Shown here one piece after another: positions 1 to 64,000 of a stretch of 64,000 nt of DNA (position 1 is the stretch's first letter; each line of letters begins with the position of its first letter). The stretch comes from Sandaracinus amylolyticus (GTDB lineage Bacteria > Myxococcota_A > Polyangia > Polyangiales > Sandaracinaceae). The DNA lies in NCBI RefSeq assembly GCF_021631985.1, contig NZ_CP070225.1:8370001-8434000 (forward strand), in the 5' to 3' direction. The position numbers were made by a program, and so were the translations under genes. Below the pieces are notes generated by a model, which worked only from the letters and a program-made list of their open reading frames with translations, was not told the origin of the DNA and did not search any database.

Positions 1-192
1 GCACGAGCCCGTTCGCTTCTGGTCGGCGATCGTCCACCACGGCTCGCGGAGATCCTTGCTCGGCGGGATCGGCGCCCCGGCGCGATCGGGATCGGCGCGA
101 TCGGCGTGCTCGATCCTCCAGTCGTGCGCGGTCCCGCGCGACGGAAGGCAGTTCAGGATCCGACCGTTCCGGTGGGTCTCCCCGACGTTCAT
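1..192 (-). CDS. C1 (papain-like) family peptidase, N-terminal fragment cut by window edge
   Basis: The minus strand starts with ATG at 190-192, preceded by a purine-rich GAGAGGA-like ribosome binding site, and stays open for 64 codons to the left edge. The visible protein ends in DLREPWWTIADQKRTGSC. The spacing of Gln in ADQ and the terminal GSC matches the oxyanion Gln and catalytic Cys of papain-family proteases (bacterial type, usually DQGxxGSCVGW), so the window stops at the probable nucleophile. There is no signal peptide; the first 40 residues are polar. It is divergent from the glycosyltransferase at 330. The His and Asn of the triad lie outside the window, so activity cannot be judged. 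Confidence 0.6.
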   Translation of the reverse strand, partial: MNVGETHRNGRILNCLPSRGTAHDWRIEHADRADPDRAGAPIPPSKDLREPWWTIADQKRTGSC

Positions 193-329
193 GTCGACTC
201 GTCCTCTCGAGCGCGCTCGTCGTCTGGCCATCGCTACGTCGCGCGCACACGCAAGTGGCTCGCTCGCCACCCGGCGAGCCGCGCGCTTGACAACGTTGTG
301 AGCTGCCGGCACACCGGCCCCCCGGTCCG
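193..329. promoter_or_regulatory. Divergent intergenic region with TTGACA box and 10-bp palindrome
   Basis: This gap separates the divergent peptidase and glycosyltransferase genes and should hold both promoters. A TTGACA hexamer lies at 287-292 and overlaps a perfect 10-bp palindrome (acaacgttgt, 290-299). I see no good TATAAT match at the expected spacing. The palindrome over a -35-like box suggests an operator for the pigment-type operon, but this is inference only. Confidence 0.25.
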
Positions 330-1139
330 GTGAGCGTTTTTCGGCCCTGCATCCTGATCCCGACCTACGACAATCCGCGCACCGTGCGCGACGTCGTGTT
401 GCGCGCGCGGGAGCACCTCGCGGACGTGGTGGTCGTCGACGACGGCAGTCGCGACGAAGGTCGCGCCGCGGTGGAGGGCATCGGGCGCGACGGCCTCGCC
501 CAAGTGACCCATCGCGCGCGGAACGGCGGCAAGGGCGCCGCGGTGAAGACCGGCTTCGGGTTCGCCCGCGAGCTCGGCTTCACGCACGCGCTGCAGGTCG
601 ACGCCGACGGACAACACGCCCTCGAAGACATCCCCGATCTGCTGAACGTCGCGCGTGCGCAGCCGAGCGCGCTGATCCTCGGGCGCCCCGAGTACGACGA
701 GAGCGCGCCGATCGGTCGCCGCATCGCGCGCAACATCACGATCTTCTGGACGCACATGGAGGCGGGCTGGGGCGTGATCGCCGACCCGATGTGCGGCTTC
801 CGCGTCTATCCGATCGAGAGCGCGCTGCGGGCCTGCGCGTCGTGCGGCGATCGCATGGACTTCGATCCCGAGATCGCGGTGCGCATCGCGTGGACCGGCG
901 CGCCCGTCGTGAACCTCCCGACCAAGGTGCGCTACGTCGAGGGCGGCGTGTCGCACTTCAAGCTCTTCCTCGACAACTGGCTGATCTCGAGGATGCACAC
1001 GCGCCTGATGTGGCACCGCGCGTGGTGCACGGTCCTGGGGCGTCCGCTGGTGCCTGCGCTGCCTGCGCCCTCCGATCCGATCGTGCTCGAGAAGGGCACG
1101 AGCGAGCCGCGTCCCGCCGAGCTCCCGGGCGATCGATGA
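330..1139 (+). CDS. Family 2 glycosyltransferase (aryl-polyene-type tailoring)
   Basis: 269 residues from a GTG start. A GT-A nucleotide-sugar fold is indicated by the N-terminal PTYDNP segment, VVVVDDGSRDEG at about residues 33-44 and the metal-binding DADGQH at 91-96. A downstream DPMCGFRVYP segment and a FDPEIAVRIAW motif are typical of dolichyl-phosphate-mannose-synthase-like GT2 enzymes. There are no C-terminal membrane helices. It is the first gene of an operon and overlaps the acyltransferase gene by ATGA. In aryl-polyene/xanthomonadin clusters a GT2 and an LpxL-like acyltransferase, sometimes fused, are thought to attach the polyene to a lipid anchor. The same role is inferred here; the donor sugar is unknown. 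Confidence 0.85.
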   Translation: MSVFRPCILIPTYDNPRTVRDVVLRAREHLADVVVVDDGSRDEGRAAVEGIGRDGLAQVTHRARNGGKGAAVKTGFGFARELGFTHALQVDADGQHALEDIPDLLNVARAQPSALILGRPEYDESAPIGRRIARNITIFWTHMEAGWGVIADPMCGFRVYPIESALRACASCGDRMDFDPEIAVRIAWTGAPVVNLPTKVRYVEGGVSHFKLFLDNWLISRMHTRLMWHRAWCTVLGRPLVPALPAPSDPIVLEKGTSEPRPAELPGDR

Positions 1140-2086
1140 GCGAGCAGCCCGCTGCGCTCGAGACGCCGTCGCCCCAGCCGCCGCGGCAGGGATGGACCGA
1201 CGTCGGCGAGAAGGGCGGTGTGCTCGCGATCCGCGCCGCGGTGTTCGCCGCGACGGTGATGGGGCGCACCTTCGGGCGGCTCATCGCCCGGATCGTGGCG
1301 TTCTACTACTGGCTCTTCGCGCCGGGCGCGCGCCGTGCGTCGCGTGAGGCACTCCACCGCGTGCTCGGTCGCGACGCGAGCGGGTACGAGACGTACCGCC
1401 AGATCCTGCGCTTCGCGCAGACGACGCTCGACGCGTTCTTCCTCGTCGCCGGCAAGACCCAGCACTTCCGCGTGACCACCAACGGTCACCAGCACCTCGC
1501 GGCGCTGCGCGACGGAAAGCGCGGCGCGATCCTGCTCGGCGCGCACCTCGGCAGCTTCTACGCGATGCGCGCCCAGAGCGAGGTCGAGAATCTGCCGATC
1601 TACGCGGTCGTCTACACGAAGAACGCGCGGCGCATCAACGAGGCGTTCGAGAAGATCGACCCCGGCAAGAACGCGAAGCTGCTGCAGATGGGCGAGGGCA
1701 TCGATTTCATGCTGCGCGTGAAGGAGCTGATCGAGCAGGGCGCGATCGTCGCGATCCTCGCCGATCGTGTGCCGCCGAATGCCGACGCCGCGGACGCACG
1801 CACGGTGAGCGCCGAGTTCCTCGGGGGCACCGCGAGGTTCCCCACCGGGCCCTATCTGCTCGCGTCGATGCTGAAGTGCCCGGTGTACCTGACGTTCGGG
1901 CTCTATCGCGATCCGAACCGCTACGATCTCTTCTGCGAGCCCTTCGCGGAGAAGATCGAATTGCCGCGCAAGGCGCGCGAAGAGGCGCTCGCGAAGTACG
2001 TGCAGCAGTACGCGACGCGCCTCGAGCACTTCGTCCGGATGGCACCGGACAACTGGTTCAACTTCTACGACTTCTGGGAGCGCTGA
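1136..2086 (+). CDS. LpxL/HtrB-like lysophospholipid-type acyltransferase
   Basis: 316 residues. The ATG overlaps the previous stop (ATGA), which fixes the start even though the frame stays open further upstream. A membrane-proximal hydrophobic stretch lies at about 34-62 (AVFAATVMGRTFGRLIARIV). The acyltransferase core begins at GAILLGAHLGSFYAMR (about 130-145), and a RVPPNADAADART segment follows. Family enzymes use an HX4(D/E) motif; here the His is present (H137) but the residue at the acidic position is Tyr142. It likely transfers an acyl group to or from a glycolipid-linked polyene together with the upstream glycosyltransferase. It is followed immediately (0 bp) by the ammonia-lyase gene. 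Confidence 0.8.
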   Translation: MSEQPAALETPSPQPPRQGWTDVGEKGGVLAIRAAVFAATVMGRTFGRLIARIVAFYYWLFAPGARRASREALHRVLGRDASGYETYRQILRFAQTTLDAFFLVAGKTQHFRVTTNGHQHLAALRDGKRGAILLGAHLGSFYAMRAQSEVENLPIYAVVYTKNARRINEAFEKIDPGKNAKLLQMGEGIDFMLRVKELIEQGAIVAILADRVPPNADAADARTVSAEFLGGTARFPTGPYLLASMLKCPVYLTFGLYRDPNRYDLFCEPFAEKIELPRKAREEALAKYVQQYATRLEHFVRMAPDNWFNFYDFWER

Positions 2087-3649
2087 ATGGGTGAGCTCGC
2101 GATCCTGCCGCTCGGCCACGAGCCGATGACGATCGAGCACGTCTGCGCGATCGCGGAGAAGCGCGCGGTGCCGGCGATCTCGGCGGACCCCGCGGTGCGC
2201 GAGCGCATCGCGCAGAGCCGCAAGCTGATCGACGACGCGCTCGCGGGCGCGCGCACGATCTACGGCGTGACCACGGGCTTCGGCGCGTCGGTCGAGTTCC
2301 ACGTGCCGGTCGAGGTCGCGGAGGAGATGCCGCTCAACCTCGTGCGTTATCACGGCTGCGGGACCGGCGCGCTCTTCGGCGAGAACGCGGCGGCGGCGAT
2401 CATGGCGGTGCGCGCGAACTCGCTCGCCCAGGGCTTCAGCGGCGTGCGTCAGGAGCTGCTCGATCGCATCTGCGAGCTCGTCGCGCGCGGGTGCGTCGCG
2501 GCGATCCCCGAAGAAGGCAGCGTCGGCGCGAGCGGGGATCTCACGCCGCTGAGCTACATCGGCGCGCTGCTCGCGGGGGAGCGCGAGGCGTGGCTCCGCG
2601 GGAAGCTGGTGAAGGCGCCCCACGCGCTCGCGGAGCTCGGCCTCCGGCCGATGAACCTGCGGCCGAAGGAGTCGCTCGCGATCATGAACGGCACGAGCGT
2701 GATGAGCGCGCTCGGATGTCTGTCGTGGACGCGCGCGCTCAAGCTCGCGCGGTTCGCGTGCACGATCTCGGCGATGGCGTCGGACGTCCTGCACGGCGTG
2801 CCCGACCACTTCGACGATCGGATCTTCGAGCTCAAGAACCACCCCGGGCAGCGCCAGGCCGCGCAGTGGATCCGCGGGGGCGTGCACCACCGCAACACGC
2901 CGGCGCGCGTGCAGGATCGTTATTCGATCCGCTGCGCGCCCCACGTGATCGGGCTGATCCTCGACTGTCTGCCGTGGATGCGGCGGATGCTCGAGACCGA
3001 GATCAACGGGGTGAACGACAACCCGATCATCGAGGGCTACTCGGCGAGCGCGCCCGAGGGACGCGTGCTGCACGGCGGGAACTTCTACGGCGGTCACGCC
3101 TGCCTCGTGACCGACACGATGAAGAACGTGGTCGCGAACGTGGCGGACCTGCTCGATCGTCAGGTCGGCATGTTGTGCAATCCCGCGACGAACGCGGGCC
3201 TGCCCGCGAACCTCGTGATGCGCAGCGGCATCGATCGCCCGACCCACCACGGGTTCAAGGCGATGGAGATCAGCGCGTCGGCGCTCGCCGCCGAGGCGTT
3301 GAAGATGTCGATGCCCGCGAGCGTCTTCAGCCGCAGCACCGAGTCGTACAACCAGGACAAGGTGTCGATGGGGACGATCTCGGCGCGCGAGTGCGTGAGG
3401 GTGCTGGACCTGACGGAGACGGTCGCCGCGATCCATCTATTGACCGTGTGCCAGGCAGTGGATCTGCGCGGTCCGCTGCACTGTCATCCGAAGAGCGCGG
3501 AGATGCGCGAGGCAGTGCGTCAGGTGGTGCCGGTGAACGAGGCGGATCGCCGCATGGACGTCGACATCCAGGCGGTGCTGGATCTCTATCGCGAGGACGC
3601 GCTCCCGATCGGCGAGATCGCGTGGACGGTGCCGGAGGCGCGCGCATGA
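2087..3649 (+). CDS. Aromatic amino acid ammonia-lyase (HAL/TAL/PAL family)
   Basis: 520 residues, the usual length for bacterial histidine/tyrosine ammonia-lyases. The self-processing Ala-Ser-Gly triad that forms the MIO electrophile is at 148-150, inside GSVGASGDLTPLSYIGA. The catalytic Tyr60 lies in TIYGVTTGFG, and the conserved NGTSVM and NDNPI motifs follow. The substrate-selectivity segment reads NLVRYHGCGTG (84-94), which is neither the Ser-His of histidine lyases nor the His-Leu of Rhodobacter tyrosine lyase. In this operon the likely role is deamination of tyrosine or phenylalanine to the aryl-acrylate starter of an aryl polyene, rather than histidine catabolism; no hut genes are nearby. 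The ATG directly follows the previous stop, and the end overlaps the thioesterase start by ATGA. Confidence 0.88.
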   Translation: MGELAILPLGHEPMTIEHVCAIAEKRAVPAISADPAVRERIAQSRKLIDDALAGARTIYGVTTGFGASVEFHVPVEVAEEMPLNLVRYHGCGTGALFGENAAAAIMAVRANSLAQGFSGVRQELLDRICELVARGCVAAIPEEGSVGASGDLTPLSYIGALLAGEREAWLRGKLVKAPHALAELGLRPMNLRPKESLAIMNGTSVMSALGCLSWTRALKLARFACTISAMASDVLHGVPDHFDDRIFELKNHPGQRQAAQWIRGGVHHRNTPARVQDRYSIRCAPHVIGLILDCLPWMRRMLETEINGVNDNPIIEGYSASAPEGRVLHGGNFYGGHACLVTDTMKNVVANVADLLDRQVGMLCNPATNAGLPANLVMRSGIDRPTHHGFKAMEISASALAAEALKMSMPASVFSRSTESYNQDKVSMGTISARECVRVLDLTETVAAIHLLTVCQAVDLRGPLHCHPKSAEMREAVRQVVPVNEADRRMDVDIQAVLDLYREDALPIGEIAWTVPEARA

Positions 3650-4086
3650 GCGGCGTGGATCGCGGGCTGCGCGAGAAGCCGCCGGAAGACGCGGTGACGG
3701 TGGATCTGGAAGTCCCGTTCCACGACGTCGATCCGCTGCTCGTCGCGTGGCACGGCCACTACTACAAGTACTTCGAGATCGCGCGTCAGGCGCTGCAGCG
3801 GAAGCACCAGCTCGACGCGCCCGATCTCGTGGCACTGGGCTTCCACTGGTACGTGATCGAGACGCGCTCGCGCCACGTCTCGCCGCTGCGCTACGCCGAG
3901 CCGTTCACGGTGAAGGCGTGGTTCTGCGAGCGCGATCCGCGGATCGGCATCGCGTACGAGGTCGTCAGCAAGAAGACGGGCAAACGCGCCGCGCGCGGCG
4001 TGACCGTGCTGGTCACGACGCGTCCCGACGGCGAGATGCTGCTGGAGACGCCGCGTGAGATCCTGGAGCGCATTTCTCCTTCTTAG
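3646..4086 (+). CDS. Acyl-CoA/ACP thioesterase, 4-hydroxybenzoyl-CoA thioesterase (hotdog) family
   Basis: 146 residues, typical single hotdog domain. The signature VPFHDVDPLLVAWHGHYYKYFE (about 23-44) carries the conserved Asp29 and the WHGHY that precedes the long hotdog helix. The start is fixed by the ATGA overlap with the lyase gene. In aryl-polyene clusters such thioesterases are proposed to edit or release polyene chains from the carrier protein. The 3' end overlaps the next gene by 32 bp, indicating translational coupling. Confidence 0.85.
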   Translation: MSGVDRGLREKPPEDAVTVDLEVPFHDVDPLLVAWHGHYYKYFEIARQALQRKHQLDAPDLVALGFHWYVIETRSRHVSPLRYAEPFTVKAWFCERDPRIGIAYEVVSKKTGKRAARGVTVLVTTRPDGEMLLETPREILERISPS

Positions 4087-4687
4087 TGCGGTCGTGCTGT
4101 GCGCGAGCGTCGCGGGCGCGCAGCAGAGCGCGCCCTCGCTCGACGCGATCCTCGCGAGCTTCCGGGGCGTCGAGGGGATGGAGCTGCGGTTCCGCGAGGA
4201 GAAGCGGATCGCGCTCTTGAGCGTGCCCGCGATCAGCGAAGGCACGGTGCACTACATGCGGCCCGGGCGGCTGGCGCGGCGCACGACCTCGCCGAGCCCG
4301 CAGGTCGTGCTCATCGAGGGCGACGAGCTGCGCATGAGCGAGGGCGGGCGCGTGGAGCGCATCGATCTCGCGGCGCAGCCGGTGGTGCGCAGCTTCGTGG
4401 ACACGTTCTCGGAATTGCTGCGCGGCGATCGCGCGGCGCTGGAGCGGGTCTATCGCGTGCAGTTCACGCCGCGCGAGGGTGCCAGTTGGACTCTCACGCT
4501 CGCACCGCGGACGTCACCGCTCGATCGCTTCCTGCGCGAGATCCGGTTCGAGGGCGAGGGCACGTCGCTGCGCACGATGGTGATGACCGAGGTGAGCGGC
4601 GACGTGACGACGACGACGTTCTCCGACGTGAACACGCGACGTCGATACTCCGCGACGGAAGCCGCGCGGGTGTTCTCGCTCCAGTAG
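4055..4687 (+). CDS. LolA-like outer-membrane lipoprotein carrier family protein
   Basis: 210 residues with an N-terminal signal peptide (SAFLLLSAVVLCASVAGAQQ). The mature part fits the LolA/LolB-like beta-barrel family that accompanies pigment clusters: FRGVEGMELRFREEKRI, then a GTVHYMRPGRLARR segment, then TFSDVNTRRRYSATE near the end. Such proteins are thought to carry a lipid-linked polyene across the periplasm, working with the MMPL exporter. The GTG start at 4055 lies inside the thioesterase gene (overlap 32 bp). It is the last gene of the first operon block; a palindromic repeat and an oppositely oriented methyltransferase follow. Confidence 0.78.
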   Translation: MRSWSAFLLLSAVVLCASVAGAQQSAPSLDAILASFRGVEGMELRFREEKRIALLSVPAISEGTVHYMRPGRLARRTTSPSPQVVLIEGDELRMSEGGRVERIDLAAQPVVRSFVDTFSELLRGDRAALERVYRVQFTPREGASWTLTLAPRTSPLDRFLREIRFEGEGTSLRTMVMTEVSGDVTTTTFSDVNTRRRYSATEAARVFSLQ

Positions 4688-4773
4688 AAAACGGCTCGCC
4701 CGCAGGTCCCTACCGTCCGCGCGCTTCGCGCGCTCCCGTGCGGACCCTCGGGACGAGCACTCCGGCGAGGACT
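4688..4773 (-). repeat. Palindromic intergenic repeat (family P), copy 1, minus orientation
   Basis: About 86 bp between convergent genes. Read on the minus strand it contains the same ordered blocks as the copies at 25715-25937 and 35076-35165: GCCGGAGTGCTCGTCCC, then a GCGCGC-GAA-GCGCGC hairpin, then GGACGGTAGGGACC and GGGCGAGCCG. The placement right after two converging stop codons suggests it can act as a bidirectional terminator-like structure or REP-type element. Confidence 0.75.
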
Positions 4774-5984
4774 CACCGGCGGATGAGCCAGAGCTCGAGC
4801 TCGCGCAGCGGGACTCGGTGCTTGCGGTTCTTCCACTTCACGTTGCGCGCGCGGATCTCGCGGGTGTGCGACGGAGTGAAGCCCGCGGCATCGGCGAGCC
4901 GAGCGAGCCAGTCGTCGACCGGCACGTGCACGCCGTAGGGCGCGGAGTCGCCGATGACGAAGCACACCTCGCCGCCGGGGCGCACCACGCGCGCGAGCGA
5001 CTGCCACACCCGCGCGAGATCGACGAAGTACGCCGCGATCATCGTGTGATAGGTCTTCTTGCCGCCCTTCGAGGTGCGAATCGCGGCGAGCTCGGTGCAC
5101 GCGCGCGAGAGGGGATCGCGGATCGGCGCGACGTGGGGATCGGCGAGGAGATCCCCGAGCGCGAGACGATCCGCGGCGGTGTGCTGCGAGCAGGCGCGCA
5201 CGAGATGGCGGCGCGTGGTCGCGTGGAGATCGCGCCAGTCGCGGAGCTCGCCGAAGAACGTCTGCTCGAGGCGGGTGGCGTCGGCGTAGTCGTAGTTGTT
5301 GGGGTAGGGCGGTGAGGTGAGGACGAAGTCGATCGACGCGTCGTCGATCGAGGCGCAGGTGCGCGCGTCGTCGTGATGGAGCCGCACATTCGTGCGCGAG
5401 GCGCACAGATCGTCGCGCATCAGCGCGATCTGCATCGAAAATCGCACGAATGGCGCCGCCACCCGCGCCTTGCGGCGATTCGGGAGCACGTACTGCCAGG
5501 GCGCGGTGCCGGCGCTCGAGCACGCGCGGAGGATCGCGACCAGCGCGAGCCAGAGCAGCGGGTGATCGTCGTGGGCCGCGATCGCGCGACGGAGACGACG
5601 CAGATCCGCGAGTGACTCGGGCGAGTACGAGGTGAGGAGCAGCGCGGGCTCGTCGTCGCGCGCCGGCTCGCGCGGGAGCGCCTCGGCGTGGGCGAGAACG
5701 GCCTGCGCGGCGCGATCGAGCACGTCGGGATCACACGGCGTGAGCTTCGCGCGCGCGATCCGTGCCACGAAGGAGTGTGCTTCGACGCCGATCGCGCGCC
5801 GCCCCGCGAGCTGCGCGGCGACGAGCGTGGTCGCGACCCCCGCGAACGGATCGAGGATCGTGTGATGGGCGCTCGTCCGCTCGCGGAGGATCGACTCGGC
5901 CCACGCACCCGAGAAGCCCGCGGAGTAGCGGAACCACCGATGGATCGGCAGCCGCTGGTTCGGGACGAACGTCGAGGTCGTCAC
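4773..5984 (-). CDS. DNA methyltransferase (N4-cytosine/N6-adenine, TSPPY type)
   Basis: 403 residues from a GTG that overlaps the upstream stop (GTGA). The SAM-binding motif DPFAGVATTLVAA is at 45-57 with a following acidic residue in AIGVEAH. The catalytic motif TSPPYPNNYDYAD is at 223-235, and GGEVCFVIGDSAPYG is a late MTase strand. The TSPPY form is found in N4-cytosine and some N6-adenine enzymes; target base and site cannot be read from sequence. It is the second gene of a two-gene unit with the zinc-motif protein at 5981-6631. No recognisable restriction endonuclease is adjacent, so it may be an orphan methylase or part of an uncharacterised modification system. Confidence 0.85.
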   Translation of the reverse strand: MTTSTFVPNQRLPIHRWFRYSAGFSGAWAESILRERTSAHHTILDPFAGVATTLVAAQLAGRRAIGVEAHSFVARIARAKLTPCDPDVLDRAAQAVLAHAEALPREPARDDEPALLLTSYSPESLADLRRLRRAIAAHDDHPLLWLALVAILRACSSAGTAPWQYVLPNRRKARVAAPFVRFSMQIALMRDDLCASRTNVRLHHDDARTCASIDDASIDFVLTSPPYPNNYDYADATRLEQTFFGELRDWRDLHATTRRHLVRACSQHTAADRLALGDLLADPHVAPIRDPLSRACTELAAIRTSKGGKKTYHTMIAAYFVDLARVWQSLARVVRPGGEVCFVIGDSAPYGVHVPVDDWLARLADAAGFTPSHTREIRARNVKWKNRKHRVPLRELELWLIRR

Positions 5985-6631
5985 CCGAGCAGCGTGTCGG
6001 GCGCGGGCACGCGCTCTTCGACGATCGTGCAGGCCACGCGCGCGCCGGTGAGCCGCTCCCGCACTTCGTCGGCGAGGCCGCGATCACTGAGCGTGATGCG
6101 CGCCGTGCCCTTGCGCGACAGCTCGGTGTAGATGCGCTCGGCGCGATCCCAGCCCAGCACGCCGCCCGCGATCTGCTGGATGATGTTGGTCGCGCGCAGG
6201 TCGCAGGGGCCGATCTCGACGCGCCATCGCAGCCAGTGGCGCGCCTTCGCCACGCCGCGCTGCTCGCGCCACCACGCGACGTCGGGCTCGATGCGCGCGA
6301 TGCGGTCGAGCTCGCGCCAGACGTGCTCGAGGATCTCCTGCGGCGGCTTCACCGCGTGCTCGGCGACGTAGTGCGCGAATCCCTCGGGCCACACGAACGT
6401 GCCGTCCGTCAGCGTCTTGCTGCCGTTGCTCGATCCGCAGAGGCGACATCGCGAGAAGCCCGGCGACCAAGACGTCGTCCTGCCTTGCCGGAGGTAGTCG
6501 ATCACCCGAGCCCGCTCGCTCTCGTCCCACTCGGGATCGATGAAGTCGCGCGGATCCGGGAGCGACGAATCGTGCTCGTTCACGCTGCGCCAGTAGCCGA
6601 TCAGTCGGAGCTGCATCCCCTCGCCGATCAT
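5981..6631 (-). CDS. Uncharacterised protein with Cys-x2-Cys zinc-type motif, methyltransferase partner
   Basis: 216 residues; function not recognised. A CRLCGSSNGSKTLTDGTFVW segment (about 63-82) followed by WPEGFAHYVAEH offers two Cys and two His that could bind zinc. The N-terminus (LRLIGYWRSVNEHDSSLPDP) and an acidic/aromatic middle resemble a family of small bacterial proteins usually left as hypothetical. The C-terminal part (GWDRAERIYTELSRKGTARI) looks alpha/beta. Translation is coupled to the methyltransferase by GTGA overlap, so the two probably act together. A specificity subunit, nuclease or immunity-like partner are all possible. Confidence 0.7.
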   Translation of the reverse strand: MIGEGMQLRLIGYWRSVNEHDSSLPDPRDFIDPEWDESERARVIDYLRQGRTTSWSPGFSRCRLCGSSNGSKTLTDGTFVWPEGFAHYVAEHAVKPPQEILEHVWRELDRIARIEPDVAWWREQRGVAKARHWLRWRVEIGPCDLRATNIIQQIAGGVLGWDRAERIYTELSRKGTARITLSDRGLADEVRERLTGARVACTIVEERVPAPDTLLG

Positions 6632-6645
6632 CGCACGACTCCGAT

Positions 6646-6664
6646 CGTCACGTCTTCCGTGACG
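6646..6664. promoter_or_regulatory. Inverted repeat between divergent genes
   Basis: CGTCACG-TCTTC-CGTGACG lies in the 65-bp gap between the divergent zinc-motif gene and the MMPL exporter. The symmetric arms with a 5-nt spacer could be an operator or a short hairpin. There is no independent support. Confidence 0.3.
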
Positions 6665-6696
6665 AGCGTGCGCGACCGTCGCATCATCGCCGCGCT

Positions 6697-9078
6697 GTGA
6701 GCGAACCCGACGCAGAGAAGCGCCGCGGCCGCATCGTCTCGATCGTGCTCGCGCTCGTGCTCGCCGCGCTCGGCGCGTGGGCGTTCCACGATCTGCGCGT
6801 CCGCCACGAGATCTCGCAGTTCATCCCGTCGAGCGAGGATCGCGAGCTCGCCGAGGTCGCGCGCCAGGTCATCGACTCCGAGCTCTCGCGCACGATCGCC
6901 ATCGCGGTGCGCGGCGACGACGAGCCCACCTCGATCGCCGCGGCGCGCACCCTCGCCGAGCGCCTGCGAACGATCGAGGGCGTCGCGTGGGTGCGCAGCG
7001 GTCCGCCCGCCGAGATCGAGCGTGCGTTCTACGAGCTCTACTTCGCGCGTCGCTACGCGTTCTTCGCGGATACACCCGAGGAAGCGCGCGCCCACCTGAG
7101 CGACGACGCGCTGCGCGAGGCCGCGCAGCGCCTCAAGCGCGACGTCACCGGTCCCACCGCGATGTTGGTGCGGCGAGTCGCGCAGGAAGATCCGCTGCTC
7201 GCGTTCCTCGATCACCTGCGACGCCTCCAGGGCTCGGCCGAGGGCGGGCCTCGAGTGGTCGATGGTCAGCTCGTCTCGCAGGACGGCTGGGGGCTGGTGC
7301 TCCTCGCGAGCGAGGCGCCGAGCTTCGACACCGTTCACGTCGGTCCGATGCTCGACGCGATCGATCGCGAGACCCGCGCTCTGATCGAGGCGCACGACGG
7401 ATCGCTGCGCATCGAGCAAGCGGGTGTGCACCGCTTCGCGCGACGCGCCGAGCACGAGATCCGCGAGGACGTGCAGCGCATCTCGACGCTCTCGACCCTC
7501 GGCGTGGTCGTGCTCTTCCTCGCGCTCTATCGCGGGCCGCGGTTCCTCCTGCTCGGCGCGATCCCGCTCGCGGCAGGCACGATCGTCGCGACCGCGGCGT
7601 GCCGTCTGGTGTTCGGCAGCATCCACGGCATCACGTTCGCGTTCGGCTCGTCGCTGCTCGGCGTCGGCATCGACTACGTCTCGCACTACGTGAACCACCA
7701 CGTGCTCGAGCCCGACGAGCGTGGCCCCGAGGCGACGATGCGCACGATCTGGCCGGGCCTCGCGCTCGGCGCGAGCACGACGATCGCCGGGCTCGCCGGC
7801 CTCGGGTGGACGTCGTTCCCCGGCATGCGCGAGATGGCGCTCTTCGCGGCGGTGGGCGTCACCGCGGCGCTGCTCTCGACGCGCGTGATGGTCCCGCCGT
7901 GGATGCCGATGCGCAGCGAAGCGCCGCGGATCACCCGCGCCGCGGCTGACTTCTCGTTCCGTCTCTGGCAGCGCGTGCAGTCGCATCGCGCGCCGTTCCT
8001 CGCACTGCCGATCGTCGCGCTCCTCGTGGCCGCGATCGGGATCCCGCAGCTCGCGTGGATCGACGACATCCGCGCGCTCAACCAGGCCGATCCCGAGTGG
8101 CTCGCCGAGGACGCCGCGGTGCGGGCACGGGTGGCGCAGGGCGAGGCCGGACGGCTGGTGATCGCGACCGGCCGCGACGACGAAGAGGCGCTCGCCCACG
8201 CCGAGCGCGCGTTCGCGGTGCTCACCGCCGCGCGCGATGCGGGCGAGCTGCGGACGTTCCGCGCGGCCCATCACTTCGTGCGCTCGATCGCCACCCAGCG
8301 CGGCGTCGACGACGCGGTGCGCACCTCGCCTGCGCTCGCGGATCGCACCATCGCCGCGCTCGAGCGTGAAGGCTTCGTGCCCTCGATGTTCGAGCCGTTC
8401 CGCGCCTCGCTCGCGGCGCCGCCGCCCCAGCCGCTCACCTACGACGCGCTGATGGCGAGCCCGATCGCCGATCTCGTGCGCCCGTTCCGCGTGCACCTCG
8501 CGGGGGATCGCATCGCGTACCTCGCGTTCGTCGAGGGCGTGAGCGACTCGGCGGCGCTGCGCGCACGGCTCGCGTCGCTCGAGGGCGTCGCCTACTTCGA
8601 TCAGGGCGAGTTCCTCGCGAGCGCGTACCGCGAGTTCCGGACGCGCACGCTCGAGCTGCTCGCGGTCGGCATGCTCGTCGTGCTCGGCCTCTGCGTCGCG
8701 CGGTATCGCAGCTTCCGGCTCGGCTTCGCGTCGGTCGCGCCCGCGTTGCTCGCCGCGTCGACCGCGCTCGGTGTGCTCGGTCTGATCGGCGAGCCCGCGA
8801 ACCTGATGCACCTCGTCGGCGCGCTGCTCGTGCTCTCGATGGCCGAGGACTTCGCGGTGTTCCTCATCGAGTCGCGCGACGATCCGCGCGGCGTCGCGAC
8901 CACGATGGTCGGCATCACCGTCGCCTGCATCACCACCGTGCTCTCGTTCGGCCTGCTCGCCGCGAGCACCCACCCCGCGATGCGCGCGCTCGGGCTCATG
9001 GCGTCGGTGGGCGTCGGCCTCGCGCTGCTCTTCTCGCCGATGGCCCTCTTGATCGCGGGGACGCGCAAGCCCTCGTAA
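6697..9078 (+). CDS. MMPL/RND-superfamily exporter
   Basis: 793 residues from a GTG. The layout is the RND/MMPL pseudo-duplication: one helix (IVSIVLALVLAALGAWAF), a large periplasmic loop, and five helices including LLGVGIDYVSHYVNHHVL. A second half repeats it, starting at about residue 427 (APFLALPIVALLVAAIGI), with the cognate MAEDFAVFLIESRDD segment. The DxxxH/Y-type residues inside the fourth helix of each half fit proton-coupled transport. In xanthomonadin and aryl-polyene clusters this family exports the pigment lipid, and the LolA-like and small lipoprotein genes nearby support that. It is separated from the 330-4687 operon by the two minus-strand genes. Confidence 0.85.
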   Translation: MSEPDAEKRRGRIVSIVLALVLAALGAWAFHDLRVRHEISQFIPSSEDRELAEVARQVIDSELSRTIAIAVRGDDEPTSIAAARTLAERLRTIEGVAWVRSGPPAEIERAFYELYFARRYAFFADTPEEARAHLSDDALREAAQRLKRDVTGPTAMLVRRVAQEDPLLAFLDHLRRLQGSAEGGPRVVDGQLVSQDGWGLVLLASEAPSFDTVHVGPMLDAIDRETRALIEAHDGSLRIEQAGVHRFARRAEHEIREDVQRISTLSTLGVVVLFLALYRGPRFLLLGAIPLAAGTIVATAACRLVFGSIHGITFAFGSSLLGVGIDYVSHYVNHHVLEPDERGPEATMRTIWPGLALGASTTIAGLAGLGWTSFPGMREMALFAAVGVTAALLSTRVMVPPWMPMRSEAPRITRAAADFSFRLWQRVQSHRAPFLALPIVALLVAAIGIPQLAWIDDIRALNQADPEWLAEDAAVRARVAQGEAGRLVIATGRDDEEALAHAERAFAVLTAARDAGELRTFRAAHHFVRSIATQRGVDDAVRTSPALADRTIAALEREGFVPSMFEPFRASLAAPPPQPLTYDALMASPIADLVRPFRVHLAGDRIAYLAFVEGVSDSAALRARLASLEGVAYFDQGEFLASAYREFRTRTLELLAVGMLVVLGLCVARYRSFRLGFASVAPALLAASTALGVLGLIGEPANLMHLVGALLVLSMAEDFAVFLIESRDDPRGVATTMVGITVACITTVLSFGLLAASTHPAMRALGLMASVGVGLALLFSPMALLIAGTRKPS

Positions 9079-9094
9079 GCTCTCGGTGCTCGCG

Positions 9095-9727
9095 ATGCGC
9101 TCCATCCTCCTCACGATCCTCTTCGCGCTCTCGATCGGCTGCGGCCCCGGCGCGACCACCACGACCACGCCGCTGCGCGACTACGCCGGTCCGGTGCGCG
9201 CGCCCTCGAGCTACGGGACCGACTTCGCGATCGATCACCAGATCACCGCGGTGCACGCCGAGGGCAGCGACACGTTCCGCGCGCTGCTCGAGAAGCGCGG
9301 CGACGCGCTGGTGATGGTCGCGCTCGGCCCCCACGGCTCCCGCGCGTTCACGCTCGCGCAAGAGGGCGCGGCCGAGCCGCGCTTCGAGTCGCAGCTCCCG
9401 CGCGAGCTGCCCTTCCCGCCGCGCTTCATGCTCGTCGACGTGCATCGCACCTGGCTCGTCGGCCTCGACGCAGCGCGGGCCGACGGTGAGCACACGGGCG
9501 AGCTCGACACGCCGGCGGGCCCCGAGATGCTCACCGAGACCTGGGCCGACGGTCGCCTGCTGTCGCGCAGCTTCACGCGGCGCGACGTCGAGGGCGCGAT
9601 CCGCATCACCTACGAGGGCGGTCTCTCGCCCGACCCGAGCGCACCTCCGCCGACGCGCGTGGAGCTCGACAACGGGTGGTTCGGCTACCGATTGGTGATG
9701 CAGAACATCACGCGCCGCCCGCTCTGA
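9095..9727 (+). CDS. Small lipoprotein, DUF3261-like (aryl-polyene cluster associated)
   Basis: 210 residues. I chose ATG 9095 over the in-frame GTG at 9086 because it leaves a compact signal peptide MRSILLTILFALSIGC ending in a lipoprotein-type Cys. The mature part has a long beta-rich stretch (RFMLVDVHRTWLVGLD) and a closing VELDNGWFGYRLVMQNI. DUF3261 lipoproteins recur beside MMPL exporters in aryl-polyene clusters. Family assignment rests on overall pattern and position, not on a diagnostic motif. It lies 16 bp downstream of the exporter, so probably the same transcript. Confidence 0.6.
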   Translation: MRSILLTILFALSIGCGPGATTTTTPLRDYAGPVRAPSSYGTDFAIDHQITAVHAEGSDTFRALLEKRGDALVMVALGPHGSRAFTLAQEGAAEPRFESQLPRELPFPPRFMLVDVHRTWLVGLDAARADGEHTGELDTPAGPEMLTETWADGRLLSRSFTRRDVEGAIRITYEGGLSPDPSAPPPTRVELDNGWFGYRLVMQNITRRPL

Positions 9728-9768
9728 TCCGCGCGCGCCCGCGCCAACCCGGCTATCGTCTTCTCATC

Positions 9769-10524
9769 GTGCAGATCGACGTCACCTTCCCGTGCGACGA
9801 CGGCCACGCGATGCGCGCCGTCCTCACCATGCCCGACTCCACGTCGGGCCGTCGGCTGCCAGCGCTCGTCATGGTCTACGAGCTCCTCGGTCTCACCGAC
9901 GAGATGAAGCGCGTCGCGCGCGACCTCGCGACCGAAGGCTGGATCGTGCTGATCCCCGACATCTTCGATCGGGGCGCGCGCCCGCTCTGCATCGCGCGTG
10001 CGCTGCGCGCGATCTCGAAGGGAGAGGGCCAATCGGTCGACGATCTCGAGGCCGCGCGTCGCTGGCTCGCCGCGCGCCCCGAGGTCGATCCCGAGCGCAT
10101 GGGCGTGATCGGCTTCTGCCTCGGCGGCGGCTTCGCGCTGCTGCTCGCGATGAACGGCAAGTACAAGGTCGCCGCGCCCTTCTATGGCGAGGCGCCCGAT
10201 CCGATGCCGCGCAGCTGTCCCGTCGTCGCGAGCTACGGCGCGCGCGACACCACGTTCGCGCGCTTCGCGCCGAAGCTGCAGAAGAACCTCGAGACGCTCT
10301 GTGTGCCCCACGACGTGAAGGTCTATCCCGACGCGGGGCACAGCTTCTTCACGCACACGCCGCGCGGCGTGCTCGGCTATCTCGGTCGCATCGGTCCGCT
10401 GCGCGCCGAGCACCACGAAGAGAGCGCGCGCGATGCCCGCGCCCGCGTCGTCGCGTTCTTCCGCGAGCACCTCGAGGGAGAGGGCGCGCGGCGCGACGCG
10501 ACGGCGAACGACGACGTCGCGTGA
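9769..10524 (+). CDS. Dienelactone hydrolase family protein
   Basis: 251 residues from GTG 9769; the frame is open further upstream into the preceding gene, but family proteins begin at this point (MQIDVTFPCDDGHAMRAVL). The alpha/beta-hydrolase nucleophile elbow is GFCLGGG with Cys117, as in dienelactone hydrolases. The acid is in YGARDTTF and the His in DAGHSFF. The physiological substrate is unknown. It overlaps the LOG-family gene by GTGA. Confidence 0.88.
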   Translation: MQIDVTFPCDDGHAMRAVLTMPDSTSGRRLPALVMVYELLGLTDEMKRVARDLATEGWIVLIPDIFDRGARPLCIARALRAISKGEGQSVDDLEAARRWLAARPEVDPERMGVIGFCLGGGFALLLAMNGKYKVAAPFYGEAPDPMPRSCPVVASYGARDTTFARFAPKLQKNLETLCVPHDVKVYPDAGHSFFTHTPRGVLGYLGRIGPLRAEHHEESARDARARVVAFFREHLEGEGARRDATANDDVA

Positions 10525-11336
10525 CCACGCACGGCTCGAAGGTCCCCGGCGAGCGCTCCGACGATCCCGACGTCGAATCGCTCGATCTCGTGCGGGTGCA
10601 GCGCCAGGGCGAGTCGCGCTTCCTCGAGGGACCGCGAGGCCGTATGCGCGATCTCGCGCGCGCGATGCGCATCACCGGCGAGCTCGTGCGCGGCTTCCGC
10701 GCGCTGACGTTCGTCGGCCCGTGCGTCACGGTGTTCGGCTCGGCGCGCTTCGACGAGGGGCACCGCTACTACGGGATGGGCCGCGAGCTCGGCGCGCGGC
10801 TCGCGCGCGCGGGCTTCACCGTCATGACCGGCGGCGGCCCCGGCATCATGGAGGCCGCGAACCGAGGCGCGCAGGAGGCGGGCGGTCCCAGCATCGGCTG
10901 CAACATCGTCCTCCCGCGCGAGCAGGCGCCGAACCCCTACCTCGATCGCTACGTCCTCTTCGATCACTTCTTCGTCCGCAAGGTCATGCTCGTGAAGTAC
11001 TCGTACGCGTTCGTCTGCCTGCCCGGTGGGTTCGGCACGCTCGACGAGCTCTTCGAGACCGCGACGCTCGCACAGACCGGCAAGATCCAGGCGTTCCCGA
11101 TCGTGCTGATGGGCACCGACTACTGGGCCCCGATGATCGAGTTCCTGCAGCGCACGATGCTCGCCGAGCGCACCATCGACGGGCGCGACCTCGAGCGCCT
11201 CGTCGTGACCGACTCGCCCGAGGACTGCGTCGCGCACATCCGCGAGATCACGACCACCCACTTCGGTCTGGTCGAGGCCAAGCGTCCGCATCCTTCGAGG
11301 ATTCTCGGCGAGAAGCGGCTCGCCGTGCGGCGTTGA
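10521..11336 (+). CDS. LOG-family protein (Rossmann, PGGFGTLDE)
   Basis: 271 residues with an N-terminal extension of about 60 residues. The nucleotide-binding fold is marked by VTVFGSARF, TGGGPGIMEAANRGA (103-117) and PGGFGTLDE (168-176). LOG-family members cleave nucleoside 5'-monophosphates to base and ribose 5-phosphate. This longer type usually carries RKVMLVKYS where short LOGs have ERK. It is translationally coupled to the hydrolase by GTGA. A second, shorter LOG is encoded at 13711-14262. Confidence 0.85.
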   Translation: MTTHGSKVPGERSDDPDVESLDLVRVQRQGESRFLEGPRGRMRDLARAMRITGELVRGFRALTFVGPCVTVFGSARFDEGHRYYGMGRELGARLARAGFTVMTGGGPGIMEAANRGAQEAGGPSIGCNIVLPREQAPNPYLDRYVLFDHFFVRKVMLVKYSYAFVCLPGGFGTLDELFETATLAQTGKIQAFPIVLMGTDYWAPMIEFLQRTMLAERTIDGRDLERLVVTDSPEDCVAHIREITTTHFGLVEAKRPHPSRILGEKRLAVRR

Positions 11337-11360
11337 CGCGCGTGCGTATGTACCTGCTCG

Positions 11361-12467
11361 ATGGGCGTGACCGCGCGCATCGAGTCGGGGAGCGTGCTGC
11401 TCTTCCGCTTCCTCGACGTCGCGGACGAGCTCGACCTCGACCGCGCGCCGCTGCTGCTCGAGCGACGCGCGACCGTGCGCCGCGTCTCGATCCGCCAGGA
11501 GAGCTCGGTCGCGCTCGCGCTCGCGACGCTGCCGATCGAGCTCGATCTCGGCCCGCGCACCGTCACGCTCGCCGACGGCACCGAGCTCGCCGTCACCGCG
11601 CGGCTCCGGCTCTTCCGCTTCGGCGTCGTCGCGATCGTGCTCGAGGTCCCGATCACCCCGGGCACCACGATCGACGAGCTCGTCCCGCTCGCCGCGTCGA
11701 CCTGGGACTCGAGCGCGATCGACGATGTCGCGCGCGCGATCGCGCGAGAGCTCGCCGAGCCGCTGGTCGAGCTCGCCCACGAGCCGCTCACCGAGTCGCC
11801 CGAGATCGAGCGCTACGCGGTCGTGTTCGTGCGGGCGATCACCGGCGATCCGCTGGCGCATCCCGAGACCGTCGCGCGCCTGCTGCTCGGCGAGCACGAT
11901 CCGCGACCCCTCTCGCGCGCGGCGTGCGAGCACGTGCTCGCGCACCGCTTCCAGTACTACGTCGACGATCTCGCGATCGTGCACGCGACGAGCGCCCTCG
12001 TGATCGAGCCGAGCGACGATCGCGACGTGGTGCTCGCCCTCGAGCTCGCGTGCTCGCAGCTCCTCGAATTCCGGGTGTACGACGCGATCATCGATCGCGA
12101 GCTCGACCACGTCTACGACGAGCTCGGCCACGCGACCAAGCGCGGCTGGTGGATCTTCGGGCGCGCGCACGAGGCGCTCTCGCGACGTGCCCAGCTCCAC
12201 ATGGTCGAGCTCTCCGAGCTCGCCGATCGCGCCGAGAGCGCGGTGCGCGTCGCGTCCGACACCTACCTCGCGCGGGTCTACCTCGCGGCGCTCGAGCGAC
12301 AGCACGCGCCGGCGTGGCGCGACAGCGTGATGCGCAAGCTCCGCCTCTTCGCGCAGGCGTACGATGTGCTGAAGGACGAGGCGCACGCGCGGCGTGCGCT
12401 CGCCGTGGAGTACGTGATCGTGCTGCTGATCGCGTTCGAGATCGTGATGGCGCTGCTCGAGCGGTGA
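11361..12467 (+). CDS. RMD1/DUF155-family protein with C-terminal membrane anchor
   Basis: 368 residues, no signal peptide. The middle contains the family-like run HRFQYYVDDLAIVHATSAL and ALELACSQLLEFRVYD, followed by a predicted coiled helical stretch and a single C-terminal helix EYVIVLLIAFEIVMALL. In yeast and bacteria RMD1/Sif2-type proteins have this architecture, but their biochemical role is not settled. It starts 24 bp after the LOG gene and precedes the MgtC-like gene by 17 bp, so likely cotranscribed. Confidence 0.65.
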   Translation: MGVTARIESGSVLLFRFLDVADELDLDRAPLLLERRATVRRVSIRQESSVALALATLPIELDLGPRTVTLADGTELAVTARLRLFRFGVVAIVLEVPITPGTTIDELVPLAASTWDSSAIDDVARAIARELAEPLVELAHEPLTESPEIERYAVVFVRAITGDPLAHPETVARLLLGEHDPRPLSRAACEHVLAHRFQYYVDDLAIVHATSALVIEPSDDRDVVLALELACSQLLEFRVYDAIIDRELDHVYDELGHATKRGWWIFGRAHEALSRRAQLHMVELSELADRAESAVRVASDTYLARVYLAALERQHAPAWRDSVMRKLRLFAQAYDVLKDEAHARRALAVEYVIVLLIAFEIVMALLER

Positions 12468-12484
12468 GGAGAAACTGACGGCAA

Positions 12485-13732
12485 GTGCCGGATTCGATCG
12501 AGCTGCGCATCGGGATCGCGTTGGTGATCGGGCTCGTGATCGGGGCCGAGCGCGAGCAGCGCATGAGCGAGGGCGCCCATCGCGCCGCCGGGATCCGCAC
12601 CTTCGCGATCACCGCGCTGCTCGGCGCGATCGCGCACGCGCTCGAGCAGCCAGTCGTGCTCGGCGTGCTCGGCGCCGCGGTCGGTACCGCCGCGGTGGTC
12701 TCGTACTGGCTGGGTGATCGCACCGATCCCGGGCTCACCAGCGAGATCGCGCTCGTGCTCACGTTCGCGCTGGGCGCGCTCGCGATCGATCGCCCGACCA
12801 CCGCGCTCGCGGTGGGGATCACCACCGCGCTGCTGCTCGCGTACCGCGCGCGCATCCACGAGGCGGTGCGCGAGGTGCTCACGCCCGCCGAGCTGCGCGA
12901 CGCGCTGATCGTCGCGGCCGCCGCGCTCGTCGTGCTGCCGCTCCTGCCCGCGCACCCGGTCGATCCGTGGGGCGTGCTCGTGCCGTTCACGTTGTGGCGT
13001 CTCGTGGTGCTGATCCTCGCGATCCATCTCGCGGCGCACGTCGCGCAGCGGATGCTCGGACCGCGCTGGGGCCTTCCCATCGCCGGGCTCGCGGGCGGCT
13101 TCGTCTCGAGCTCCGCGACGATCGCGTCGATGGGCGGCAAGGCGAAGGACGACCCGCCGCACACGTCGGGCGCGATCGCGGCCGCCGCGGCATCGACCGT
13201 CGCGACCTTCGTGCAGATGGCGCTGCTGGTCGGCGCGGCGAGCCCACGGTTGCTCGAGCAGGGGCTGTGGATCCCGCTCGCGGCCGGCGGCTCGGCCGCG
13301 CTGCTCTACGCCGGGCTCTTCACGCTGCGGTCCGCCCGTGGCGAGCACGGCGGGCCGCCTCCCGGTCGCGCGGTCGATCTACGAGGCGCGCTGATCTTCG
13401 CGCTGCTGGTGACCGGCGTGAGCGTCGGCGCGACGCTGGTGGGCCGTCAGGTCGGTGCGCTCGGGGTGGTGATCGCGTCGACGGTCGCCGCGTTCGCCGA
13501 TGCCCACGCCGCGGGCGCATCGGTCGCGTCGGTGCACGCCGCCGATCAGCTCGAGACGACCTCGGCGATCGTCGCGGTGCTCGCGTGTCTCTCGACGAAC
13601 AGCGTCACCAAGAGCGTGCTCGCGTACAGCTCGGGCCCTCGCGGCTACGCGCTGCCGGTGGTGCTCGGCGTCGCGATCGTGCTCGCCGCGACCTGGGGCG
13701 CCTACGGGCTCTACGTCGTCGGCGCGAGCTGA
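12485..13732 (+). CDS. MgtC/SapB and DUF4010 family membrane protein
   Basis: 415 residues, almost entirely transmembrane (about 12 helices). The N-terminal part has the MgtC-type sequence LRIGIALVIGLVIGAEREQR and GIRTFAITALLGA. The C-terminal two thirds match DUF4010, with GLAGGFVSSSATIASMGG and a closing STNSVTKSVLAYSSG. The family is usually annotated as inner membrane protein of unknown transport function. The 3' end overlaps the convergent LOG gene by 22 bp. Confidence 0.82.
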   Translation: MPDSIELRIGIALVIGLVIGAEREQRMSEGAHRAAGIRTFAITALLGAIAHALEQPVVLGVLGAAVGTAAVVSYWLGDRTDPGLTSEIALVLTFALGALAIDRPTTALAVGITTALLLAYRARIHEAVREVLTPAELRDALIVAAAALVVLPLLPAHPVDPWGVLVPFTLWRLVVLILAIHLAAHVAQRMLGPRWGLPIAGLAGGFVSSSATIASMGGKAKDDPPHTSGAIAAAAASTVATFVQMALLVGAASPRLLEQGLWIPLAAGGSAALLYAGLFTLRSARGEHGGPPPGRAVDLRGALIFALLVTGVSVGATLVGRQVGALGVVIASTVAAFADAHAAGASVASVHAADQLETTSAIVAVLACLSTNSVTKSVLAYSSGPRGYALPVVLGVAIVLAATWGAYGLYVVGAS

Positions 13733-14262
13733 TCGAGGAGCCGCGCGGGATCCTCGTCGCAGATCAGCAGCTCGCGATGGGCCGTCCGCACGAACCCCTC
13801 GTGCGTCGCGTGCTCGACCCAGCGCACCAGTGGCTGCCAGTACTGCTCGACCTCGAGCAGCCCGCTGCGCTTGCGATGGATCCCGAGCTGCGACCACGTG
13901 AGCGCCTCGAAGAGCTCGTCCATCGTGCCGAACCCGCCGGGCAGCGCGACGAACACATCGGCGCGCGCGCTCATCGCGGCCTTCCGCTCGTGCATCGTGT
14001 CCACGACGATCAGCTCGCTGAGCCCGGGATGCGCGATCTCGCGATCCACCAGCGAGCGCGGGATCACCCCGATCACCGTGCCGCCCTCGGCGAGCGCCGC
14101 GTCGGCCACCGCGCCCATCAGCCCGACCGTCGCGCCGCCGTAGACCAGCGACATCCCGCGCCGCGCGATCTCCACGCCGAGCGCGCGCGCCGCCGCGAGA
14201 TACGCCGGGCGCGCGCCGCTCGCCGAGCCGCAGTACACCGCCACGCTCCTCACGTCGCTCAC
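13711..14262 (-). CDS. LOG-family cytokinin riboside 5'-monophosphate phosphoribohydrolase-like protein
   Basis: 183 residues, the short TIGR00730 type. The complete catalytic signature is present: MHERKAAM (90-97) supplies Arg/Lys and PGGFGTMDE (108-116) the Glu. VAVYCGSASG and YGGATVGLMG form the Rossmann phosphate site. The GTG start overlaps the FxsA stop (GTGA). Enzymes of this type release adenine or cytokinin bases from the nucleotide; in most bacteria the true role is nucleotide salvage or unknown. Confidence 0.88.
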   Translation of the reverse strand: MSDVRSVAVYCGSASGARPAYLAAARALGVEIARRGMSLVYGGATVGLMGAVADAALAEGGTVIGVIPRSLVDREIAHPGLSELIVVDTMHERKAAMSARADVFVALPGGFGTMDELFEALTWSQLGIHRKRSGLLEVEQYWQPLVRWVEHATHEGFVRTAHRELLICDEDPARLLDQLAPTT

Positions 14263-14825
14263 TCTCCCCGCTCGAGCCGGCGCGTCGACGCGTCGACGAT
14301 CTCGCCCTCGATCACGTCGCCACCCACCCGCGCGCGCGGCGCGGGCGCGCGCACCTCGCGATCCTCGACCACCACTCCGTCGACGTCGACCACGCGCCGC
14401 CGTCCGTAGGCGCCCTGCGGCGTGACCACGCGGAAGTCGAACACGCTGCCCGGGCCGCCGCCGCGCTCCATCCGTGCCCGCACCCGCGCCTCGATGAAGC
14501 GCGCAACCACCATCCGGACCGGCGGGATCAGCAGCAGGATCCCGGTGACGTCGCTGAGCACGCCCGGCGTCATCAGCAGCGTCCCGCCGACGAGCACGAG
14601 CAGCCCCGAGGTGATCCCCTCCTCGGGCATGCGCATCTCGGCGAGCGCCCGCTGCCACTCGCGGAACACCCGCAGCCCTTCGCGCTTGAGCAGGTATCCG
14701 CCGAGCATCGCGGTGCCGAGCACCAGCGCGATGGTGGGCCAGAACCCGAGGAGATCTCCGACCTCCAGCAGCACGTAGAGCTCGACTGACGTGGCGGCGA
14801 GCATGGCGAGCGCGATCCAGCCCAT
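14259..14825 (-). CDS. fxsA: FxsA family membrane protein
   Basis: 188 residues. The ATG at 14823-14825 was chosen because the hydrophobic FxsA core begins there (MGWIALAMLAATSVELYVLL); the upstream open frame overlaps the operator and the divergent gene. There are three or four helices, with LGTAMLGGYLLKREGL and LVLVGGTLLMTPGVLSDVTG, the hallmark loop of the family, followed by a basic/acidic cytoplasmic tail of about 65 residues. In E. coli FxsA relieves phage T7 exclusion by F plasmid; its normal role is unclear. It is operonic with the LOG gene. Confidence 0.85.
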   Translation of the reverse strand: MGWIALAMLAATSVELYVLLEVGDLLGFWPTIALVLGTAMLGGYLLKREGLRVFREWQRALAEMRMPEEGITSGLLVLVGGTLLMTPGVLSDVTGILLLIPPVRMVVARFIEARVRARMERGGGPGSVFDFRVVTPQGAYGRRRVVDVDGVVVEDREVRAPAPRARVGGDVIEGEIVDASTRRLERGE

Positions 14826-14903
14826 TCGATCGACCTCTACGTCCGGGCTCCCGAGAGAGCAACTCCCCAGACCGCTCTTGAAACTCTCGGAGCGAACCGG
14901 TAC

Positions 14904-14923
14904 GAATGAATGGCCATTCATTC
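14904..14923. promoter_or_regulatory. Perfect 20-bp palindrome, FadR/TetR-like operator
   Basis: GAATGAATGGCCATTCATTC is a perfect 10+10 palindrome in the 136-bp divergent gap between fxsA and the acyl-CoA dehydrogenase. Its half-site TGAATG matches the arms of the Bacillus subtilis FadR (TetR family) site TGAATGAMTANTCATTCA, although the spacer here is shorter. A near-identical copy precedes the thiolase gene at 21638. No tetR gene lies in the window. Confidence 0.75.
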
Positions 14924-14961
14924 TGGCGCGGCGTTCCGGCTGCGAGAAAGGCGCGCGAGAC

Positions 14962-16134
14962 GTGACGTTCACTCCCTACAACGAGGAGCACGAGCTCTTC
15001 CGCAAGCAGGTCCGCCAGTTCGCCGAGAAGGAGCTCGCGCCGAACGTCGATCAGTGGGAGCGCGACGAGCTCTTCCCGAACTGGGTGTTCAAGCGCGCCG
15101 GCGAGCTCGGCATCCTGGGCGCGCACTATCCCGAGAGCGCCGGCGGCAGCGGCGGCGACTACTGGTACTCGATCGCGAAGAGCGAAGAGCTGGTGCGCTG
15201 CGGCTCGGCGGGCGTGACGATGGGCCTGCTCGTGCAGAGCGACATGGCCACGCCGTGCATCGGCGAGCTCGGCACCCAGGAGCAGATCGACGAGTTCCTC
15301 GCGCCCGCGCTGCGCGGCGAGAAGATCGCGGCGCTCGGCGTGAGCGAGCCCGGCGCGGGCTCGGACGTCGCGGGCCTCCGCACCACCGCGCGGGTCGAGG
15401 GCGGCGACTACGTCATCAACGGCAGCAAGACGTACATCACGAACGGCACGCGCGCGGACTTCGTCACGCTGCTCTGCAAGACGAACCCCGATGCCGGCCA
15501 TCACGGCATCTCGATCATCCTCGTCCCCACCAACACGCCCGGCTTCTCGGTGAGCAAGAAGCTCGAGAAGATGGGCAACTGGGCGAGCGACACCGCCGAG
15601 CTCTTCTTCGACAACGTGCGCGTGCCCAAGCGCTATCTGCTCGGTCAGGAGGGCATGGGGTTCATCTACCTCATGCAGAACTTCCAGAGCGAGCGCCTCG
15701 TCGGCTCGAGCTCGGCGCTCGCGGGCGCGTTCCACGCGCTCGATCGCAGCCTCACGTGGGGCCGCGAGCGCCACGTGTTCGGCAAGCCGCTGATCAAGCG
15801 CGAGGTGTGGCAGCACAAGCTCGCCGACCTCTACACCAAGGCCGAGGCCGGCAAGGCGCTGGTCTACAAGGCGGCCGACGCGTTCAACACCGATCGCTAC
15901 GTGCGCAAGGGCGACATCTCGTTCGAGACCACGAAGCTCATCGCGATGAGCAAGCTCTTCGTGGGCGACGTGTCGAGCGAGATCGCCGATCAGGTCGTGC
16001 AGTTCCACGGCGGCATGGGCTACCTCGAGGACCTCTGGGTCTCGCGTTACTACCGCGACCAGCGGCTCTTCCGCATCGGCGGCGGCGCGAGCGAGGTCAT
16101 GAAGTACATGATCGCGAAGATCAGCGGCTGGTGA
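14962..16134 (+). CDS. Acyl-CoA dehydrogenase (isovaleryl/long-chain-like)
   Basis: 390 residues from GTG 14962, preceded by GAGAAAGG. The three-domain ACAD layout is clear: ALGVSEPGAGSDVAGLRT is the FAD/substrate loop, and FHGGMGYLEDLWVSRYYRDQ is the C-terminal flavin motif. The usual short-chain base position near the end reads IGGGASEV without Glu. A Glu is present in NFQSERLVGSSS, the place where isovaleryl- and long-chain-type enzymes carry their catalytic base. It oxidises an acyl-CoA to the trans-2-enoyl-CoA, feeding electrons to ETF. The palindromic operator 38 bp upstream suggests repression when acyl-CoA is scarce. Confidence 0.9.
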   Translation: MTFTPYNEEHELFRKQVRQFAEKELAPNVDQWERDELFPNWVFKRAGELGILGAHYPESAGGSGGDYWYSIAKSEELVRCGSAGVTMGLLVQSDMATPCIGELGTQEQIDEFLAPALRGEKIAALGVSEPGAGSDVAGLRTTARVEGGDYVINGSKTYITNGTRADFVTLLCKTNPDAGHHGISIILVPTNTPGFSVSKKLEKMGNWASDTAELFFDNVRVPKRYLLGQEGMGFIYLMQNFQSERLVGSSSALAGAFHALDRSLTWGRERHVFGKPLIKREVWQHKLADLYTKAEAGKALVYKAADAFNTDRYVRKGDISFETTKLIAMSKLFVGDVSSEIADQVVQFHGGMGYLEDLWVSRYYRDQRLFRIGGGASEVMKYMIAKISGW

Positions 16135-16156
16135 CAGCGCGGCGCACCGTGCGTAC

Positions 16157-16549
16157 GTGCTCGCGGTGACCGGCGCCCGCCTCTTCGTCCACGTGAGTGG
16201 CCTCCGAAACGATCGAGGCGCGGCGCTGGTCGCTCTCTACGACGGCGAAGGTTTCCCCGATCACCCCGAGCGCGCGAAGCACCACGGCGCGGTCCCGATC
16301 GCCTCGGGCCGCGCCGAGCTCGTCTTCGACGAGGTCGCGCCCGGGCGCTGGGCCGCCGCGCTGCTGCACGACGAAGATCTCGATCTGCACATGGATCTCT
16401 CGCGCGTCGGGCTGCCGCTCGAAGGGCTCGGGGGCTCGCGCGATCGCGAGTGGCGGCTCGGACTGCCGCGCTTCGAGAAGGCCGCGTTCGACGTGATCCC
16501 GGGCGACAACCACCTCGCGCTGCGCCCCCGCTATCTGCCGGGCACGTGA
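16157..16549 (+). CDS. DUF2141-like small protein
   Basis: 130 residues (start GTG 16157 or 16166; no clear ribosome binding site for either). A single beta-sandwich-like domain: LFVHVSGLRNDRGAALVALYD, then GRAELVFDEVAPGRWAAALLHDED. DUF2141 proteins recur near carotenoid genes, and this one overlaps a lycopene-cyclase-like gene by GTGA. A paralogue is at 37719-38054. There is no signal peptide with this start, unlike many family members. Confidence 0.65.
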   Translation: MLAVTGARLFVHVSGLRNDRGAALVALYDGEGFPDHPERAKHHGAVPIASGRAELVFDEVAPGRWAAALLHDEDLDLHMDLSRVGLPLEGLGGSRDREWRLGLPRFEKAAFDVIPGDNHLALRPRYLPGT

Positions 16550-17682
16550 GGTACGACCTCGCGATCGTCGGCGCGGGCGCATCGGGCCTCGCGCTCGCGC
16601 ACGAGCTGCTCGCGAGCCCTCTGCGCGATCGATCGATCGTGATCGTCGAGCGCGATGCGACCGACGACGATCAGCGCACGTTCTCGTACTGGACCGAGCG
16701 CGCGACGCCGTTCGACGACCTCGTGCATCGCCGCTGGGATCGGCTCCGCTTCGCGTCGCCGTGGCTCGATCGCACCCTCGCGCTCGCGCCGTTCCGCTAC
16801 GAGACGGTGCGCGGGATCCACCTGCTCGAGCACCTGCGCACGGAGCTCGCGAAGGCGCCTCGCGCGGAGTGGAAGACCGGCGTGGTGCGCGGCGCGATCG
16901 AGGATGCAGGCGACCACGCGCGCTTCGAGCTCGAGGGCCGCACCATCGAGGCGCGCTGGGTCTTCGACTCGCGGTTCCGCCACGCCGATCTGCAGGTCGA
17001 TCCGCGCCGCCATCACCTGATGCACCAGGTGTTCGAGGGCTGGATCGTCGAGACCGATCACGACGCGTTCGACGTCGCGGTGCCGACGATGTTCGACTTC
17101 CGCGATCACGACATGCGCTTCTTCTACGTGCTGCCCTACGACGCGCGCCGCGCGCTGGTCGAGCACGTGCGGATGCGCCCCGAGCCCGCGGAGCGCGCGC
17201 TGCGCAGCTACGTGGAGGACGTGCTCGGTCTCCCGTCGGGCTCGTATCGGGTGCGGGCGCGCGAGGGCGGGACGTCGGCGCTCACCGACGCGCCGTTCGA
17301 GCGTCGCCTCGGCGCGCGGGTGATGGCGATCGGGCGCCGCGGTGGGCTGCTCAAGCCGACGACCGGCTACGCGTTCACGCGCATCCTCGACGACTCGCGC
17401 GCGATCGTCCGCTCGCTGGAGACCCACGGACATCCGTTCGACGTCCCGCCGCGCCGCCGGCTCTACGCGTGGCTCGACGCGGTGATGCTCGAGCTGATGC
17501 AGACGCGCGGCGATCGCATGGCGCGGCTCTTCACCGAGATGTTCCGCCGCAACCCCGCGCCGCGCCTCCTGCGCTTCCTCGACGAGCGCGCGTCGTGGCG
17601 CGAGCTCGCGATGCTCGTGGGATCGATGCCGATCGGACTGCCGCTGATGGCGGCGATGCGGCTCACGATGCGCCGTCTCTAG
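16546..17682 (+). CDS. Lycopene cyclase-like FAD-dependent protein (CrtY/CrtL family)
   Basis: 378 residues. The dinucleotide-binding VGAGASGL is at 8-15. QRTFSYWTERATPFD, DSRFRHADLQVDP, HHLMHQVFEGWIVE and DMRFFYVLPYDARRALVEH follow the order seen in lycopene beta-cyclases. GGLLKPTTGYAFTRI is the family's conserved C-terminal glycine-rich motif. These non-redox flavoproteins cyclise the ends of lycopene. No other carotenoid gene (crtB, crtI, crtE) is in the window. The start overlaps the DUF2141 stop (GTGA), and the stop overlaps a convergent stop at CTAG. Confidence 0.82.
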   Translation: MRYDLAIVGAGASGLALAHELLASPLRDRSIVIVERDATDDDQRTFSYWTERATPFDDLVHRRWDRLRFASPWLDRTLALAPFRYETVRGIHLLEHLRTELAKAPRAEWKTGVVRGAIEDAGDHARFELEGRTIEARWVFDSRFRHADLQVDPRRHHLMHQVFEGWIVETDHDAFDVAVPTMFDFRDHDMRFFYVLPYDARRALVEHVRMRPEPAERALRSYVEDVLGLPSGSYRVRAREGGTSALTDAPFERRLGARVMAIGRRGGLLKPTTGYAFTRILDDSRAIVRSLETHGHPFDVPPRRRLYAWLDAVMLELMQTRGDRMARLFTEMFRRNPAPRLLRFLDERASWRELAMLVGSMPIGLPLMAAMRLTMRRL

Positions 17683-18500
17683 AACGAGAGCTCGAAGCCG
17701 TCGCCCGTCAGCGCGAGCTGCGCGTCACCGAGATCCGCGACGTACGTGACGCGCGGCGAGCTCGCGCCCACGATCACCACCACGAGCCCGACGATCTGGA
17801 CCGCGCTCACGATGAACCCGGCGACCCCGACGCCGGTCTGCCATCCGTCGTCGTAGTCGCCCCAGTAGTAGTCGTCGACGTTGCCCCAGCACGCGAAGTG
17901 CCCGCCCGCGCCGATCACGCCGCCGATCACCGGCACGAAGTACGCGCCGCCCCAGCCGTTGCAGGGCGTCGGACGCGAGAGCATGTCGATCGCCGCGACG
18001 ACCGACGGCACGTACCCCGAGAGCAGCAGCGCGGTGCCGCCTCCGAGCACCGGATGGTTGAGCTCGCGTCGCTCGGTCGGAGGCGTCGCGCCCACCGACG
18101 CGGCATCGAACGTCACGCGCCAATCGGGCGAAGGACGCGACGGCACGATCTCGCGCAGCGCGCTCGCCGCGTCGAGCGGCGGCTCGGGCGTCGGGGCCAC
18201 CTGGGGCGTCGGGGCCACCTGGGGCGTCGGGGGCGCGACCGGCGTCGATGCCGTGGGCTCGGGGGCGCGCACGCACCCGCCGCCGTCGCCGAGCCATCCG
18301 GCCGGGCACTGCGGCGCGCCGTCGCATCGATTGTGCTCGTCGGACCAGTGCTGGCCCGGCCAACAACAGCGACCGAGCGTCTCTGGCGTGACCACGCGCC
18401 CTTCGGCGCATTCCTGCGCGTGGACGCGCGTCGTGATCGCGCCGAGCAAGAGCAGCGTCGCGAGCGAGAGTGGGAGGCGATGCACGGCGAGAACGTGCAT
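17679..18500 (-). CDS. Secreted/membrane protein with Cys-rich CCWPGQ module
   Basis: 273 residues; function unknown. A signal peptide (LPLSLATLLLLGAITTRVHAQE) is followed by a Cys-rich module CAEGRVVTPETLGRCCWPGQ and a GAPQCPAGWLGDGGGC segment. A Pro-rich linker contains two identical VAPTPQ units, encoded by an 18-bp tandem duplication near 18190-18230. The C-terminal half has two or three hydrophobic stretches (GVAGFIVSAVQIVGLVVVIVG). The ATG at 18500 was chosen for the signal peptide. It starts divergently from the Cys-rich lipoprotein at 18564. Confidence 0.7.
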   Translation of the reverse strand: MHVLAVHRLPLSLATLLLLGAITTRVHAQECAEGRVVTPETLGRCCWPGQHWSDEHNRCDGAPQCPAGWLGDGGGCVRAPEPTASTPVAPPTPQVAPTPQVAPTPEPPLDAASALREIVPSRPSPDWRVTFDAASVGATPPTERRELNHPVLGGGTALLLSGYVPSVVAAIDMLSRPTPCNGWGGAYFVPVIGGVIGAGGHFACWGNVDDYYWGDYDDGWQTGVGVAGFIVSAVQIVGLVVVIVGASSPRVTYVADLGDAQLALTGDGFELSF

Positions 18501-18563
18501 CGCGGGCCCACGACTGGTCAACGCTCGCTTGACACCGGTCGTCACGACCGGGATCGTCCGGCC

Positions 18564-18995
18564 GTGCATCGAACAGCCTGCGCCATCGCGATCTTGTCCT
18601 TCTCGTGCATCGTGTCGTGCGCGAACGAAGAGATCGACAGCCACGGCGTGCTCGAGAGCCCGTGCGGCGGAAACGGCGACTGCGAGACCGGGCTCTGCCT
18701 GCGGCTCGCCGAGTACTCGATGTGCACCCGCCACTGCAACGATCACTGGAGCGGCCAGTGCCCCAGCGGCTACGCGTGCGCGGGCGACCTCTGCGTGCCG
18801 GATCCGACGTCGGCGGCGTGCCGCGACGAGGAGCGCGCGTGCGGCCCCGAGTTCGCCTCGTGCTGCCCCGGGCTCGTCTGCGCGGGATGGCCGGACCTGC
18901 CCTGGCACTGCGCGGCGCCGTGTGTGCTCGACGTGGAGTGCCGGAGCGGCTGCTGCGCGAGCGGCGTCTGCGCGCCGCCTTCGTACTGCGACTGA
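18564..18995 (+). CDS. Small Cys-rich lipoprotein
   Basis: 143 residues from GTG 18564. The signal peptide TACAIAILSFSCIVSC contains a candidate lipidated Cys, and the mature part has about 18 Cys in CxxGxCxxGxCL-type spacing (CGGNGDCETGLCLR, CPSGYACAGDLCVP, SGCCASGVCAPPSYC). This looks like the disulphide-rich Dickkopf/EGF-like modules common in secreted myxobacterial proteins. No enzymatic motif is seen. It probably sits in the outer envelope. Confidence 0.65.
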   Translation: MHRTACAIAILSFSCIVSCANEEIDSHGVLESPCGGNGDCETGLCLRLAEYSMCTRHCNDHWSGQCPSGYACAGDLCVPDPTSAACRDEERACGPEFASCCPGLVCAGWPDLPWHCAAPCVLDVECRSGCCASGVCAPPSYCD

Positions 18996-19001
18996 TCGCG
19001 A

Positions 19002-19631
19002 TCAGAACCGACCGCGCGCCGAGAGCGAGAGCGGATCGAGCTCGACCGTCATCGCCTCGCTCTCGAACCGGATCTCGCCGTGGGTGCCGAGGATGCCCAG
19101 CACCAGCGCGGTCGCGCCCACGCCCTGCGCCACGCCGAGCAGCACGAAGAACGCGATGTCGAGCTCGTGCACGCCCAGGTCGACACTGCCGCGGTTCGAC
19201 ACGTAGGCGATCTCGCCGTCGGAGTTGGCGTACGCGCGGCCACTGGGGATCGAGCACTGATCGCGCACCGCGAGGTGCAGCCACGGCCCGAGCACCGGCA
19301 CGAACGCGATGCCGATCGCGCCCTCGTAACACGGGTTCGCCGTCGACCCGACGGACCAGTCGGAGCTCCAGTACGAATCCGGCGTCGTGATGAGCGCGAA
19401 CGCGAACGTCGCGACGTAGCTCGCGCCCAGCGTGACGCCGCCCGCGACCACGTTGCCGAGGTCGAGCGGCGCCTGGACGACGCGCGGATTGCGCAGGCCC
19501 TCGGGCGCGTGCCCGCCCTCGTCGAGCCACAGCGCGCCCGGCTCGAGCACCGGCTGCGACTGCGCGTGCGCGACCTCCGCGAGGACGAGCGACGTCGCGA
19601 TCGCGGCGAGGAGCACGACGACGCGCGTCAT
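19002..19631 (-). CDS. Hypothetical envelope protein with signal peptide
   Basis: 209 residues, function not recognised. The signal peptide is MTRVVVLLAAIATSLVLAEVAHAQ. The mature part alternates polar segments with hydrophobic stretches (NVVAGGVTLGASYVATFAFA; FFVLLGVAQGVGATALVLGI), so it may be an inner-membrane protein with four helices. The ATG overlaps the stop of the lipoprotein gene at 19628 (ATGA), so the two are cotranscribed. The pattern, and a C-terminal 20-residue extramembrane tail, resemble the protein at 17679-18500. Confidence 0.65.
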   Translation of the reverse strand: MTRVVVLLAAIATSLVLAEVAHAQSQPVLEPGALWLDEGGHAPEGLRNPRVVQAPLDLGNVVAGGVTLGASYVATFAFALITTPDSYWSSDWSVGSTANPCYEGAIGIAFVPVLGPWLHLAVRDQCSIPSGRAYANSDGEIAYVSNRGSVDLGVHELDIAFFVLLGVAQGVGATALVLGILGTHGEIRFESEAMTVELDPLSLSARGRF

Positions 19632-20059
19632 CGCGCACCTCCCGCCTGCGCGAGCGCGCCGCGGAGCACGATGCCGAGCCGCTCGTGCTCGCGCACCACC
19701 TCGGGCGGTACGTGCACGTGCGTGCTGTCGCGCCGCGCGCCCGGACCTGCGGGGATCACGCGCACCCAGCCGTCGCGATAGACCTGCACGATCAGGAACA
19801 CCGGCAGGCCGCGCGTGCCGTGCGCGTGCGCGACGACGCGGTACTCGCCGCGCAGCGGATCGACGTCGCGCGGCAAGTACCCGGCGCTGCGCGTCGCGGC
19901 GAGCGTCTCCTCGAGCAAGCGCTCGGGATCTCGCTGCGCGGTGGGCCCCACCACGATCGGCTGGGTGCGCGAGGACGTCGCGCCACAGGCGGAGGCGAGC
20001 AACACGATGACGAGCGAGGCTGGCAAGAGGACGCGCGGCACGGCGCGAGAGTAGCGCAC
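19628..20059 (-). CDS. Small lipoprotein of unknown function
   Basis: 143 residues. The lipobox LLASAC ends a signal peptide (VLLPASLVIVLLASAC). The mature domain of about 118 residues is mixed alpha/beta, with GEYRVVAHAHGTRGLPVFLI as the most conserved-looking run. No family was recognised. It is the first gene of a two-gene unit with 19002-19631, and a strong hairpin (20083-20109) separates it from the upstream gene. Confidence 0.65.
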   Translation of the reverse strand: MRYSRAVPRVLLPASLVIVLLASACGATSSRTQPIVVGPTAQRDPERLLEETLAATRSAGYLPRDVDPLRGEYRVVAHAHGTRGLPVFLIVQVYRDGWVRVIPAGPGARRDSTHVHVPPEVVREHERLGIVLRGALAQAGGAR

Positions 20060-20082
20060 GGCACCGCGACCGGAAACGACGA

Positions 20083-20109
20083 CGGCCGCTACGAATTCCG
20101 TAGCGGCCG
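20083..20109. terminator. 11-bp-stem hairpin
   Basis: CGGCCGCTACG-AATTC-CGTAGCGGCCG forms a perfect 11-bp stem with a 5-nt loop. It lies 24 bp beyond the stop of the minus-strand gene at 20133-20747 and before the next minus-strand gene, as expected for a terminator. There is only a weak T tract after it on the minus strand. Confidence 0.6.
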
Positions 20110-20132
20110 CCGGGTGAGGGTCGCGAGCGCGA

Positions 20133-20747
20133 TCAGAAGTGCACGAACGCGCCGGCGACGATGTTCCAACGGCTCGTCGAGACGTCGTCGCCGAAGAGCC
20201 CGTCGATCGACAGCGGCCGGAAGAACACGGTCAGCATGCCGTCGAGCAGGTCGAGCTCGGCCTGCGTCGCGAACTGGATGTCGAACACGCCGGTGTCGCC
20301 CCCGCCGAAGCAGCCGCCGATGGTGCACACCTCGTCGAACACGAGCACGCCCCCGCCGAGCACCACGCTCGGCGCGACGCGCACCGTGATCGAGCCGTTG
20401 GTCCACACGCCGAACGAGGCGGTCGCGCGCGCGCCGAACGTGAAGAAGAAGATGTCGCCGAGCTGCTGCGTGAGGTCGAGCCCGAAGCGCAGCGCGAGGT
20501 CCACGCCGCCACCGAGCAGGATCGGATCGAGCTGATAGCCGCCTTCTTCGTTGAGCACGAAGAGCGTGCCGTCGCCCTCGAGCGCGAACGACACGCCGAT
20601 GCCGCCGCCCGCGTACCAGTTGCGGATCGGTGTGGTGGGCCCGATCGCGACGTCGTCCTGGGCCGCGACGCGCGGTGGCGTCAGCGCCGCGATCGACATC
20701 GCGGTGAGGAACGTCGCGAGGAGGAGCGGAGAAGAGATTCGCTTCAT
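20133..20747 (-). CDS. Probable secreted or outer-membrane beta-barrel-like protein
   Basis: 204 residues. The signal peptide (MKRISSPLLLATFLTAMSIA ... RVAAQD) is followed by Gly/aromatic-rich alternating beta segments (IRNWYAGGGIGVSFALEG, DIFFFTFGARATASFGV) and a C-terminal Phe (VAGAFVHF), typical of outer-membrane barrels. One internal CTIGGC pair could form a disulphide. The ATG at 20747 is chosen for the signal peptide. No specific family was recognised. Confidence 0.65.
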   Translation of the reverse strand: MKRISSPLLLATFLTAMSIAALTPPRVAAQDDVAIGPTTPIRNWYAGGGIGVSFALEGDGTLFVLNEEGGYQLDPILLGGGVDLALRFGLDLTQQLGDIFFFTFGARATASFGVWTNGSITVRVAPSVVLGGGVLVFDEVCTIGGCFGGGDTGVFDIQFATQAELDLLDGMLTVFFRPLSIDGLFGDDVSTSRWNIVAGAFVHF

Positions 20748-20827
20748 GTAGTCGTGATCTCCCGTCCGAGCCGAGGGCTCGGGCCGCGCAGTGTACGCAC
20801 GGCGCCCGCTCGCGCCCCCTCGGTACG

Positions 20828-21571
20828 TCACGCGGTGAGGACGATCGGCGCGCCCTTGGTGACCACGAGCGTGTGCTCGAACTGCGCGCCGAGCGATCGA
20901 TCGGTGGTGCGCAGCGTCCATCCGTCGCGGTCCTCGTAGACGTCGGTCGCGCCCAGCGTGAGGAACGGCTCGATCGTCATCACGAGGCCCTCGTGCAGGC
21001 GGGTGCGATCGAAGCGGTGCTCGACGTTCGAGACGTGCGGGTCCTCGTGGATGTGGCGCCCGACGCCGTGCCCGCCGAGGGTGCGCACCACGCGCAGGCC
21101 GTGACGCTTCGCGCGGCGCTCGACGGTGCGACCGATCATGCGCAGCGGCTCGCCGGCGCGCGCCGCCTGCATCGCCTCTTCCTGCGCCTTCTTGGTCGCC
21201 CAGAGCAGCAGCTTCGCGCGCGACGACACGTCGCCCACCGCGTAGCTCGCGCCGCAGTCGGCCCAGTAGCCGTCGATCACGCAGCTGACGTCGATGTTCA
21301 CGAGATCGCCGGCGCGGATCACGACCTTCTGGCTGGGGATGCCGTGCGCGATCGCGTCGTTGACGCTGATGCACGTCCAGCCCGGGAAGTCGTAGGCGAC
21401 CTGGGGCGCCGATCGCGCGCCGTGCGCGCGCAGCACGTCGCGCCCGATCGCGTCGAGGTCCGCGGTGGTGAGCCCGGGCGCGAGGGCCCGGGCCATCGCG
21501 TCGCGGGCCTCGGCCGCCGCGCGCGCCGCGCGCTTGAGGGCCGCGAGATCGTCGTCGTGCTCGATCGTCAT
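20828..21571 (-). CDS. map: Methionine aminopeptidase, type I
   Basis: 247 residues, a single pita-bread domain. The metal ligands are recognisable in order: the Asp of VNIDVS, the Asp of GYWADCG, the His of GHGVGRHIHEDP, the Glu of MTIEPFL and the final Glu in GAQFEHTL. VNDAIAHGIPS carries the conserved substrate-side His. It removes the initiator Met from nascent proteins. It is monocistronic and starts divergently from the thiolase gene. Confidence 0.93.
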   Translation of the reverse strand: MTIEHDDDLAALKRAARAAAEARDAMARALAPGLTTADLDAIGRDVLRAHGARSAPQVAYDFPGWTCISVNDAIAHGIPSQKVVIRAGDLVNIDVSCVIDGYWADCGASYAVGDVSSRAKLLLWATKKAQEEAMQAARAGEPLRMIGRTVERRAKRHGLRVVRTLGGHGVGRHIHEDPHVSNVEHRFDRTRLHEGLVMTIEPFLTLGATDVYEDRDGWTLRTTDRSLGAQFEHTLVVTKGAPIVLTA

Positions 21572-21637
21572 GCGCCCAATCTACTCGGTCGTGTCGGATC
21601 GACGAGCGACTTTACGCGCGACGAGGTGCGCTGCAGA

Positions 21638-21653
21638 ATGAATGGCCATTCAT
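21638..21653. promoter_or_regulatory. 16-bp palindrome, second copy of FadR/TetR-like operator
   Basis: ATGAATGGCCATTCAT is a perfect 16-bp palindrome; with flanks it matches 18 of the 20 positions of the site at 14904-14923. It ends 12 bp before the thiolase ATG and abuts the CGGAGG ribosome binding site, so a bound repressor would block transcription or initiation. The shared site links this gene to the acyl-CoA dehydrogenase in one regulon. Confidence 0.75.
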
Positions 21654-21665
21654 CGGAGGCGGCAC

Positions 21666-22901
21666 ATGGGCAACGCGTGGATCATCGAGGCGGCGCGCAC
21701 GCCGCGCGGGCGCGGGAAGATGGGCAAGGGCGCGCTGACCGGCGTGCACCCGCAGGAGCTGCTCGCGCAGACGCTGAACGCGGTGGTCGCGCGCGCGAAG
21801 GTCGACCCCACGGCGATCGAGGACGTGGTCGCGGGCACGGTGTCGCAGGCGAAGGAGCAGGGTGCGTGCATCGCGCGCAACGCGGTGCTCGCGGCGGGCC
21901 TGCCCGACGACGTGACCGGCGTGTCGCTCAATCGCTTCTGCGGCTCGGGCCTGCAGGCGGTGAACTTCGCGGCGATGGGCGTCGCGAGCGGGCACCAGGG
22001 CCTGGTGATCGCGGGCGGCGTCGAGAGCATGTCGCGCGTCCCGATGGGCTCGGACGAGGGCGGCATCGACGGCAACAACCCGCACCTGCGCAAGAAGGTC
22101 TTCCAGGTCCCGCAGGGGATCAGCGGCGATCTGATCGCGACGATCGAAGGCTTCTCGCGCGAGGAGCTCGATCGCTTCGCGCTCGCGTCGCAGCAGAAGG
22201 CGGAGGTCGCGCAGAAGGAAGGTCGCTTCGCGCGCGCGCTGGTGCCGGTGAAGGATCCCGAGACCGGCAAGGTGCTGCTCGAGCACGACGAGATGCCGCG
22301 TCACGGCACGACGTACGAGGCGCTCGCGAAGCTCGAGGGGAGCTTCGTCGGCATGGGCGCGGCGCCGGTCGGGCCGAACGGCGAGACGCTCGATCAGATC
22401 GCGCTCGCGCGATATCCGCACGTCAACGCGATCCAGCACGTGCACACCGCGGGCAACTCGAGCGGCATCGTCGACGGTGCGTGCGCGGTGCTGCTCGCGA
22501 GCGACGAGGCGGTGAAGGCGCATGGTCTGAAGCCGCGCGGTCGCATCCGCGCGATGGCCACGGCGGGCGCGGAGCCCGTGATCATGCTGACCGCGCCGGC
22601 GCCGGCGTCGGCCCGCGCGCTGAAGAAGGCGGGCATGACCGCGAAGGACATCGATCTCTGGGAGATCAACGAGGCGTTCGCGACGGTGCCCCTCGAGACG
22701 ATGAAGAAGCTCGACGTCGATCCCGCGAAGGTGAACGTGAACGGCGGCGCGATCGCGCTGGGCCATCCGCTCGGCGCGACCGGCGCGATGCTGCTGCAGA
22801 CCGCGCTCGACGAGCTCGAGCGGCGCGGGCTCGCGACGGCGCTGATCACGCTGTGCATCGGTGGTGGGATGGGCATCGCGACGATCATCGAGCGCGTGTG
22901 A
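21666..22901 (+). CDS. Acetyl-CoA C-acyltransferase (thiolase)
   Basis: 411 residues. The acylated Cys92 is in [12 protein letters not shown], the active His in [16 protein letters not shown], and the second Cys in [13 protein letters not shown] 21666 follows a good CGGAGG site. It catalyses thiolytic cleavage of 3-ketoacyl-CoA (beta-oxidation) or the reverse condensation. The sequence does not separate FadA from biosynthetic acetyl-CoA acetyltransferase, but the shared operator with an acyl-CoA dehydrogenase favours degradation. Confidence 0.9.
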
Positions 22902-23266
22902 TCGGGAGCGCCTCGGCGTGAGGCGCGAGGGGGTGCTCGCGGGCTGCTGTGCGAGAGGCCGCGAGCGTCGGGAAGCGGGGGGCGCATCGCGGCGCGCGCT
23001 GCGCGCTCTGCCGCGATGCTGTCGTCAGTCTGTGGTCGGCCTCTGCGAGCCCCCGTCGCACGAGGCCGCCGGACCCACCCCCTCGCGCCCGATACCGCGG
23101 TTCTTGCCGTCTCGATCGGTTTGGGTGGGGTGGCTCGCGCGCTTCGCCGCGGCCCGGACGCTCGCGGGTAGCATCGCGCGTCGCGCGTGTGCGCACTGCG
23201 CGCGGGGCGCGTGATCGGTCCGGTGATGGGTCGTGGCTCCTGGGCGATCGCGCGGTTCGGCGTACG
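22902..23266. other. 365-bp intergenic region, mostly dispersed repeat R
   Basis: No gene is visible. Most of the gap is the repeat described at 22930-23172. The rest is GC-rich sequence leading into the signal-peptide gene at 23267; I see no clear promoter. Confidence 0.6.
22930..23172 (+). repeat. Dispersed intergenic repeat R, copy 1
   Basis: This stretch matches, on the opposite strand, the region 43628-43885. Shared blocks in order: GTGCTCGCGGGCTGCTG; GGGCGCATCGCGGCGCGCGCT; an almost identical 72-bp core at 23010-23081 (from TGCCGCGATGCTGTCGTCAG through CTGCGAGCCCCCGTCGCACG to GGACCCACCCC); and CGCGCTTCGCCGCGGCCC. Matching is strong in the core and patchy between blocks, as in an old dispersed element. 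No coding capacity is evident. Confidence 0.75.
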
Positions 23267-23803
23267 ATGCGCGCGTCGATGCTTCGCGCTTGCGTGCTCT
23301 CGTTCGCGATCTTCGTCGTGCCTTCGCTCGGGTCGGCGCAGGACGTGACGGTCTCGCGCGGGGTCGTGCTGCCGGGCTACGAAGTCGTCGTCGCGCCGCG
23401 TGAGGGTGCGCCGCGCACGCTCTGCGAGCCCTCGTGCGAGCTCTCGCTGCCGCGCGGCGAGGTGCGGCTCGGGTGGCGGCGCGGCGATGCGATCGAGTGG
23501 CAGCGCGACGTGCATCTGACGAACGATCTGCGCGTCGATCTCCGGCTCGAGGATCGATCGCTCCTGCGCGGCACCGGTCACGCGCTCCTGATCGCGGCGG
23601 GCGTGCTGCTCGGCGCGGTCGCGATCGTCGGCATCGCGACCGAGCCGCAGCCACCGGACTACGGGTGGTTCGGCGATCGTCACGGGCTCGTGTTCGCGGG
23701 GATCGCGGGCGGCGTGGTGATCGCGCTCGGCGTGCCCGGCATCGCGCTCTCGCTCGTGTTCGAGCGCGACGAGCCGGCGCTCGAGCTCGTGCCCGTCGAC
23801 TGA
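23267..23803 (+). CDS. Hypothetical signal-peptide protein with two membrane helices
   Basis: 178 residues. Signal peptide [20 protein letters not shown]; a periplasmic beta domain with a CEPSCEL pair ([20 protein letters not shown]); then two hydrophobic stretches ([20 protein letters not shown] and [20 protein letters not shown]). ATG 23267 gives the best signal peptide. The PEGA-like beta segment followed by helices is a common but uncharacterised architecture in myxobacteria. It ends 37 bp before the IS110 transposase remnant. Confidence 0.6.
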
Positions 23804-23839
23804 GATACCGTGTCGTCGTGCAAGCTCGACGTGCGGTCG

Positions 23840-25007
<1,168 letters not shown>

Positions 25008-25252
25008 GTTCCTCTCGAGCTCGTAACTGCGTCCTTGGGAGCCTCGGAGCCGAGCTTCGTGCCCATGCTTGTCCATGCGAGGACGGTGGACGAGCCACGC
25101 CTCTGGATACCGTTCGAGCAAAGAAACTCGGTCGAGGGCGCCAATCTCAGTAACGGGGACGATGCCCCAAGCCGCCTGCGGCGACCCTCTCCCGAAACCG
25201 CTGACCGGCAGCCCTACCACGGCGGGCGATCGGCCGGTGCACTAGATACAAG
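25008..25252 (-). ncRNA. Candidate IS110 bridge/seek RNA region, copy 1
   Basis: Non-coding segment between the transposase start and the element end. In IS110-group elements with a long non-coding transposase-start end this segment encodes the bridge RNA that pairs with donor and target. I could not fold it or identify the guide loops by eye, so the call rests on position. An identical segment is at 25471-25715. Confidence 0.4.
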
Positions 25253-25470
25253 CCGGCCGCGAAGAGGAACGCGAACAGGTTCTGCCAGTAGTGCCCCGTC
25301 GCCTCCATCGCGACGAACACGTCGGCAGGCTCACCGAGGAGCGAGCGCAGTCGGTCGTACCCCGACGCATCCTCGGAGAACGGCGTCGGCTTGCACACCG
25401 GCTTGCCGGCCTCGTCCACGATCGCGACCACGTGCTTCTCCGAACCGATGTCGATTCCGACGAATCTCAT
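25147..25470 (-). pseudogene. IS110 transposase N-terminal fragment in the second duplicate
   Basis: Starts at ATG 25470 with the same 73 residues as the main copy, from GIDIGSEKHVVAI to LFAFLFAAG. At the tandem junction (25252/25253) it runs into the non-coding end of the first unit and adds about 35 unrelated residues before a stop. It keeps only the first Asp and the Glu of the DEDD site, so it cannot be active. Confidence 0.8.
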
Positions 25471-25715
25471 GTTCCTCTCGAGCTCGTAACTGCGTCCTTG
25501 GGAGCCTCGGAGCCGAGCTTCGTGCCCATGCTTGTCCATGCGAGGACGGTGGACGAGCCACGCCTCTGGATACCGTTCGAGCAAAGAAACTCGGTCGAGG
25601 GCGCCAATCTCAGTAACGGGGACGATGCCCCAAGCCGCCTGCGGCGACCCTCTCCCGAAACCGCTGACCGGCAGCCCTACCACGGCGGGCGATCGGCCGG
25701 TGCACTAGATACAAG
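25471..25715 (-). ncRNA. Candidate IS110 bridge/seek RNA region, copy 2
   Basis: Duplicate of 25008-25252 in the second tandem unit. It lies at the outer end of the element, directly against the palindromic repeat array. Evidence is position and identity with copy 1 only. Confidence 0.4.
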
Positions 25716-25937
25716 TCCCTACCGGAGTGCTCGTCCCGGCGGTCCCGGACGGGAGCGCGCGAAGCGCGCGGAGGGCAGGGACCGTCGGGCGAGCCGATTT
25801 TCGGCAGTCCTCACCGGGGTGCTCGTCCCGGCGGTCCCGGACGGGAGCGCGCGAAGCGCGCGGAGGGTAGGGACCGTCGGGCGAGCCGATTTTCGCAGTC
25901 CCTACCGGAGTGCTCGTCCCGGCCCGGACGGACCGGC
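25715..25937 (+). repeat. Palindromic repeat family P, array of 2.4 units
   Basis: Tandem units at 25715-25806, 25807-25897 and a truncated one at 25898-25937 (period 91-92 bp). Each has GTCC-CACCGGAGTGCTCGTCCC, GGTCCCGGACGGGA, a GCGCGC-GAA-GCGCGC hairpin, GGAGGGTAGGGACC and GGGCGAGCCGATTTTCG. Single copies occur at 4688-4773 (inverted) and 35076-35165. The remaining sequence to 26108 has no gene and no feature I can identify apart from the ribosome binding site for the next gene. Confidence 0.85.
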
Positions 25938-26108
25938 GGAATCGACTGATCTCGCGCGGGCTGCTAGACGTTCGCTCGACGCGCGCCGCCGCGCGTCGAC
26001 GATGACCGCCTCTCTCTGATCCACGTCACCGCATCTCGCGCAGCGAGCACGCCTCTCGAGCGTGCGCGCGTGATGCTCACGTCGGCTCCGATGAGAGAGA
26101 AGGTTCGT

Positions 26109-26630
26109 ATGAGAAAGCTGAAGTACCACGTCGGGCTCACGCTCGACGGGTTCCTCGCGCACGAGGACGACACGTACGAAGGGTTCCTGAACGAAGGCGA
26201 GCACGTCGACGAGTTCTTCGACTCGTTCCGCACCAGCGACATCGTGCTGATGGGCCGCAAGACCTACGAGGTCGGGCTGCGGATGGGCGTGACCAGCCCC
26301 TATCCGATGCTCCGCCAGTACGTGTTCTCGCGATCGCTCGAGCGCTCGCCCGACCCCGCGGTCGAGCTGGTGCGCGACGATGCCGCGGGCCGCGTGCGCG
26401 CGCTGAAACGAGAGGACGGCAAGGACATCTGGCTCTGCGGCGGCGGTGAGCTCGCGAGCACGCTGCTCGAGGCCGACCTCGTCGACGAGATCATCGTGAA
26501 GCTCTATCCGGTCGTGTTCGGCAAGGGCATCCCGATGTTCGCGCGATCGCTGCAGCGCGCGCTCTCGCTGCGATCGACGAAGTCGTACGCGAACGGCGTG
26601 CAGCTGCTCACCTACTCGGTCACGCGCTGA
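26109..26630 (+). CDS. Dihydrofolate reductase-like/RibD C-terminal family protein
   Basis: 173 residues. ATG 26109 follows GAGAGAGAAGG; an upstream ATG in the same frame lacks such a site. The RibD_C fold is shown by KYHVGLTLDGFLAHED, VLMGRKTYEVG (NADPH site), DIWLCGGGELASTLLEADLVDE and the terminal LSLRSTKSYANGVQLLTYSV. Stand-alone members are often labelled DHFR-family reductases, but their substrates are unknown. It is monocistronic. Confidence 0.85.
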   Translation: MRKLKYHVGLTLDGFLAHEDDTYEGFLNEGEHVDEFFDSFRTSDIVLMGRKTYEVGLRMGVTSPYPMLRQYVFSRSLERSPDPAVELVRDDAAGRVRALKREDGKDIWLCGGGELASTLLEADLVDEIIVKLYPVVFGKGIPMFARSLQRALSLRSTKSYANGVQLLTYSVTR

Positions 26631-26776
26631 TCCGATCGCGCTCGGCGAGGGCATCTCGTCCTCGCCGAGCGCGCGCTCGTGACGAGTCGCGCCCGGTGCC
26701 GCCAACCACGAATCGGGGGGGCGTGATGGGCGGGTCACGTGATCGCGCCCCGGCGCGATCGAGTAGCCTCGTCGGA

Positions 26777-27373
26777 GTGACCGCTGCAGCGCGCTCGCGC
26801 GACGCCCCGTTCGTCGTGCCCGATCTCGAGGCGCCGATCGATCTCGAGTCGCGCCTCGCGCGTTGTCCGGTCGCCGAGGTGAAGGGCCTCTTCTTCGAGC
26901 CGATCGCCGAGCGCACCCGCCGCATCGGCAAGCCGGTGGGGCGCGCGCGTTATCTCGCGTTCCGCGGCTATCCGCTCACCGAGTGGCTCGCGTTCCTCGC
27001 CGCGGCCTCGCACGCGCTCTATCCGACGTTGCCTCCGCGCGAAGGCCTGCGTCGCGTCGGCTGGGGCGCGTACGACGGCTTCGTGCAGAGCACGGTGGGC
27101 GCGGTGCTCTTCGGGCTCGCGGGCAAGAGCCCCGAGCTCGCGGTGCCGCTCGTCGGGCGCGCCTACGAGCTCGTGCGCGCCCACGGCGTGGTGCGGATCC
27201 TCGAGCACGGCCCGGGTCGCGCGGTCTTTTCGTACCGCGACTTCTGGGACTGGCCCGACGCATGGCACCTCGGTGTGCTCGAGGGTGCGCTGCGCGTGTT
27301 CCGACTGCGCGGCGACGTGCGCGTCCGCGTGCACGGCGAGCGCGACGCGGATCTCGAGCTGCGTTGGCGGTAG
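26777..27373 (+). CDS. DUF2378 (TIGR02265) family protein
   Basis: 198 residues from GTG 26777 (ATG 26726 would add 17 residues). VKGLFFEPIAERTRRIGKP, RFRGYPLTEWLAFL-like and the closing FSYRDFWDWPDAWHLGVLEG are the recognisable features of this family, described as restricted to Myxococcales. Function is unknown. It ends 44 bp before the amidotransferase/transglutaminase gene, so perhaps the same transcript. Confidence 0.75.
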   Translation: MTAAARSRDAPFVVPDLEAPIDLESRLARCPVAEVKGLFFEPIAERTRRIGKPVGRARYLAFRGYPLTEWLAFLAAASHALYPTLPPREGLRRVGWGAYDGFVQSTVGAVLFGLAGKSPELAVPLVGRAYELVRAHGVVRILEHGPGRAVFSYRDFWDWPDAWHLGVLEGALRVFRLRGDVRVRVHGERDADLELRWR

Positions 27374-27417
27374 ACCGAGCGCGCTTCGCGAGGGTCCGTC
27401 TGCTACCCTCGCCCGGC

Positions 27418-29376
27418 GTGAGCGATCCGCCGTCCGTACCGCCGCGTTCGATCACGCCGCAGGCCTCCGCGGATGCTCCTTCCGCGACCGGCCGCGGCCC
27501 GCTCGCCGAGGTCTACGCGCGCGAGCACAAGGCCACGCGGCTCCTCGCGATGTCGCTCGACGCGCCGGTCTCGCCGTCGATCTCGCTGCGCGCGCTGGAG
27601 CACGGCACCGATGCGCGCGAGCACGGCTACGGCTGGGGCTTCGCGTGGTACCCCGAGGCCGGTCCCGCCGCGCTGGTCATCAAGGACCCGACGTCGATCG
27701 GCGAGAACCCGATGACGAAGCTCCTGCGCGACTGGGAGCGCTTCCAGTCGACGGTCTTCGTCTGCCACCTGCGCGGCGCCGCGCGCACGCTGAGCGAGCA
27801 GGACACGCACCCGTTCGCGCACAACTGGGCGGGGCGCTCGTTCGTGCTCGCGCACAACGGCGATCTCTTCGGCGACCTCGAGGTGCAGCTCCCGCTCGAG
27901 CCCTCGAGCGCGTTCGCGCCGATGGGACGCACCGACAGCGAGCGCGCGTTCTGCTGGCTGCTCGAGCGCATGCGCACCTGCGGCGCGAAGCGTCTCGCGG
28001 AGATCGGGTGGGAGCGCCTGCACGAGTGGTTCCGCGAGCTCGACGCGCTCGGCACCGCGAATTTCCTGTTCACCGACGGCATCGACGTCGCCGTCTATCG
28101 CGACGCCGAGGGCTACAACACGCTCTACTCGCTGCGCCTCGCGCCGCCCCACGCGTCGACGATCTGGCGCACGCCCGACATCGACGTCGACCTCACCGAC
28201 GCCGAGGATCGCAACCGCACCGCGGTGCTGTTCTCCACGATCCCGCTCTCGCCCAAGCCCCAGCCGGTGCCCGCGGCCGCGAAGACCCCGACGCCGGTCC
28301 CGCCGAGCCCGCAGTGGGTCGCGATGACCGAGGGGCAGATGCTCGTCGCGCGTCGCGGCTCGATCATCTTCGACTCGCACGCCGGGCCCAGCGCTGCGCG
28401 CCGCATCGTCGCGCCGCCGCCGGTCGGGCTCGATGCGGGAGAGCGCGTCTCGCGTGCGCCCGAGGCCCCCGCGATCGTCATCACGCCCGAGAAGAAGGGC
28501 CGCGTGATGACGGTGCTGCACGAGACGATCTACCGCTACGAAGAAGCGGTCGAGCGCAGCAAGCACCTCTTCCGCCTGCAGCCCTGCCACGACCTCGGGC
28601 AGGAGCTGATCGAGTACTCGCTCGAGCTCAACGCGGGCGGCCTGCGGCGCGCGTACGACGACGTGTTCGGCAACCAGGTCGTGCGCGCCGAGATCGAGCA
28701 GCCCTACGAAGAGCTGCGCATCACCTCGCGCTCGAAGGTGCGCATCCTCCACGAGCCCTCGGCGGATCTCGATGCGCCCGAGCGTCGCGTGACGATCCCG
28801 CTCGTGTGGATGCCCTGGCAGCGTCAGATGATGACGCCCTACCTGCTGCCGCCCGAGCTCCCCGAGACGCAGCTGCAGGAGCTCGTCGAGTTCGCGATGA
28901 GCTTCGTCGAGCGCCAGGACGGCGATCTCGCGCAGACGCTGCTCGACATGAACACGTCGATCTACCGCGACTTCAAGTACGTCTCGGGGTCGACCACGCT
29001 CGCGACGACCGCGTACGACGTCTACTGCTCGCGCACCGGCGTCTGTCAGGACTTCGCGAACCTGCTGATCTGCCTGGCGCGACTGCTCGGGATCCCCGCG
29101 CGTTACCGCGTCGGCTACATCTTCACCGGCGGCGCGGGCCGCTACGAGAACACCCAGCAGTCGGACGCGAGCCACGCGTGGGCCGAGCTCTACCTGCCCT
29201 GGGCGGGCTGGACCGGCTTCGACCCGACGAACGGCGTGCTCGCGGGGCGCGACCACGTGCGCGTGGCCTGCGGGCGCAACTACCGCGACGCGACCCCGAC
29301 CAGCGGCACGCTCTACAAGGGCGGCGGCGGCGAGACGCTCGAGGTCGCGGTGAAGGTCGAAGAGGTCGAGCCGTAG
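27418..29376 (+). CDS. Fusion: class II glutamine amidotransferase-like domain plus transglutaminase-like domain
   Basis: 652 residues from GTG 27418. Residues about 36-290 resemble the YafJ-type class II amidotransferase (GYGWGFAWYPEAGPAALVIK, FVCHLRGAARTL, FVLAHNGDLFG, MGRTDSERAFCWLLERM). The N-terminal nucleophile Cys of the family (CRLLAMS) is Thr40 here (ATRLLAMS) and is not at the N-terminus. A Pro-rich linker (about 290-330) joins a transglutaminase N-domain (TVLHETIYRYEEAVERSKHL) and a catalytic domain with an intact triad: Cys in GVCQDFANLL (about 542), His in SHAWAEL (about 585), Asp in GFDPTNG (about 602). It is likely a cytoplasmic protease or peptide-modifying enzyme with a degenerate amidotransferase domain. 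Confidence 0.82.
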   Translation: MSDPPSVPPRSITPQASADAPSATGRGPLAEVYAREHKATRLLAMSLDAPVSPSISLRALEHGTDAREHGYGWGFAWYPEAGPAALVIKDPTSIGENPMTKLLRDWERFQSTVFVCHLRGAARTLSEQDTHPFAHNWAGRSFVLAHNGDLFGDLEVQLPLEPSSAFAPMGRTDSERAFCWLLERMRTCGAKRLAEIGWERLHEWFRELDALGTANFLFTDGIDVAVYRDAEGYNTLYSLRLAPPHASTIWRTPDIDVDLTDAEDRNRTAVLFSTIPLSPKPQPVPAAAKTPTPVPPSPQWVAMTEGQMLVARRGSIIFDSHAGPSAARRIVAPPPVGLDAGERVSRAPEAPAIVITPEKKGRVMTVLHETIYRYEEAVERSKHLFRLQPCHDLGQELIEYSLELNAGGLRRAYDDVFGNQVVRAEIEQPYEELRITSRSKVRILHEPSADLDAPERRVTIPLVWMPWQRQMMTPYLLPPELPETQLQELVEFAMSFVERQDGDLAQTLLDMNTSIYRDFKYVSGSTTLATTAYDVYCSRTGVCQDFANLLICLARLLGIPARYRVGYIFTGGAGRYENTQQSDASHAWAELYLPWAGWTGFDPTNGVLAGRDHVRVACGRNYRDATPTSGTLYKGGGGETLEVAVKVEEVEP

Positions 29377-29394
29377 GCGCTCGACCTCTTCGAC
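29356..29394 (+). terminator. Strong hairpin overlapping the stop codon of the fusion gene
   Basis: GTCGAAGAGGTCGAGC pairs with GCTCGACCTCTTCGAC (16 bp, 7-nt loop). The left arm encodes the last residues of the upstream gene and the loop holds its TAG stop. It sits between convergent genes, so may terminate both. There is no U tract. Confidence 0.6.
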
Positions 29395-29401
29395 GCGACC
29401 T

Positions 29402-30070
29402 TCACGGGCCGATCGCGTCGGCGAGCATCCGGCGCGACTGGCGCTCCGGCGTCACCTCGATCAGCGGGCGGAACTGAATCGTCTCGGGGTCGTACGCGAA
29501 GATCTCGCCGCTGCCGATCTTGTAGACCCACGCGTGCAGCCGGAGCTTGCCCGCCGCGAGCTTCGCCGCGACCGACGGATGCGTGCGCAGGTTGACCATC
29601 TGCTGCAGCACGTTCTCCTGGATCGCGACGTTCAGCTTCTCGTCGGCCGGACGATCGGCGTAGACGCTCTGCATCACCCGCCGCGTGGGCTCCGCGTGGC
29701 CGAGCCACGCGGTCACCGCGGGCAGCCCCTTCGGGGGCTCGGGCTCGAGCAGCGCCTTCATCGCGCCGCATCCCGAGTGACCGCAGACCACGATGTCGGC
29801 GACGCCGAGCACGTCGATCGCGTACTCGATGGTGCCCGCCTCCGAGCATCCCTGGGGCGAGTAGGGCGGGACGATGTTGCCCGCGTTGCGGACGACGAAG
29901 AGATCCCCGGGCTCGGTCTGCGTGAGCAGGTTCGGCTGGATGCGGGAGTCCGAGCACGTGATGAAGAGGGCCTGGGGCGACTGGCCGGATGCCAGCTGGC
30001 GGAAGAGCTCCCGATGCTCTTCGAACACGTGGTCTCGGAACCGCTGGAACCCCGTCACGAGCTTCTTCAT
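29402..30070 (-). CDS. Beta-class carbonic anhydrase
   Basis: 222 residues. Zinc ligands are Cys39 (ITCSDSR), His98 and Cys101 (CGHSGCG); Asp41/Arg43 form the catalytic dyad. ATG 30070 was chosen because MKKLVTGFQRFRDHVFEEHR is the usual family start. It interconverts CO2 and bicarbonate in the cytoplasm. It is monocistronic, convergent with the fusion gene. Confidence 0.93.
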   Translation of the reverse strand: MKKLVTGFQRFRDHVFEEHRELFRQLASGQSPQALFITCSDSRIQPNLLTQTEPGDLFVVRNAGNIVPPYSPQGCSEAGTIEYAIDVLGVADIVVCGHSGCGAMKALLEPEPPKGLPAVTAWLGHAEPTRRVMQSVYADRPADEKLNVAIQENVLQQMVNLRTHPSVAAKLAAGKLRLHAWVYKIGSGEIFAYDPETIQFRPLIEVTPERQSRRMLADAIGP

Positions 30071-30192
30071 CGTCACCTCTCGTGGCGGCGATGTGGGGTG
30101 GCGACCGACAATGACGCCAAATCCCGACGCGCCTCGGCATCGTGAATACCACAGGTCGCGCCAGGTCGACACCCCGCTCGGGGAAAATTTCC

Positions 30193-30975
30193 TCAACAGG
30201 TGTCACATGCACCGACACCGGTGCACCCGGTCGCGTTGCTGCACCCCGGAGGGCACTGCACCGGGCTCCGACTCGGACAATCCGCGCCCGCGCTGCATGC
30301 CACGTCGCATGCGCACGAGGTGTCGCACGACACGCCGCCCGAGCAGGACCCGTCGCCCGAGCACGCGACCGAGCACGCGTTGGCGCCGCACTCCACGCCG
30401 AACCCGCAGCTCCCGGGCCCGGGGCAGCCCACCGCGCAGCCCGTCGAGCTGCCGCACGAGATCGGCCCGCACGAGGTGTCGCCGATGCACTCGATCGAGC
30501 ACGGCGCCGCGCCGCAGACCGCGCCGAAGAAGCAGCTGCGATCCCCCTCGCAGCGCACCTCGCAGCTCGAGGACCCGGCGCAGTCGATCGCGGTCATGCA
30601 GCCCTGGCGCGCGACGCAGCGCACCTGGCAGGGCATGCCGGTCGGACAGACGATCACGGGGAGCTCGTCGCCGATGATGCGGCACACGCCGCCGGCGCAG
30701 CCGTCGTTGCACACGCTCGGGCAGCTCGTGGTCGCGTCGGGAAGGCTCGCGGCATCCGGGTTCAACGGCAGGAACGCATCGACCGGCGCGTCCGTGGGCA
30801 CTGTCGCGTCCTCGGGCGTCGTGGTCGCGTCGGGCGCTGGGACCCGCGCGTCGAAGCCGCCCGCGTCACCCGCCTCGAGCGCGCTCGGATCGAACCCGAT
30901 GCGGCCGCAGCCCGCGGCCGCGCACACCCACAGCACCGTGCACCAGAGCACGAGCTCGGCCCGACGCGCCCTCAC
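30193..30975 (-). CDS. Cys-rich lipoprotein, CGRIGFD type
   Basis: 260 residues from GTG 30975. The lipobox VCAAAGC is followed by GRIGFD, a start I associate with large families of secreted proteins in these bacteria. An Asp/Pro/Ala-rich linker (residues about 25-75) precedes about 150 residues with a Cys at nearly every sixth position (SCEVRCEGDRSCFFGAVCG and similar), suggesting a disulphide-stabilised repeat surface protein. No enzyme motif is present. The start lies 31 bp beyond the GNAT stop, and both genes are on the minus strand. Confidence 0.72.
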   Translation of the reverse strand: MRARRAELVLWCTVLWVCAAAGCGRIGFDPSALEAGDAGGFDARVPAPDATTTPEDATVPTDAPVDAFLPLNPDAASLPDATTSCPSVCNDGCAGGVCRIIGDELPVIVCPTGMPCQVRCVARQGCMTAIDCAGSSSCEVRCEGDRSCFFGAVCGAAPCSIECIGDTSCGPISCGSSTGCAVGCPGPGSCGFGVECGANACSVACSGDGSCSGGVSCDTSCACDVACSAGADCPSRSPVQCPPGCSNATGCTGVGACDTC

Positions 30976-31006
30976 CGCCTTCCGAGGATACCCGAGATCG
31001 TCGTCC

Positions 31007-31441
31007 TCATCCGCCACGCGTGTAGATGTCCGGATCCAGCCGTTCCATGAAACGTCGTGGCTCGCGCATGGGCCCGAAGCCGTGCTGCGCGTAGAGCCCG
31101 TGGGCATCGAGGGTGCCCAGCATCCATCGCCGCACCTCGTGCTGCCCGGTGCTCACCTCGACGAGCCACTTGCCGAGACCGGAGCCTCGCGCCTCGGGCA
31201 GCACGAACACGTCGCACAGATAGGCGAACGTGACCTCGTCGCTGATGACGCGCGCGTAGCCGAGCTGGCGCTCGCCGCGATAGAGCCCGAAGCAGCACGA
31301 GAGCTCGATCGCGCGCTCGACGCGCGCGCGGGAGATGCCCTTCGCCCAGTACGACTCCTCGCCGAGGAAGCGATGGACGAGGCCCACGTCGAGGCGCGTC
31401 TTGTCGGTGTCGATCTCGTGCTCGCCCTTCGTCCACTTCAT
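31007..31441 (-). CDS. GNAT family N-acetyltransferase
   Basis: 144 residues. The acetyl-CoA pyrophosphate loop is VLPEARGSGLGKWLVE (R-x-x-G-x-G type), preceded by the beta4 strand FAYLCDVFVLP. The C-terminal YAQHGFGPMREPRRFMER is the usual beta6 region. The acceptor substrate cannot be predicted. ATG 31441. Confidence 0.88.
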   Translation of the reverse strand: MKWTKGEHEIDTDKTRLDVGLVHRFLGEESYWAKGISRARVERAIELSCCFGLYRGERQLGYARVISDEVTFAYLCDVFVLPEARGSGLGKWLVEVSTGQHEVRRWMLGTLDAHGLYAQHGFGPMREPRRFMERLDPDIYTRGG

Positions 31442-31509
31442 AGGACGAGCCTACGGGCGCGCCGTGGTGCTCGCCGTGCGCCAGGTCGTCGATGTCGCGA
31501 GGACCGCTG

Positions 31510-32319
31510 CTACGGATTCTGTAGCGCGAGCCCGCGTCGGGTCGCGGCGAAGCGCAGCGCGAGCTCCGAGGGCGCGCGGCCCGTCATCTCGCGGAGCTCG
31601 GCGATCATGTGCGCCTGATCGAAGTAGCCGGCGTCGCGCGCGATGACGCCCCACGCCGGGCGCGGCGTGCTCGCGCGCAGCATCGCGAGCGCGCGCTGGA
31701 AGCGGACGATGCGCAGGTAGTGCTTGGGCCCGACGCCGACGACGGCGTCGAACGCGCGGCGCAGCTGGCGCTCGCTCAGGCCCACGTGCGCGGCGAGCGC
31801 GTCGACGCGCGGCAGTGTCTCCATCGCGTCGATCGTGCGGGTGGCGCGGCGCACCGCGGAGGAGGCGGCGGGCTCGAACACACGATCGCTGGAGAGCCGC
31901 GCCTCGAGCGCGGAGATCATCAGGCGCGCGCGGGCCTCGTCACCGCGCGCGCCGGCGAGCGCGTCCTGGAGCGCGCGCCCGCTGCCGCCCCAGAGCGTCT
32001 CGACCGAGGTGTGGCGATCGGTGAGCTCCGACATCGGCATGCCGAAGAACGGGTAGGCGCCCGCGGCGCGGAACCGCACGATCACCGCCGACGCGAGCGG
32101 GCTCGACTCCTTGCTGATCGCGCGGGTGCGGGTGCCCATCGCCCCGGCCTCGGCGCCGCGTCCGTCGATCTGCACGACGAGCTCGGTCTTGCCGTCGGGG
32201 AGCCGCTCGTAGCGCAGGCGTGCGAGGTCGGGCGCGTCGATCACGCGCACGCACTCGACGAAGCGCGCGAGCGAGCGGGGCGGAGCGAACGCGCGGGTCG
32301 TCAGCACGATCGCCAGCAT
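31510..32319 (-). CDS. AraC-family transcriptional regulator
   Basis: 269 residues. The N-terminal part (RYERLPDGKTELVVQIDG ... SAVIVRFRAAGAYPFFGMP) resembles the DUF6597-type sensor, and two HTH motifs follow (VDALAAHVGLSERQLRRAFD; ARDAGYFDQAHMIAELREMT). It is divergent from the SnoaL-like gene at 32401, with an inverted repeat between them, so that gene is its probable target. ATG 32319. Confidence 0.87.
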   Translation of the reverse strand: MLAIVLTTRAFAPPRSLARFVECVRVIDAPDLARLRYERLPDGKTELVVQIDGRGAEAGAMGTRTRAISKESSPLASAVIVRFRAAGAYPFFGMPMSELTDRHTSVETLWGGSGRALQDALAGARGDEARARLMISALEARLSSDRVFEPAASSAVRRATRTIDAMETLPRVDALAAHVGLSERQLRRAFDAVVGVGPKHYLRIVRFQRALAMLRASTPRPAWGVIARDAGYFDQAHMIAELREMTGRAPSELALRFAATRRGLALQNP

Positions 32320-32353
32320 GGTCGTGCCGGCGCGCGGGAGCACGCGGGGATGG

Positions 32354-32370
32354 CCGATTCTTCCAATCGG
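32354..32370. promoter_or_regulatory. Inverted repeat in AraC/SnoaL divergent promoter region
   Basis: CCGATT-CTTCC-AATCGG, arms of 6 bp. It lies between the AraC regulator (start 32319) and the SnoaL-like gene (start 32401), the expected place for an operator. AraC proteins usually bind direct repeats, so the link to this regulator is tentative. Confidence 0.35.
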
Positions 32371-32400
32371 CGGAGCGCGCGGGGCGGCATCTCGATCCCC

Positions 32401-32799
32401 ATGCACACCGACGATCCGAGACGGGCGATCGTGACCGAGGCCTTCGCGCGTGCGGCCGAGGGCGACTTCGAGCGCTTCTTCGCGATGCTGGGCGACGACT
32501 GTCGCTGGACGATCAGCGGCACCTCGCGGTTCTCGCGCACCTTCGCGAGCAAGCCGGTGATCCTCGAGCAGCTGATCGCGCCGCTGCGGTCGCGCATCGA
32601 GGGCGCGATGCGGATCATCGCGTCGCGGGTGATCGCCGATGGCGACGTGGTGGTCGTCGAGGCGCGCGGCGACAACGTGACGAAGAAGGGCGTGCGCTAC
32701 GACAACCAGTACTGCTTCGTCATGCGCTTCGAGGGCGAGTGCGTCGCGGAGATCACCGAGCACGTCGACACCGCGCTGATCGATCGCGTGTTCGGCTGA
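32401..32799 (+). CDS. SnoaL-like/NTF2-fold protein
   Basis: 132 residues from ATG 32401 (an in-frame ATG at 32350 would overlap the inverted repeat). The NTF2 cone fold is suggested by AIVTEAFARAAEGDFERFFAMLGDDCRWTI and GVRYDNQYCFVMRFEGECVAEITEHVDTALI. It may be an isomerase, hydrolase or ligand-binding protein. It probably belongs to the regulon of the divergent AraC gene. Confidence 0.78.
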   Translation: MHTDDPRRAIVTEAFARAAEGDFERFFAMLGDDCRWTISGTSRFSRTFASKPVILEQLIAPLRSRIEGAMRIIASRVIADGDVVVVEARGDNVTKKGVRYDNQYCFVMRFEGECVAEITEHVDTALIDRVFG

Positions 32800-32865
32800 C
32801 GGTGCGTCGAGGTGGGCGCGCGGCGCTTGATCCGTTCGCGGCGCACGGGCGTATGATCCCCTCGA

Positions 32866-33534
32866 ATGGCCCGACGGCTCGCTGCCTTCTGGACCGCTCT
32901 CGCCCTCGCGCTGGCGCTGCCGAGCGTCGCAGGGGCGCAGGACGGAACCCCACCCCCGTCCTCCTCGCCATCGTCGTCGCGTGACGCCGAGGCGCGCGCG
33001 CTCTTCGAGGCGGGACGCGTCGCGTTCGCCGACGGACGCTTCGAGGACGCGCTCGAGTACTTCGAGCGCTCGCACGAGCTCTCGGGCCGGCCGGAGCTGC
33101 TCTACAACATCGGCACGAGCTCGGATCGTCTGCGCCGCGAGCGCGAGGCGGTGACCGCGTTCGAGGCGTACCTCGAGGCACTGCCCGATGCGCCCAATCG
33201 GCGCGAGGTCGAAGGCCGGCTGCGGGTGCTGCGCGAGGAGATCGCGCGCGAAGACGAGCAGGCGGCCGCGGTCGCAGCGGCCGAGGCGGCGGCGGCGCAG
33301 GACGCGGCGAGCGCGCCGATCGCCGAGCCCGCGGGCGAGACGGCCGAGCGCGACGAGGGCGGCGAGGACGTGCTCACGGCCTGGTGGCTGTGGACGATCA
33401 TCGGGGTGGTGGTCGCGGGCGGCGTCGCGGGGGCGGTGGTCGCGGCGACGGTGGCGCAGGAGGACGTGTATCCGCCCTACACGACCGGCGACGGCGGGGC
33501 GATCGCGATCACGCTGACGGTGCCGATCCCGTGA
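32866..33534 (+). CDS. TPR protein with signal peptide and membrane helix
   Basis: 222 residues. The signal peptide (LAAFWTALALALALPSVAGA) precedes two tetratricopeptide-type repeats (ARALFEAGRVAFADGRFEDALEYF; PELLYNIGTSSDRLRREREA), an Ala/Glu-rich coiled linker, and one helix WWLWTIIGVVVAGGVAGAVV with a short tail. This TPR-then-helix form is common in myxobacteria beside lipoproteins. Its stop overlaps the next ATG (TGATG), so the two are coupled. Confidence 0.75.
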   Translation: MARRLAAFWTALALALALPSVAGAQDGTPPPSSSPSSSRDAEARALFEAGRVAFADGRFEDALEYFERSHELSGRPELLYNIGTSSDRLRREREAVTAFEAYLEALPDAPNRREVEGRLRVLREEIAREDEQAAAVAAAEAAAAQDAASAPIAEPAGETAERDEGGEDVLTAWWLWTIIGVVVAGGVAGAVVAATVAQEDVYPPYTTGDGGAIAITLTVPIP

Positions 33535-35075
33535 TGCGCGCGATCGTCGTCCTGGGGATCCTCGCGAGCAGCGCGCTCGCGAGCGGGTGCTCGTGCGAGA
33601 ACCTGCGCGCGAACACGCAGGTGATGGCGACCATCGACGCCGAGCCCGGCGTGCGCGACATGGCGCGCCAGCTCGTGGTGCGCGTCTACGGCGCGCCGGG
33701 CGGGCAGAGCGGCGTGCCCGACACGCTGGTGCAGGAGTTCCCGTTCCCGGTGTCGGCGAGCGACGGCTGGCCCACGACGGTCGCGCTCGCGCCCGAGGGA
33801 CGCGACGCGTCGCGCCGCTATCGCATCGAGGCGGTCGCGCAGACCGCGTCGGGCGCGGCGATCGCGACGGTGCGCGCGATCAGCGGGTACGCCGAGGAGC
33901 AGACGCTCTGGCTGCAGCTGCTCCTGCTCGATGGGTGCATCGGGGTGACGTGCGAGGACCCCGGGCAGACCTGCATCGGGCCCGATCAGTGCGGTGACGC
34001 GACGATCGACGTCGAAGATCTGATGCCGTGGGCGCGCGACGCGGGCACCGGCGACGGGAGCGTCGGTGACGGCGGCGAGTGCGATCCCGGCGCGTGCGAC
34101 GACAGGCTCGCGTGCACCACCGACTACTGCGACGAGAACGGGCAGTGCGCGCACACGCGGAGCGCCGCGATGTGCGACGACGACAACCCGTGCACCGACG
34201 ACGCGTGCAGCGGCGATCCCACCGACGGTCCGAGCGGATGTGCGTACGTGAACAACACGCTCGACTGCGACGACGGCGTGTTCTGCAACGGGCTCGATGC
34301 CTGCACCGCCGGCGAGTGCGTGCACGCGGGCGATCCCTGCGGCGACACGCTCGAGTGCGAGGAAGCGGGCGACCGCTGCCTCGGGTGCGCGCGCGACGAG
34401 GAGTGCCCGGCGCGCATGGAAGGCGCGTACGGCGCGTGCGTGTACGACAGCGCGTGCGACGAGGACGCGATCCAGACGCGCACGGTGCGCACCTTCGGGT
34501 GCGTCGACGCGGCGTGCGAGCCGAGCGACACCGAGGAGACGCGCGCGTGCTCGCGCGACACCGAGGGCGCGGGCTGCGGCGAGACGAGCTACGGCGAGTG
34601 GTCGACGTGCGGCGGGTTCGACGACGCGTGCGACACCACGGGCACCGAGTCGCGCTTCCGCTACGAGGCGACGTGCACCGAGGGCCTGTGCTTCTCGGTC
34701 CCGACCACCGAGACCCGGCCGTGCAGCCGCGCGACCGACGATCTGCCGTGCAGCGACGGGCTCGCGTGCAACGGCACCGACAGCTGTCAGGGCGGCTTCT
34801 GCGTGGGCACGGCGTGCATGGACGGCGGCATCGGGTGTGACGCGGGGACGTGCTTCGACGGCGTCGCGTGCACCGTCGACTCCTGCGGCGTGAGCGGGTG
34901 CCTGCACGTGCCGAACGACGCGCTCTGCCCGCCGGGCGCGGCGTGCGAGATGGTGCGCTGCGACTCGTTCGCGGGATGCGTCTACGACCGCTCGCGCTGC
35001 AACGACGGCGGCGGCCCCGTCGCGTTCGAGGGCGGCGTGATGACGTCGCCCGACGGCGCGATCGCGGTCGAATGA
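33534..35075 (+). CDS. Large Cys-rich lipoprotein with thrombospondin-1-like modules
   Basis: 513 residues. The lipobox LASGC follows a 17-residue signal. Residues about 20-140 form a beta domain (ARQLVVRVYGAPGGQSGV). Then come Asp/Gly linkers and Cys-rich modules: CDDRLACTTDYC and CDDDNPCTDDAC units, and one or two TSP1-like units with the Trp-Ser/Thr-x-Cys then Arg then paired Cys order (GEWSTCGGFDDACDTTGTES, TETRPCSRATDDLPC). The same units appear in the lipoprotein at 62451. Probably surface adhesion or binding, but no partner is known. It is translationally coupled to the TPR gene. Confidence 0.72.
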   Translation: MRAIVVLGILASSALASGCSCENLRANTQVMATIDAEPGVRDMARQLVVRVYGAPGGQSGVPDTLVQEFPFPVSASDGWPTTVALAPEGRDASRRYRIEAVAQTASGAAIATVRAISGYAEEQTLWLQLLLLDGCIGVTCEDPGQTCIGPDQCGDATIDVEDLMPWARDAGTGDGSVGDGGECDPGACDDRLACTTDYCDENGQCAHTRSAAMCDDDNPCTDDACSGDPTDGPSGCAYVNNTLDCDDGVFCNGLDACTAGECVHAGDPCGDTLECEEAGDRCLGCARDEECPARMEGAYGACVYDSACDEDAIQTRTVRTFGCVDAACEPSDTEETRACSRDTEGAGCGETSYGEWSTCGGFDDACDTTGTESRFRYEATCTEGLCFSVPTTETRPCSRATDDLPCSDGLACNGTDSCQGGFCVGTACMDGGIGCDAGTCFDGVACTVDSCGVSGCLHVPNDALCPPGAACEMVRCDSFAGCVYDRSRCNDGGGPVAFEGGVMTSPDGAIAVE

Positions 35076-35165
35076 GCCCTTGCCGGAGTGCTCGTCCCGC
35101 CGGTCCGGGACGGGAGCGCGCGAAGCGCGCGGACGGTAGGGGCCGGCGGGCGAGCCGATGTCGAC
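35076..35165 (+). repeat. Palindromic repeat family P, copy at 35.1 kb
   Basis: Same order of blocks as the 25.7-kb array: GCCGGAGTGCTCGTCCC, GGTCCGGGACGGGA, GCGCGC-GAA-GCGCGC hairpin, GGACGGTAGGGGCC, GGGCGAGCCGATG. It begins immediately after the stop codon of the lipoprotein gene and separates convergent genes. Confidence 0.8.
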
Positions 35166-35177
35166 ACTCTCGAGAAT

Positions 35178-36662
35178 TCAATGGTTCATGTCGGACCACT
35201 TCTTCGCGGCGCGCGCGAAGAGGTAGAGGCCGATCACCGAGGTCACGCCGATCGCGGCGATCGGGAGCCACACGACCCAGGGATCGTAGGTCGCCCAGAG
35301 CAGCTCGGTGACCGCCGCTCCGTCCTGGTGGAGCGCGTCGCAGAGCGTCTGGAACGCGGCCTCGCGCGTGACGCCGGTCGCCTGCTCGAGCGTGAGCGGA
35401 TCGCCGTTCCACGACACGTCGCGCCCGAGGAGCTGGTCGTGCTCGGCGAGATAACGCTGCGCGAGCATCGCCTTCTCGCCCCAGTTCGCATAGAGCCACG
35501 CCGAGAGCTGCGCGCCGAGCGCCTGTCCGACGCCGACCGGGATGTTCACGTAGCCGAGGTAGAGCGCCTTCTTGCCGGGCGGCGCGACGTAGCCGAGGTA
35601 CTCGGTCTTCTTCGGGCCGGTGAGCATCTCGCCGAGCGAGAAGAACAGGATGCCGAGCAGCAGCATCCAGCCGCTGGTCGTGAGGCCCGACGCGAGGATG
35701 CCGAACGTCGCGACGATCATCCCGCCGAGCATCGCGGTCAGCGTGCGCAGCTTCTTCACCGCGCGGCTGATCGGGATGACGAGGATGACGATCAGGAACG
35801 CGTTGAGGTTGAGCAGGTGCTCCTGCTCGATGTGCGTGCCGCGCCCGAGATCGACGGTCCAGCGCTCGGGGATCGGGAGCGCCGCGATGACGCCGCGGCT
35901 GTCGACCCAGTCGGTGATGAAGAAGGGATGGAAATCCCAGAGCTGATACATCATCAGCCAGAAGCCGCTGAGGCAGAGCAGGAAGAGCAGCAGCCGCGCC
36001 TGGAAGAAGTTGGTGAACGTCTCGACGAGCACCGTGCCCAGCGGCTTGTCGAGATCGGCGCCCGAGGACTGTTCACGGTAGGTGAACAGCATCCCGTAGT
36101 TGAGCGCCGCGATCGCCGCGCATCCGTAGAACACCGCGGGCCAGCCGACTTCCTTCAGGTAGTTCGCGAAGGGCGGGCCGATCATCGCGCCGACGTTGAC
36201 CAGCCAGTAGAAGATGCCCCAGCCGACCGAGCCGTTGTCCTTCGTGAGGTTCTGCGCGAGCGAGCCCTGGATGCCCGGCTTGAAGAGCGCGGTGCCGGTC
36301 GCGAGCAGCATCGCGCCGGTGAAGAACGGCCAGTAGTCGCGCGAGACCGCCATCAGCAGGTAGCCCGCGACCTTCAGCGTGATCGAGACGAAGATCGTGT
36401 TCTTGTAGCCGTAGCGATCGGCGATCCCGCCGGTGAACGTCGGCAGCCACGACTGGAAGATCGCCCACCAGAAGAAGATCGTCGCGCGATCCGCCTGGCT
36501 CCAGTGCAGCCCTCCGGGCGCGTCGGCCTGCGCGATGTAGATGCCGATCACGACGCGCAGGCCGTAGTAGGCGAGGCGCTCGAAGCCCTCCATCGTGCAG
36601 AGCATCCAGAAGGCCCAGCCGAGGCCCTTCTTCTGCGGCTCGATCGTCGCGTCGTTCGTCAT
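35178..36662 (-). CDS. POT/PTR-type proton-dependent oligopeptide transporter (MFS)
   Basis: 494 residues, about 12-14 helices. The N-terminal helix holds EGFERLAYYGLRVVIGIY, the ExxERFxYY-like proton-coupling motif of POT transporters. GGIADRYGYKNTIFV is the MFS loop, and GIFYWLVNVGAMIGPPFANYL resembles the POT signature. The C-terminal half has an extra soluble insert (DVSWNGDPLTLEQATGVTRE). It imports di- or tripeptides or related solutes with protons. ATG 36662; monocistronic. Confidence 0.82.
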   Translation of the reverse strand: MTNDATIEPQKKGLGWAFWMLCTMEGFERLAYYGLRVVIGIYIAQADAPGGLHWSQADRATIFFWWAIFQSWLPTFTGGIADRYGYKNTIFVSITLKVAGYLLMAVSRDYWPFFTGAMLLATGTALFKPGIQGSLAQNLTKDNGSVGWGIFYWLVNVGAMIGPPFANYLKEVGWPAVFYGCAAIAALNYGMLFTYREQSSGADLDKPLGTVLVETFTNFFQARLLLFLLCLSGFWLMMYQLWDFHPFFITDWVDSRGVIAALPIPERWTVDLGRGTHIEQEHLLNLNAFLIVILVIPISRAVKKLRTLTAMLGGMIVATFGILASGLTTSGWMLLLGILFFSLGEMLTGPKKTEYLGYVAPPGKKALYLGYVNIPVGVGQALGAQLSAWLYANWGEKAMLAQRYLAEHDQLLGRDVSWNGDPLTLEQATGVTREAAFQTLCDALHQDGAAVTELLWATYDPWVVWLPIAAIGVTSVIGLYLFARAAKKWSDMNH

Positions 36663-36693
36663 GGGAGCCGGCGAGGGTACCGGACCCCGCGGC

Positions 36694-37641
36694 TCAGCGT
36701 TCTCGCGGTGTGAGACGACGCGCAGCGAGGATGGCGAGGACGAGCAGCACGAGCATCCAGGGCGGCGCGGTGCGCACGCCGGGCGCGCGGCAGTTGCAGC
36801 TCTCGACGGTGCGGCAGTCGAGGTCGAGCCCGCCGCGGGGATCGGGGTTGCACGTCTCGGGCAGCGAGCCCGGCGGGTAGATCGTGCAGAGGCCCTCGAT
36901 GTCGTCGGCGGCGAGATCGCGCTTGTGGGTCTCGCTGGGATCGGCGTCGAACCACATCGTCGCGAGCGGATCGTGCGGCGAGTGCGCGAGACCGAAGTAG
37001 TGGCCGAGCTCGTGGGTCAGCGTGCTCTCGAGATCGATGAAGCGCGGATCTTCGCAGCCGGTCTGTGGGCAGTCCGCGTAGATGCCCAGCGCTTCGTTGA
37101 CCTCGATGTCGGCGTCGAGGATCGCGCCCCCGGCGCCGAACCACACCGAGGTCACCGCGTACGCACGCGGATCGTGGAGGCGCTCGTCGGCCCAGCCCTC
37201 GCCGACGAAGAGCAGCGAGTGCACGTTGCCGCCGGAGCCCGAGTGCGATGGGCGTATGCACTCGTCGGGCTCCTCGAGCAGTGTGACGTCGAGGCCCGGT
37301 GAGCCGCCGTCGCAGCGCACGTTCTCCCAGGTCGCGATCGAGCGCTGGAGGATCGCGGCGAGCTCCTCGCGCGTGAAGTCGTGCGAGGGCCGTGCGGCGC
37401 TGATCGTCATCGTCGTGCAGCGACGTCGCCACGCGAGCGGGAAGGTGCGCTCGAGGTCGGGCACCTCGCACTCGAGCGGAGCGCCGATCCACGCGCACTC
37501 CCCGGAGTCGGTGCAACCCTGGCCCGTGAGGCAGTCGCTCGCGCCCTCGCACGGACGTGGGGTGACCATCCGGCACCACGCGCGCGCGCTCGCCGGCACG
37601 AGCGCGAGCACGAGCGAGAGCGCGAGCGGTGCGAGGCGCAT
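36694..37641 (-). CDS. Secreted matrixin-type metalloprotease with MYXO-CTERM-like tail
   Basis: 315 residues. Signal peptide MRLAPLALSLVLALVPASARA; Cys-rich N-terminal module (CEGASDCLTGQGCTDSGEC); catalytic zinc motif HELGHYFGLAHS (HExxHxxGxxH), followed by the Met-turn-like TMWFDADP. The C-terminus reads CNCRAPGVRTAPP, then a hydrophobic helix and basic residues, which matches the MYXO-CTERM sorting tail processed by myxosortases. So it is probably surface-anchored or released after processing. ATG 37641. Confidence 0.82.
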   Translation of the reverse strand: MRLAPLALSLVLALVPASARAWCRMVTPRPCEGASDCLTGQGCTDSGECAWIGAPLECEVPDLERTFPLAWRRRCTTMTISAARPSHDFTREELAAILQRSIATWENVRCDGGSPGLDVTLLEEPDECIRPSHSGSGGNVHSLLFVGEGWADERLHDPRAYAVTSVWFGAGGAILDADIEVNEALGIYADCPQTGCEDPRFIDLESTLTHELGHYFGLAHSPHDPLATMWFDADPSETHKRDLAADDIEGLCTIYPPGSLPETCNPDPRGGLDLDCRTVESCNCRAPGVRTAPPWMLVLLVLAILAARRLTPRER

Positions 37642-37718
37642 CGCCGCGATCCTAGCCACTGCGGCAGGGCGCAACACCCGCCTTGCCGCGAGCGCGCCGG
37701 GGCCCATCTCGCAGACCG

Positions 37719-38054
37719 ATGCCGGACTCGGGCTCGATCGGTAGCGTGGTGGTCCACGTGCGCGGGCTGCGTCGGGAGCGCGGCGTGGCGCTCGTGGCGC
37801 TCTTCGATCCGCACTCCGCCGCGGAGCGCTCGCGCGAGCACGCGCTCCACGTGGGAGCCGCGCCGATCATGGGCGGCAACGCGGAGATCCTGTTCCGCGA
37901 CGTGCGCCCCGGACGTTACGCGGCGAGCCTCGTGCGCAGCGAGGACGACGTCGATCACGTGGGCGTGCCGACCTACGCCGACGTGGTGTTCGAGGCCGAG
38001 GGCGACGAGACGCACGTGGAGCTGACGCCGCACGAGACGCTGCACGCGCCGTGA
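37719..38054 (+). CDS. DUF2141-like protein, second paralogue
   Basis: 111 residues from ATG 37719. VVVHVRGLRRERGVALVALF and RPGRYAASLVRSEDDVDHVG align with the DUF2141-like gene at 16157 (VHVSGLRNDRGAALVALYD; PGRWAAALLHDEDLDLHM). There is no carotenoid gene nearby; it lies 19 bp ahead of an AraC regulator. Function unknown. Confidence 0.65.
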   Translation: MPDSGSIGSVVVHVRGLRRERGVALVALFDPHSAAERSREHALHVGAAPIMGGNAEILFRDVRPGRYAASLVRSEDDVDHVGVPTYADVVFEAEGDETHVELTPHETLHAP

Positions 38055-38073
38055 GCGCGCTACGCTCCTCCGG

Positions 38074-38853
38074 GTGGACGCGCCGTACGAGGAGCACCTG
38101 CCGCGCGCCGCGCTCGCGGGTGTGATCGACCGGGTGTGGACCAAGCGCGAGCGCATCGGGAGCGAAGCGCGCGTGCTGCCCGACGGATGCGTGGACGTGA
38201 TGTTCCACCTCGGGACGCGGCCGCGCGCGGTGGTGGTGGGCGCGATGACGAGCGCGCGCGTGGTGCCCGCGACGCCGCGCGACATCGTCGCGGTGCGGTT
38301 CCGACCGGGCGGCGCGGCGCGTTTCGTCGATGCGCCGATCGACACGCTCACCGACGCGCACGTCGAGCTCGAGGCCCTGGAGATCGACGCCCGCGCGGTG
38401 ATCGACGCGCTGATCGCGGCCGAGGCGATCGAGGCGCGGCGGGAGATCGTCGAGTCGTTCGTCGCCTCGCGCGTGCTCGCCGCACCGGCGATCGATCGCA
38501 CGACGACCCGGGCGATCGCGCGGCTGGTCGCGCCGGATGCGCCGCGGATCGCGGCGCTCGCGGACGAGCTCGGGATCACGCGGCAGCACCTCGCGCGGCG
38601 GGTGCGCGCGGCGGTCGGGCTCGGGCCCAAGGAGCTCGCGCGGATCGCGCGGGCCCAGCGCGCCATGGCGGCGATCGCCCGCGGTGATCGCGATCACGCG
38701 GCGCTCGCGATCGAGCACGGCTACTCGGACCAGGCGCACCTGGCGCACGAGCTCGGCGCGATCGCGGGGATGACCCCGGGCGCGATCGCGCGGGCGCGAG
38801 GTTCCATTTCTCCAATCACCAGCGCGTTCGACGTGGCAGAGGAGCGCGCATGA
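38074..38853 (+). CDS. AraC-family regulator with DUF6597-type sensor
   Basis: 259 residues from GTG 38074. The N-terminal VLPDGCVDVMFHLGTRPRA and VRFRPGGAARFVDAPIDTLT are typical of the DUF6597 domain. The C-terminal HTH pair is IAALADELGITRQHLARRV and AIEHGYSDQAHLAHELGAIA. It overlaps the VOC gene by ATGA, so it likely controls its own operon. Confidence 0.86.
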   Translation: MDAPYEEHLPRAALAGVIDRVWTKRERIGSEARVLPDGCVDVMFHLGTRPRAVVVGAMTSARVVPATPRDIVAVRFRPGGAARFVDAPIDTLTDAHVELEALEIDARAVIDALIAAEAIEARREIVESFVASRVLAAPAIDRTTTRAIARLVAPDAPRIAALADELGITRQHLARRVRAAVGLGPKELARIARAQRAMAAIARGDRDHAALAIEHGYSDQAHLAHELGAIAGMTPGAIARARGSISPITSAFDVAEERA

Positions 38854-39239
38854 AGATCACCGCGAACCTGATCGTGCCCTCGATCGAAGCGTGCCTGCCG
38901 TTCTGGATCGATCGGCTCGGATTCACCAAGGTCACCGAGGTGCCCGAGGACGAGACGATCGGCTTCGTCATCCTGGTGAAGGACGGCGCGGAGCTGATGC
39001 TGCAGTCGGAGCGCTCGCTCGCGAACGACGTCGCGGGCGCGCCGCGCGACGGCTACCGCACCGCGCTCTACGTGCACGTCGCGTCGCTCGCCGAGGTCCA
39101 GCGCGCGCTCGCGGGCTACGACGCGATCGTCGTGGCCGAGCGCACGACGTTCTACGGGGCGCGCGAGACGATCGTGCGCGACCCCGCGGGCAACGTCGTC
39201 GCCTTCGCCGAGCATCAACCGTCGAGCGACCACGCGTAG
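38850..39239 (+). CDS. VOC (glyoxalase/bleomycin-resistance) family protein
   Basis: 129 residues, a single VOC module of paired beta-alpha-beta-beta-beta units: LIVPSIEACLPFWIDRLGFT, VKDGAELMLQSERS, TALYVHVASLAEVQRAL and IVRDPAGNVVAFAEH. Metal-ligand-like Glu is present in the last strand. Its role could be a small-molecule binding or modifying enzyme. It is coupled to the AraC gene and overlaps the convergent monooxygenase gene by 25 bp. Confidence 0.85.
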   Translation: MKITANLIVPSIEACLPFWIDRLGFTKVTEVPEDETIGFVILVKDGAELMLQSERSLANDVAGAPRDGYRTALYVHVASLAEVQRALAGYDAIVVAERTTFYGARETIVRDPAGNVVAFAEHQPSSDHA

Positions 39240-39514
39240 GAGCGCTCGACCTTCGCGACGTCGACCTGGTACTCGCGGTACCAGGCCGCGCGGCCCTGGT
39301 GCTGCGCGGCCTGGTGCTCGAGGTGCTTCTTCCACCGCACGATGTGCTCGACGTCGGGCCAGTACGACACGGCGATCTCCTGATCGCCCTCCGAGGTCGC
39401 GGTGAAGCCGAGGCAACCGAAGTCGGAGAACGCGAGCTCGCGCAGGCGCGCCGCGGTGGTGGAGTACGCGTGATCGAACGCCCTGATCCGCGCGCGGAAG
39501 ACGACGACGTACAC
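39215..39514 (-). CDS. Antibiotic biosynthesis monooxygenase (ABM) family protein
   Basis: 99 residues from GTG 39514. FRARIRAFDHAYSTTAARLR, GCLGFTATSEGDQEIAVSYW and HIVRWKKHLEHQAAQHQGRA follow the ferredoxin-like ABM pattern (strand, helix, strand, YW, helix). These cofactor-free enzymes oxidise aromatics or heme-like substrates, and many have unknown roles. The gene is 10 bp downstream of the PNPOx-like gene, so probably cotranscribed. Confidence 0.75.
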   Translation of the reverse strand: MYVVVFRARIRAFDHAYSTTAARLRELAFSDFGCLGFTATSEGDQEIAVSYWPDVEHIVRWKKHLEHQAAQHQGRAAWYREYQVDVAKVERSYAWSLDG

Positions 39515-39524
39515 GCGCGGGCTC

Positions 39525-40415
39525 TTAGCACGCCATCTCGATCGCCTCGGTGACGTGGATGCGGATCGCACGCTCCGCGCCCTCGAGCGCAGCGACGTCG
39601 GGCCCGTCCCACACGATCTCGGCGTCACCGGTGAGCGCGACGCGCGCCCCGGTCTCGAAGTCGACGACGACGAGCCCGGCGCGCGGATCCACCGCGAGGT
39701 TGCCCAGCGTGTTGAAGTGCGCGTTGCCCCGATAGTCGGGGATCGTGATCACGCCCTCGCGCACCCGCACGAAGCCGGGCGCGCCGCCGCGATGCGAGAC
39801 GTCGACGCCCTCGATCGTGTCGCCTCCGCCCGCGCTCGTCGCGATGAAGAGCGTGTCGGTGCGCTCGATGCGCGCGATCGCGTCGCGCGAGAGCGATGCA
39901 CCGCGCGCGACGACGCGCGGCGGAGGCGCGGTCACGAACCCCGGCGTGCGCACGTGGATGTACTGCGGACAGTTGCCGAAGCTCTGTCCGACCTCGAGCG
40001 CGAAGCCATCCTCGCCGGCGCGCACGATCGTCCCGTTCACGCGGTTGCGTCGCCGCGTCTCGAGCTGGATCCCGAGCAGACCGAGCGGCGCTCCGACCGC
40101 GAGGTGATCACCGAGCGGATCGCCGGGCGCGGCGCGCGCGTGCACCTCGAGCGTACGCAGATCCGGCGAGGACACGAAGCCGGGCGGCCCCACCAGCAGC
40201 GAGGCCCACGGCCGGCCTCGCGCATCGAGGCTGCCGACCACCATGAACGGCAGCTCCGCGTAGAACGTGCGGTGCTGGTCGGGCATGAAGTCGCGGATCA
40301 CCCGCCGCCCCTGGCGCTCGACGCGCTCGCGCACGCCGAGCCGCTCCTGCACCGCGCGCTCGCCCGCGTGGAAGGGCGACTCGTCGCGCGACCAGCCGGG
40401 CGGCGGCGCGCTCAT
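39525..40415 (-). CDS. Pyridoxamine 5'-phosphate oxidase-like FMN-binding protein
   Basis: 296 residues, a double split-barrel-like protein. FYAELPFMVVGSLDARGRPW and DPRAGLVVVDFETGARVALTG are flavin-barrel strands, and HFNTLGNLAVD is the typical FMN-contacting segment. Stand-alone, with no ferredoxin domain attached. The ATG overlaps the stop of the GST remnant by ATGA. Substrate unknown. Confidence 0.78.
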   Translation of the reverse strand: MSAPPPGWSRDESPFHAGERAVQERLGVRERVERQGRRVIRDFMPDQHRTFYAELPFMVVGSLDARGRPWASLLVGPPGFVSSPDLRTLEVHARAAPGDPLGDHLAVGAPLGLLGIQLETRRRNRVNGTIVRAGEDGFALEVGQSFGNCPQYIHVRTPGFVTAPPPRVVARGASLSRDAIARIERTDTLFIATSAGGGDTIEGVDVSHRGGAPGFVRVREGVITIPDYRGNAHFNTLGNLAVDPRAGLVVVDFETGARVALTGDAEIVWDGPDVAALEGAERAIRIHVTEAIEMAC

Positions 40416-41028
40416 GCGACCGCGCTCGCCTTCATCGCGACGAAGCCGGGCAGCGCCTCGATGCGCTCGAGCCACGCGCACACGCTCGGATAACGCTCGA
40501 GCGAGATGCCGCCCTCGGGCGCGTGGCGCGTGTACGAGTAGAGCGCGACGTCGGCGATCGTCGGGGTGTCCGAGACGAGGAAACGTCGCGACCCGAGGTG
40601 CGCCTCGAGCACCGCGAAGAGCTGCGCCGCGATCTTCGTCGCGCTCTCGTGATCGCGCGGCGCGCCGAACACCTTCACGAGGCGCGCGATCCCGGGTCCC
40701 TGCACCAGCGGTCCCGCCGCGACCGAGAGCCACCACTGCACGTGCGCCGCGTCGCGCGCGTCGCTCGGGAGCCAGCGCCCGCTCGGGTCGTAGCGCTTCG
40801 CGAGGTAGACGAGGATCGCGTTGCTGTCGGGCAGCACGAAGTCTCCGTCCTCGATCACCGGCACCTGGCCGAACGGGTTCTTGCGCAGGAATTCTGGGGA
40901 TTTCTGGGCGTTCTCGCGATGTCGACCTCGACGAGCTCGTAGGGCAGCCCGAGCAGCGAGAGGAAGAGCTCGACGCGGTGCGAGTGTCCGGAGAGCGGGT
41001 GGCGATGGAGGAGGATCGGCTTCGTCAT
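40412..41028 (-). pseudogene. Glutathione S-transferase, frameshifted
   Basis: The N-terminal thioredoxin-like part starts at ATG 41028: [20 protein letters not shown] to [11 protein letters not shown]. The C-terminal part continues in another frame as [43 protein letters not shown] and the helical domain to TGA 40412. The join near 40910-40918 lacks one base (length 617 nt), so either a real 1-bp deletion or a sequencing error. Without the change it would be a normal GST of about 205 residues. It is divergent from a LysR regulator, a common GST arrangement. Confidence 0.78.
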
Positions 41029-41100
41029 GTCGCGCACCATGGCGTGCGACGCGCGGCGCGAGAACGACGCTCTTGACAACGCACTCTTGCGCTCCGCGGA

Positions 41101-42009
41101 ATGACGCGCGTGGATCGCCTCGAGGCCATGCGCGCGTTCGTCGCGGTCGCGGAAGAGCGCGGCTTCGCGCCCGCGGCGCGTCGCCTCGCGATGTCTCCGC
41201 CCGCCGTCACCCGCGCGATCGCGTCGCTCGAGGAGCGCATCGGCACGCGCCTCCTGCATCGCACCACGCGCGTGGTGCGGCTGACCGACGCGGGCGAGCG
41301 ATACCTCGCGGACTGCAAGCGCATCCTCCGCGATCTCGAGGACGCCGAGACGATCGCCGCGGGCCTGCACGCCGAGCCGCGGGGGCGCCTCGCGGTGACC
41401 GCGCCCGCGACGTTCGGTCGCCTGCACGTCGCGCCGATCGTGCTCGAGCTGCTCACGCGCCACCCGCTGCTCTCGGTGCGCGCGCTCTTCGTCGATTCGG
41501 TCGTCGATCTCGCGGAGCAGGGCATCGACGTCGCGGTGCGCATCGGGCACCTGCCCGACTCGTCGATGCGCGCGGTGCGCGTCGGCACGGTGCGCCGCAT
41601 CGTGTGCGCGTCGCCCGACTACCTCGCGCAGCACGGCACGCCGCGCGCCCCCGCAGAGCTCGCGGATCGCGAGCTGATCGCGTTCTCGGGCACCGGCGCG
41701 CTGCGCGACTGGACGTTCGAGTCGGAGGGCGAGACCCAGGTGATCACGCCGCACGCCCGCTTGATCGTCAACGGCGCGGAGCTCGCGATCGCCGCCGCGC
41801 TCGCGGGCCACGGCCTCACGCGCGTGGTCTCGTACCAGGTCGAGCACGAGCTGCGCGCGGGCCGCTTGGTGGTCGTGCTCGAGGACCACGAGCCTCCGCC
41901 GATCCCGGTGCACGTGGTGCATCGCGAGGGCCGCGCGGTCGCGGCGAAGGTGCGCGCGTTCGTGGACCTCGCGACGACCCGACTGCGTGCGGTGCTCGGC
42001 GCGGAGTGA
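41101..42009 (+). CDS. LysR-family transcriptional regulator
   Basis: 302 residues. The N-terminal winged HTH is [20 protein letters not shown] followed by [20 protein letters not shown] and [18 protein letters not shown]. The C-terminal periplasmic-binding-like effector domain follows. It is divergent from the frameshifted GST gene, its likely target. ATG 41101. A hairpin terminator (42008-42039) follows its stop. Confidence 0.9.
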
Positions 42010-42039
42010 AGGACGTCCGGAGGAGCCCGGACGTCCTTC
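42008..42039. terminator. Bidirectional hairpin terminator
   Basis: GAAGGACGTCCGG and CCGGACGTCCTTC form a perfect 13-bp stem with a 6-nt loop. It starts at the LysR stop and ends 7 bp before the stop of the convergent gene at 42046, a classic bidirectional terminator position. There are short pyrimidine stretches but no long U tract. Confidence 0.75.
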
Positions 42040-42045
42040 GGCGTC

Positions 42046-42633
42046 TCACCAGCTCACGACGTACGTGCAGCTCTCGCCGCCCTTCGCGCGGCAGCCCTCG
42101 TTCGCGTCGTGGGTCACGGTCGCGCCCGGCTCGAAGCGCTGCGCCATGCCGCGGATGAGCCCGAGATCGAAGCGGCACGGGTACGGATTGCCGCACACCA
42201 GGCGTGCCTCGTTCTTGCCGGGCACCGCCTGGTACCCGTAGTGGCCGATGCCCTCGAGCATCGTGCCGGTCGACGGGTCGAACATCGGCGCGCCGTCGAG
42301 CTTGTGGTTCATGTGGAACGCGACGTCGATCGATGCGAGCGCGCCGCGCACGTCCTTGATGTTCGGCGGGAACACCGCGTGCGACGGGATGAGCGAGCCC
42401 ACCTTCTCGAGGCCGCGCCCGCCGAGCAGCGTGTCGATCTTCTTGTAGGCGATCAGGTAATCGCGCACCGGGTACCAAGCGTTGGGATCGACCGCGAGCG
42501 CGCCGGTCGCGTCGCGCGTCTGGACCTTCATGACCTCGAGCAGCGTGCTCACGAGGACCGAGAAGCCCTTCACGGCCTGCACGATCGACACGACGCTCGC
42601 GCCCGAGACGGTGATGTTCGAGAGCGGGCCCAT
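42046..42633 (-). CDS. V4R/heme-NO-binding-like protein, STAS partner (tentative)
   Basis: 195 residues. The first 60 residues are helical (VVSIVQAVKGFSVLVSTLLE). The C-terminal half has GIGHYGYQAVPGKNEARLVC, NPYPCRFDLGLIRGMAQRF and the end CRAKGGESCTYVVSW, whose Cys-x6-Cys and following strand resemble the V4R small-ligand-binding domain. The family is not certain. The ATG overlaps the stop of the STAS gene (TGATG), so the two work as a pair, perhaps ligand sensor plus anti-anti-sigma-type switch. Confidence 0.6.
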   Translation of the reverse strand: MGPLSNITVSGASVVSIVQAVKGFSVLVSTLLEVMKVQTRDATGALAVDPNAWYPVRDYLIAYKKIDTLLGGRGLEKVGSLIPSHAVFPPNIKDVRGALASIDVAFHMNHKLDGAPMFDPSTGTMLEGIGHYGYQAVPGKNEARLVCGNPYPCRFDLGLIRGMAQRFEPGATVTHDANEGCRAKGGESCTYVVSW

Positions 42634-43343
42634 CACCGGTGCTCCTTCGCGACCCGCTGCGGGGCGGTGCGCTTCTTCTGGGTCACGTGCTTCGCGCTCT
42701 GCAGATGCGCGAAGCACTCCTCGAGCCCGTCGCGGAGCGTGCCGCGCGTGACGACGTCGCGGAGCTCCACGCCCGCGTGGCTCAGCGTGTCGGCCACGCG
42801 GGGGCTGATGCCGGTGAGCACGCAGAACGTCCCGAGCAGCCGCGTCGCCGCGACCATCTGGAGCAGGTGATGCGCGGTCGCGGTGTCGACCATCGAGACG
42901 CCGGTCACGTCGACGATCGCGCAGCGCGCGCCGCCTTCGGTGATGCGATGGAGGAGCCGATCGGTCATCTCCTTCGCGCGCTCGGAGTCGAGCTCGCCCA
43001 CCACGGGCACGGTGATGATGTCCTCCCAGAGCTCCACGACCGGCGTGGAGAGCTCGCGGATCGCGACGCGCTGCCGCGCGATCGTCGCGAGCTTCGCCTC
43101 CAGCTCGACGCGTGCGGCCTCCAGCTTGTGCATCGACGCCTCGCTCTCGCGGACCGATGCGTGGAGCTGACGCGCGAAGAGGTTGATCGTCTCTTCGAAC
43201 GACGAGAACTCGTCGTCGTGATCGCTCGGGATGAGGTGCTCGGCGGGATCGAATTCGCCGAGCGAGATCATGGCCAGGACGTCGCGGATGCGCTCGATGC
43301 GGTCGACGTGCACTTCGACCGCTGGGGACTTCGGATGGGTCAT
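42633..43343 (-). CDS. STAS-domain protein, RsbR-like
   Basis: 236 residues. A helical/coiled-coil N-terminal half (EASMHKLEAARVELEAKLAT) is followed by a STAS domain: RQRVAIRELSTPVVELWEDI, TVPVVGELDSERAKEMTDRL, AIVDVTGVSMVDTATAHHLL and GISPRVADTLSHAGVEL. The Asp-Thr in VDTATA is where STAS switches are phosphorylated. RsbR-type proteins form stressosomes that sense signals through their N-terminus; here the sensor may be supplied by the coupled V4R-like protein. ATG 43343. Confidence 0.85.
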   Translation of the reverse strand: MTHPKSPAVEVHVDRIERIRDVLAMISLGEFDPAEHLIPSDHDDEFSSFEETINLFARQLHASVRESEASMHKLEAARVELEAKLATIARQRVAIRELSTPVVELWEDIITVPVVGELDSERAKEMTDRLLHRITEGGARCAIVDVTGVSMVDTATAHHLLQMVAATRLLGTFCVLTGISPRVADTLSHAGVELRDVVTRGTLRDGLEECFAHLQSAKHVTQKKRTAPQRVAKEHR

Positions 43344-43914
43344 GTGTGGAGTTACAGCTCCCTTGAGAGAATCCGGGTGTGCCCGATCGGCGCCCGTCCT
43401 TCAAGGGAGACAGCGACCCACCTCGGTGACCGAGGGTGAGAGCCGCGTGATCGTGCTCGAGCTGCTGGTCGCCGGCTCCACGAGCGACGTGCTGGATCGG
43501 CCGACGAGCACGCGCACGCGGCACGCGGGACGAGCACGAGGGACGCGCACGAGCAGGAGCACGTGGTGCGGGCGAACGCGAAGCGGAGCCCGAATCGATC
43601 GGGGCGAGTGCGAAGCAGAGCCCGAATCGCGAGCGTCGGGGCCGCGGCGAAGCGCGGACCCGTCGCGAGCCATCTCACCATCCCCCAACGAATCGGCAGA
43701 ACCGCGGTGCCGGGCGGGTGGGGGTGGGTCCGCCGCCCTCGTGCGACGGGGGCTCGCAGACTCCGACCACACACTGACGACAGCATCGCGGCAACCGCGC
43801 GAAGCGCGCGCCGCGATGCGCCCACCAATACCCAACGCTCTCACCGCGTTCGTGCAGCAGCCCGCGAGCACCGGGCGGCGGACCCACCCCCACCCGCCTC
43901 TCGCCGAGACCTCC
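43344..43914. other. 571-bp intergenic region with dispersed repeat R
   Basis: No convincing gene. 43628-43885 is repeat R, copy 2. Upstream of it a GCGAAGC-GAGCCCGAATCG unit appears twice, at about 43577 and 43610. The first 230 bp, presumably the STAS-gene promoter, are GC-rich and contain a GGTCACCGAGG-type stretch near 43420, but no clear signal. Confidence 0.6.
43628..43885 (-). repeat. Dispersed intergenic repeat R, copy 2, inverted
   Basis: Reverse complement of the element at 22930-23172. The best conserved core is 43721-43792 (reverse complement of TGCCGCGATGCTGTCGTCAG ... GTGGTCGG ... CTGCGAGCCCCCGTCGCACG ... GGACCCACCCC). Outer blocks CGCGAGCGTCGGGGCCGCGG (43629) and CCCGCGAGCACC (43861) also match. 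It carries a CCGCGCGAAGCGCGC hairpin in the middle. Confidence 0.75.
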
Positions 43915-45867
43915 TCAGCCGTCCTCTTCCGCGAGAACCACGACGCGATCGCCCGGCTTGGGCATGAACGGCGCCTGACGATTCATCGGGTTGAGCACCA
44001 GCCCGAACTTCTTCTCCGGCGCTTCCTCGTAGATCTGCACGCCCATCATCAGCTCGCCGCGCGCCTTCGCCGCGAGCATCAGGTACTCGATCGACACCGG
44101 CTGACCCGGCGGCGCGTAGAGCTCGATCGGCTTCACGTAGACCTCGCTGCCCTCGCTGCGCAGCAGGTCCTCGAGCACCGCCTGGACGCGCGGCTCGTAC
44201 GTGATCTGCGCGAGGACCATCGAGACCATCTCGTTCGAGATCACGATGTCGTTGATCTGCGTGGTCGCCGCGAGCTCGCGGTTCTTGGGGTCGAGGATCT
44301 CGCTGCACACCCGCTGGTTCGGCGCGAGCCCCGAGCGACGACGCGCATCGCGCAGGAGCAGCAGCGCGATGATCGCGCGGGTGTCCGCGTCCTCCGCGCT
44401 CGTCCCCTCGACCTGATCGCCGAGCACCATCACGAGCGGGTAGTTCTGCGGGCCGAGCTGGTCCATCAGGTGCCGGCTCGTGAACTGCCCGACGAGGTGT
44501 CGGAGCTGCACCGTCTTCACGTCGCCGACCTTCTCGCTGATCTCCGTGGCGCGCTCTTCCTCGGGCAGGTTGTTCACCAGCGTCAGCGTCGAGCCCGGCG
44601 CGACGTAGTCGTCGAACTCCTTGATCATCGGGTGGATCTTCGGGTTCCACCCGAGCACCAGCATGTGCTCGACGCGCTTCTGCGCGTTGGACTGCAGCAC
44701 CGGCATCGACGCGAGCGAGAGCGGACCGGCGTACGGCTTGTGCTGGACCGACGCGTCCTCCGCGAGGATCAGCAGCTCCTCGTCGGGCCCGATCACGTGA
44801 TCCGCCGGCGGGTTCAGGGTGTGCCCCGAGCCGTTCGCCTTCGCGATGCCGACGACCATGCCGTTCGGGAAGTCGAGCAGGATCTCGCCGAAGCGACGCC
44901 CCACCACCGGCGGGATCTTCTTGAAGTGGATCTCGTTGCCCTCGAAGCGCAGCAGCTCGTCGTAGACCAGCGAGAGGCCGCTGATGCGCGCCGTCTGCAG
45001 GATGATCTTCGAGATCATCTCGTTCGTCTTCACGACGCGCGCGCGGTGGTTGCTCGCGATGATCGCGAGCTCCTGGTTGTGCGACTGCATCACCTCCGCG
45101 GTCACGCGCAGGCCGTCGGTGCGGCCGCGCGCGTCGGGATGATTGAAGATCGCCATCAGCGTCTTCATGATCCGCGCGTCGGCCTTGTCGGGATCGTCGA
45201 CGTCGGCATCGTCGACCAGCACCACGATCGCCTGGGTGCGATCGAAGCTGACCTTGGCGAGATCGTTCAGCACGACGCTCGAGCCGGAGCGGACGACGAG
45301 CTTCACGCGGTGCTGGTACTGCACCTTGTCGTAGAGCTTCTCCTCCATCTCGACCTTGTCGCGCTCGGCCATCACGACGACGGTGATGCGGCCCTTGGGC
45401 GCGTAGGCCTCCGCGAGCTGGTCGATGACCGAGTAGATCTTCTCGCTCCAGCCGAGCACCAGGAAGTGCCCGTCCTCCATCACCGGCGCGCCGGTCTTCC
45501 GGATGTCCTCGAGCGCCTGCTGGAAGTTGCCGGCGAGCGCGGAGATCAAGAGGCCGGCGACGATGACGCCGAGGATCGAGGCGACGGTCGAGATCGCGCG
45601 GTTGCCGACGCCGCTGTCGCCGGTGAAGGTGCCCGAGTCGATCACGCGACCGAAGTAGAACCAGCTCACCTCGTAGGCGCGCTCGACGACGCTCCCGCTG
45701 AAGCCGTCCTCGATGCCGAGGCCGAGCACCAGCCCGACGAGCGTGAAGCCGACGACCAGCGCCATCGTGAGCACCGCGAGGAAGAGCAGCTGCTTGCCCG
45801 CGCCTCCGCCGATGAACTCGTTCGCCCGATAGCGGAGCTTCGCCCTGAACCCTCGCTCGATCGCCAT
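43915..45867 (-). CDS. CASTOR/POLLUX-type ion channel with RCK-like domains
   Basis: 650 residues. Two N-terminal helices (QLLFLAVLTMALVVGFTLVG; VASILGVIVAGLLISALAGN) flank a pore region with SGTFTGDSGVGNRAIS, similar to the plant CASTOR/POLLUX/DMI1 filter zone. Two tandem Rossmann regulatory units follow (HFLVLGWSEKIYSVIDQLAE at about 133; MLVLGWNPKIHPMIKEFDD at about 408), each ending in an RCK-C-like beta region. Bacterial members are thought to conduct cations under nucleotide or Ca control; selectivity is not predictable. ATG 45867; monocistronic. Confidence 0.85.
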   Translation of the reverse strand: MAIERGFRAKLRYRANEFIGGGAGKQLLFLAVLTMALVVGFTLVGLVLGLGIEDGFSGSVVERAYEVSWFYFGRVIDSGTFTGDSGVGNRAISTVASILGVIVAGLLISALAGNFQQALEDIRKTGAPVMEDGHFLVLGWSEKIYSVIDQLAEAYAPKGRITVVVMAERDKVEMEEKLYDKVQYQHRVKLVVRSGSSVVLNDLAKVSFDRTQAIVVLVDDADVDDPDKADARIMKTLMAIFNHPDARGRTDGLRVTAEVMQSHNQELAIIASNHRARVVKTNEMISKIILQTARISGLSLVYDELLRFEGNEIHFKKIPPVVGRRFGEILLDFPNGMVVGIAKANGSGHTLNPPADHVIGPDEELLILAEDASVQHKPYAGPLSLASMPVLQSNAQKRVEHMLVLGWNPKIHPMIKEFDDYVAPGSTLTLVNNLPEEERATEISEKVGDVKTVQLRHLVGQFTSRHLMDQLGPQNYPLVMVLGDQVEGTSAEDADTRAIIALLLLRDARRRSGLAPNQRVCSEILDPKNRELAATTQINDIVISNEMVSMVLAQITYEPRVQAVLEDLLRSEGSEVYVKPIELYAPPGQPVSIEYLMLAAKARGELMMGVQIYEEAPEKKFGLVLNPMNRQAPFMPKPGDRVVVLAEEDG

Positions 45868-46003
45868 CTCCCTCGGCCTCCGATCGACGTCGATCCCACC
45901 CCAGCGCCCGTCCTCGCGTCCAGCGCGAAAACGATACCCACCCGGTACTGGTGAGCGAGGTACGCGGAATCGCCGGGGATCCTCCCCGTCGCGCCCCGCG
46001 CGA

Positions 46004-47800
46004 TCAGAGCAAGGGGCGGCCTTCGAGCTCGGCGCGGAGGGCGGCGACGCGCGCCCGGATCGCGGCGTCGTCGATGCCGCGCGCCTGCAGCGCGCCGATG
46101 GTCGTCAGGGTCGCGTCCGCGTCGGCCGCCGCGCCCGCGCGGAGCACCGGCACCAGCGCGCCGAGCGCCGCATCGGAGAACGAGCCCGACTCGATCGAGG
46201 CCGTGATGCCGCGCATCGTCGCGCCGTCGAGCTCTTGCTCGGCGAGCGACGCGAGCGCGGCGTCCTGCACGTCGATCGTCGTGTCACGGGTGAGCTCGAG
46301 GAGGCGCTCGCGGGCGCGCTCGGTGCGGGTGCGCCCGAGGCCCCGCGCGACCGCGACGCGCACCACCGGCGCATCGTCGCGCGCGTGGCGCTCGAGGGAT
46401 TCGGTGTCGCGCGGATCGGCGGCGCTCGCGAGCGCGGTGATCCAGTGCGCCCGGCGCGCGGCGTCGGGCTCGCGCTCGAGGCGTGCGCCGAGCTGTGCGC
46501 GTGCGTCGTCGGCGGCGCGGGGATCGTGGGGCGCGATCCGGCGCGCGACGTTGCCCAGCGCGTACGCGGTCGCCATCTCGAACGTGGGATCGACGGGGTG
46601 CTCGAGCCGCGACGCGAGGTGCGCGGCGAGCTCGCTCGGCGGCTCGGGCAGGAAGGCCGCCCGCTCGAGCATCTCGCCCTCGAGCGCGGTGCCGAGCACC
46701 GCGGGGCTCTGCACGATGCGCAGGATCGCGTCGGCACAGCCTGCCTCCGCGAGGAGATCCAGGATGAGACGGCGCGCTGCGTCGGTCGCGTCGCTCGCCG
46801 CGAAGAGCGACTCCAGCTCGCGCGCCGACTCCGGATGCGCGCGCAGGTGACCCACGGCGCGCCACACCGAGCGCGCATGATCGGGCAGCAGACCGCCCTG
46901 ACCGTGGATCGCGATCAGGGTCGCGAGCTCCTCGCGCGTCATGCCCTCGGCCTGCGCCTCGTCGAGGCGACGCTCGAGATCGTCCGAGACGATCGGCTCG
47001 CCCGGCGCGTGGGCGATCGTGCGCGCCGGGGCTCGCAAGGTCGCGACGCGCGCGCCGGTGCGCGCCATCGAGAGGCGGGTGCGCACGCGCGCGTGGCGCG
47101 CGCCGTCCGCGCTGGTCCAGTCGATGCGCTCCTCGCCCTGCAGGCGCACGAGGCCCTGGGTGTCTTCTTGGATCCGTTGCTCGCCGTGCACCCGCGCGCG
47201 ATCGACGGGCTCGTCCTGCGCGACGTCGAGCAGCTCGTACGCGTCCCATCGCCGCACCCGCTCGCCGTCGTGCTCCTCGACGTGGCGGGCGACGATCCCG
47301 TGCGCGGTGCGCTCGCGCGTCGCGGTGCCGTGCTGCGACTCGAGCGCGAGGAGCTCGAGCAGGTGCATCGCGATCGGGCTCGTGCCCTCTTCGCGCTCGA
47401 AGCGCACGACGCTGCCGTGCTCGTCGTGCTCGACGACGAGCACGTGACCGGCGAGCGCCTCGCGCGCGGCGTCGTCCGACGCGAGCACGTGCCCACCGCC
47501 GATCCGCAGCTCGGCGCGCGCGACGTCGATCAGCGAGAGCGCCTCGCGCCGCCCTCCGAGCGGGCGCACCGCGAGCGTGCCCTCGAGATCGAGCACGCCC
47601 GCCTCGCCCGCGCCCTCGCCGAGCCGCTTGTCGTCCTCCTGGTGGAGCTCGACGCGATAGACGAGCTCGTCCTCGGGCGCATCGCTGCGCGCGGGACGCG
47701 TCGCGCGCGATTCGCTCGCGGCATCACGTGACGCGAGCCACGCGCCGAGCGCGGAGAGGACGAGGAGGACGACGAGACCGGATCGGACGGGGCGGGACAA
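46004..47800 (-). CDS. HEAT-repeat protein with vitellogenin-like N-terminal domain
   Basis: 598 residues from TTG 47800, preceded by CCAGGAG. A short signal/anchor helix (SGLVVLLVLSALGAWLAS) precedes a beta-rich domain (47-240: YRVELHQEDDKRL, VLDLEGTLAVRPLGGRREAL, then GSVVRFEREEGTS and AMHLLELLALESQ). Its order resembles the N-sheet of large lipid-transfer proteins. Residues about 300-598 are alpha-helical HEAT-type repeats (ARRLILDLLAEAGCADAIL; ALASLAEQELDG), again as in vitellogenin. It lies 14 bp downstream of the 978-residue secreted-protein gene, so same operon. Lipid transfer is inference. Confidence 0.65.
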   Translation of the reverse strand: MSRPVRSGLVVLLVLSALGAWLASRDAASESRATRPARSDAPEDELVYRVELHQEDDKRLGEGAGEAGVLDLEGTLAVRPLGGRREALSLIDVARAELRIGGGHVLASDDAAREALAGHVLVVEHDEHGSVVRFEREEGTSPIAMHLLELLALESQHGTATRERTAHGIVARHVEEHDGERVRRWDAYELLDVAQDEPVDRARVHGEQRIQEDTQGLVRLQGEERIDWTSADGARHARVRTRLSMARTGARVATLRAPARTIAHAPGEPIVSDDLERRLDEAQAEGMTREELATLIAIHGQGGLLPDHARSVWRAVGHLRAHPESARELESLFAASDATDAARRLILDLLAEAGCADAILRIVQSPAVLGTALEGEMLERAAFLPEPPSELAAHLASRLEHPVDPTFEMATAYALGNVARRIAPHDPRAADDARAQLGARLEREPDAARRAHWITALASAADPRDTESLERHARDDAPVVRVAVARGLGRTRTERARERLLELTRDTTIDVQDAALASLAEQELDGATMRGITASIESGSFSDAALGALVPVLRAGAAADADATLTTIGALQARGIDDAAIRARVAALRAELEGRPLL

Positions 47801-47814
47801 GGCGGGCTCCTGGA

Positions 47815-50751
47815 TCAGAACGCGTGCGCGAGGTCGTTCCAGCTCACCGCGTAGTCCCAGTGGACGAGCGCGGTGTCGACCGAGAGGCCCGGCCACGAGA
47901 GCATCGTGATCTCGGCGCTCTTCGAGAACGGGCCGATGCCGACCTCGGCGAACGCCGAGATCGATCCCGAGAGCGTCGTGAGGCGCAGGTCGGCGTTCGC
48001 GAGCACGCCGAGGTGCGGCACCGTCATCGGCGACGAGAGCACGTTGCCGAGGTACTCGCCGCCCGCGGGGATCTCGCGCTGCTCGAAGCCCGCGGTCACC
48101 GTCACCGGGAGCGCGAGGTCGAGCACCGTGAGGCGACCCTTGACGCCGGCGCGCGCGATCACGACGTCGACCGCGGCCGAGAGGAAGCCCTCGAGGCGCG
48201 CCGAGGGCGTGAACCCGAGCTCGATGCGCGGCACGTCGCAGGCGGGCGACGACGTGCGCGTGGTCCCCGCGAAGCCCTCGACCCCGACCGAGCCCGCGAT
48301 GCCGGCGCGATACGAGATCGGGATGCCGAGCACGACGATCACGCCGTGCGCGAGCGTGCTCTCGCGGCTCGCGCTCGCCGCCATGTTGCGCTGGGTGCCG
48401 TCGCTCGAGAACGACGCCGAGAAGACCTCGTTGCCGAGGATGCGCAGGTGGCCGCTGCTCGTGAGCGTGCTGACCTGTGCATCGACCAGCGAGAGGTCCG
48501 ACTTGAACACCGTCGCGGTCGCCGCGAACCCACCGAACGCGCGGAGGGGCGCGTTGCAGGTCGTCTCGCCCTGGCTGCCGCTCGAGAAGTACGAGCGCGA
48601 GAAGCGGCCGTCGCCGGTCGTGTTGAGATCGAACGTCGCCTGGTACTGGTATCCGAGCGCGAAGAGCGAGCGATCGCCGAGCGTGTTGCCGCCGCGGTGA
48701 TCGAAGCCCGGCAGGCGCACCTGGCCGTCGGCGCCGACGAGCTCGGGGCGCGTGCGGCGCAGGGCGTCGCGGATGCGCTGGCCCTGGCAGTAGCTCGCGA
48801 GCGCGAGCGACTGGGTGCGGCGGCGCAGGTAGCGCAGCGTCGCGGCGCTGTTGGTGCGCGGGTAGTGCCACTCGTTGGCGGGACGGAACATGCCGCGGTG
48901 GGTCTCGTCGGCGCCCGGGCACGAGACGTCGTTGTACGCGAAGACGAGCTCACGCGACTCGACGACCGAGTACGCGTCGTCCATCCCGGCGAGGCACGCC
49001 GCGTACTCCGCCTGTCGCTTCGCGACCATGTCGGGCACGTTCACGTCCTCGGCGAAGCGCGAGTACGAGACGTCGCAGGGACCGGGCACGTACTCGCCCG
49101 AAGGACCTTCGCGGAAGCAGCCCCAGCGATCCGCCTCCTCGAGGATCTCGCGGATGTCCGTGTAGATCGCCTCGCGCGCGGCGTTCGCGCGGCGCACGAC
49201 GTCGGCCGAGCAGCCCGCGCCGGTGCTCATCGTCGACATCGTGGTCGGGATCGACGTGCGCTCGAGCGCGCGCGTGACGCGGGGGATGCCGCCGATGCCG
49301 CCGATGCCACCACCGCCGCCGATGCCGCCGATGCCACCACCGATTCCGCCGATGCCACCGATGTTGCCGATGCCGCCGACGCCGTCGATCGGGCTCGTCT
49401 GGAGGAACGCGGGCGTGCTCACCAGCGTCGCGGTGGTGAGGTAGCCGCGATCGATCCGGCCGATGTCGAGCACCGACCCGGGCGCGCGGACCACGTCGCG
49501 CCATCCATCGAGCTCGCGCTCGAGCCCGCGCTGATCGTCGTGGGGCACGCAGACCACCACCGGCATCGCGGCGAGCGACTCGAGCGCCGACACGAAGCGC
49601 TGCTGCAGATCCCAGAGGTACTCGAGCTCCTCGGGCGAGTACCCGTACGCGCGCTCCGGGCTCCACACCGGCGCGATGCGCTGCATGGCCGAGGGATCGT
49701 TGCGCGTCGCGAGCGCCTCGACCTCGCGGTACCACCCGAACGTCGGCATCACGTCGTGGTCGCCCGCCGCGAAGCGCTGCACGTACGGGTACGTGCCTGC
49801 GCGCAGCACGGTCGCCAGCGTCGCGGTGTCGTAGGTGTCGAGCGTGTAGAAGAGATTGCGCGGGACGGCCGACGTCCAGAGCTGCCCGACCGGCCGCCCG
49901 TCGCGCGTCGCGAGCTGCGAGCCGTCGGCGTGGCGCGTGCCGATCGACGTGCGCGCGCTCGCGGCACCGTACGCGACGCTCCAGATCGTGCGCGGCTCGC
50001 TCGCGTCGCGGATCGCGTCGCGGAACACCTCGACGTCGTAGAAGCTCTCGTAGACGTACTCGGAGCACGAGCGCACGCCCTGCGCGTCGTACGCGTACCA
50101 GGGCTCGTGCCCCGGGCCGCCGAACATCGCCGGCACCGGCCGCTGGAACCCGGGCTCGTAGCTCGCCGCGTCGACCACCCGCGCGTCCTCGCGGACCTCG
50201 CGGGGCGGGAGGATCGCGACGCGCCGCGACGACGTCGTCCAGTCCGCGTAGGTCGTGCTCATGCCGTCTGCGCCGGGCGCGACGGCGTCGGTCTGGCGGA
50301 CGTCGGTCGCGAACGTGGTGCCGAGCGTGCGCGGCTCCATGCGCACTTCTTCGCGCATGCCGCTCGACGCGCGCACGCCGAGCGCGGCCTGCAGCGCATC
50401 ACACGGCGCGAGGCCGCCGCTCGACCACGTCCCGGGGGTGTGGAAGCAGCGACGCTCTTCGTCGTTCGCCGGCGGCGTGGTGCACTGCGCGATCGTCGGC
50501 ACGGACGGGCAGCCCGCGGGCACCACGATCGAGAGCTGCATCAGCTGGATGCACGCGCTGTCGCCGCGCACGAGCTGCGGCGCGATGCACGCGTCGAATT
50601 GCGGGCTCGACGTGCTGCACTGCTCGGCGTCGGTGGGCTGGGGGCAGCCGGGTGGAGCCCACTGCGCGACGGCAGCGGTGGGCGAGAGCGCGGCGAGGGC
50701 GACGAGGGTCGCGCCGCTGCCGCGGAGGAAGGATCTCGTGACTGGATTCAT
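47815..50751 (-). CDS. Large secreted protein of unknown function, partner of HEAT-repeat protein
   Basis: 978 residues. Signal peptide (SGATLVALAALSPTAAVAQ); N-terminal Cys-rich part (GCPQPTDAEQCSTSSPQFDAC). A large central domain contains SEYVYESFYDVEVFRDAIRD and AYGYSPEELEYLWDLQQRF. A Gly/Ile low-complexity linker (GIGGIGGGIGGIGGGG, encoded at 49284-49383) precedes a beta-rich C-terminal third (LTSSGHLRILGNEVFSASFS; GIAGSVGVEGFAG). No enzyme motif recognised. It is the first gene of the unit with the HEAT-repeat protein. Confidence 0.7.
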   Translation of the reverse strand: MNPVTRSFLRGSGATLVALAALSPTAAVAQWAPPGCPQPTDAEQCSTSSPQFDACIAPQLVRGDSACIQLMQLSIVVPAGCPSVPTIAQCTTPPANDEERRCFHTPGTWSSGGLAPCDALQAALGVRASSGMREEVRMEPRTLGTTFATDVRQTDAVAPGADGMSTTYADWTTSSRRVAILPPREVREDARVVDAASYEPGFQRPVPAMFGGPGHEPWYAYDAQGVRSCSEYVYESFYDVEVFRDAIRDASEPRTIWSVAYGAASARTSIGTRHADGSQLATRDGRPVGQLWTSAVPRNLFYTLDTYDTATLATVLRAGTYPYVQRFAAGDHDVMPTFGWYREVEALATRNDPSAMQRIAPVWSPERAYGYSPEELEYLWDLQQRFVSALESLAAMPVVVCVPHDDQRGLERELDGWRDVVRAPGSVLDIGRIDRGYLTTATLVSTPAFLQTSPIDGVGGIGNIGGIGGIGGGIGGIGGGGGIGGIGGIPRVTRALERTSIPTTMSTMSTGAGCSADVVRRANAAREAIYTDIREILEEADRWGCFREGPSGEYVPGPCDVSYSRFAEDVNVPDMVAKRQAEYAACLAGMDDAYSVVESRELVFAYNDVSCPGADETHRGMFRPANEWHYPRTNSAATLRYLRRRTQSLALASYCQGQRIRDALRRTRPELVGADGQVRLPGFDHRGGNTLGDRSLFALGYQYQATFDLNTTGDGRFSRSYFSSGSQGETTCNAPLRAFGGFAATATVFKSDLSLVDAQVSTLTSSGHLRILGNEVFSASFSSDGTQRNMAASASRESTLAHGVIVVLGIPISYRAGIAGSVGVEGFAGTTRTSSPACDVPRIELGFTPSARLEGFLSAAVDVVIARAGVKGRLTVLDLALPVTVTAGFEQREIPAGGEYLGNVLSSPMTVPHLGVLANADLRLTTLSGSISAFAEVGIGPFSKSAEITMLSWPGLSVDTALVHWDYAVSWNDLAHAF
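49284..49383. repeat. In-frame GCCGCCGAT-type tandem repeat
   Basis: About 100 bp of short GCC(G/A)CCGAT units that encode the Gly-Gly-Ile linker of the 978-residue protein on the minus strand. Unit order is irregular, so length variation between strains is likely. Confidence 0.75.
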
Positions 50752-50898
50752 GGGCTCGCTGGATGGCACGCGGCAACACGCCGCGCGGCGCCGCCAGCAC
50801 TCGCCGTGCCCCGAATCGACTTCGAGAATTCCAGGCAGAATCGCCCTCTCGCCGCACCGCGCCCAGTGGGCTGCCCACGGGCGTGCGCCCATCCCCGG

Positions 50899-51267
50899 TC
50901 AGCGGCTGTTGCAGAGTCGATCCACCTCGACGATCAGGTGATCCAGCTCGATCGGCTTCTGCACCCACGCCGACGCGCCGAGCTCGCGCGCGTGGCTCTC
51001 CACGTCGCGTGCGCCCGAGAGCACGAGCACCGGGATGCTCGCGAGCTCGGGGTCGGCCTTCTGCTTCGCGCGGAACTCCCAGCCGTTCATGCCGGGCATC
51101 ATCAGGTCGAGCAGCACCAGCCCGCAGTGCGATCCGTGCAAGCGCGCGAGCGCCTCCTCGCCGTCGCTCGCTTCGATCACCTCGAGGCCGTGGAGCTCGA
51201 GCGCGAGGCGCATCGCCTCGCGGATGTCGTCGTCGTCGTCGACGATGCAGACCTTGCACTGGCTCAT
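50899..51267 (-). CDS. Single-domain response regulator
   Basis: 122 residues, receiver domain only. The acidic pocket DDDDD is at 10-14, the phosphoacceptor Asp54 in VLLDLMMPGMNGWEF, the conserved Ser in VLVLSGA and the Lys in VQKPIE. It has no output domain, so it may act like CheY/SpoOF or as a phosphotransfer partner. The ATG overlaps the stop of the large histidine-kinase gene (ATGA), making that kinase its cognate. Confidence 0.92.
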   Translation of the reverse strand: MSQCKVCIVDDDDDIREAMRLALELHGLEVIEASDGEEALARLHGSHCGLVLLDLMMPGMNGWEFRAKQKADPELASIPVLVLSGARDVESHARELGASAWVQKPIELDHLIVEVDRLCNSR

Positions 51268-54200
51268 TCGGAGGTTTCCTCGCGAGGGGGACCGGCGAGC
51301 GGGAGCTCGACCGTGAACGTCGCGCCCTGATCGGGCTCGCTCTCCAGCGAGATGCACCCGCCGTGCGCCTCCACGATCACGCGCGTGATGAACAAGCCCA
51401 GTCCGAGGCCGCCGTAGTGGCGCGACGACACACCGCGCTGGAACGGCGCGAAGAGCCGCTCCTTCACCTCGCGCGGGATGCCGATGCCGCGGTCCCGCAC
51501 CTTGAGGACGGCGCGCTCGTCCTGGCGCTCGATCGTGACCTCGATCGGCTCGCCGCGACCGAACTTGATCGCGTTGGTCATCAGGTTCGTGACGACCTGC
51601 TCGATGCGCAGCGCGTCCCAGTGGCCGATCACCGGAGGCCCACCGACGTCGCTCGCCGCCGAGATCTGGAGCGAGCTGCCGGAGCGCGCGAGCTCGTCGC
51701 CGAGCAGTGTCGCGACCTCGCTCACCACGGTGTGGAGATCGACCTCGCCCAGTGTGAGCTGCAGGCGTCCTTCTCGGAACCGCGAGACGTCGAGCAGCAG
51801 CGTCACCAGCGAGGCCAGCCGGCGGATCTGCCGCTTGCTGACCGAGATCACGCGAAGCAGCGCGTCGGGCTCGACCATGCCCGAGAGCTGGAAGCGCAGC
51901 TCGAGGCTTTGCACCGCGAGCTGCAGGCTCGTGAGCGGCGTGCGCAGCTCGTGCGACGCGACCGAGAGGAACTCGTCGCGCATCCGGACCGCGGCCTCGG
52001 CGGCGGTGCGCGCGCGTTGCTCCTCGGCGAGCAGTCGATCGCGCTGCTCCTGCGCCTGCACCCGCTGCGTGACGTCGCGGAAGCTCCACACGCGCCCGAC
52101 GATCTCGCCGTTGAGGCGCTGGGGCTGCGAGTAGCGCTCGAACACGCGCCCGTCCTTGAAGCGGATCGTCTCGAGCCCGCTCGCGTCGGGGCTGCGATAG
52201 AGCTCGCGCACCCGCGCCATGAACTCCTCGGGCGACGCGAGCTGGTCGCGCACGTGCTGGAGCGCCCGGCGATCGTCGCGCGCCGTGAGGAGCTCCTCGG
52301 GCACCCGCCACATCGAGATGAAGCGCCGGTTGAAGCGCACGATGCGGCCCTCGGTGTCGACCACCAGGATGCCGTCGGCGGTGGACTCGAGCGCGGCCTC
52401 GACGAGCGACATCGAGCGCTGCAGCGCCTCGTGCGCGCGCTGGCGCGAGGTCACGTCGGTCGAGATGGTGCAGATCGCGGTGATCGCGCCGTTCTCGTCG
52501 CGCAGCGGGCAGCGCTCGGTGATGTACTGGTGCACGCCGTCGGCGTGGGGGATCACGTCGTCGGACTCGAGCACGCGATCCTCGCGCACCACCCGGCGAT
52601 CGAGCTCGCGCATCTGCTCCGCGACCGACTCCGCGAAGAGGTGCGCGTCGGTCTTGCCCACGACCTGCGCGGGCTCGAGCCCCACGAGCTCGGCGAAGCG
52701 ACGGTTCGCGAGCGTGAAGCGACCATCGAGGTCCTTCACGGTGATCAGCGCGGTCGAGTTGTCGAAGATCGCGTGCAGCAGCGCCTCGCGCTCCTGCAGG
52801 CGCGTCTCGGCGGCGCGCCGCTCCGCGTTCTCCTGGCGCAACCCCGAGTAGAGCCGCGCGTTCTCGAGCGAGACCGCGGCCTGCGAGGCGAGCACGTCGA
52901 GCACCGCGAGCTGCGACGCCGAGAACGCGCCGGGGACGAGATCGTTCTCGAGGTAGAGGATCGCGGTCGCGCGATCGTCGCGGAGGATCGGCAGGCACAA
53001 CACGCTGCGCCGCTGGCCCGCGGTGAAGTAGGGATCGAACGTGTAGCGGTGGGGGCCCGACGCATCGGCGATCATCACCGCCCGGCGCGTGCGCACCGCG
53101 GCGTCGCAGACCGAGAGCGGCAGGCTCGAGGCGCGGATCGGTCGATCGAGCTCGCCGAACGCGTTCGCGCCGTGCCCCCGCGCCGCCGCGAGGGCCAGGC
53201 CGTGCGCCGTGACGAGCGCGAGGCATCCGCGCTGCGCGCCCGCGCTCTCGACCGCGACCTCGAGCAGGCGCGCGTGGAGATCGGGCAGCAGCAGCGCGCC
53301 GGTGACCGCCTGCGACGCCTTGAGCACGCCCGAGACGTCGGGGCACTCGCGCATCCGCTCGTCGCGGCGCGCCAGCGCGGGCAGGGTGATCGCGAGCGCG
53401 TGCGCCTTCGCGCGCGCGCCCCAGAGCTCGTAGAGATCGTGCGCCTGCACGAGGTACGCGTCGGCGATCGTGTCGAGCCCGCGGCGACGGTGGAAGCGCG
53501 CGGCGACCTCGCACGAGATCGCCTCGACGTGGAGGATCCCCGCGGCGCGCGCGCCGCGCACCGCGTCCTCGTAGCCGCGCTCCGCGTCGAGCTCGCGGCC
53601 CTCGACCCGCGCGATCTCGGCCGCGATCAGCGCGGCGCGCGGACCGAACGTCTCGGCCTGACTGTCCGCGAGCGCCTCGAGCGCCTCGAGATCGTCGCGC
53701 ACCGCGACCGGCACCCGCGCCGCGCCGTCGCCCTCGTCGGGCTCGCGGTCGGTCGGGCTGTCGAGCACCGTGGTGTCGGCGAGCGCGGCGTAGAAGCGGC
53801 ACTCGGGCACCAGCAGGAACCCCAGCACCGCGCCGAGGCGCGCGCGGGCGCGCGCCGCCGCGATCGCCGCGCCCTCGTAGTCGCCGCGCAGGTAGCGCGC
53901 GACGAGCTCGTGGAACGTGCGGTGGAATTGGTCGGCGTCGCGCTCCGCCGCGACCAGCGGCTCGCGGGGCACGACCGCGGTGCCGCCGCGCACGAGATCG
54001 ATCATGCGGAGGCGGCTGCGCATCGACGTCACGACCGAGGGCGCGCCGCTGCGATCGGCGAGCTCGAGCGCCTCGTTCGCGTCGCCCGCGACCTCGTCGA
54101 GGGGATCGCCCGCGACCAGCCGGAAGTCCGCGATGTGCTTGGCGTGGAAGCTCGCGTAGGTGAGATCGCCGCTGATCGTCGCCGCGGCGAGCTCGCGTCG

Positions 54201-56963
54201 CATCAGCTCCACGCAGCGCCGCAGCGGGAGCTGCAGGTACGAGATCAGCGAGGTGAACCCGAAGGTCGCGCGCGCGCGGTGCAGCGCGTGCTCGGGCCGC
54301 TGGGCGAGGCGATACGTGCCCTCGGCGATCGAGAACGCATCCGCGTAGCGTCGCCGGCGCACCGCGAGACCGAGCGCGAACGCGGTGAACGCGCCGAGCG
54401 AGCTCGACGTCATGCCCTCGCGCAGCGCGATCTCGACGCCACGGCACGCCGCGAGCCACACGAGGTTCCAGTCGTGGTAGCTCGCGGGTGTGATCAGCGC
54501 GACGAGGAGCTCGGACGTCGCGCGTGCCTCGTCTCTCACCGGCGCGTCGCGCGCGAGCGAGAGGATCGCGAGCGTCGGGTCGGGGCCGAGCGTCTCGAGC
54601 AGCGCGTCGTACGCCGCGTCGACCTCGGCCTCCCTCGGGTGCTCGGGCAGGTCGACGTCGAGCGCGCGCAGGCCCTCGAGGCAGGTCGCGGTCGCCTCGC
54701 TCATCGCGCCCCGCACCAGGCGCGGCTCGGCGAGCAGCGTGTGGGCCGCCGCGAGATCGACGCGGGTGCGCGCGCGCTTGGTGAGCGCGACGCAGAGATC
54801 CTCGGACGCCGCCAGCTCGCCGATCAGGAAGCGCGAGCGCGCGAGCGAGAGCTGGAGCTCGAACGCGAGCGCGTAGCGCTGCTCCCAGGGATCCTCGCCG
54901 AGCAGCTCGATGCCCCGCACCAGGAACGCGATCGCGGCGCGCCCGTCGTTCGACGCACGCGCGGCGCGCCCGGCGAGCAGATCGAGGTACGCGGCCTGCG
55001 CGCGCTCCTCGGGATCGCGCAGCAGCGGGGCCGCGAGATCGAAGTGCCGCACGATCTCGAAGATGCGGGTGCCGACCTTGTCGGGCGGCGTCCGCGCGAG
55101 CAGCGCGCGACCGGTCTCGAGGTGCAGCGCGAGCCGCTCGGCGTGCGGCGTGAGCTCGTACGCGGTCTGGTGCACGCGATCGTGCAGGAAGCGCAGCTCG
55201 TCGCCGATGCGCGCGAGGAGGCGTGCCGAGATCGCCTCGGCGAGCTGCGCGAGCAGCTCGCTCTCCGAGCAACGCAGCACGATCGAGAGCGTCGCGAGAT
55301 CGGCCGAGGGACCGTGCACCGCGAAGCGCCGCAGCGCATCGCGGGTGCCCGGCGAGAGCGTCGCGATGCGCGAGGCGATGAGGTCCGCGACGTCGTCGGA
55401 GTACGGCTTGGCGCGGATCGCGTCGAGATTCCACTGCCAACCCTTCTTCGCGTCGTCGTAGCGGATCAGGTCCTCGGCGTAGAGCGAGTCGAGGAACTGC
55501 GCGACGAAGAGCGGGTTGCCGCCGGTGCGCTCGTGCACGCTCACCGCGAGCTCGCTGACCTCGTCGGGCCGGCGCCGCAGCACGTCCCCGATCCATCGCG
55601 CGACCGCGTCCTGCGAGAGCGGGCGCAGCGCGATCGCGACGGTGTCGACGCCGCGCTCGCGCAGCCGCGCGCCCATCGCCTCCACCGGGGTCGTGGGGCC
55701 TCGCTCGATCGTGCGGTACGCCGCGATGATCAACAGGTGGTGCGCCTCGAGCGCGGTCGCGACGTGCTCCAGGACCTTGAGCGTGCCGGCGTCGGCCCAA
55801 TGAAGATCGTCGAGGAACAGGACCAGGGGATGGGCCTCGGTGGCGAGCACGCCGAGATAGCGCGCGAGCGTCGTGAGGAAGCGACGCTCGGCCTCGCGCG
55901 CCGGCGCCTCGGCGGGCGGCGTGCGCTCGCCGAGCAGCTGCGCGAGGTCGGGCAACCGCGAGATCAACATCGGTGCGTGCAGTCCGAGCGCCTCGTCGAG
56001 CCGCGATCGCAGCTCGTCGTGGGTCCACGCGTTCGACTCGAGCGCTGCGGCGAGCAATCCGTCGAGCGCCTGGAACGCCGCGCGCAGCGGCTCGCGGTCC
56101 GATCCCGCGTCGCACTTGCCCGCGGCGAAGAGCGCGCCGTGCAGCATCGCGACGCGCCGCGCGCGATCGACGAGCGCGCTCTTGCCCGACCCGGTCGGTC
56201 CCGAGACGAGCACGACGCGCGGGCGGTCCTCGAGCGACGTGCGCTCGAGCGCGGCCGAGATGCGCTGCAGCTCGTCGTCGCGCCCGTGGAGCATCGCGGT
56301 CAGGCGCGGCAGCGGCGGGCGATCGGCGCGCCCCGGCTCGAACACCTCGACGACGCCGCGGGTGTGCCAGCTCTCGAGGCAGCGCATCAGATCGTGCTGC
56401 AGCCCCGACGCGCTCTGGTAGCGATCCTCGGGCGCCTTCGCGAGCAGGCGCAGCACGATGCGCGAGAGGGTCTCGGGCACCGCGGGCACCAGGACGTGCG
56501 GCGGAGGCGCGGGGATCGCGACGTGCGCGTGGATCCATCCCGGCAGATCCGCCGCCGAGAACGGACGACGTCCGGTGAGCAGCTCGAAGAGGATGATCCC
56601 CAGCGAGTAGAGATCGCTGCGCTGATCGATCTCGATCGCGAGCCGACCGGTCTGCTCGGGCGAGAGATACGGCCACTGGCGCGAGGGCCACGGGCGCCAC
56701 GCGACCGGCCCGCGATGGGGCGGCGGCGGGAAGGGCGTGCCGAGATCCACCACGTCGCCCGCGTGCACCCGCACGTCCTCGGCGTGCAGGCGCAGGTGCA
56801 TCACGCCGCGCGCGTGCAGCGCGTCGAGCGCGTCGGCGAGCTTCACCGCGAGCGTCAGGAAACGTCCGAGATCGATGCGCGAAGCCGCGATGCGGGCGAG
56901 CGACACGTCCTTCGCCTCGCGGGCGACCACGACGCGTCCGGGCTGGGTGCTGCTGTCCAGCAA
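51264..56963 (-). CDS. Giant sensor: pseudokinase - ATPase - GAF - PAS - histidine kinase
   Basis: 1,899 residues from TTG 56963, preceded by GAGGGGGA. The N-terminus is a Ser/Thr-kinase-like C-lobe (LADALDALHARGVMHLRLH; SDLYSLGIILFELLTGRRPF), but HRD reads HLR, DFG reads DLG and the N-lobe is missing, so a pseudokinase. An AAA-16 ATPase follows, with Walker A GPTGSGKS (255-262) and LVLFLDDLHWAD (about 380-391). Then come a long helical region, GAF (about 1225-1390), two PAS domains (about 1391-1495, 1511-1628), HELRTPLTSLQL (phosphoacceptor His, about 1670) and HATPase (NLMTNAIKFG, GIGIPREVKERLF, GLGLGLFITR). This fusion type is common in myxobacteria and cyanobacteria. Confidence 0.85.
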   Translation of the reverse strand: MLDSSTQPGRVVVAREAKDVSLARIAASRIDLGRFLTLAVKLADALDALHARGVMHLRLHAEDVRVHAGDVVDLGTPFPPPPHRGPVAWRPWPSRQWPYLSPEQTGRLAIEIDQRSDLYSLGIILFELLTGRRPFSAADLPGWIHAHVAIPAPPPHVLVPAVPETLSRIVLRLLAKAPEDRYQSASGLQHDLMRCLESWHTRGVVEVFEPGRADRPPLPRLTAMLHGRDDELQRISAALERTSLEDRPRVVLVSGPTGSGKSALVDRARRVAMLHGALFAAGKCDAGSDREPLRAAFQALDGLLAAALESNAWTHDELRSRLDEALGLHAPMLISRLPDLAQLLGERTPPAEAPAREAERRFLTTLARYLGVLATEAHPLVLFLDDLHWADAGTLKVLEHVATALEAHHLLIIAAYRTIERGPTTPVEAMGARLRERGVDTVAIALRPLSQDAVARWIGDVLRRRPDEVSELAVSVHERTGGNPLFVAQFLDSLYAEDLIRYDDAKKGWQWNLDAIRAKPYSDDVADLIASRIATLSPGTRDALRRFAVHGPSADLATLSIVLRCSESELLAQLAEAISARLLARIGDELRFLHDRVHQTAYELTPHAERLALHLETGRALLARTPPDKVGTRIFEIVRHFDLAAPLLRDPEERAQAAYLDLLAGRAARASNDGRAAIAFLVRGIELLGEDPWEQRYALAFELQLSLARSRFLIGELAASEDLCVALTKRARTRVDLAAAHTLLAEPRLVRGAMSEATATCLEGLRALDVDLPEHPREAEVDAAYDALLETLGPDPTLAILSLARDAPVRDEARATSELLVALITPASYHDWNLVWLAACRGVEIALREGMTSSSLGAFTAFALGLAVRRRRYADAFSIAEGTYRLAQRPEHALHRARATFGFTSLISYLQLPLRRCVELMRRELAAATISGDLTYASFHAKHIADFRLVAGDPLDEVAGDANEALELADRSGAPSVVTSMRSRLRMIDLVRGGTAVVPREPLVAAERDADQFHRTFHELVARYLRGDYEGAAIAAARARARLGAVLGFLLVPECRFYAALADTTVLDSPTDREPDEGDGAARVPVAVRDDLEALEALADSQAETFGPRAALIAAEIARVEGRELDAERGYEDAVRGARAAGILHVEAISCEVAARFHRRRGLDTIADAYLVQAHDLYELWGARAKAHALAITLPALARRDERMRECPDVSGVLKASQAVTGALLLPDLHARLLEVAVESAGAQRGCLALVTAHGLALAAARGHGANAFGELDRPIRASSLPLSVCDAAVRTRRAVMIADASGPHRYTFDPYFTAGQRRSVLCLPILRDDRATAILYLENDLVPGAFSASQLAVLDVLASQAAVSLENARLYSGLRQENAERRAAETRLQEREALLHAIFDNSTALITVKDLDGRFTLANRRFAELVGLEPAQVVGKTDAHLFAESVAEQMRELDRRVVREDRVLESDDVIPHADGVHQYITERCPLRDENGAITAICTISTDVTSRQRAHEALQRSMSLVEAALESTADGILVVDTEGRIVRFNRRFISMWRVPEELLTARDDRRALQHVRDQLASPEEFMARVRELYRSPDASGLETIRFKDGRVFERYSQPQRLNGEIVGRVWSFRDVTQRVQAQEQRDRLLAEEQRARTAAEAAVRMRDEFLSVASHELRTPLTSLQLAVQSLELRFQLSGMVEPDALLRVISVSKRQIRRLASLVTLLLDVSRFREGRLQLTLGEVDLHTVVSEVATLLGDELARSGSSLQISAASDVGGPPVIGHWDALRIEQVVTNLMTNAIKFGRGEPIEVTIERQDERAVLKVRDRGIGIPREVKERLFAPFQRGVSSRHYGGLGLGLFITRVIVEAHGGCISLESEPDQGATFTVELPLAGPPREETSE

Positions 56964-57132
56964 ATGCGGCTCCCCCTCGCCGTGGATGGATCTGCCGTGG
57001 TGACTGAGCTGCGCGCGTCGACGTCGCTGCGTTCACAAGCAGCGCCTCAGCGGGCACGTAGGGACGGGGTCCACACAGGCAACGCCGCGCGCCACGGACC
57101 GCGACGCCCGCGCGGCGGTACCATCGCTGGCC

Positions 57133-58752
57133 ATGCGGACGGGGAGTTGGGGCGTGCTCGCGCTGGTGCTCGTGCTCTCGGCGTGTGGCGACGACGATGG
57201 AGACGCCCGCGACGCATCGTTGCCGCGGGTCGACGCGCAGCTCCCACCGCCTCCGCCCGCGACCTGCGATGCGAGCGGTGGCAGCGACACCGTCGCGGCG
57301 CCCGAGCTCGTGGTGTCGCTCTCCGATCGCTGGCACGAGGGCTGGCTCGCCTCGCCCGCGATCGACGATCTCGACGGCGACGGAGAGAACGAGATCGTGG
57401 TCGCGCGGAGCGGTCGCGTGCTCGCGTTCCACCTCGACGGATCGATCGTCCTCTCGTTCGACGTCGATGGGCGGGTGTGGGCCTCGCCGATCGTCGCCGA
57501 CGTGGTGCCCGAGCACGAAGGGCTCGAGATCGCGTTCGCGGAGCGCGCGCGCATCCACGTGATCGGGAGCGACGGCGACGAGCTCGCGGGCTGGCCCTTC
57601 GAGTGGCGCGACGAGCTGCGCTCGCTCGGCGCGACCGATCTCGATCGCGACGGACGCCTCGAGCTCGTCGCGGTCACCACGAGCCCGCTCGAGGGCGGCG
57701 GCCAGCGCGACATCGTGATCGCGGTGAACGACGACGCGTCGATCGTGCCCGGCTTCCCGCCCAACACGACCGGCGCCGCGGGCTGCGACGACGCGTGTTA
57801 CGTGACCGGCGGCTACGATCAGAACCTCGCGCTCGGCGACGTGACCGGCGACGACGTGCCCGAGATCTTCGCGACCCAGGACAACGCGTACCTCTCGCTG
57901 CACGACGCGACGGGACGCGCCTTCGACTGCGCGCCGATCTTCGAGGACCGCACGAAGCTCCACGGGGTGCGCTTCCTCCACGACTACGCCGAGGCCCAGC
58001 AGGGCTACGCCGACGCGGAGGACACCGCGGACCAGGCGCACTTCACCAACAGCGCGCCGGCGATCGTCGACGTCGACGGAGACGGAACCCGCGAGCTCGT
58101 GGTGCTCGGCAGCGTGCAGAACGCGGCGCAGGACGATCGACTGCGCGGCGTCGCGCTGTGGGTCGTTCGTCCCGATGGGACGCGCCCCGACGCGTGGGTC
58201 GCGCCCTTCCACGCGCCCGGGTATCTCGCGGGGCTCTGGGACTTCGAGGGCGAGAACATCGTGGGCGCGACGAACCAGGTCTCGGTCGCGGATCTCTTCC
58301 CCGATCGTGCGGGCCCGGAATTCGTGTTCGCGGGCTTCGACGGTCGCATCCACTGCGTCGACGCGCGCGCCCAGGAGGTCTGGCAGGCCGAGTACACGAC
58401 GAGCGATCGTGTGCTCACCGCGGGCGTCGTGATCGCGGATCTCTCGGGTGATGGATCCCCGGAGATCGTCTTCGCCACGTACTCGCCCGACGCGGATCGA
58501 TCGCACCTCGTCGTGCTCGCCGCGAACGGCCGCGAGCTCCACCGCATCGCGCTGCCCGATCGCGGCGCGATGAGCGTGCCGACCATCGCCGACGTCGATC
58601 GCGACGGCGATCTCGAGATCGTCGTCGCGACGAAGGGCGGCGAGGATCACGCGCCGCACGCGCTCGTCTACACCGTCGCGGGCTCGGGCACCGCGTGCCT
58701 GCCCTGGCCCACCGGCCGTCGCACCGCGCTGCGCGACGGCCTGGTGCCCTGA
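57133..58752 (+). CDS. FG-GAP/VCBS-repeat lipoprotein
   Basis: 539 residues. The lipobox LVLSAC ends a signal peptide; a Pro/Asp linker follows. The rest is a beta-propeller of FG-GAP-like blades with Ca-binding DxDxDG loops: DDLDGDGENEIVVA, TDLDRDGRLELVAV, VDVDGDGTRELVVL, ADVDRDGDLEIVVA. Such integrin-like propellers usually mediate binding at the cell surface. ATG 57133; monocistronic. Confidence 0.85.
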   Translation: MRTGSWGVLALVLVLSACGDDDGDARDASLPRVDAQLPPPPPATCDASGGSDTVAAPELVVSLSDRWHEGWLASPAIDDLDGDGENEIVVARSGRVLAFHLDGSIVLSFDVDGRVWASPIVADVVPEHEGLEIAFAERARIHVIGSDGDELAGWPFEWRDELRSLGATDLDRDGRLELVAVTTSPLEGGGQRDIVIAVNDDASIVPGFPPNTTGAAGCDDACYVTGGYDQNLALGDVTGDDVPEIFATQDNAYLSLHDATGRAFDCAPIFEDRTKLHGVRFLHDYAEAQQGYADAEDTADQAHFTNSAPAIVDVDGDGTRELVVLGSVQNAAQDDRLRGVALWVVRPDGTRPDAWVAPFHAPGYLAGLWDFEGENIVGATNQVSVADLFPDRAGPEFVFAGFDGRIHCVDARAQEVWQAEYTTSDRVLTAGVVIADLSGDGSPEIVFATYSPDADRSHLVVLAANGRELHRIALPDRGAMSVPTIADVDRDGDLEIVVATKGGEDHAPHALVYTVAGSGTACLPWPTGRRTALRDGLVP

Positions 58753-58776
58753 GTCGGTGCGAGCGCTCCGGCTGGG

Positions 58777-59142
58777 CTACGGCGGCAGACAGATCAGCTC
58801 GCTCGCGCCTCCTGCGGTCGGGGTGCAGAGGAAGTTGCTCGGGCAGTCGAAGTCGTCGAAGCAGCGCTCGAAGCACACGAACGCCGAGCCCGAGAGCGAG
58901 AGGCACGCGCCGACGGTCCCGCGGATGTCGCGGGGACAGTCGAGGTCGCTGCCGCAGTTGTTGGTGCAGATGCCCGCGGTCGAGCTCGCGGTGGAGATGA
59001 TCGAGCAGCCGTCGGTCTCGGTGGTGCAGTCGCTCGAGTCGATGCACAGGTCGTAGGGACGCGCGCCGTCGTCACCACATCCTGGCAGCACCGCGCCGGC
59101 GACCAGGATCGCGCCGATCAGAGTCATCCAAGTGCGTGTCAT
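58777..59142 (-). CDS. Small Cys-rich lipoprotein
   Basis: 121 residues. The lipobox VLPGC follows the signal LIGAILVAGA. About 12 Cys are spaced as CIDSSDC, CTNNCGSDLDCP, CFERCFDDFDCPSNFLC, resembling the EGF/Dickkopf-like module of the lipoprotein at 18564. Function unknown. Convergent with the FG-GAP gene. Confidence 0.68.
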   Translation of the reverse strand: MTRTWMTLIGAILVAGAVLPGCGDDGARPYDLCIDSSDCTTETDGCSIISTASSTAGICTNNCGSDLDCPRDIRGTVGACLSLSGSAFVCFERCFDDFDCPSNFLCTPTAGGASELICLPP

Positions 59143-59425
59143 GGGCTCCTCGTCGGCGCGCGCACGGCGCTCGACGCCTCACCACGTGGGCGCGCGTACG
59201 CGTCTCGCAAACCCCCTCGTGGCGATCGGCGCCACACTTGCGCTGCGCACGTCTCCACCTCAGGTTGTCCGCCTCCGGGCGCGCAGGGGCGCCCGACCCG
59301 CCGCAAGCCTCCGCACCCTGCTGCACGCACACGCTCGACGATCTCTTCGTCCGCCGTGTCCTCGGGCCCGCATCGGCGCGGGAAGGGCCCATCGCTCGCC
59401 CCCTGAACGGGGCGCGGAGGAGACG
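59143..59425. other. Divergent intergenic region, no identifiable element
   Basis: 283 bp between divergent genes. I saw no promoter, repeat or RNA gene; only short GC-rich inverted segments such as GGGCCC palindromes. Confidence 0.4.
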
Positions 59426-59950
59426 ATGACGGATCCGATCGACGACCTGAAGCATCGCGCGCGTTTGCTCCACCGAGCCGCGCAGGCGAAGGACCCCACC
59501 GCGCTCGCGCGTCTGCGCGCGCTCGCGACGCTGCGCGATCTCGACGACGAGACCCTCGCGCGCACCGTGCGTCGCGCCCACGCGCTGGCGGTGATCGCGG
59601 AGGAGCTCGGCTTCCGCAGCTGGGCCCACGTGGTGGCGGTGATCCGCGGTGACGACGACGAGCGCGATCGCGGCACCTGGCTCTATCCGCGCGAGTGCGG
59701 CGGTCACTTCAACGTGTGGAGCGCGTCGTACGACGAGGCGCGCACCATCCGCGCCGAGCACGGCGGGTTCCTGCTGCCGTACCGCCATCACTTCGTGATC
59801 GTCGACGAGGCGTACATCGAGACCGCGGGGCTCGATCCGAAGCGCGAGGAGTGGACGAGGATCGGGCGAGACTGGGTACAGCCCGGGGATCGCGAGGCGT
59901 ACGGGCGGTTGGTGATCGAGCTCGTGAGAGCGAGGCTCGACGCGGCCTGA
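59426..59950 (+). CDS. Hypothetical protein with ankyrin-leader-like N-terminus
   Basis: 174 residues from ATG 59426, preceded by CGGAGGAG. The first 65 residues (LKHRARLLHRAAQAKDPTAL, HALAVIAEELGFRSWAHV) resemble the helical leader that precedes ankyrin repeats in many bacterial proteins, but no ankyrin repeats follow. The C-terminal part (GGHFNVWSASYDEARTIRAE; PYRHHFVIVDEAYIE) is not recognised. It stands alone on the plus strand. Confidence 0.6.
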   Translation: MTDPIDDLKHRARLLHRAAQAKDPTALARLRALATLRDLDDETLARTVRRAHALAVIAEELGFRSWAHVVAVIRGDDDERDRGTWLYPRECGGHFNVWSASYDEARTIRAEHGGFLLPYRHHFVIVDEAYIETAGLDPKREEWTRIGRDWVQPGDREAYGRLVIELVRARLDAA

Positions 59951-60080
59951 GGGGGGAAACGGCCGTTCACGTCGCCGTCGCCGTTCACGACCACGTTCAC
60001 GTGGCGCGTGCTCGACGACGGCCGCGCCCACGTCCGCGAGCGCTCCCGGCCACCCCCGTCGAGGCCTCCCCCGCGCGGCC

Positions 60081-60749
60081 TCAGGGCAGTCGCAACCGAT
60101 ACGCCCGAGATCCGTCGTTCCGCAGCGAAGGCTCCACCCGAACGCGCACCTTGCCGCGAGTCACCTCGACCTGATCGCCATCCTCGAGAGGCACCGGGCT
60201 CGTCATCACGTAGAGCGCCACGTCGCACACCGTCTCGAGCACTTCTTCGCCGTCGCGCTTGCTGCCCGCGACCTCGACCTCGTTCGCCCCGAAGTCGCGC
60301 GCTCCGCGCGTCCGCAGCGTGCGCGACCCGTCGGTCGTCTCGGTCCCTTCGAACGCCAGCCACAAGAAGAGCGGCAGATCGTCCTTCGACGCGTCCTCGG
60401 CCTGCGCCATCCACTGCGCCGGCTCGTGCACCAGCGTCGTCGCGTCCCAGAGCACTGCCACGCATCCCGGCTTCGTCGCGAGCGCGGTCACCGCCTTCGT
60501 CACCGCGAGGGCGCGCTCGACCGGCGAGCCCACCTCCGCCGCCAGCGCGACCTCGAGCACGCCGTGGTGCTTCGCGATCTCCGCGCGCGCTTCGGGCCAG
60601 TACCACGCGCTCGCGATCGCCCGCTCCAGCGTCGCCTCGTCGATGCGCTCCTCGCGCGCCGTCACCCGCACGCCCGGCGGCGAGCCGCCGTTCGGCTTCG
60701 GCGCCGACTCGAAGAGCACCCGGGCGGTGAACGTCACTGCACTGCTCAC
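60081..60749 (-). CDS. DUF4261-like protein
   Basis: 222 residues from GTG 60749. LAVTKAVTALATKPGCVAVL, LWDATTLVHEPAQWM and DLPLFLWLAFEG fit the DUF4261 pattern of a small alpha/beta protein. The C-terminal PLEDGDQVEVTRGKVRVRVE is a beta domain. Function unknown. It starts 10 bp downstream of the aldehyde dehydrogenase stop on the same strand. Confidence 0.6.
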   Translation of the reverse strand: MSSAVTFTARVLFESAPKPNGGSPPGVRVTAREERIDEATLERAIASAWYWPEARAEIAKHHGVLEVALAAEVGSPVERALAVTKAVTALATKPGCVAVLWDATTLVHEPAQWMAQAEDASKDDLPLFLWLAFEGTETTDGSRTLRTRGARDFGANEVEVAGSKRDGEEVLETVCDVALYVMTSPVPLEDGDQVEVTRGKVRVRVEPSLRNDGSRAYRLRLP

Positions 60750-60759
60750 GGCCTGCCTC

Positions 60760-62364
60760 TCACGAACGGAAGAAGCGACGCACGGTGTCGACGCGCTGCT
60801 TGATCAGGAACGGGATCTTCACCAGCGCCGGACCGATCTTCGGGATCTGCGCCTCGCTCAGCAGGTTGCCGAGCTCCCACAGCGTCTTGTCGAAGGGCAT
60901 CCAGAAGAGCTCGGGCGCTTCGTTCGAGTCGAGCAGGATCGTCTTGGGCCGCGTGAACGTGCCGAGCGCCAGCTCGCTGTTCGCGATTCCCGTGCCCGTG
61001 TCTCGCGTCCCGCTCCACGGCAGCGCCGCCATCGCGCCGGTCGTCGCGTGGTTGTTGATCGTCACCACGCCCACGTCGATCTGCTCCGCGAGCCGCATCG
61101 CGCGCGCGTGATCGCTCGTCCAGATCGACGACGTCAGGCCATACCGGCCCGCATTCACGCGGCGGATCGCCTCGGCCGCGCCGTCGACCCGCACCACCGC
61201 GAGCACCGGGCCGAAGGTCTCGTCGTTCACCACGTCCATCGCGTCGGTGCAGTGATCGAGCAGCGTCGGCATGTAGAACAGGCCCTCGCCGAGGCGACGC
61301 CCGCCGCACACCACCTTCGCGCCCTTCGCGATCGCGTCCTCGACGTGCGCCTCGACCAGCGCGAGCTGCTTCTCGTTGCTGAGCGGCGAGATGTCCGCCT
61401 CGCCCGGCGCGCCGGGACCGACCTTCAGCGCCTGCCACGCCCGCCCCAGGCGCGACACGAACTGGTCGGCGATGCGCGCGTCGACGTACGCGATCTCCAC
61501 CGCGCCGCAGGCCTGACCGACGTTGTGCAGCGTCCAGTGGGTGATGCCCGCGAGCGTGCGATCGAGGTCGCAGTCCGCGAGCACGATCGCCGCGTCCTTG
61601 CCGCCGAGCTCGATGCTGCACGGGATCATCCGCTCGCCGCAGCGGCGCGAGACGTCGCGCCCCGCGGGCACCGAGCCCGTGAAGATGCACGCGTCGATGC
61701 CGCTCTCGATCAGCGCGATGCCGGTCTCGCGCCCGCCGGGCACCACGGTGAGCAGCCCGGGCGGCAGCTCCGCCGCCATCTTCGCGCAGAACCACTGGGC
61801 CACGCGCGTCGCGTACTCGCTCGGCTTCACCACCACGCCGTTGCCGCAGAGCAGCGCCGGGATGACGGTCCGGTAGAACGTCGCGAACGGGTAGTTCCAC
61901 GGCGCGATCACGCCGACCACGCCGCGCGGCACCCGATCGATCCACGCCTTCTTCTTCGGGAAGCTGATCGGGTTGAGCCCGATCTTCTTGCGCGCGATGG
62001 CGGGCTCGATCACCGACGCCCACGAGCTCACCTGATCGAGCGGGCCGAACACCTCGAAGATCGCGTCGACCTCGAGCTTGCCCACCTCGTCGCGCATCAG
62101 CGCGATCACCTCGAGGCGATCGGCGAGCATGGCCTTCGCAGCGCGGCGCAGCGCGTCGGCGCGCTCGCTCACGGGGCGCGACGCCCATCCGTGCTGGGCG
62201 CGCCGTGCCTCCTCGACCGCCTTCGTCACGTCGGCCGCGCTCGCGACCGGGATCGACGCGAGCGGTCGCAGATCGACCGGGCACACGGGGTGGATGGCGC
62301 CGTCGCGGACGACGGGCGCGGAGGGCGTGACGCCCGGAACCGACGCGCTGCTGGCCTCGTGCAT
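60760..62364 (-). CDS. Aldehyde dehydrogenase (NAD(P)-dependent)
   Basis: 534 residues. The nucleotide-binding GVIAPWNYPFA and GSVPAGRDV, the catalytic Glu in SIELGGKDAAIV, the nucleophile Cys in HNVGQACGAVE, and the late motif NDETFGPVLAV are all present in order. The tail (residues about 500-534) is longer than the usual ALDH end and hydrophobic (IGPALVKIPFLIKQR). Substrate cannot be predicted. ATG 62364; probably cotranscribed with the DUF4261-like gene. Confidence 0.9.
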   Translation of the reverse strand: MHEASSASVPGVTPSAPVVRDGAIHPVCPVDLRPLASIPVASAADVTKAVEEARRAQHGWASRPVSERADALRRAAKAMLADRLEVIALMRDEVGKLEVDAIFEVFGPLDQVSSWASVIEPAIARKKIGLNPISFPKKKAWIDRVPRGVVGVIAPWNYPFATFYRTVIPALLCGNGVVVKPSEYATRVAQWFCAKMAAELPPGLLTVVPGGRETGIALIESGIDACIFTGSVPAGRDVSRRCGERMIPCSIELGGKDAAIVLADCDLDRTLAGITHWTLHNVGQACGAVEIAYVDARIADQFVSRLGRAWQALKVGPGAPGEADISPLSNEKQLALVEAHVEDAIAKGAKVVCGGRRLGEGLFYMPTLLDHCTDAMDVVNDETFGPVLAVVRVDGAAEAIRRVNAGRYGLTSSIWTSDHARAMRLAEQIDVGVVTINNHATTGAMAALPWSGTRDTGTGIANSELALGTFTRPKTILLDSNEAPELFWMPFDKTLWELGNLLSEAQIPKIGPALVKIPFLIKQRVDTVRRFFRS

Positions 62365-62450
62365 GGCGGCCGGATGTACCGCAACGCGCCCAGCGTGGCC
62401 ACCGGGGGGTCCGCGCCATCCCCTTCGCAGCTCGGGTATCCTGGATCGTG

Positions 62451-63719
62451 ATGCTTGCCCGCTTCTCTTGGCTCTTGGTGATCGCGATCGCGGGTTGCTC
62501 CCTCGAACGCGTGGGGTTCGAAGGAGGTCGCGACGCATCGACCGGCCCACCGGACGGCGGCTCGCTCGACGGCGGCCATCGCGACGGAGGCCGGCGCTGC
62601 GAGGTCGGCGGCTGCGACGACGGCAACGTCTGCACGAACGACGTGTGCAATCCGTCGATCGGCTGCGTGAACACGCCGGTGCCCGGCAGCTGCGACGACG
62701 ACGTGCTGTGCAACGGCGCCGACTCCTGCGCCGAGGGCACCTGCAGCGTGCACGACGGGGTCGATCCCTGTCCCGGCTCGTCGTTCTGCGACGCGACCAG
62801 CGACATGTGCACGGGCTGCGAGGACGCGACCGACTGCCCCGCCGAGATGATCGGCGACTGGGGCGCGTGCGCGTTCCCCAGCAACGTCTGCGCGACGATG
62901 GGCATGCGCACCCGCACCGTCACGAGCTACACGTGCTCGAACGGCGGCACCTGCGAGCCCAGCGCGCGCGCAGAGACCGAGCCCTGCGTCCGCGGCACCG
63001 ACGGCATCGCCTGCGGCGTGCCGACCACCGGCGCGTGGAGCGCGTGCACGTACCTCGACACGACGTGCAGCACGAGCGGCAGCCGCACCCGCACCATCTC
63101 CACGCCGACCTGCGCGTCGGGCTCGTGCGCGATGATCCAGACCATCGAGACCGACACCGCGGGCTGCGCGCGCACCACCGACGGCGTGATGTGCGGGGCG
63201 CCGATCCCCGGCGCGTGGAGCCTGTGCGGCGGCTACGACGACAGCTGTGACGAGAGCGGGACCCAGAGCCGCACCATCACCACGCCGCGCTGCAACGCCG
63301 GCACCTGCACCGGCAGCACCACCGCGCCCGAGATGCGCGCGTGCTCGCGCGACACCGACGGCCTGATGTGCGGCGCCGAGACCTGCACCGACTACGGGCT
63401 CTGCGTGCGCACCTCGTCGTCGGGCTCGGCGTGCATGGGCAACGGCGTGCAGACCCGGCGTTGCACCGGCGCCCAGTGCAGCGCCGGCACCTGCGCGATG
63501 TCCGGGGTGCGCATCGACGAGCGGGCGTGTTTCCTCGGCGGCGATCCCTGCGAGCGCGGGCGCACGTGCGGCGCGTGCCAGCCGCTCGTCGGCACGACCT
63601 GCACCCGCGGCGCGGCGGGCTATCGCGAGTGCACGATCCAGGGCGGCACCTGCGGCATGGGCGGCTGCGGCGGCAACTCCGCCGACGTGACGATCTGGGA
63701 GCGATGCACGTGCCCGTGA
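62451..63719 (+). CDS. Cys-rich lipoprotein with thrombospondin-1-like repeats
   Basis: 422 residues. The lipobox AIAGC ends the signal FSWLLVIAIAGC; an Asp/Gly linker follows. Cys-rich units CDDGNVCTNDVC and CDDDVLCNGADSC precede at least three TSP1-like modules: GDWGACAFPSNVCATMGM, GAWSACTYLDTTCSTSGSRT and GAWSLCGGYDDSCDESGTQS, each followed by the Arg-Thr and CRxTDGxxCG elements. It closely parallels the protein at 33534. Its stop overlaps the next ATG (TGATG). Surface binding is likely; partner unknown. Confidence 0.78.
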   Translation: MLARFSWLLVIAIAGCSLERVGFEGGRDASTGPPDGGSLDGGHRDGGRRCEVGGCDDGNVCTNDVCNPSIGCVNTPVPGSCDDDVLCNGADSCAEGTCSVHDGVDPCPGSSFCDATSDMCTGCEDATDCPAEMIGDWGACAFPSNVCATMGMRTRTVTSYTCSNGGTCEPSARAETEPCVRGTDGIACGVPTTGAWSACTYLDTTCSTSGSRTRTISTPTCASGSCAMIQTIETDTAGCARTTDGVMCGAPIPGAWSLCGGYDDSCDESGTQSRTITTPRCNAGTCTGSTTAPEMRACSRDTDGLMCGAETCTDYGLCVRTSSSGSACMGNGVQTRRCTGAQCSAGTCAMSGVRIDERACFLGGDPCERGRTCGACQPLVGTTCTRGAAGYRECTIQGGTCGMGGCGGNSADVTIWERCTCP

Positions 63720-64000
63720 TGCGCGCGTTCGTGATCGTCCTCGCGCTCGGCGTCGTGTCGATCGCGCGCGCCGACGTCGTCGACCCCGAGCCCGAGCGCT
63801 GCCCGCGCGGCTCGACCCCCGCGACCGCGCACTCCGGCCCGTTCTGCCGCGCGGACGACACCTGCGCCTCCGACGCCGAGTGCAGCACCGGCCAGCGCTG
63901 CGTCGCGATCGCGCAGTGCCTCGAGACGCGCGGGTGCGGCGGCCGCACCGACTTCGAGGACGCCGAGCCCTGCACGCTCACCCACGTCTCCGGTGAGTGC
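63719..64000 (+). CDS. Secreted Cys-rich protein, 3' end beyond window
   Basis: 94 codons are visible from ATG 63719 (TGATG overlap with the previous stop; an in-frame ATG at 63704 is an alternative). The signal peptide MRAFVIVLALGVVSIARADV is followed by CPRGSTPATAHSGPFCRADD and CSTGQRCVAIAQCLETRGC, a Cys pattern like its neighbours. The frame is open to the window edge. Function unknown. Confidence 0.7.
   Translation, partial: MRAFVIVLALGVVSIARADVVDPEPERCPRGSTPATAHSGPFCRADDTCASDAECSTGQRCVAIAQCLETRGCGGRTDFEDAEPCTLTHVSGEC

Follow-up and report, generated by a model that had tools for sequence, protein, structure and literature searches.

The question raised by this locus is whether a bacterium can encode, in two adjacent genes, a lipid carrier of the kind represented in animals by the LLTPs (vitellogenin, apoB and MTP). 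Excerpted text of PMC1783640 describes the LLTPs as animal lipoprotein assembly proteins, and excerpts of two other papers give the order of the animal proteins as a barrel, helices and then the sheets that form the cavity (PMC9219001, PMC7444587). Among open-licence PMC papers, the titles and the opening lines of the abstracts contain no report of a bacterial vitellogenin-like protein or LLTP. The genes studied here are located in the 11 Mb genome of Sandaracinus amylolyticus, within a stretch of 64,000 nucleotides that was analyzed as a whole (the window; GC content 71%). The upstream gene (47815..50751, minus strand, ATG start) encodes an exported protein of 978 amino acids, the partner. 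It is followed, after a gap of 14 bp, by the gene of a HEAT-repeat protein (46004..47800, minus strand, TTG start, 598 amino acids), which we regard as a bacterial LLTP N-module composed of a signal anchor, a beta barrel and a helical domain. The two genes are probably cotranscribed, judging from the 14-bp gap and their conserved adjacency.

An initial annotation of the nucleotide sequence had proposed that the HEAT protein starts with a beta domain followed by helical repeats, an order that parallels vitellogenin, apoB and MTP. Both open reading frames were found as it described them, and its five motifs occur in the order given: YRVEL (residues 48-52), LDLEGTL (70-76), LSLIDV (88-93), GSVVRF (129-134) and LLELLALES (147-155). 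The structure of the HEAT protein was modeled with AlphaFold2 from a 12-sequence alignment (mean pLDDT 85.4). In the model, an anchor helix is followed by three long strands, by more strands with a helix at residues 142-154, and then by helices at residues 273-593. The first four motifs fall on predicted strands (45-60, 66-82, 85-100 and 131-137, respectively) and LLELLALES falls on the 142-154 helix. The N-terminal beta domain (residues 45-264; 47009..47668, minus strand), which includes this helix, is predicted to be an LLTP-type barrel. It is followed, as in the LLTPs, by a HEAT-like helical domain (residues 273-593; 46022..46984, minus strand) identified by Pfam, the predicted model and Foldseek. 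Ahead of the barrel, a hydrophobic stretch (residues 5-23; 47732..47788, minus strand; mean hydropathy 1.96 over 19 residues) is probably an uncleaved signal anchor. A similar stretch is present in nearly all the HEAT relatives and is weak in L089. The HEAT proteins open with some basic residues and then a hydrophobic segment that shows no obvious site of cleavage, features that suggest an inner-membrane anchor.

Comparison of the HEAT model with the PDB using Foldseek placed LLTPs (MTP, lipovitellin, apoB and bee vitellogenin) at all of ranks 1-11, with E values from 7.3e-14 for MTP, the best match, to 3.2e-8 for bee vitellogenin at rank 11. The match at rank 12 was a designed HEAT protein (E 2.1e-5). 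The VIA-align rows hold part of the LLTPs, and no absence was read from them. In these rows, residues 35-271 alone aligned with the apoB barrel 9bd8_A with Z 17.6 (rmsd 5.4, 230 residues), and the whole protein aligned with lipovitellin with Z 16.9 over 520 residues (rmsd 10.3) and with MTP with Z 15.6 over 514 residues (rmsd 14.7). The top of the list was taken by designed HEAT proteins (Z 19.9), which covered the helical half only. The high rmsd values suggest a different angle between the two domains or a different arc of the helices. As modeled, the HEAT protein matches the LLTPs in its domains and in their order, not as a rigid body. The proposed parallel was borne out by these predicted structures, including the fold comparison with lipovitellin. 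Instead of an unrelated beta sandwich joined to generic HEAT repeats, one of the two outcomes that the annotation had named as contrary to its idea (the other being a predicted fold without a lipid cavity), the LLTPs led the Foldseek results ahead of the designed HEAT proteins. No cavity is present in the N-module by itself; animal LLTPs have theirs in the C-terminal half, to which the partner gene apparently corresponds here.

Searches with the window HEAT protein alone returned no LLTP. Against Pfam, only HEAT_2 was over the cut-off (E 6.7e-8) and there was no match to Vitellogenin_N (PF01347), whose curated cut-off of 24 bits was not reached. Across Pfam, NCBIfam and the PDB, only HEAT-type matches were obtained besides chance-level rows, and a search for related loci with the single window protein found nothing. 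A PF01347 scan of the host genome gave no match either; its control also gave none, and the scan carries no weight. Detection of the LLTP signal therefore needed family profiles and structure. An identity as a PBS-lyase or phycobilin lyase was considered and rejected, since the NCBIfam equivalog cut-offs were missed (20.9 of 275 and 19.6 of 220 bits).

A 26-member family profile (alignment A1, comprising 25 of the 38 fetched loci and the window) found lipovitellin in the PDB with an E value of 1.2e-8 across the barrel and the helices, and MTP with 9.1e-6; designed HEAT proteins outscored the LLTPs on the repeats. Loci left out of A1 were L067 and L074 (truncated), L072, L085, L090, the short L091/L092/L094 that have no barrel, L093, where a partner alone was present, and L095-L098, whose HEAT matches were weak or short. 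Alignment A6 had 25 rows (L087 was dropped), and A3 had 7 rows, a chosen close subset. When the N-domain profile was used alone, lipovitellin was the sole PDB match, but its E value was only 0.33. The profile of the helical stretch located ahead of the generic repeats matched lipovitellin (2.3e-5) and MTP (5.1e-4); in the same search these ranked behind or among designed HEAT proteins, the best of which reached 6.2e-6. The family motif ALGNAGxP aligns in register with ALGNAGQP of lipovitellin and ALKNALLP of MTP, where the residues include L477 and N479 in 8eoj numbering. The Asn of this helix-10 motif (ALGN/ALKN) is kept in 24 of the 26 rows of A1 and in 15 of the 15 rows of A8. The window protein belongs to the two rows of A1 that lack this Asn; its sequence at this position (46412..46435, minus strand) is ALASAADP, with the conserved Asn replaced by Ser.

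Vitellogenin_N was matched by 14 of the 26 family members at E values up to 1 (best 2.8e-16). When ten members were scanned singly, two were over the cut-off (L061, 25.4 bits; L088, 59.7 bits), with matches in the helical part. All ten proteins of another set, nine from loci found by the PF01347 scan plus L088, were over it, and these matches also lay mostly in the helical part. The match of L138 spans profile positions 53-556 (2.6e-18), and that of L139 was the best (1.9e-19). A profile of 15 relatives of this kind found lipovitellin with 1.7e-10 and MTP with 5.4e-6 over chain residues 109-507; designed HEAT proteins scored above the LLTPs with this profile too. The aligned HEAT members share 18-31% identity with the window protein. 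Since the window protein is under the PF01347 cut-off and some of its relatives are over it, it is a divergent LLTP-fold relative and not a vitellogenin. The homology of the HEAT protein to the LLTPs is well supported. The anticipated sequence link to the vitellogenin N domain is thus present in the family profile and in the relatives that pass Vitellogenin_N, not in the window protein taken singly.

The pairing is more than a chance pattern, given its conservation across the phylum. In a sample of 329 genomes, the HEAT protein was matched in 33 and the partner in 38, some of these being short generic matches. The N-terminal-domain profile found matches in 53 of 311 genomes, belonging to 42 of the 206 genera sampled, and eight of the 53 genomes carry three to five matches. 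A scan of the phylum with PF01347 gave matches in 26 of 329 genomes, 17 of them over the curated cut-off, at 30 places. Of the 10 genomes in the host's family, this one alone carries the pair.

Of 28 N-domain loci, 21 have the partner immediately upstream, no more than 400 bp away, and two have it directly downstream (L086, L088); at three the HEAT gene starts at a contig end, and two have no partner (L061, L090). The partner is therefore upstream at 21 of the 25 testable loci, plus the two with reversed order. The partner profile used for this count was built from alignment A5, which included seven of the 21 loci with an upstream partner (L119, L120, L123, L124 and L127-L129). The 30 Vitellogenin_N places, four of which are also among the 28 N-domain loci, were counted in full. 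The partner is adjacent at 21 (18 upstream, two downstream and one convergent) and 1.2 kb upstream at one (L172); two places are at a contig end and six have no partner. The six partnerless places match the HEAT family only in generic repeats or not at all. One of the 21 adjacent partner matches, that of L149, is weak (E 2.3e-4). The partner loci at the further Vitellogenin_N places had no part in the A5 profile. When other neighbors were compared by BLAST (2183 of 2390 ORFs), the largest other cluster included 12 loci and was identified as a Ser/Thr kinase by one scanned member; Ser/Thr kinases are a common family in such genomes.

Several loci depart from the usual arrangement. L091 (7709-9022), L092 (6908-8380) and L094 (7567-8763) have short relatives of 373-384 amino acids with the partner gene upstream; these proteins keep the hydrophobic start and the HEAT part and have no beta barrel. 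In L142 (7447-12219), the HEAT gene and the partner homologue are convergent and do not form one operon. The HEAT/LLTP-like gene of L061 (5353-7218) has no adjacent partner, and the divergent gene upstream of it looks like an M13 metallopeptidase. A partner homologue is located 11 kb away, with no HEAT gene detected beside it.

The partner starts with a Sec-type signal peptide (residues 1-30, ending in AVA-Q; 50662..50751, minus strand) recognized by sequence and hydropathy, which is probably cleaved off. Its helical region (residues 406-667; 48751..49536, minus strand) was modeled with low to moderate confidence, and a Gly-Ile-rich stretch of low complexity is apparent in the sequence at residues 457-490 (49282..49383, minus strand). 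The C-terminal domain (residues 684-970; 47842..48702, minus strand) is predicted to consist mostly of strands, which reach 24-29 residues at their longest and are proposed to be the sheets of a lipid cavity. The partner model is weak, with an overall pLDDT of 49.4; within the beta domain most values are about 50-79, and some stretches fall below this range. The initial annotation had described a secreted protein rich in beta strands. The signal peptide and the predicted beta structure of the last third agree with this description, but the middle of the protein is helical or of low confidence.

Neither Pfam nor NCBIfam gave a match to the window partner. In Foldseek, ranks 1-3 were MTP (1.2e-4), MTP (1.5e-4) and lipovitellin (1.7e-3), with probabilities of 0.98-1.00. 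Among the 50 matches listed, the rest had probabilities of 0.23 or less, except MTP 8eoj at rank 7 (0.82). In VIA, residues 406-968 aligned with residues 449-877 of MTP, which comprise its late helices and lipid-binding domain, with Z 8.0 over 247 residues; outer-membrane proteins tied with MTP (Z 7.9, 112-129 residues). PF09172, the vitellogenin open beta-sheet, was the only Pfam family matched by more than one of 32 partner members at E up to 10. It was matched by four of them, the best at 0.002, below the cut-off, and by one of ten partner domains scanned singly (E 0.19). A PF09172 scan of the 329 genomes gave eight weak places in seven genomes (E up to 0.05). All of them were under the cut-off, and none coincided with a place listed in the partner genome search. 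Partner profiles A5 and A7 found no LLTP in the PDB, and their matches to apoA-I (E 3 or worse) and colicin (0.025) were taken as chance. No VWD or open-sheet match over the Pfam cut-offs was obtained for the window pair, nor for the open sheet in the partner family.

These predicted structures provide moderate support for a resemblance between the C-terminal domain of the partner and the cavity half of the LLTPs, and they make the cavity reading plausible independently of the HEAT result. The partner was brought in only by its adjacency, yet its three best Foldseek matches are to MTP and lipovitellin, which fits the idea of a two-part system. The N-termini of the partners vary widely, including Cys-rich repeats and a Gly-rich tract, and their ORFs range from about 300 to over 3000 amino acids, whereas the length of the HEAT gene stays similar across loci. 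In L138-L141, L143 and L144, the partner ORF (300-395 amino acids) encodes hardly more than the C-terminal beta domain, which therefore seems to be the constant part. Where the start of a partner is intact, its signal looks cleavable, and that of L127 is lipoprotein-like. The partners of L127 (1317-5105) and L128 (1393-5073) have N-terminal Cys-rich CGDGxxDxGExCD repeats, and one of them has a lipobox-like start.

We propose, with a probability of roughly 0.68, that the pair is a split, two-gene bacterial LLTP in which the partner supplies the cavity in trans and cargo is carried outward. The formation of a complex, its localization, its cargo and the direction of transport are envisaged as follows. 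The HEAT protein, with its N-terminal beta barrel and helical module, would reside in the periplasm on its N-terminal membrane anchor. The exported partner would provide in trans the beta-sheet lipid cavity that is part of the same chain in animal LLTPs, and the helical module would pack on the sheets of the partner and close the cavity. The complex would then pick up a hydrophobic cargo, lipid or pigment, at the inner membrane and release it to the outer membrane or to the outside, in the way MTP loads apoB. Where a genome has several copies, these might serve different cargoes.

One of the closest known systems is the MTP large subunit (6i7s, 8eoj). It shares with the HEAT protein a barrel followed by a helical domain (Foldseek 7.3e-14) and with the HEAT family the ALGN/ALKN motif in register, and its residues 449-877 align with partner residues 406-968. 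According to the excerpted text of PMC7444587, MTP combines a single chain with PDI, and its lipid site is in the C-terminal domain of MTP. The bacterial version, in contrast, consists of two genes with export signals, with the proposed cavity gene first. A Pfam scan of the immediate neighbors in the window found no PDI-like gene among them. Lipovitellin and vitellogenin (1lsh, 9ens, PF01347, PF09172) share the 520-residue alignment with the HEAT protein, the family profile match of 1.2e-8 and the relatives over the PF01347 cut-off. Vitellogenin, however, is a single chain with the N-module, the open sheet and VWD, whereas the bacterial pair consists of two chains with no VWD match. The N-terminal region of apoB-100 (9bd1, 9bd8) has the beta barrel in common (Z 17.6, 230 residues) but continues for several thousand further residues that the bacterial module of 598 amino acids does not have.

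A different role for a true LLTP homologue would be that of a chaperone or docking factor, in which the anchored module folds or exports a surface or matrix partner and no lipid is carried. Widely varied partner N-termini are expected of surface proteins, and the HEAT gene is steady in length beside them; moreover, MTP itself is termed a chaperone of apoB-lipoprotein biosynthesis in the excerpted text of PMC3337244. Nonetheless, the part of the partner recovered across loci is the beta domain, several partners contain little else, and this domain resembles the LLTP cavity half in Foldseek. We consider this role unlikely. Another reading takes the C-terminal domain of the partner for an outer-membrane beta barrel, with the HEAT protein as its periplasmic partner. 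The many outer-membrane barrels listed by VIA (Z 6-7.9), the long strands and the Phe at the end of the window partner fit such a barrel. However, Foldseek probabilities for matches of this kind are 0.23 or less among the 50 matches listed, compared with 0.98-1.00 for the top LLTPs, the residue at the C-terminus varies among relatives (I, M, Q, G, P or E), and the predicted strands reach 24-29 residues, which is longer than typical barrel strands. An outer-membrane barrel is accordingly quite improbable. A generic HEAT scaffold beside an unrelated beta domain, its LLTP likeness being superficial, was already disfavored and has very little chance of being correct: designed HEAT proteins do top the sequence scores and the VIA results (Z 19.9) and the Pfam Vitellogenin_N matches lie mostly in the helical part, but the Foldseek E value of the top LLTP is lower than that of the best HEAT protein by more than eight orders of magnitude, and even the last of the eleven LLTPs leads it by nearly three. 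In addition, the barrel by itself reaches Z 17.6 against apoB, the Vitellogenin_N match of L138 extends over positions 53-556, and barrel and helices come in the same order.

If the pair is indeed a two-gene LLTP, an animal-type lipid carrier would also exist in bacteria, as two pieces. Its loading module and its lipid cavity could be purified separately and mixed, providing a simple system, and the pair would point to an unrecognized way of moving lipid or pigment through the periplasm of bacteria. Such a pair would also be relevant to the origin of the LLTP superfamily. A tentative extension, which we think has somewhat less than an even chance, is that such two-gene carriers, with barrel and helices on one membrane-anchored chain and the lipid cavity on a second, exported chain, form a widespread family in myxobacteria and that the ancestor of the animal single-chain LLTPs arose from the pair, or shares an origin with it, by gene fusion.

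The site of the pair is empty in G008, a genome of the same genus, which has one short HEAT-only match and no pair. There, in L162 (1388-1423), 34 bp replace positions 45992..50908 of the window, a stretch of 4917 bases that includes both genes along with the final 10 bases of the response-regulator gene. The flanking DNA is 94.5% and 93.7% identical between the two genomes, and the Castor/Pollux-type channel protein and the response regulator on either side are 98% identical to those of the window. When about 100 bp were compared at each junction, no shared repeat longer than 7 bp was found; therefore, no mobile-element mechanism is claimed. The two genes were gained or lost together, and the two genomes fit either direction. 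The Castor/Pollux-like ion channel protein (RCK domain; 43915-45867) adjoins the pair, and copies of it that are 72-98% identical occur in three genomes of the host family without the pair. On the other side, the response regulator (50899-51267) comes after a hybrid sensor of 1899 amino acids (51264-56963) with Ser/Thr-kinase-like, AAA, GAF, PAS and histidine kinase domains.
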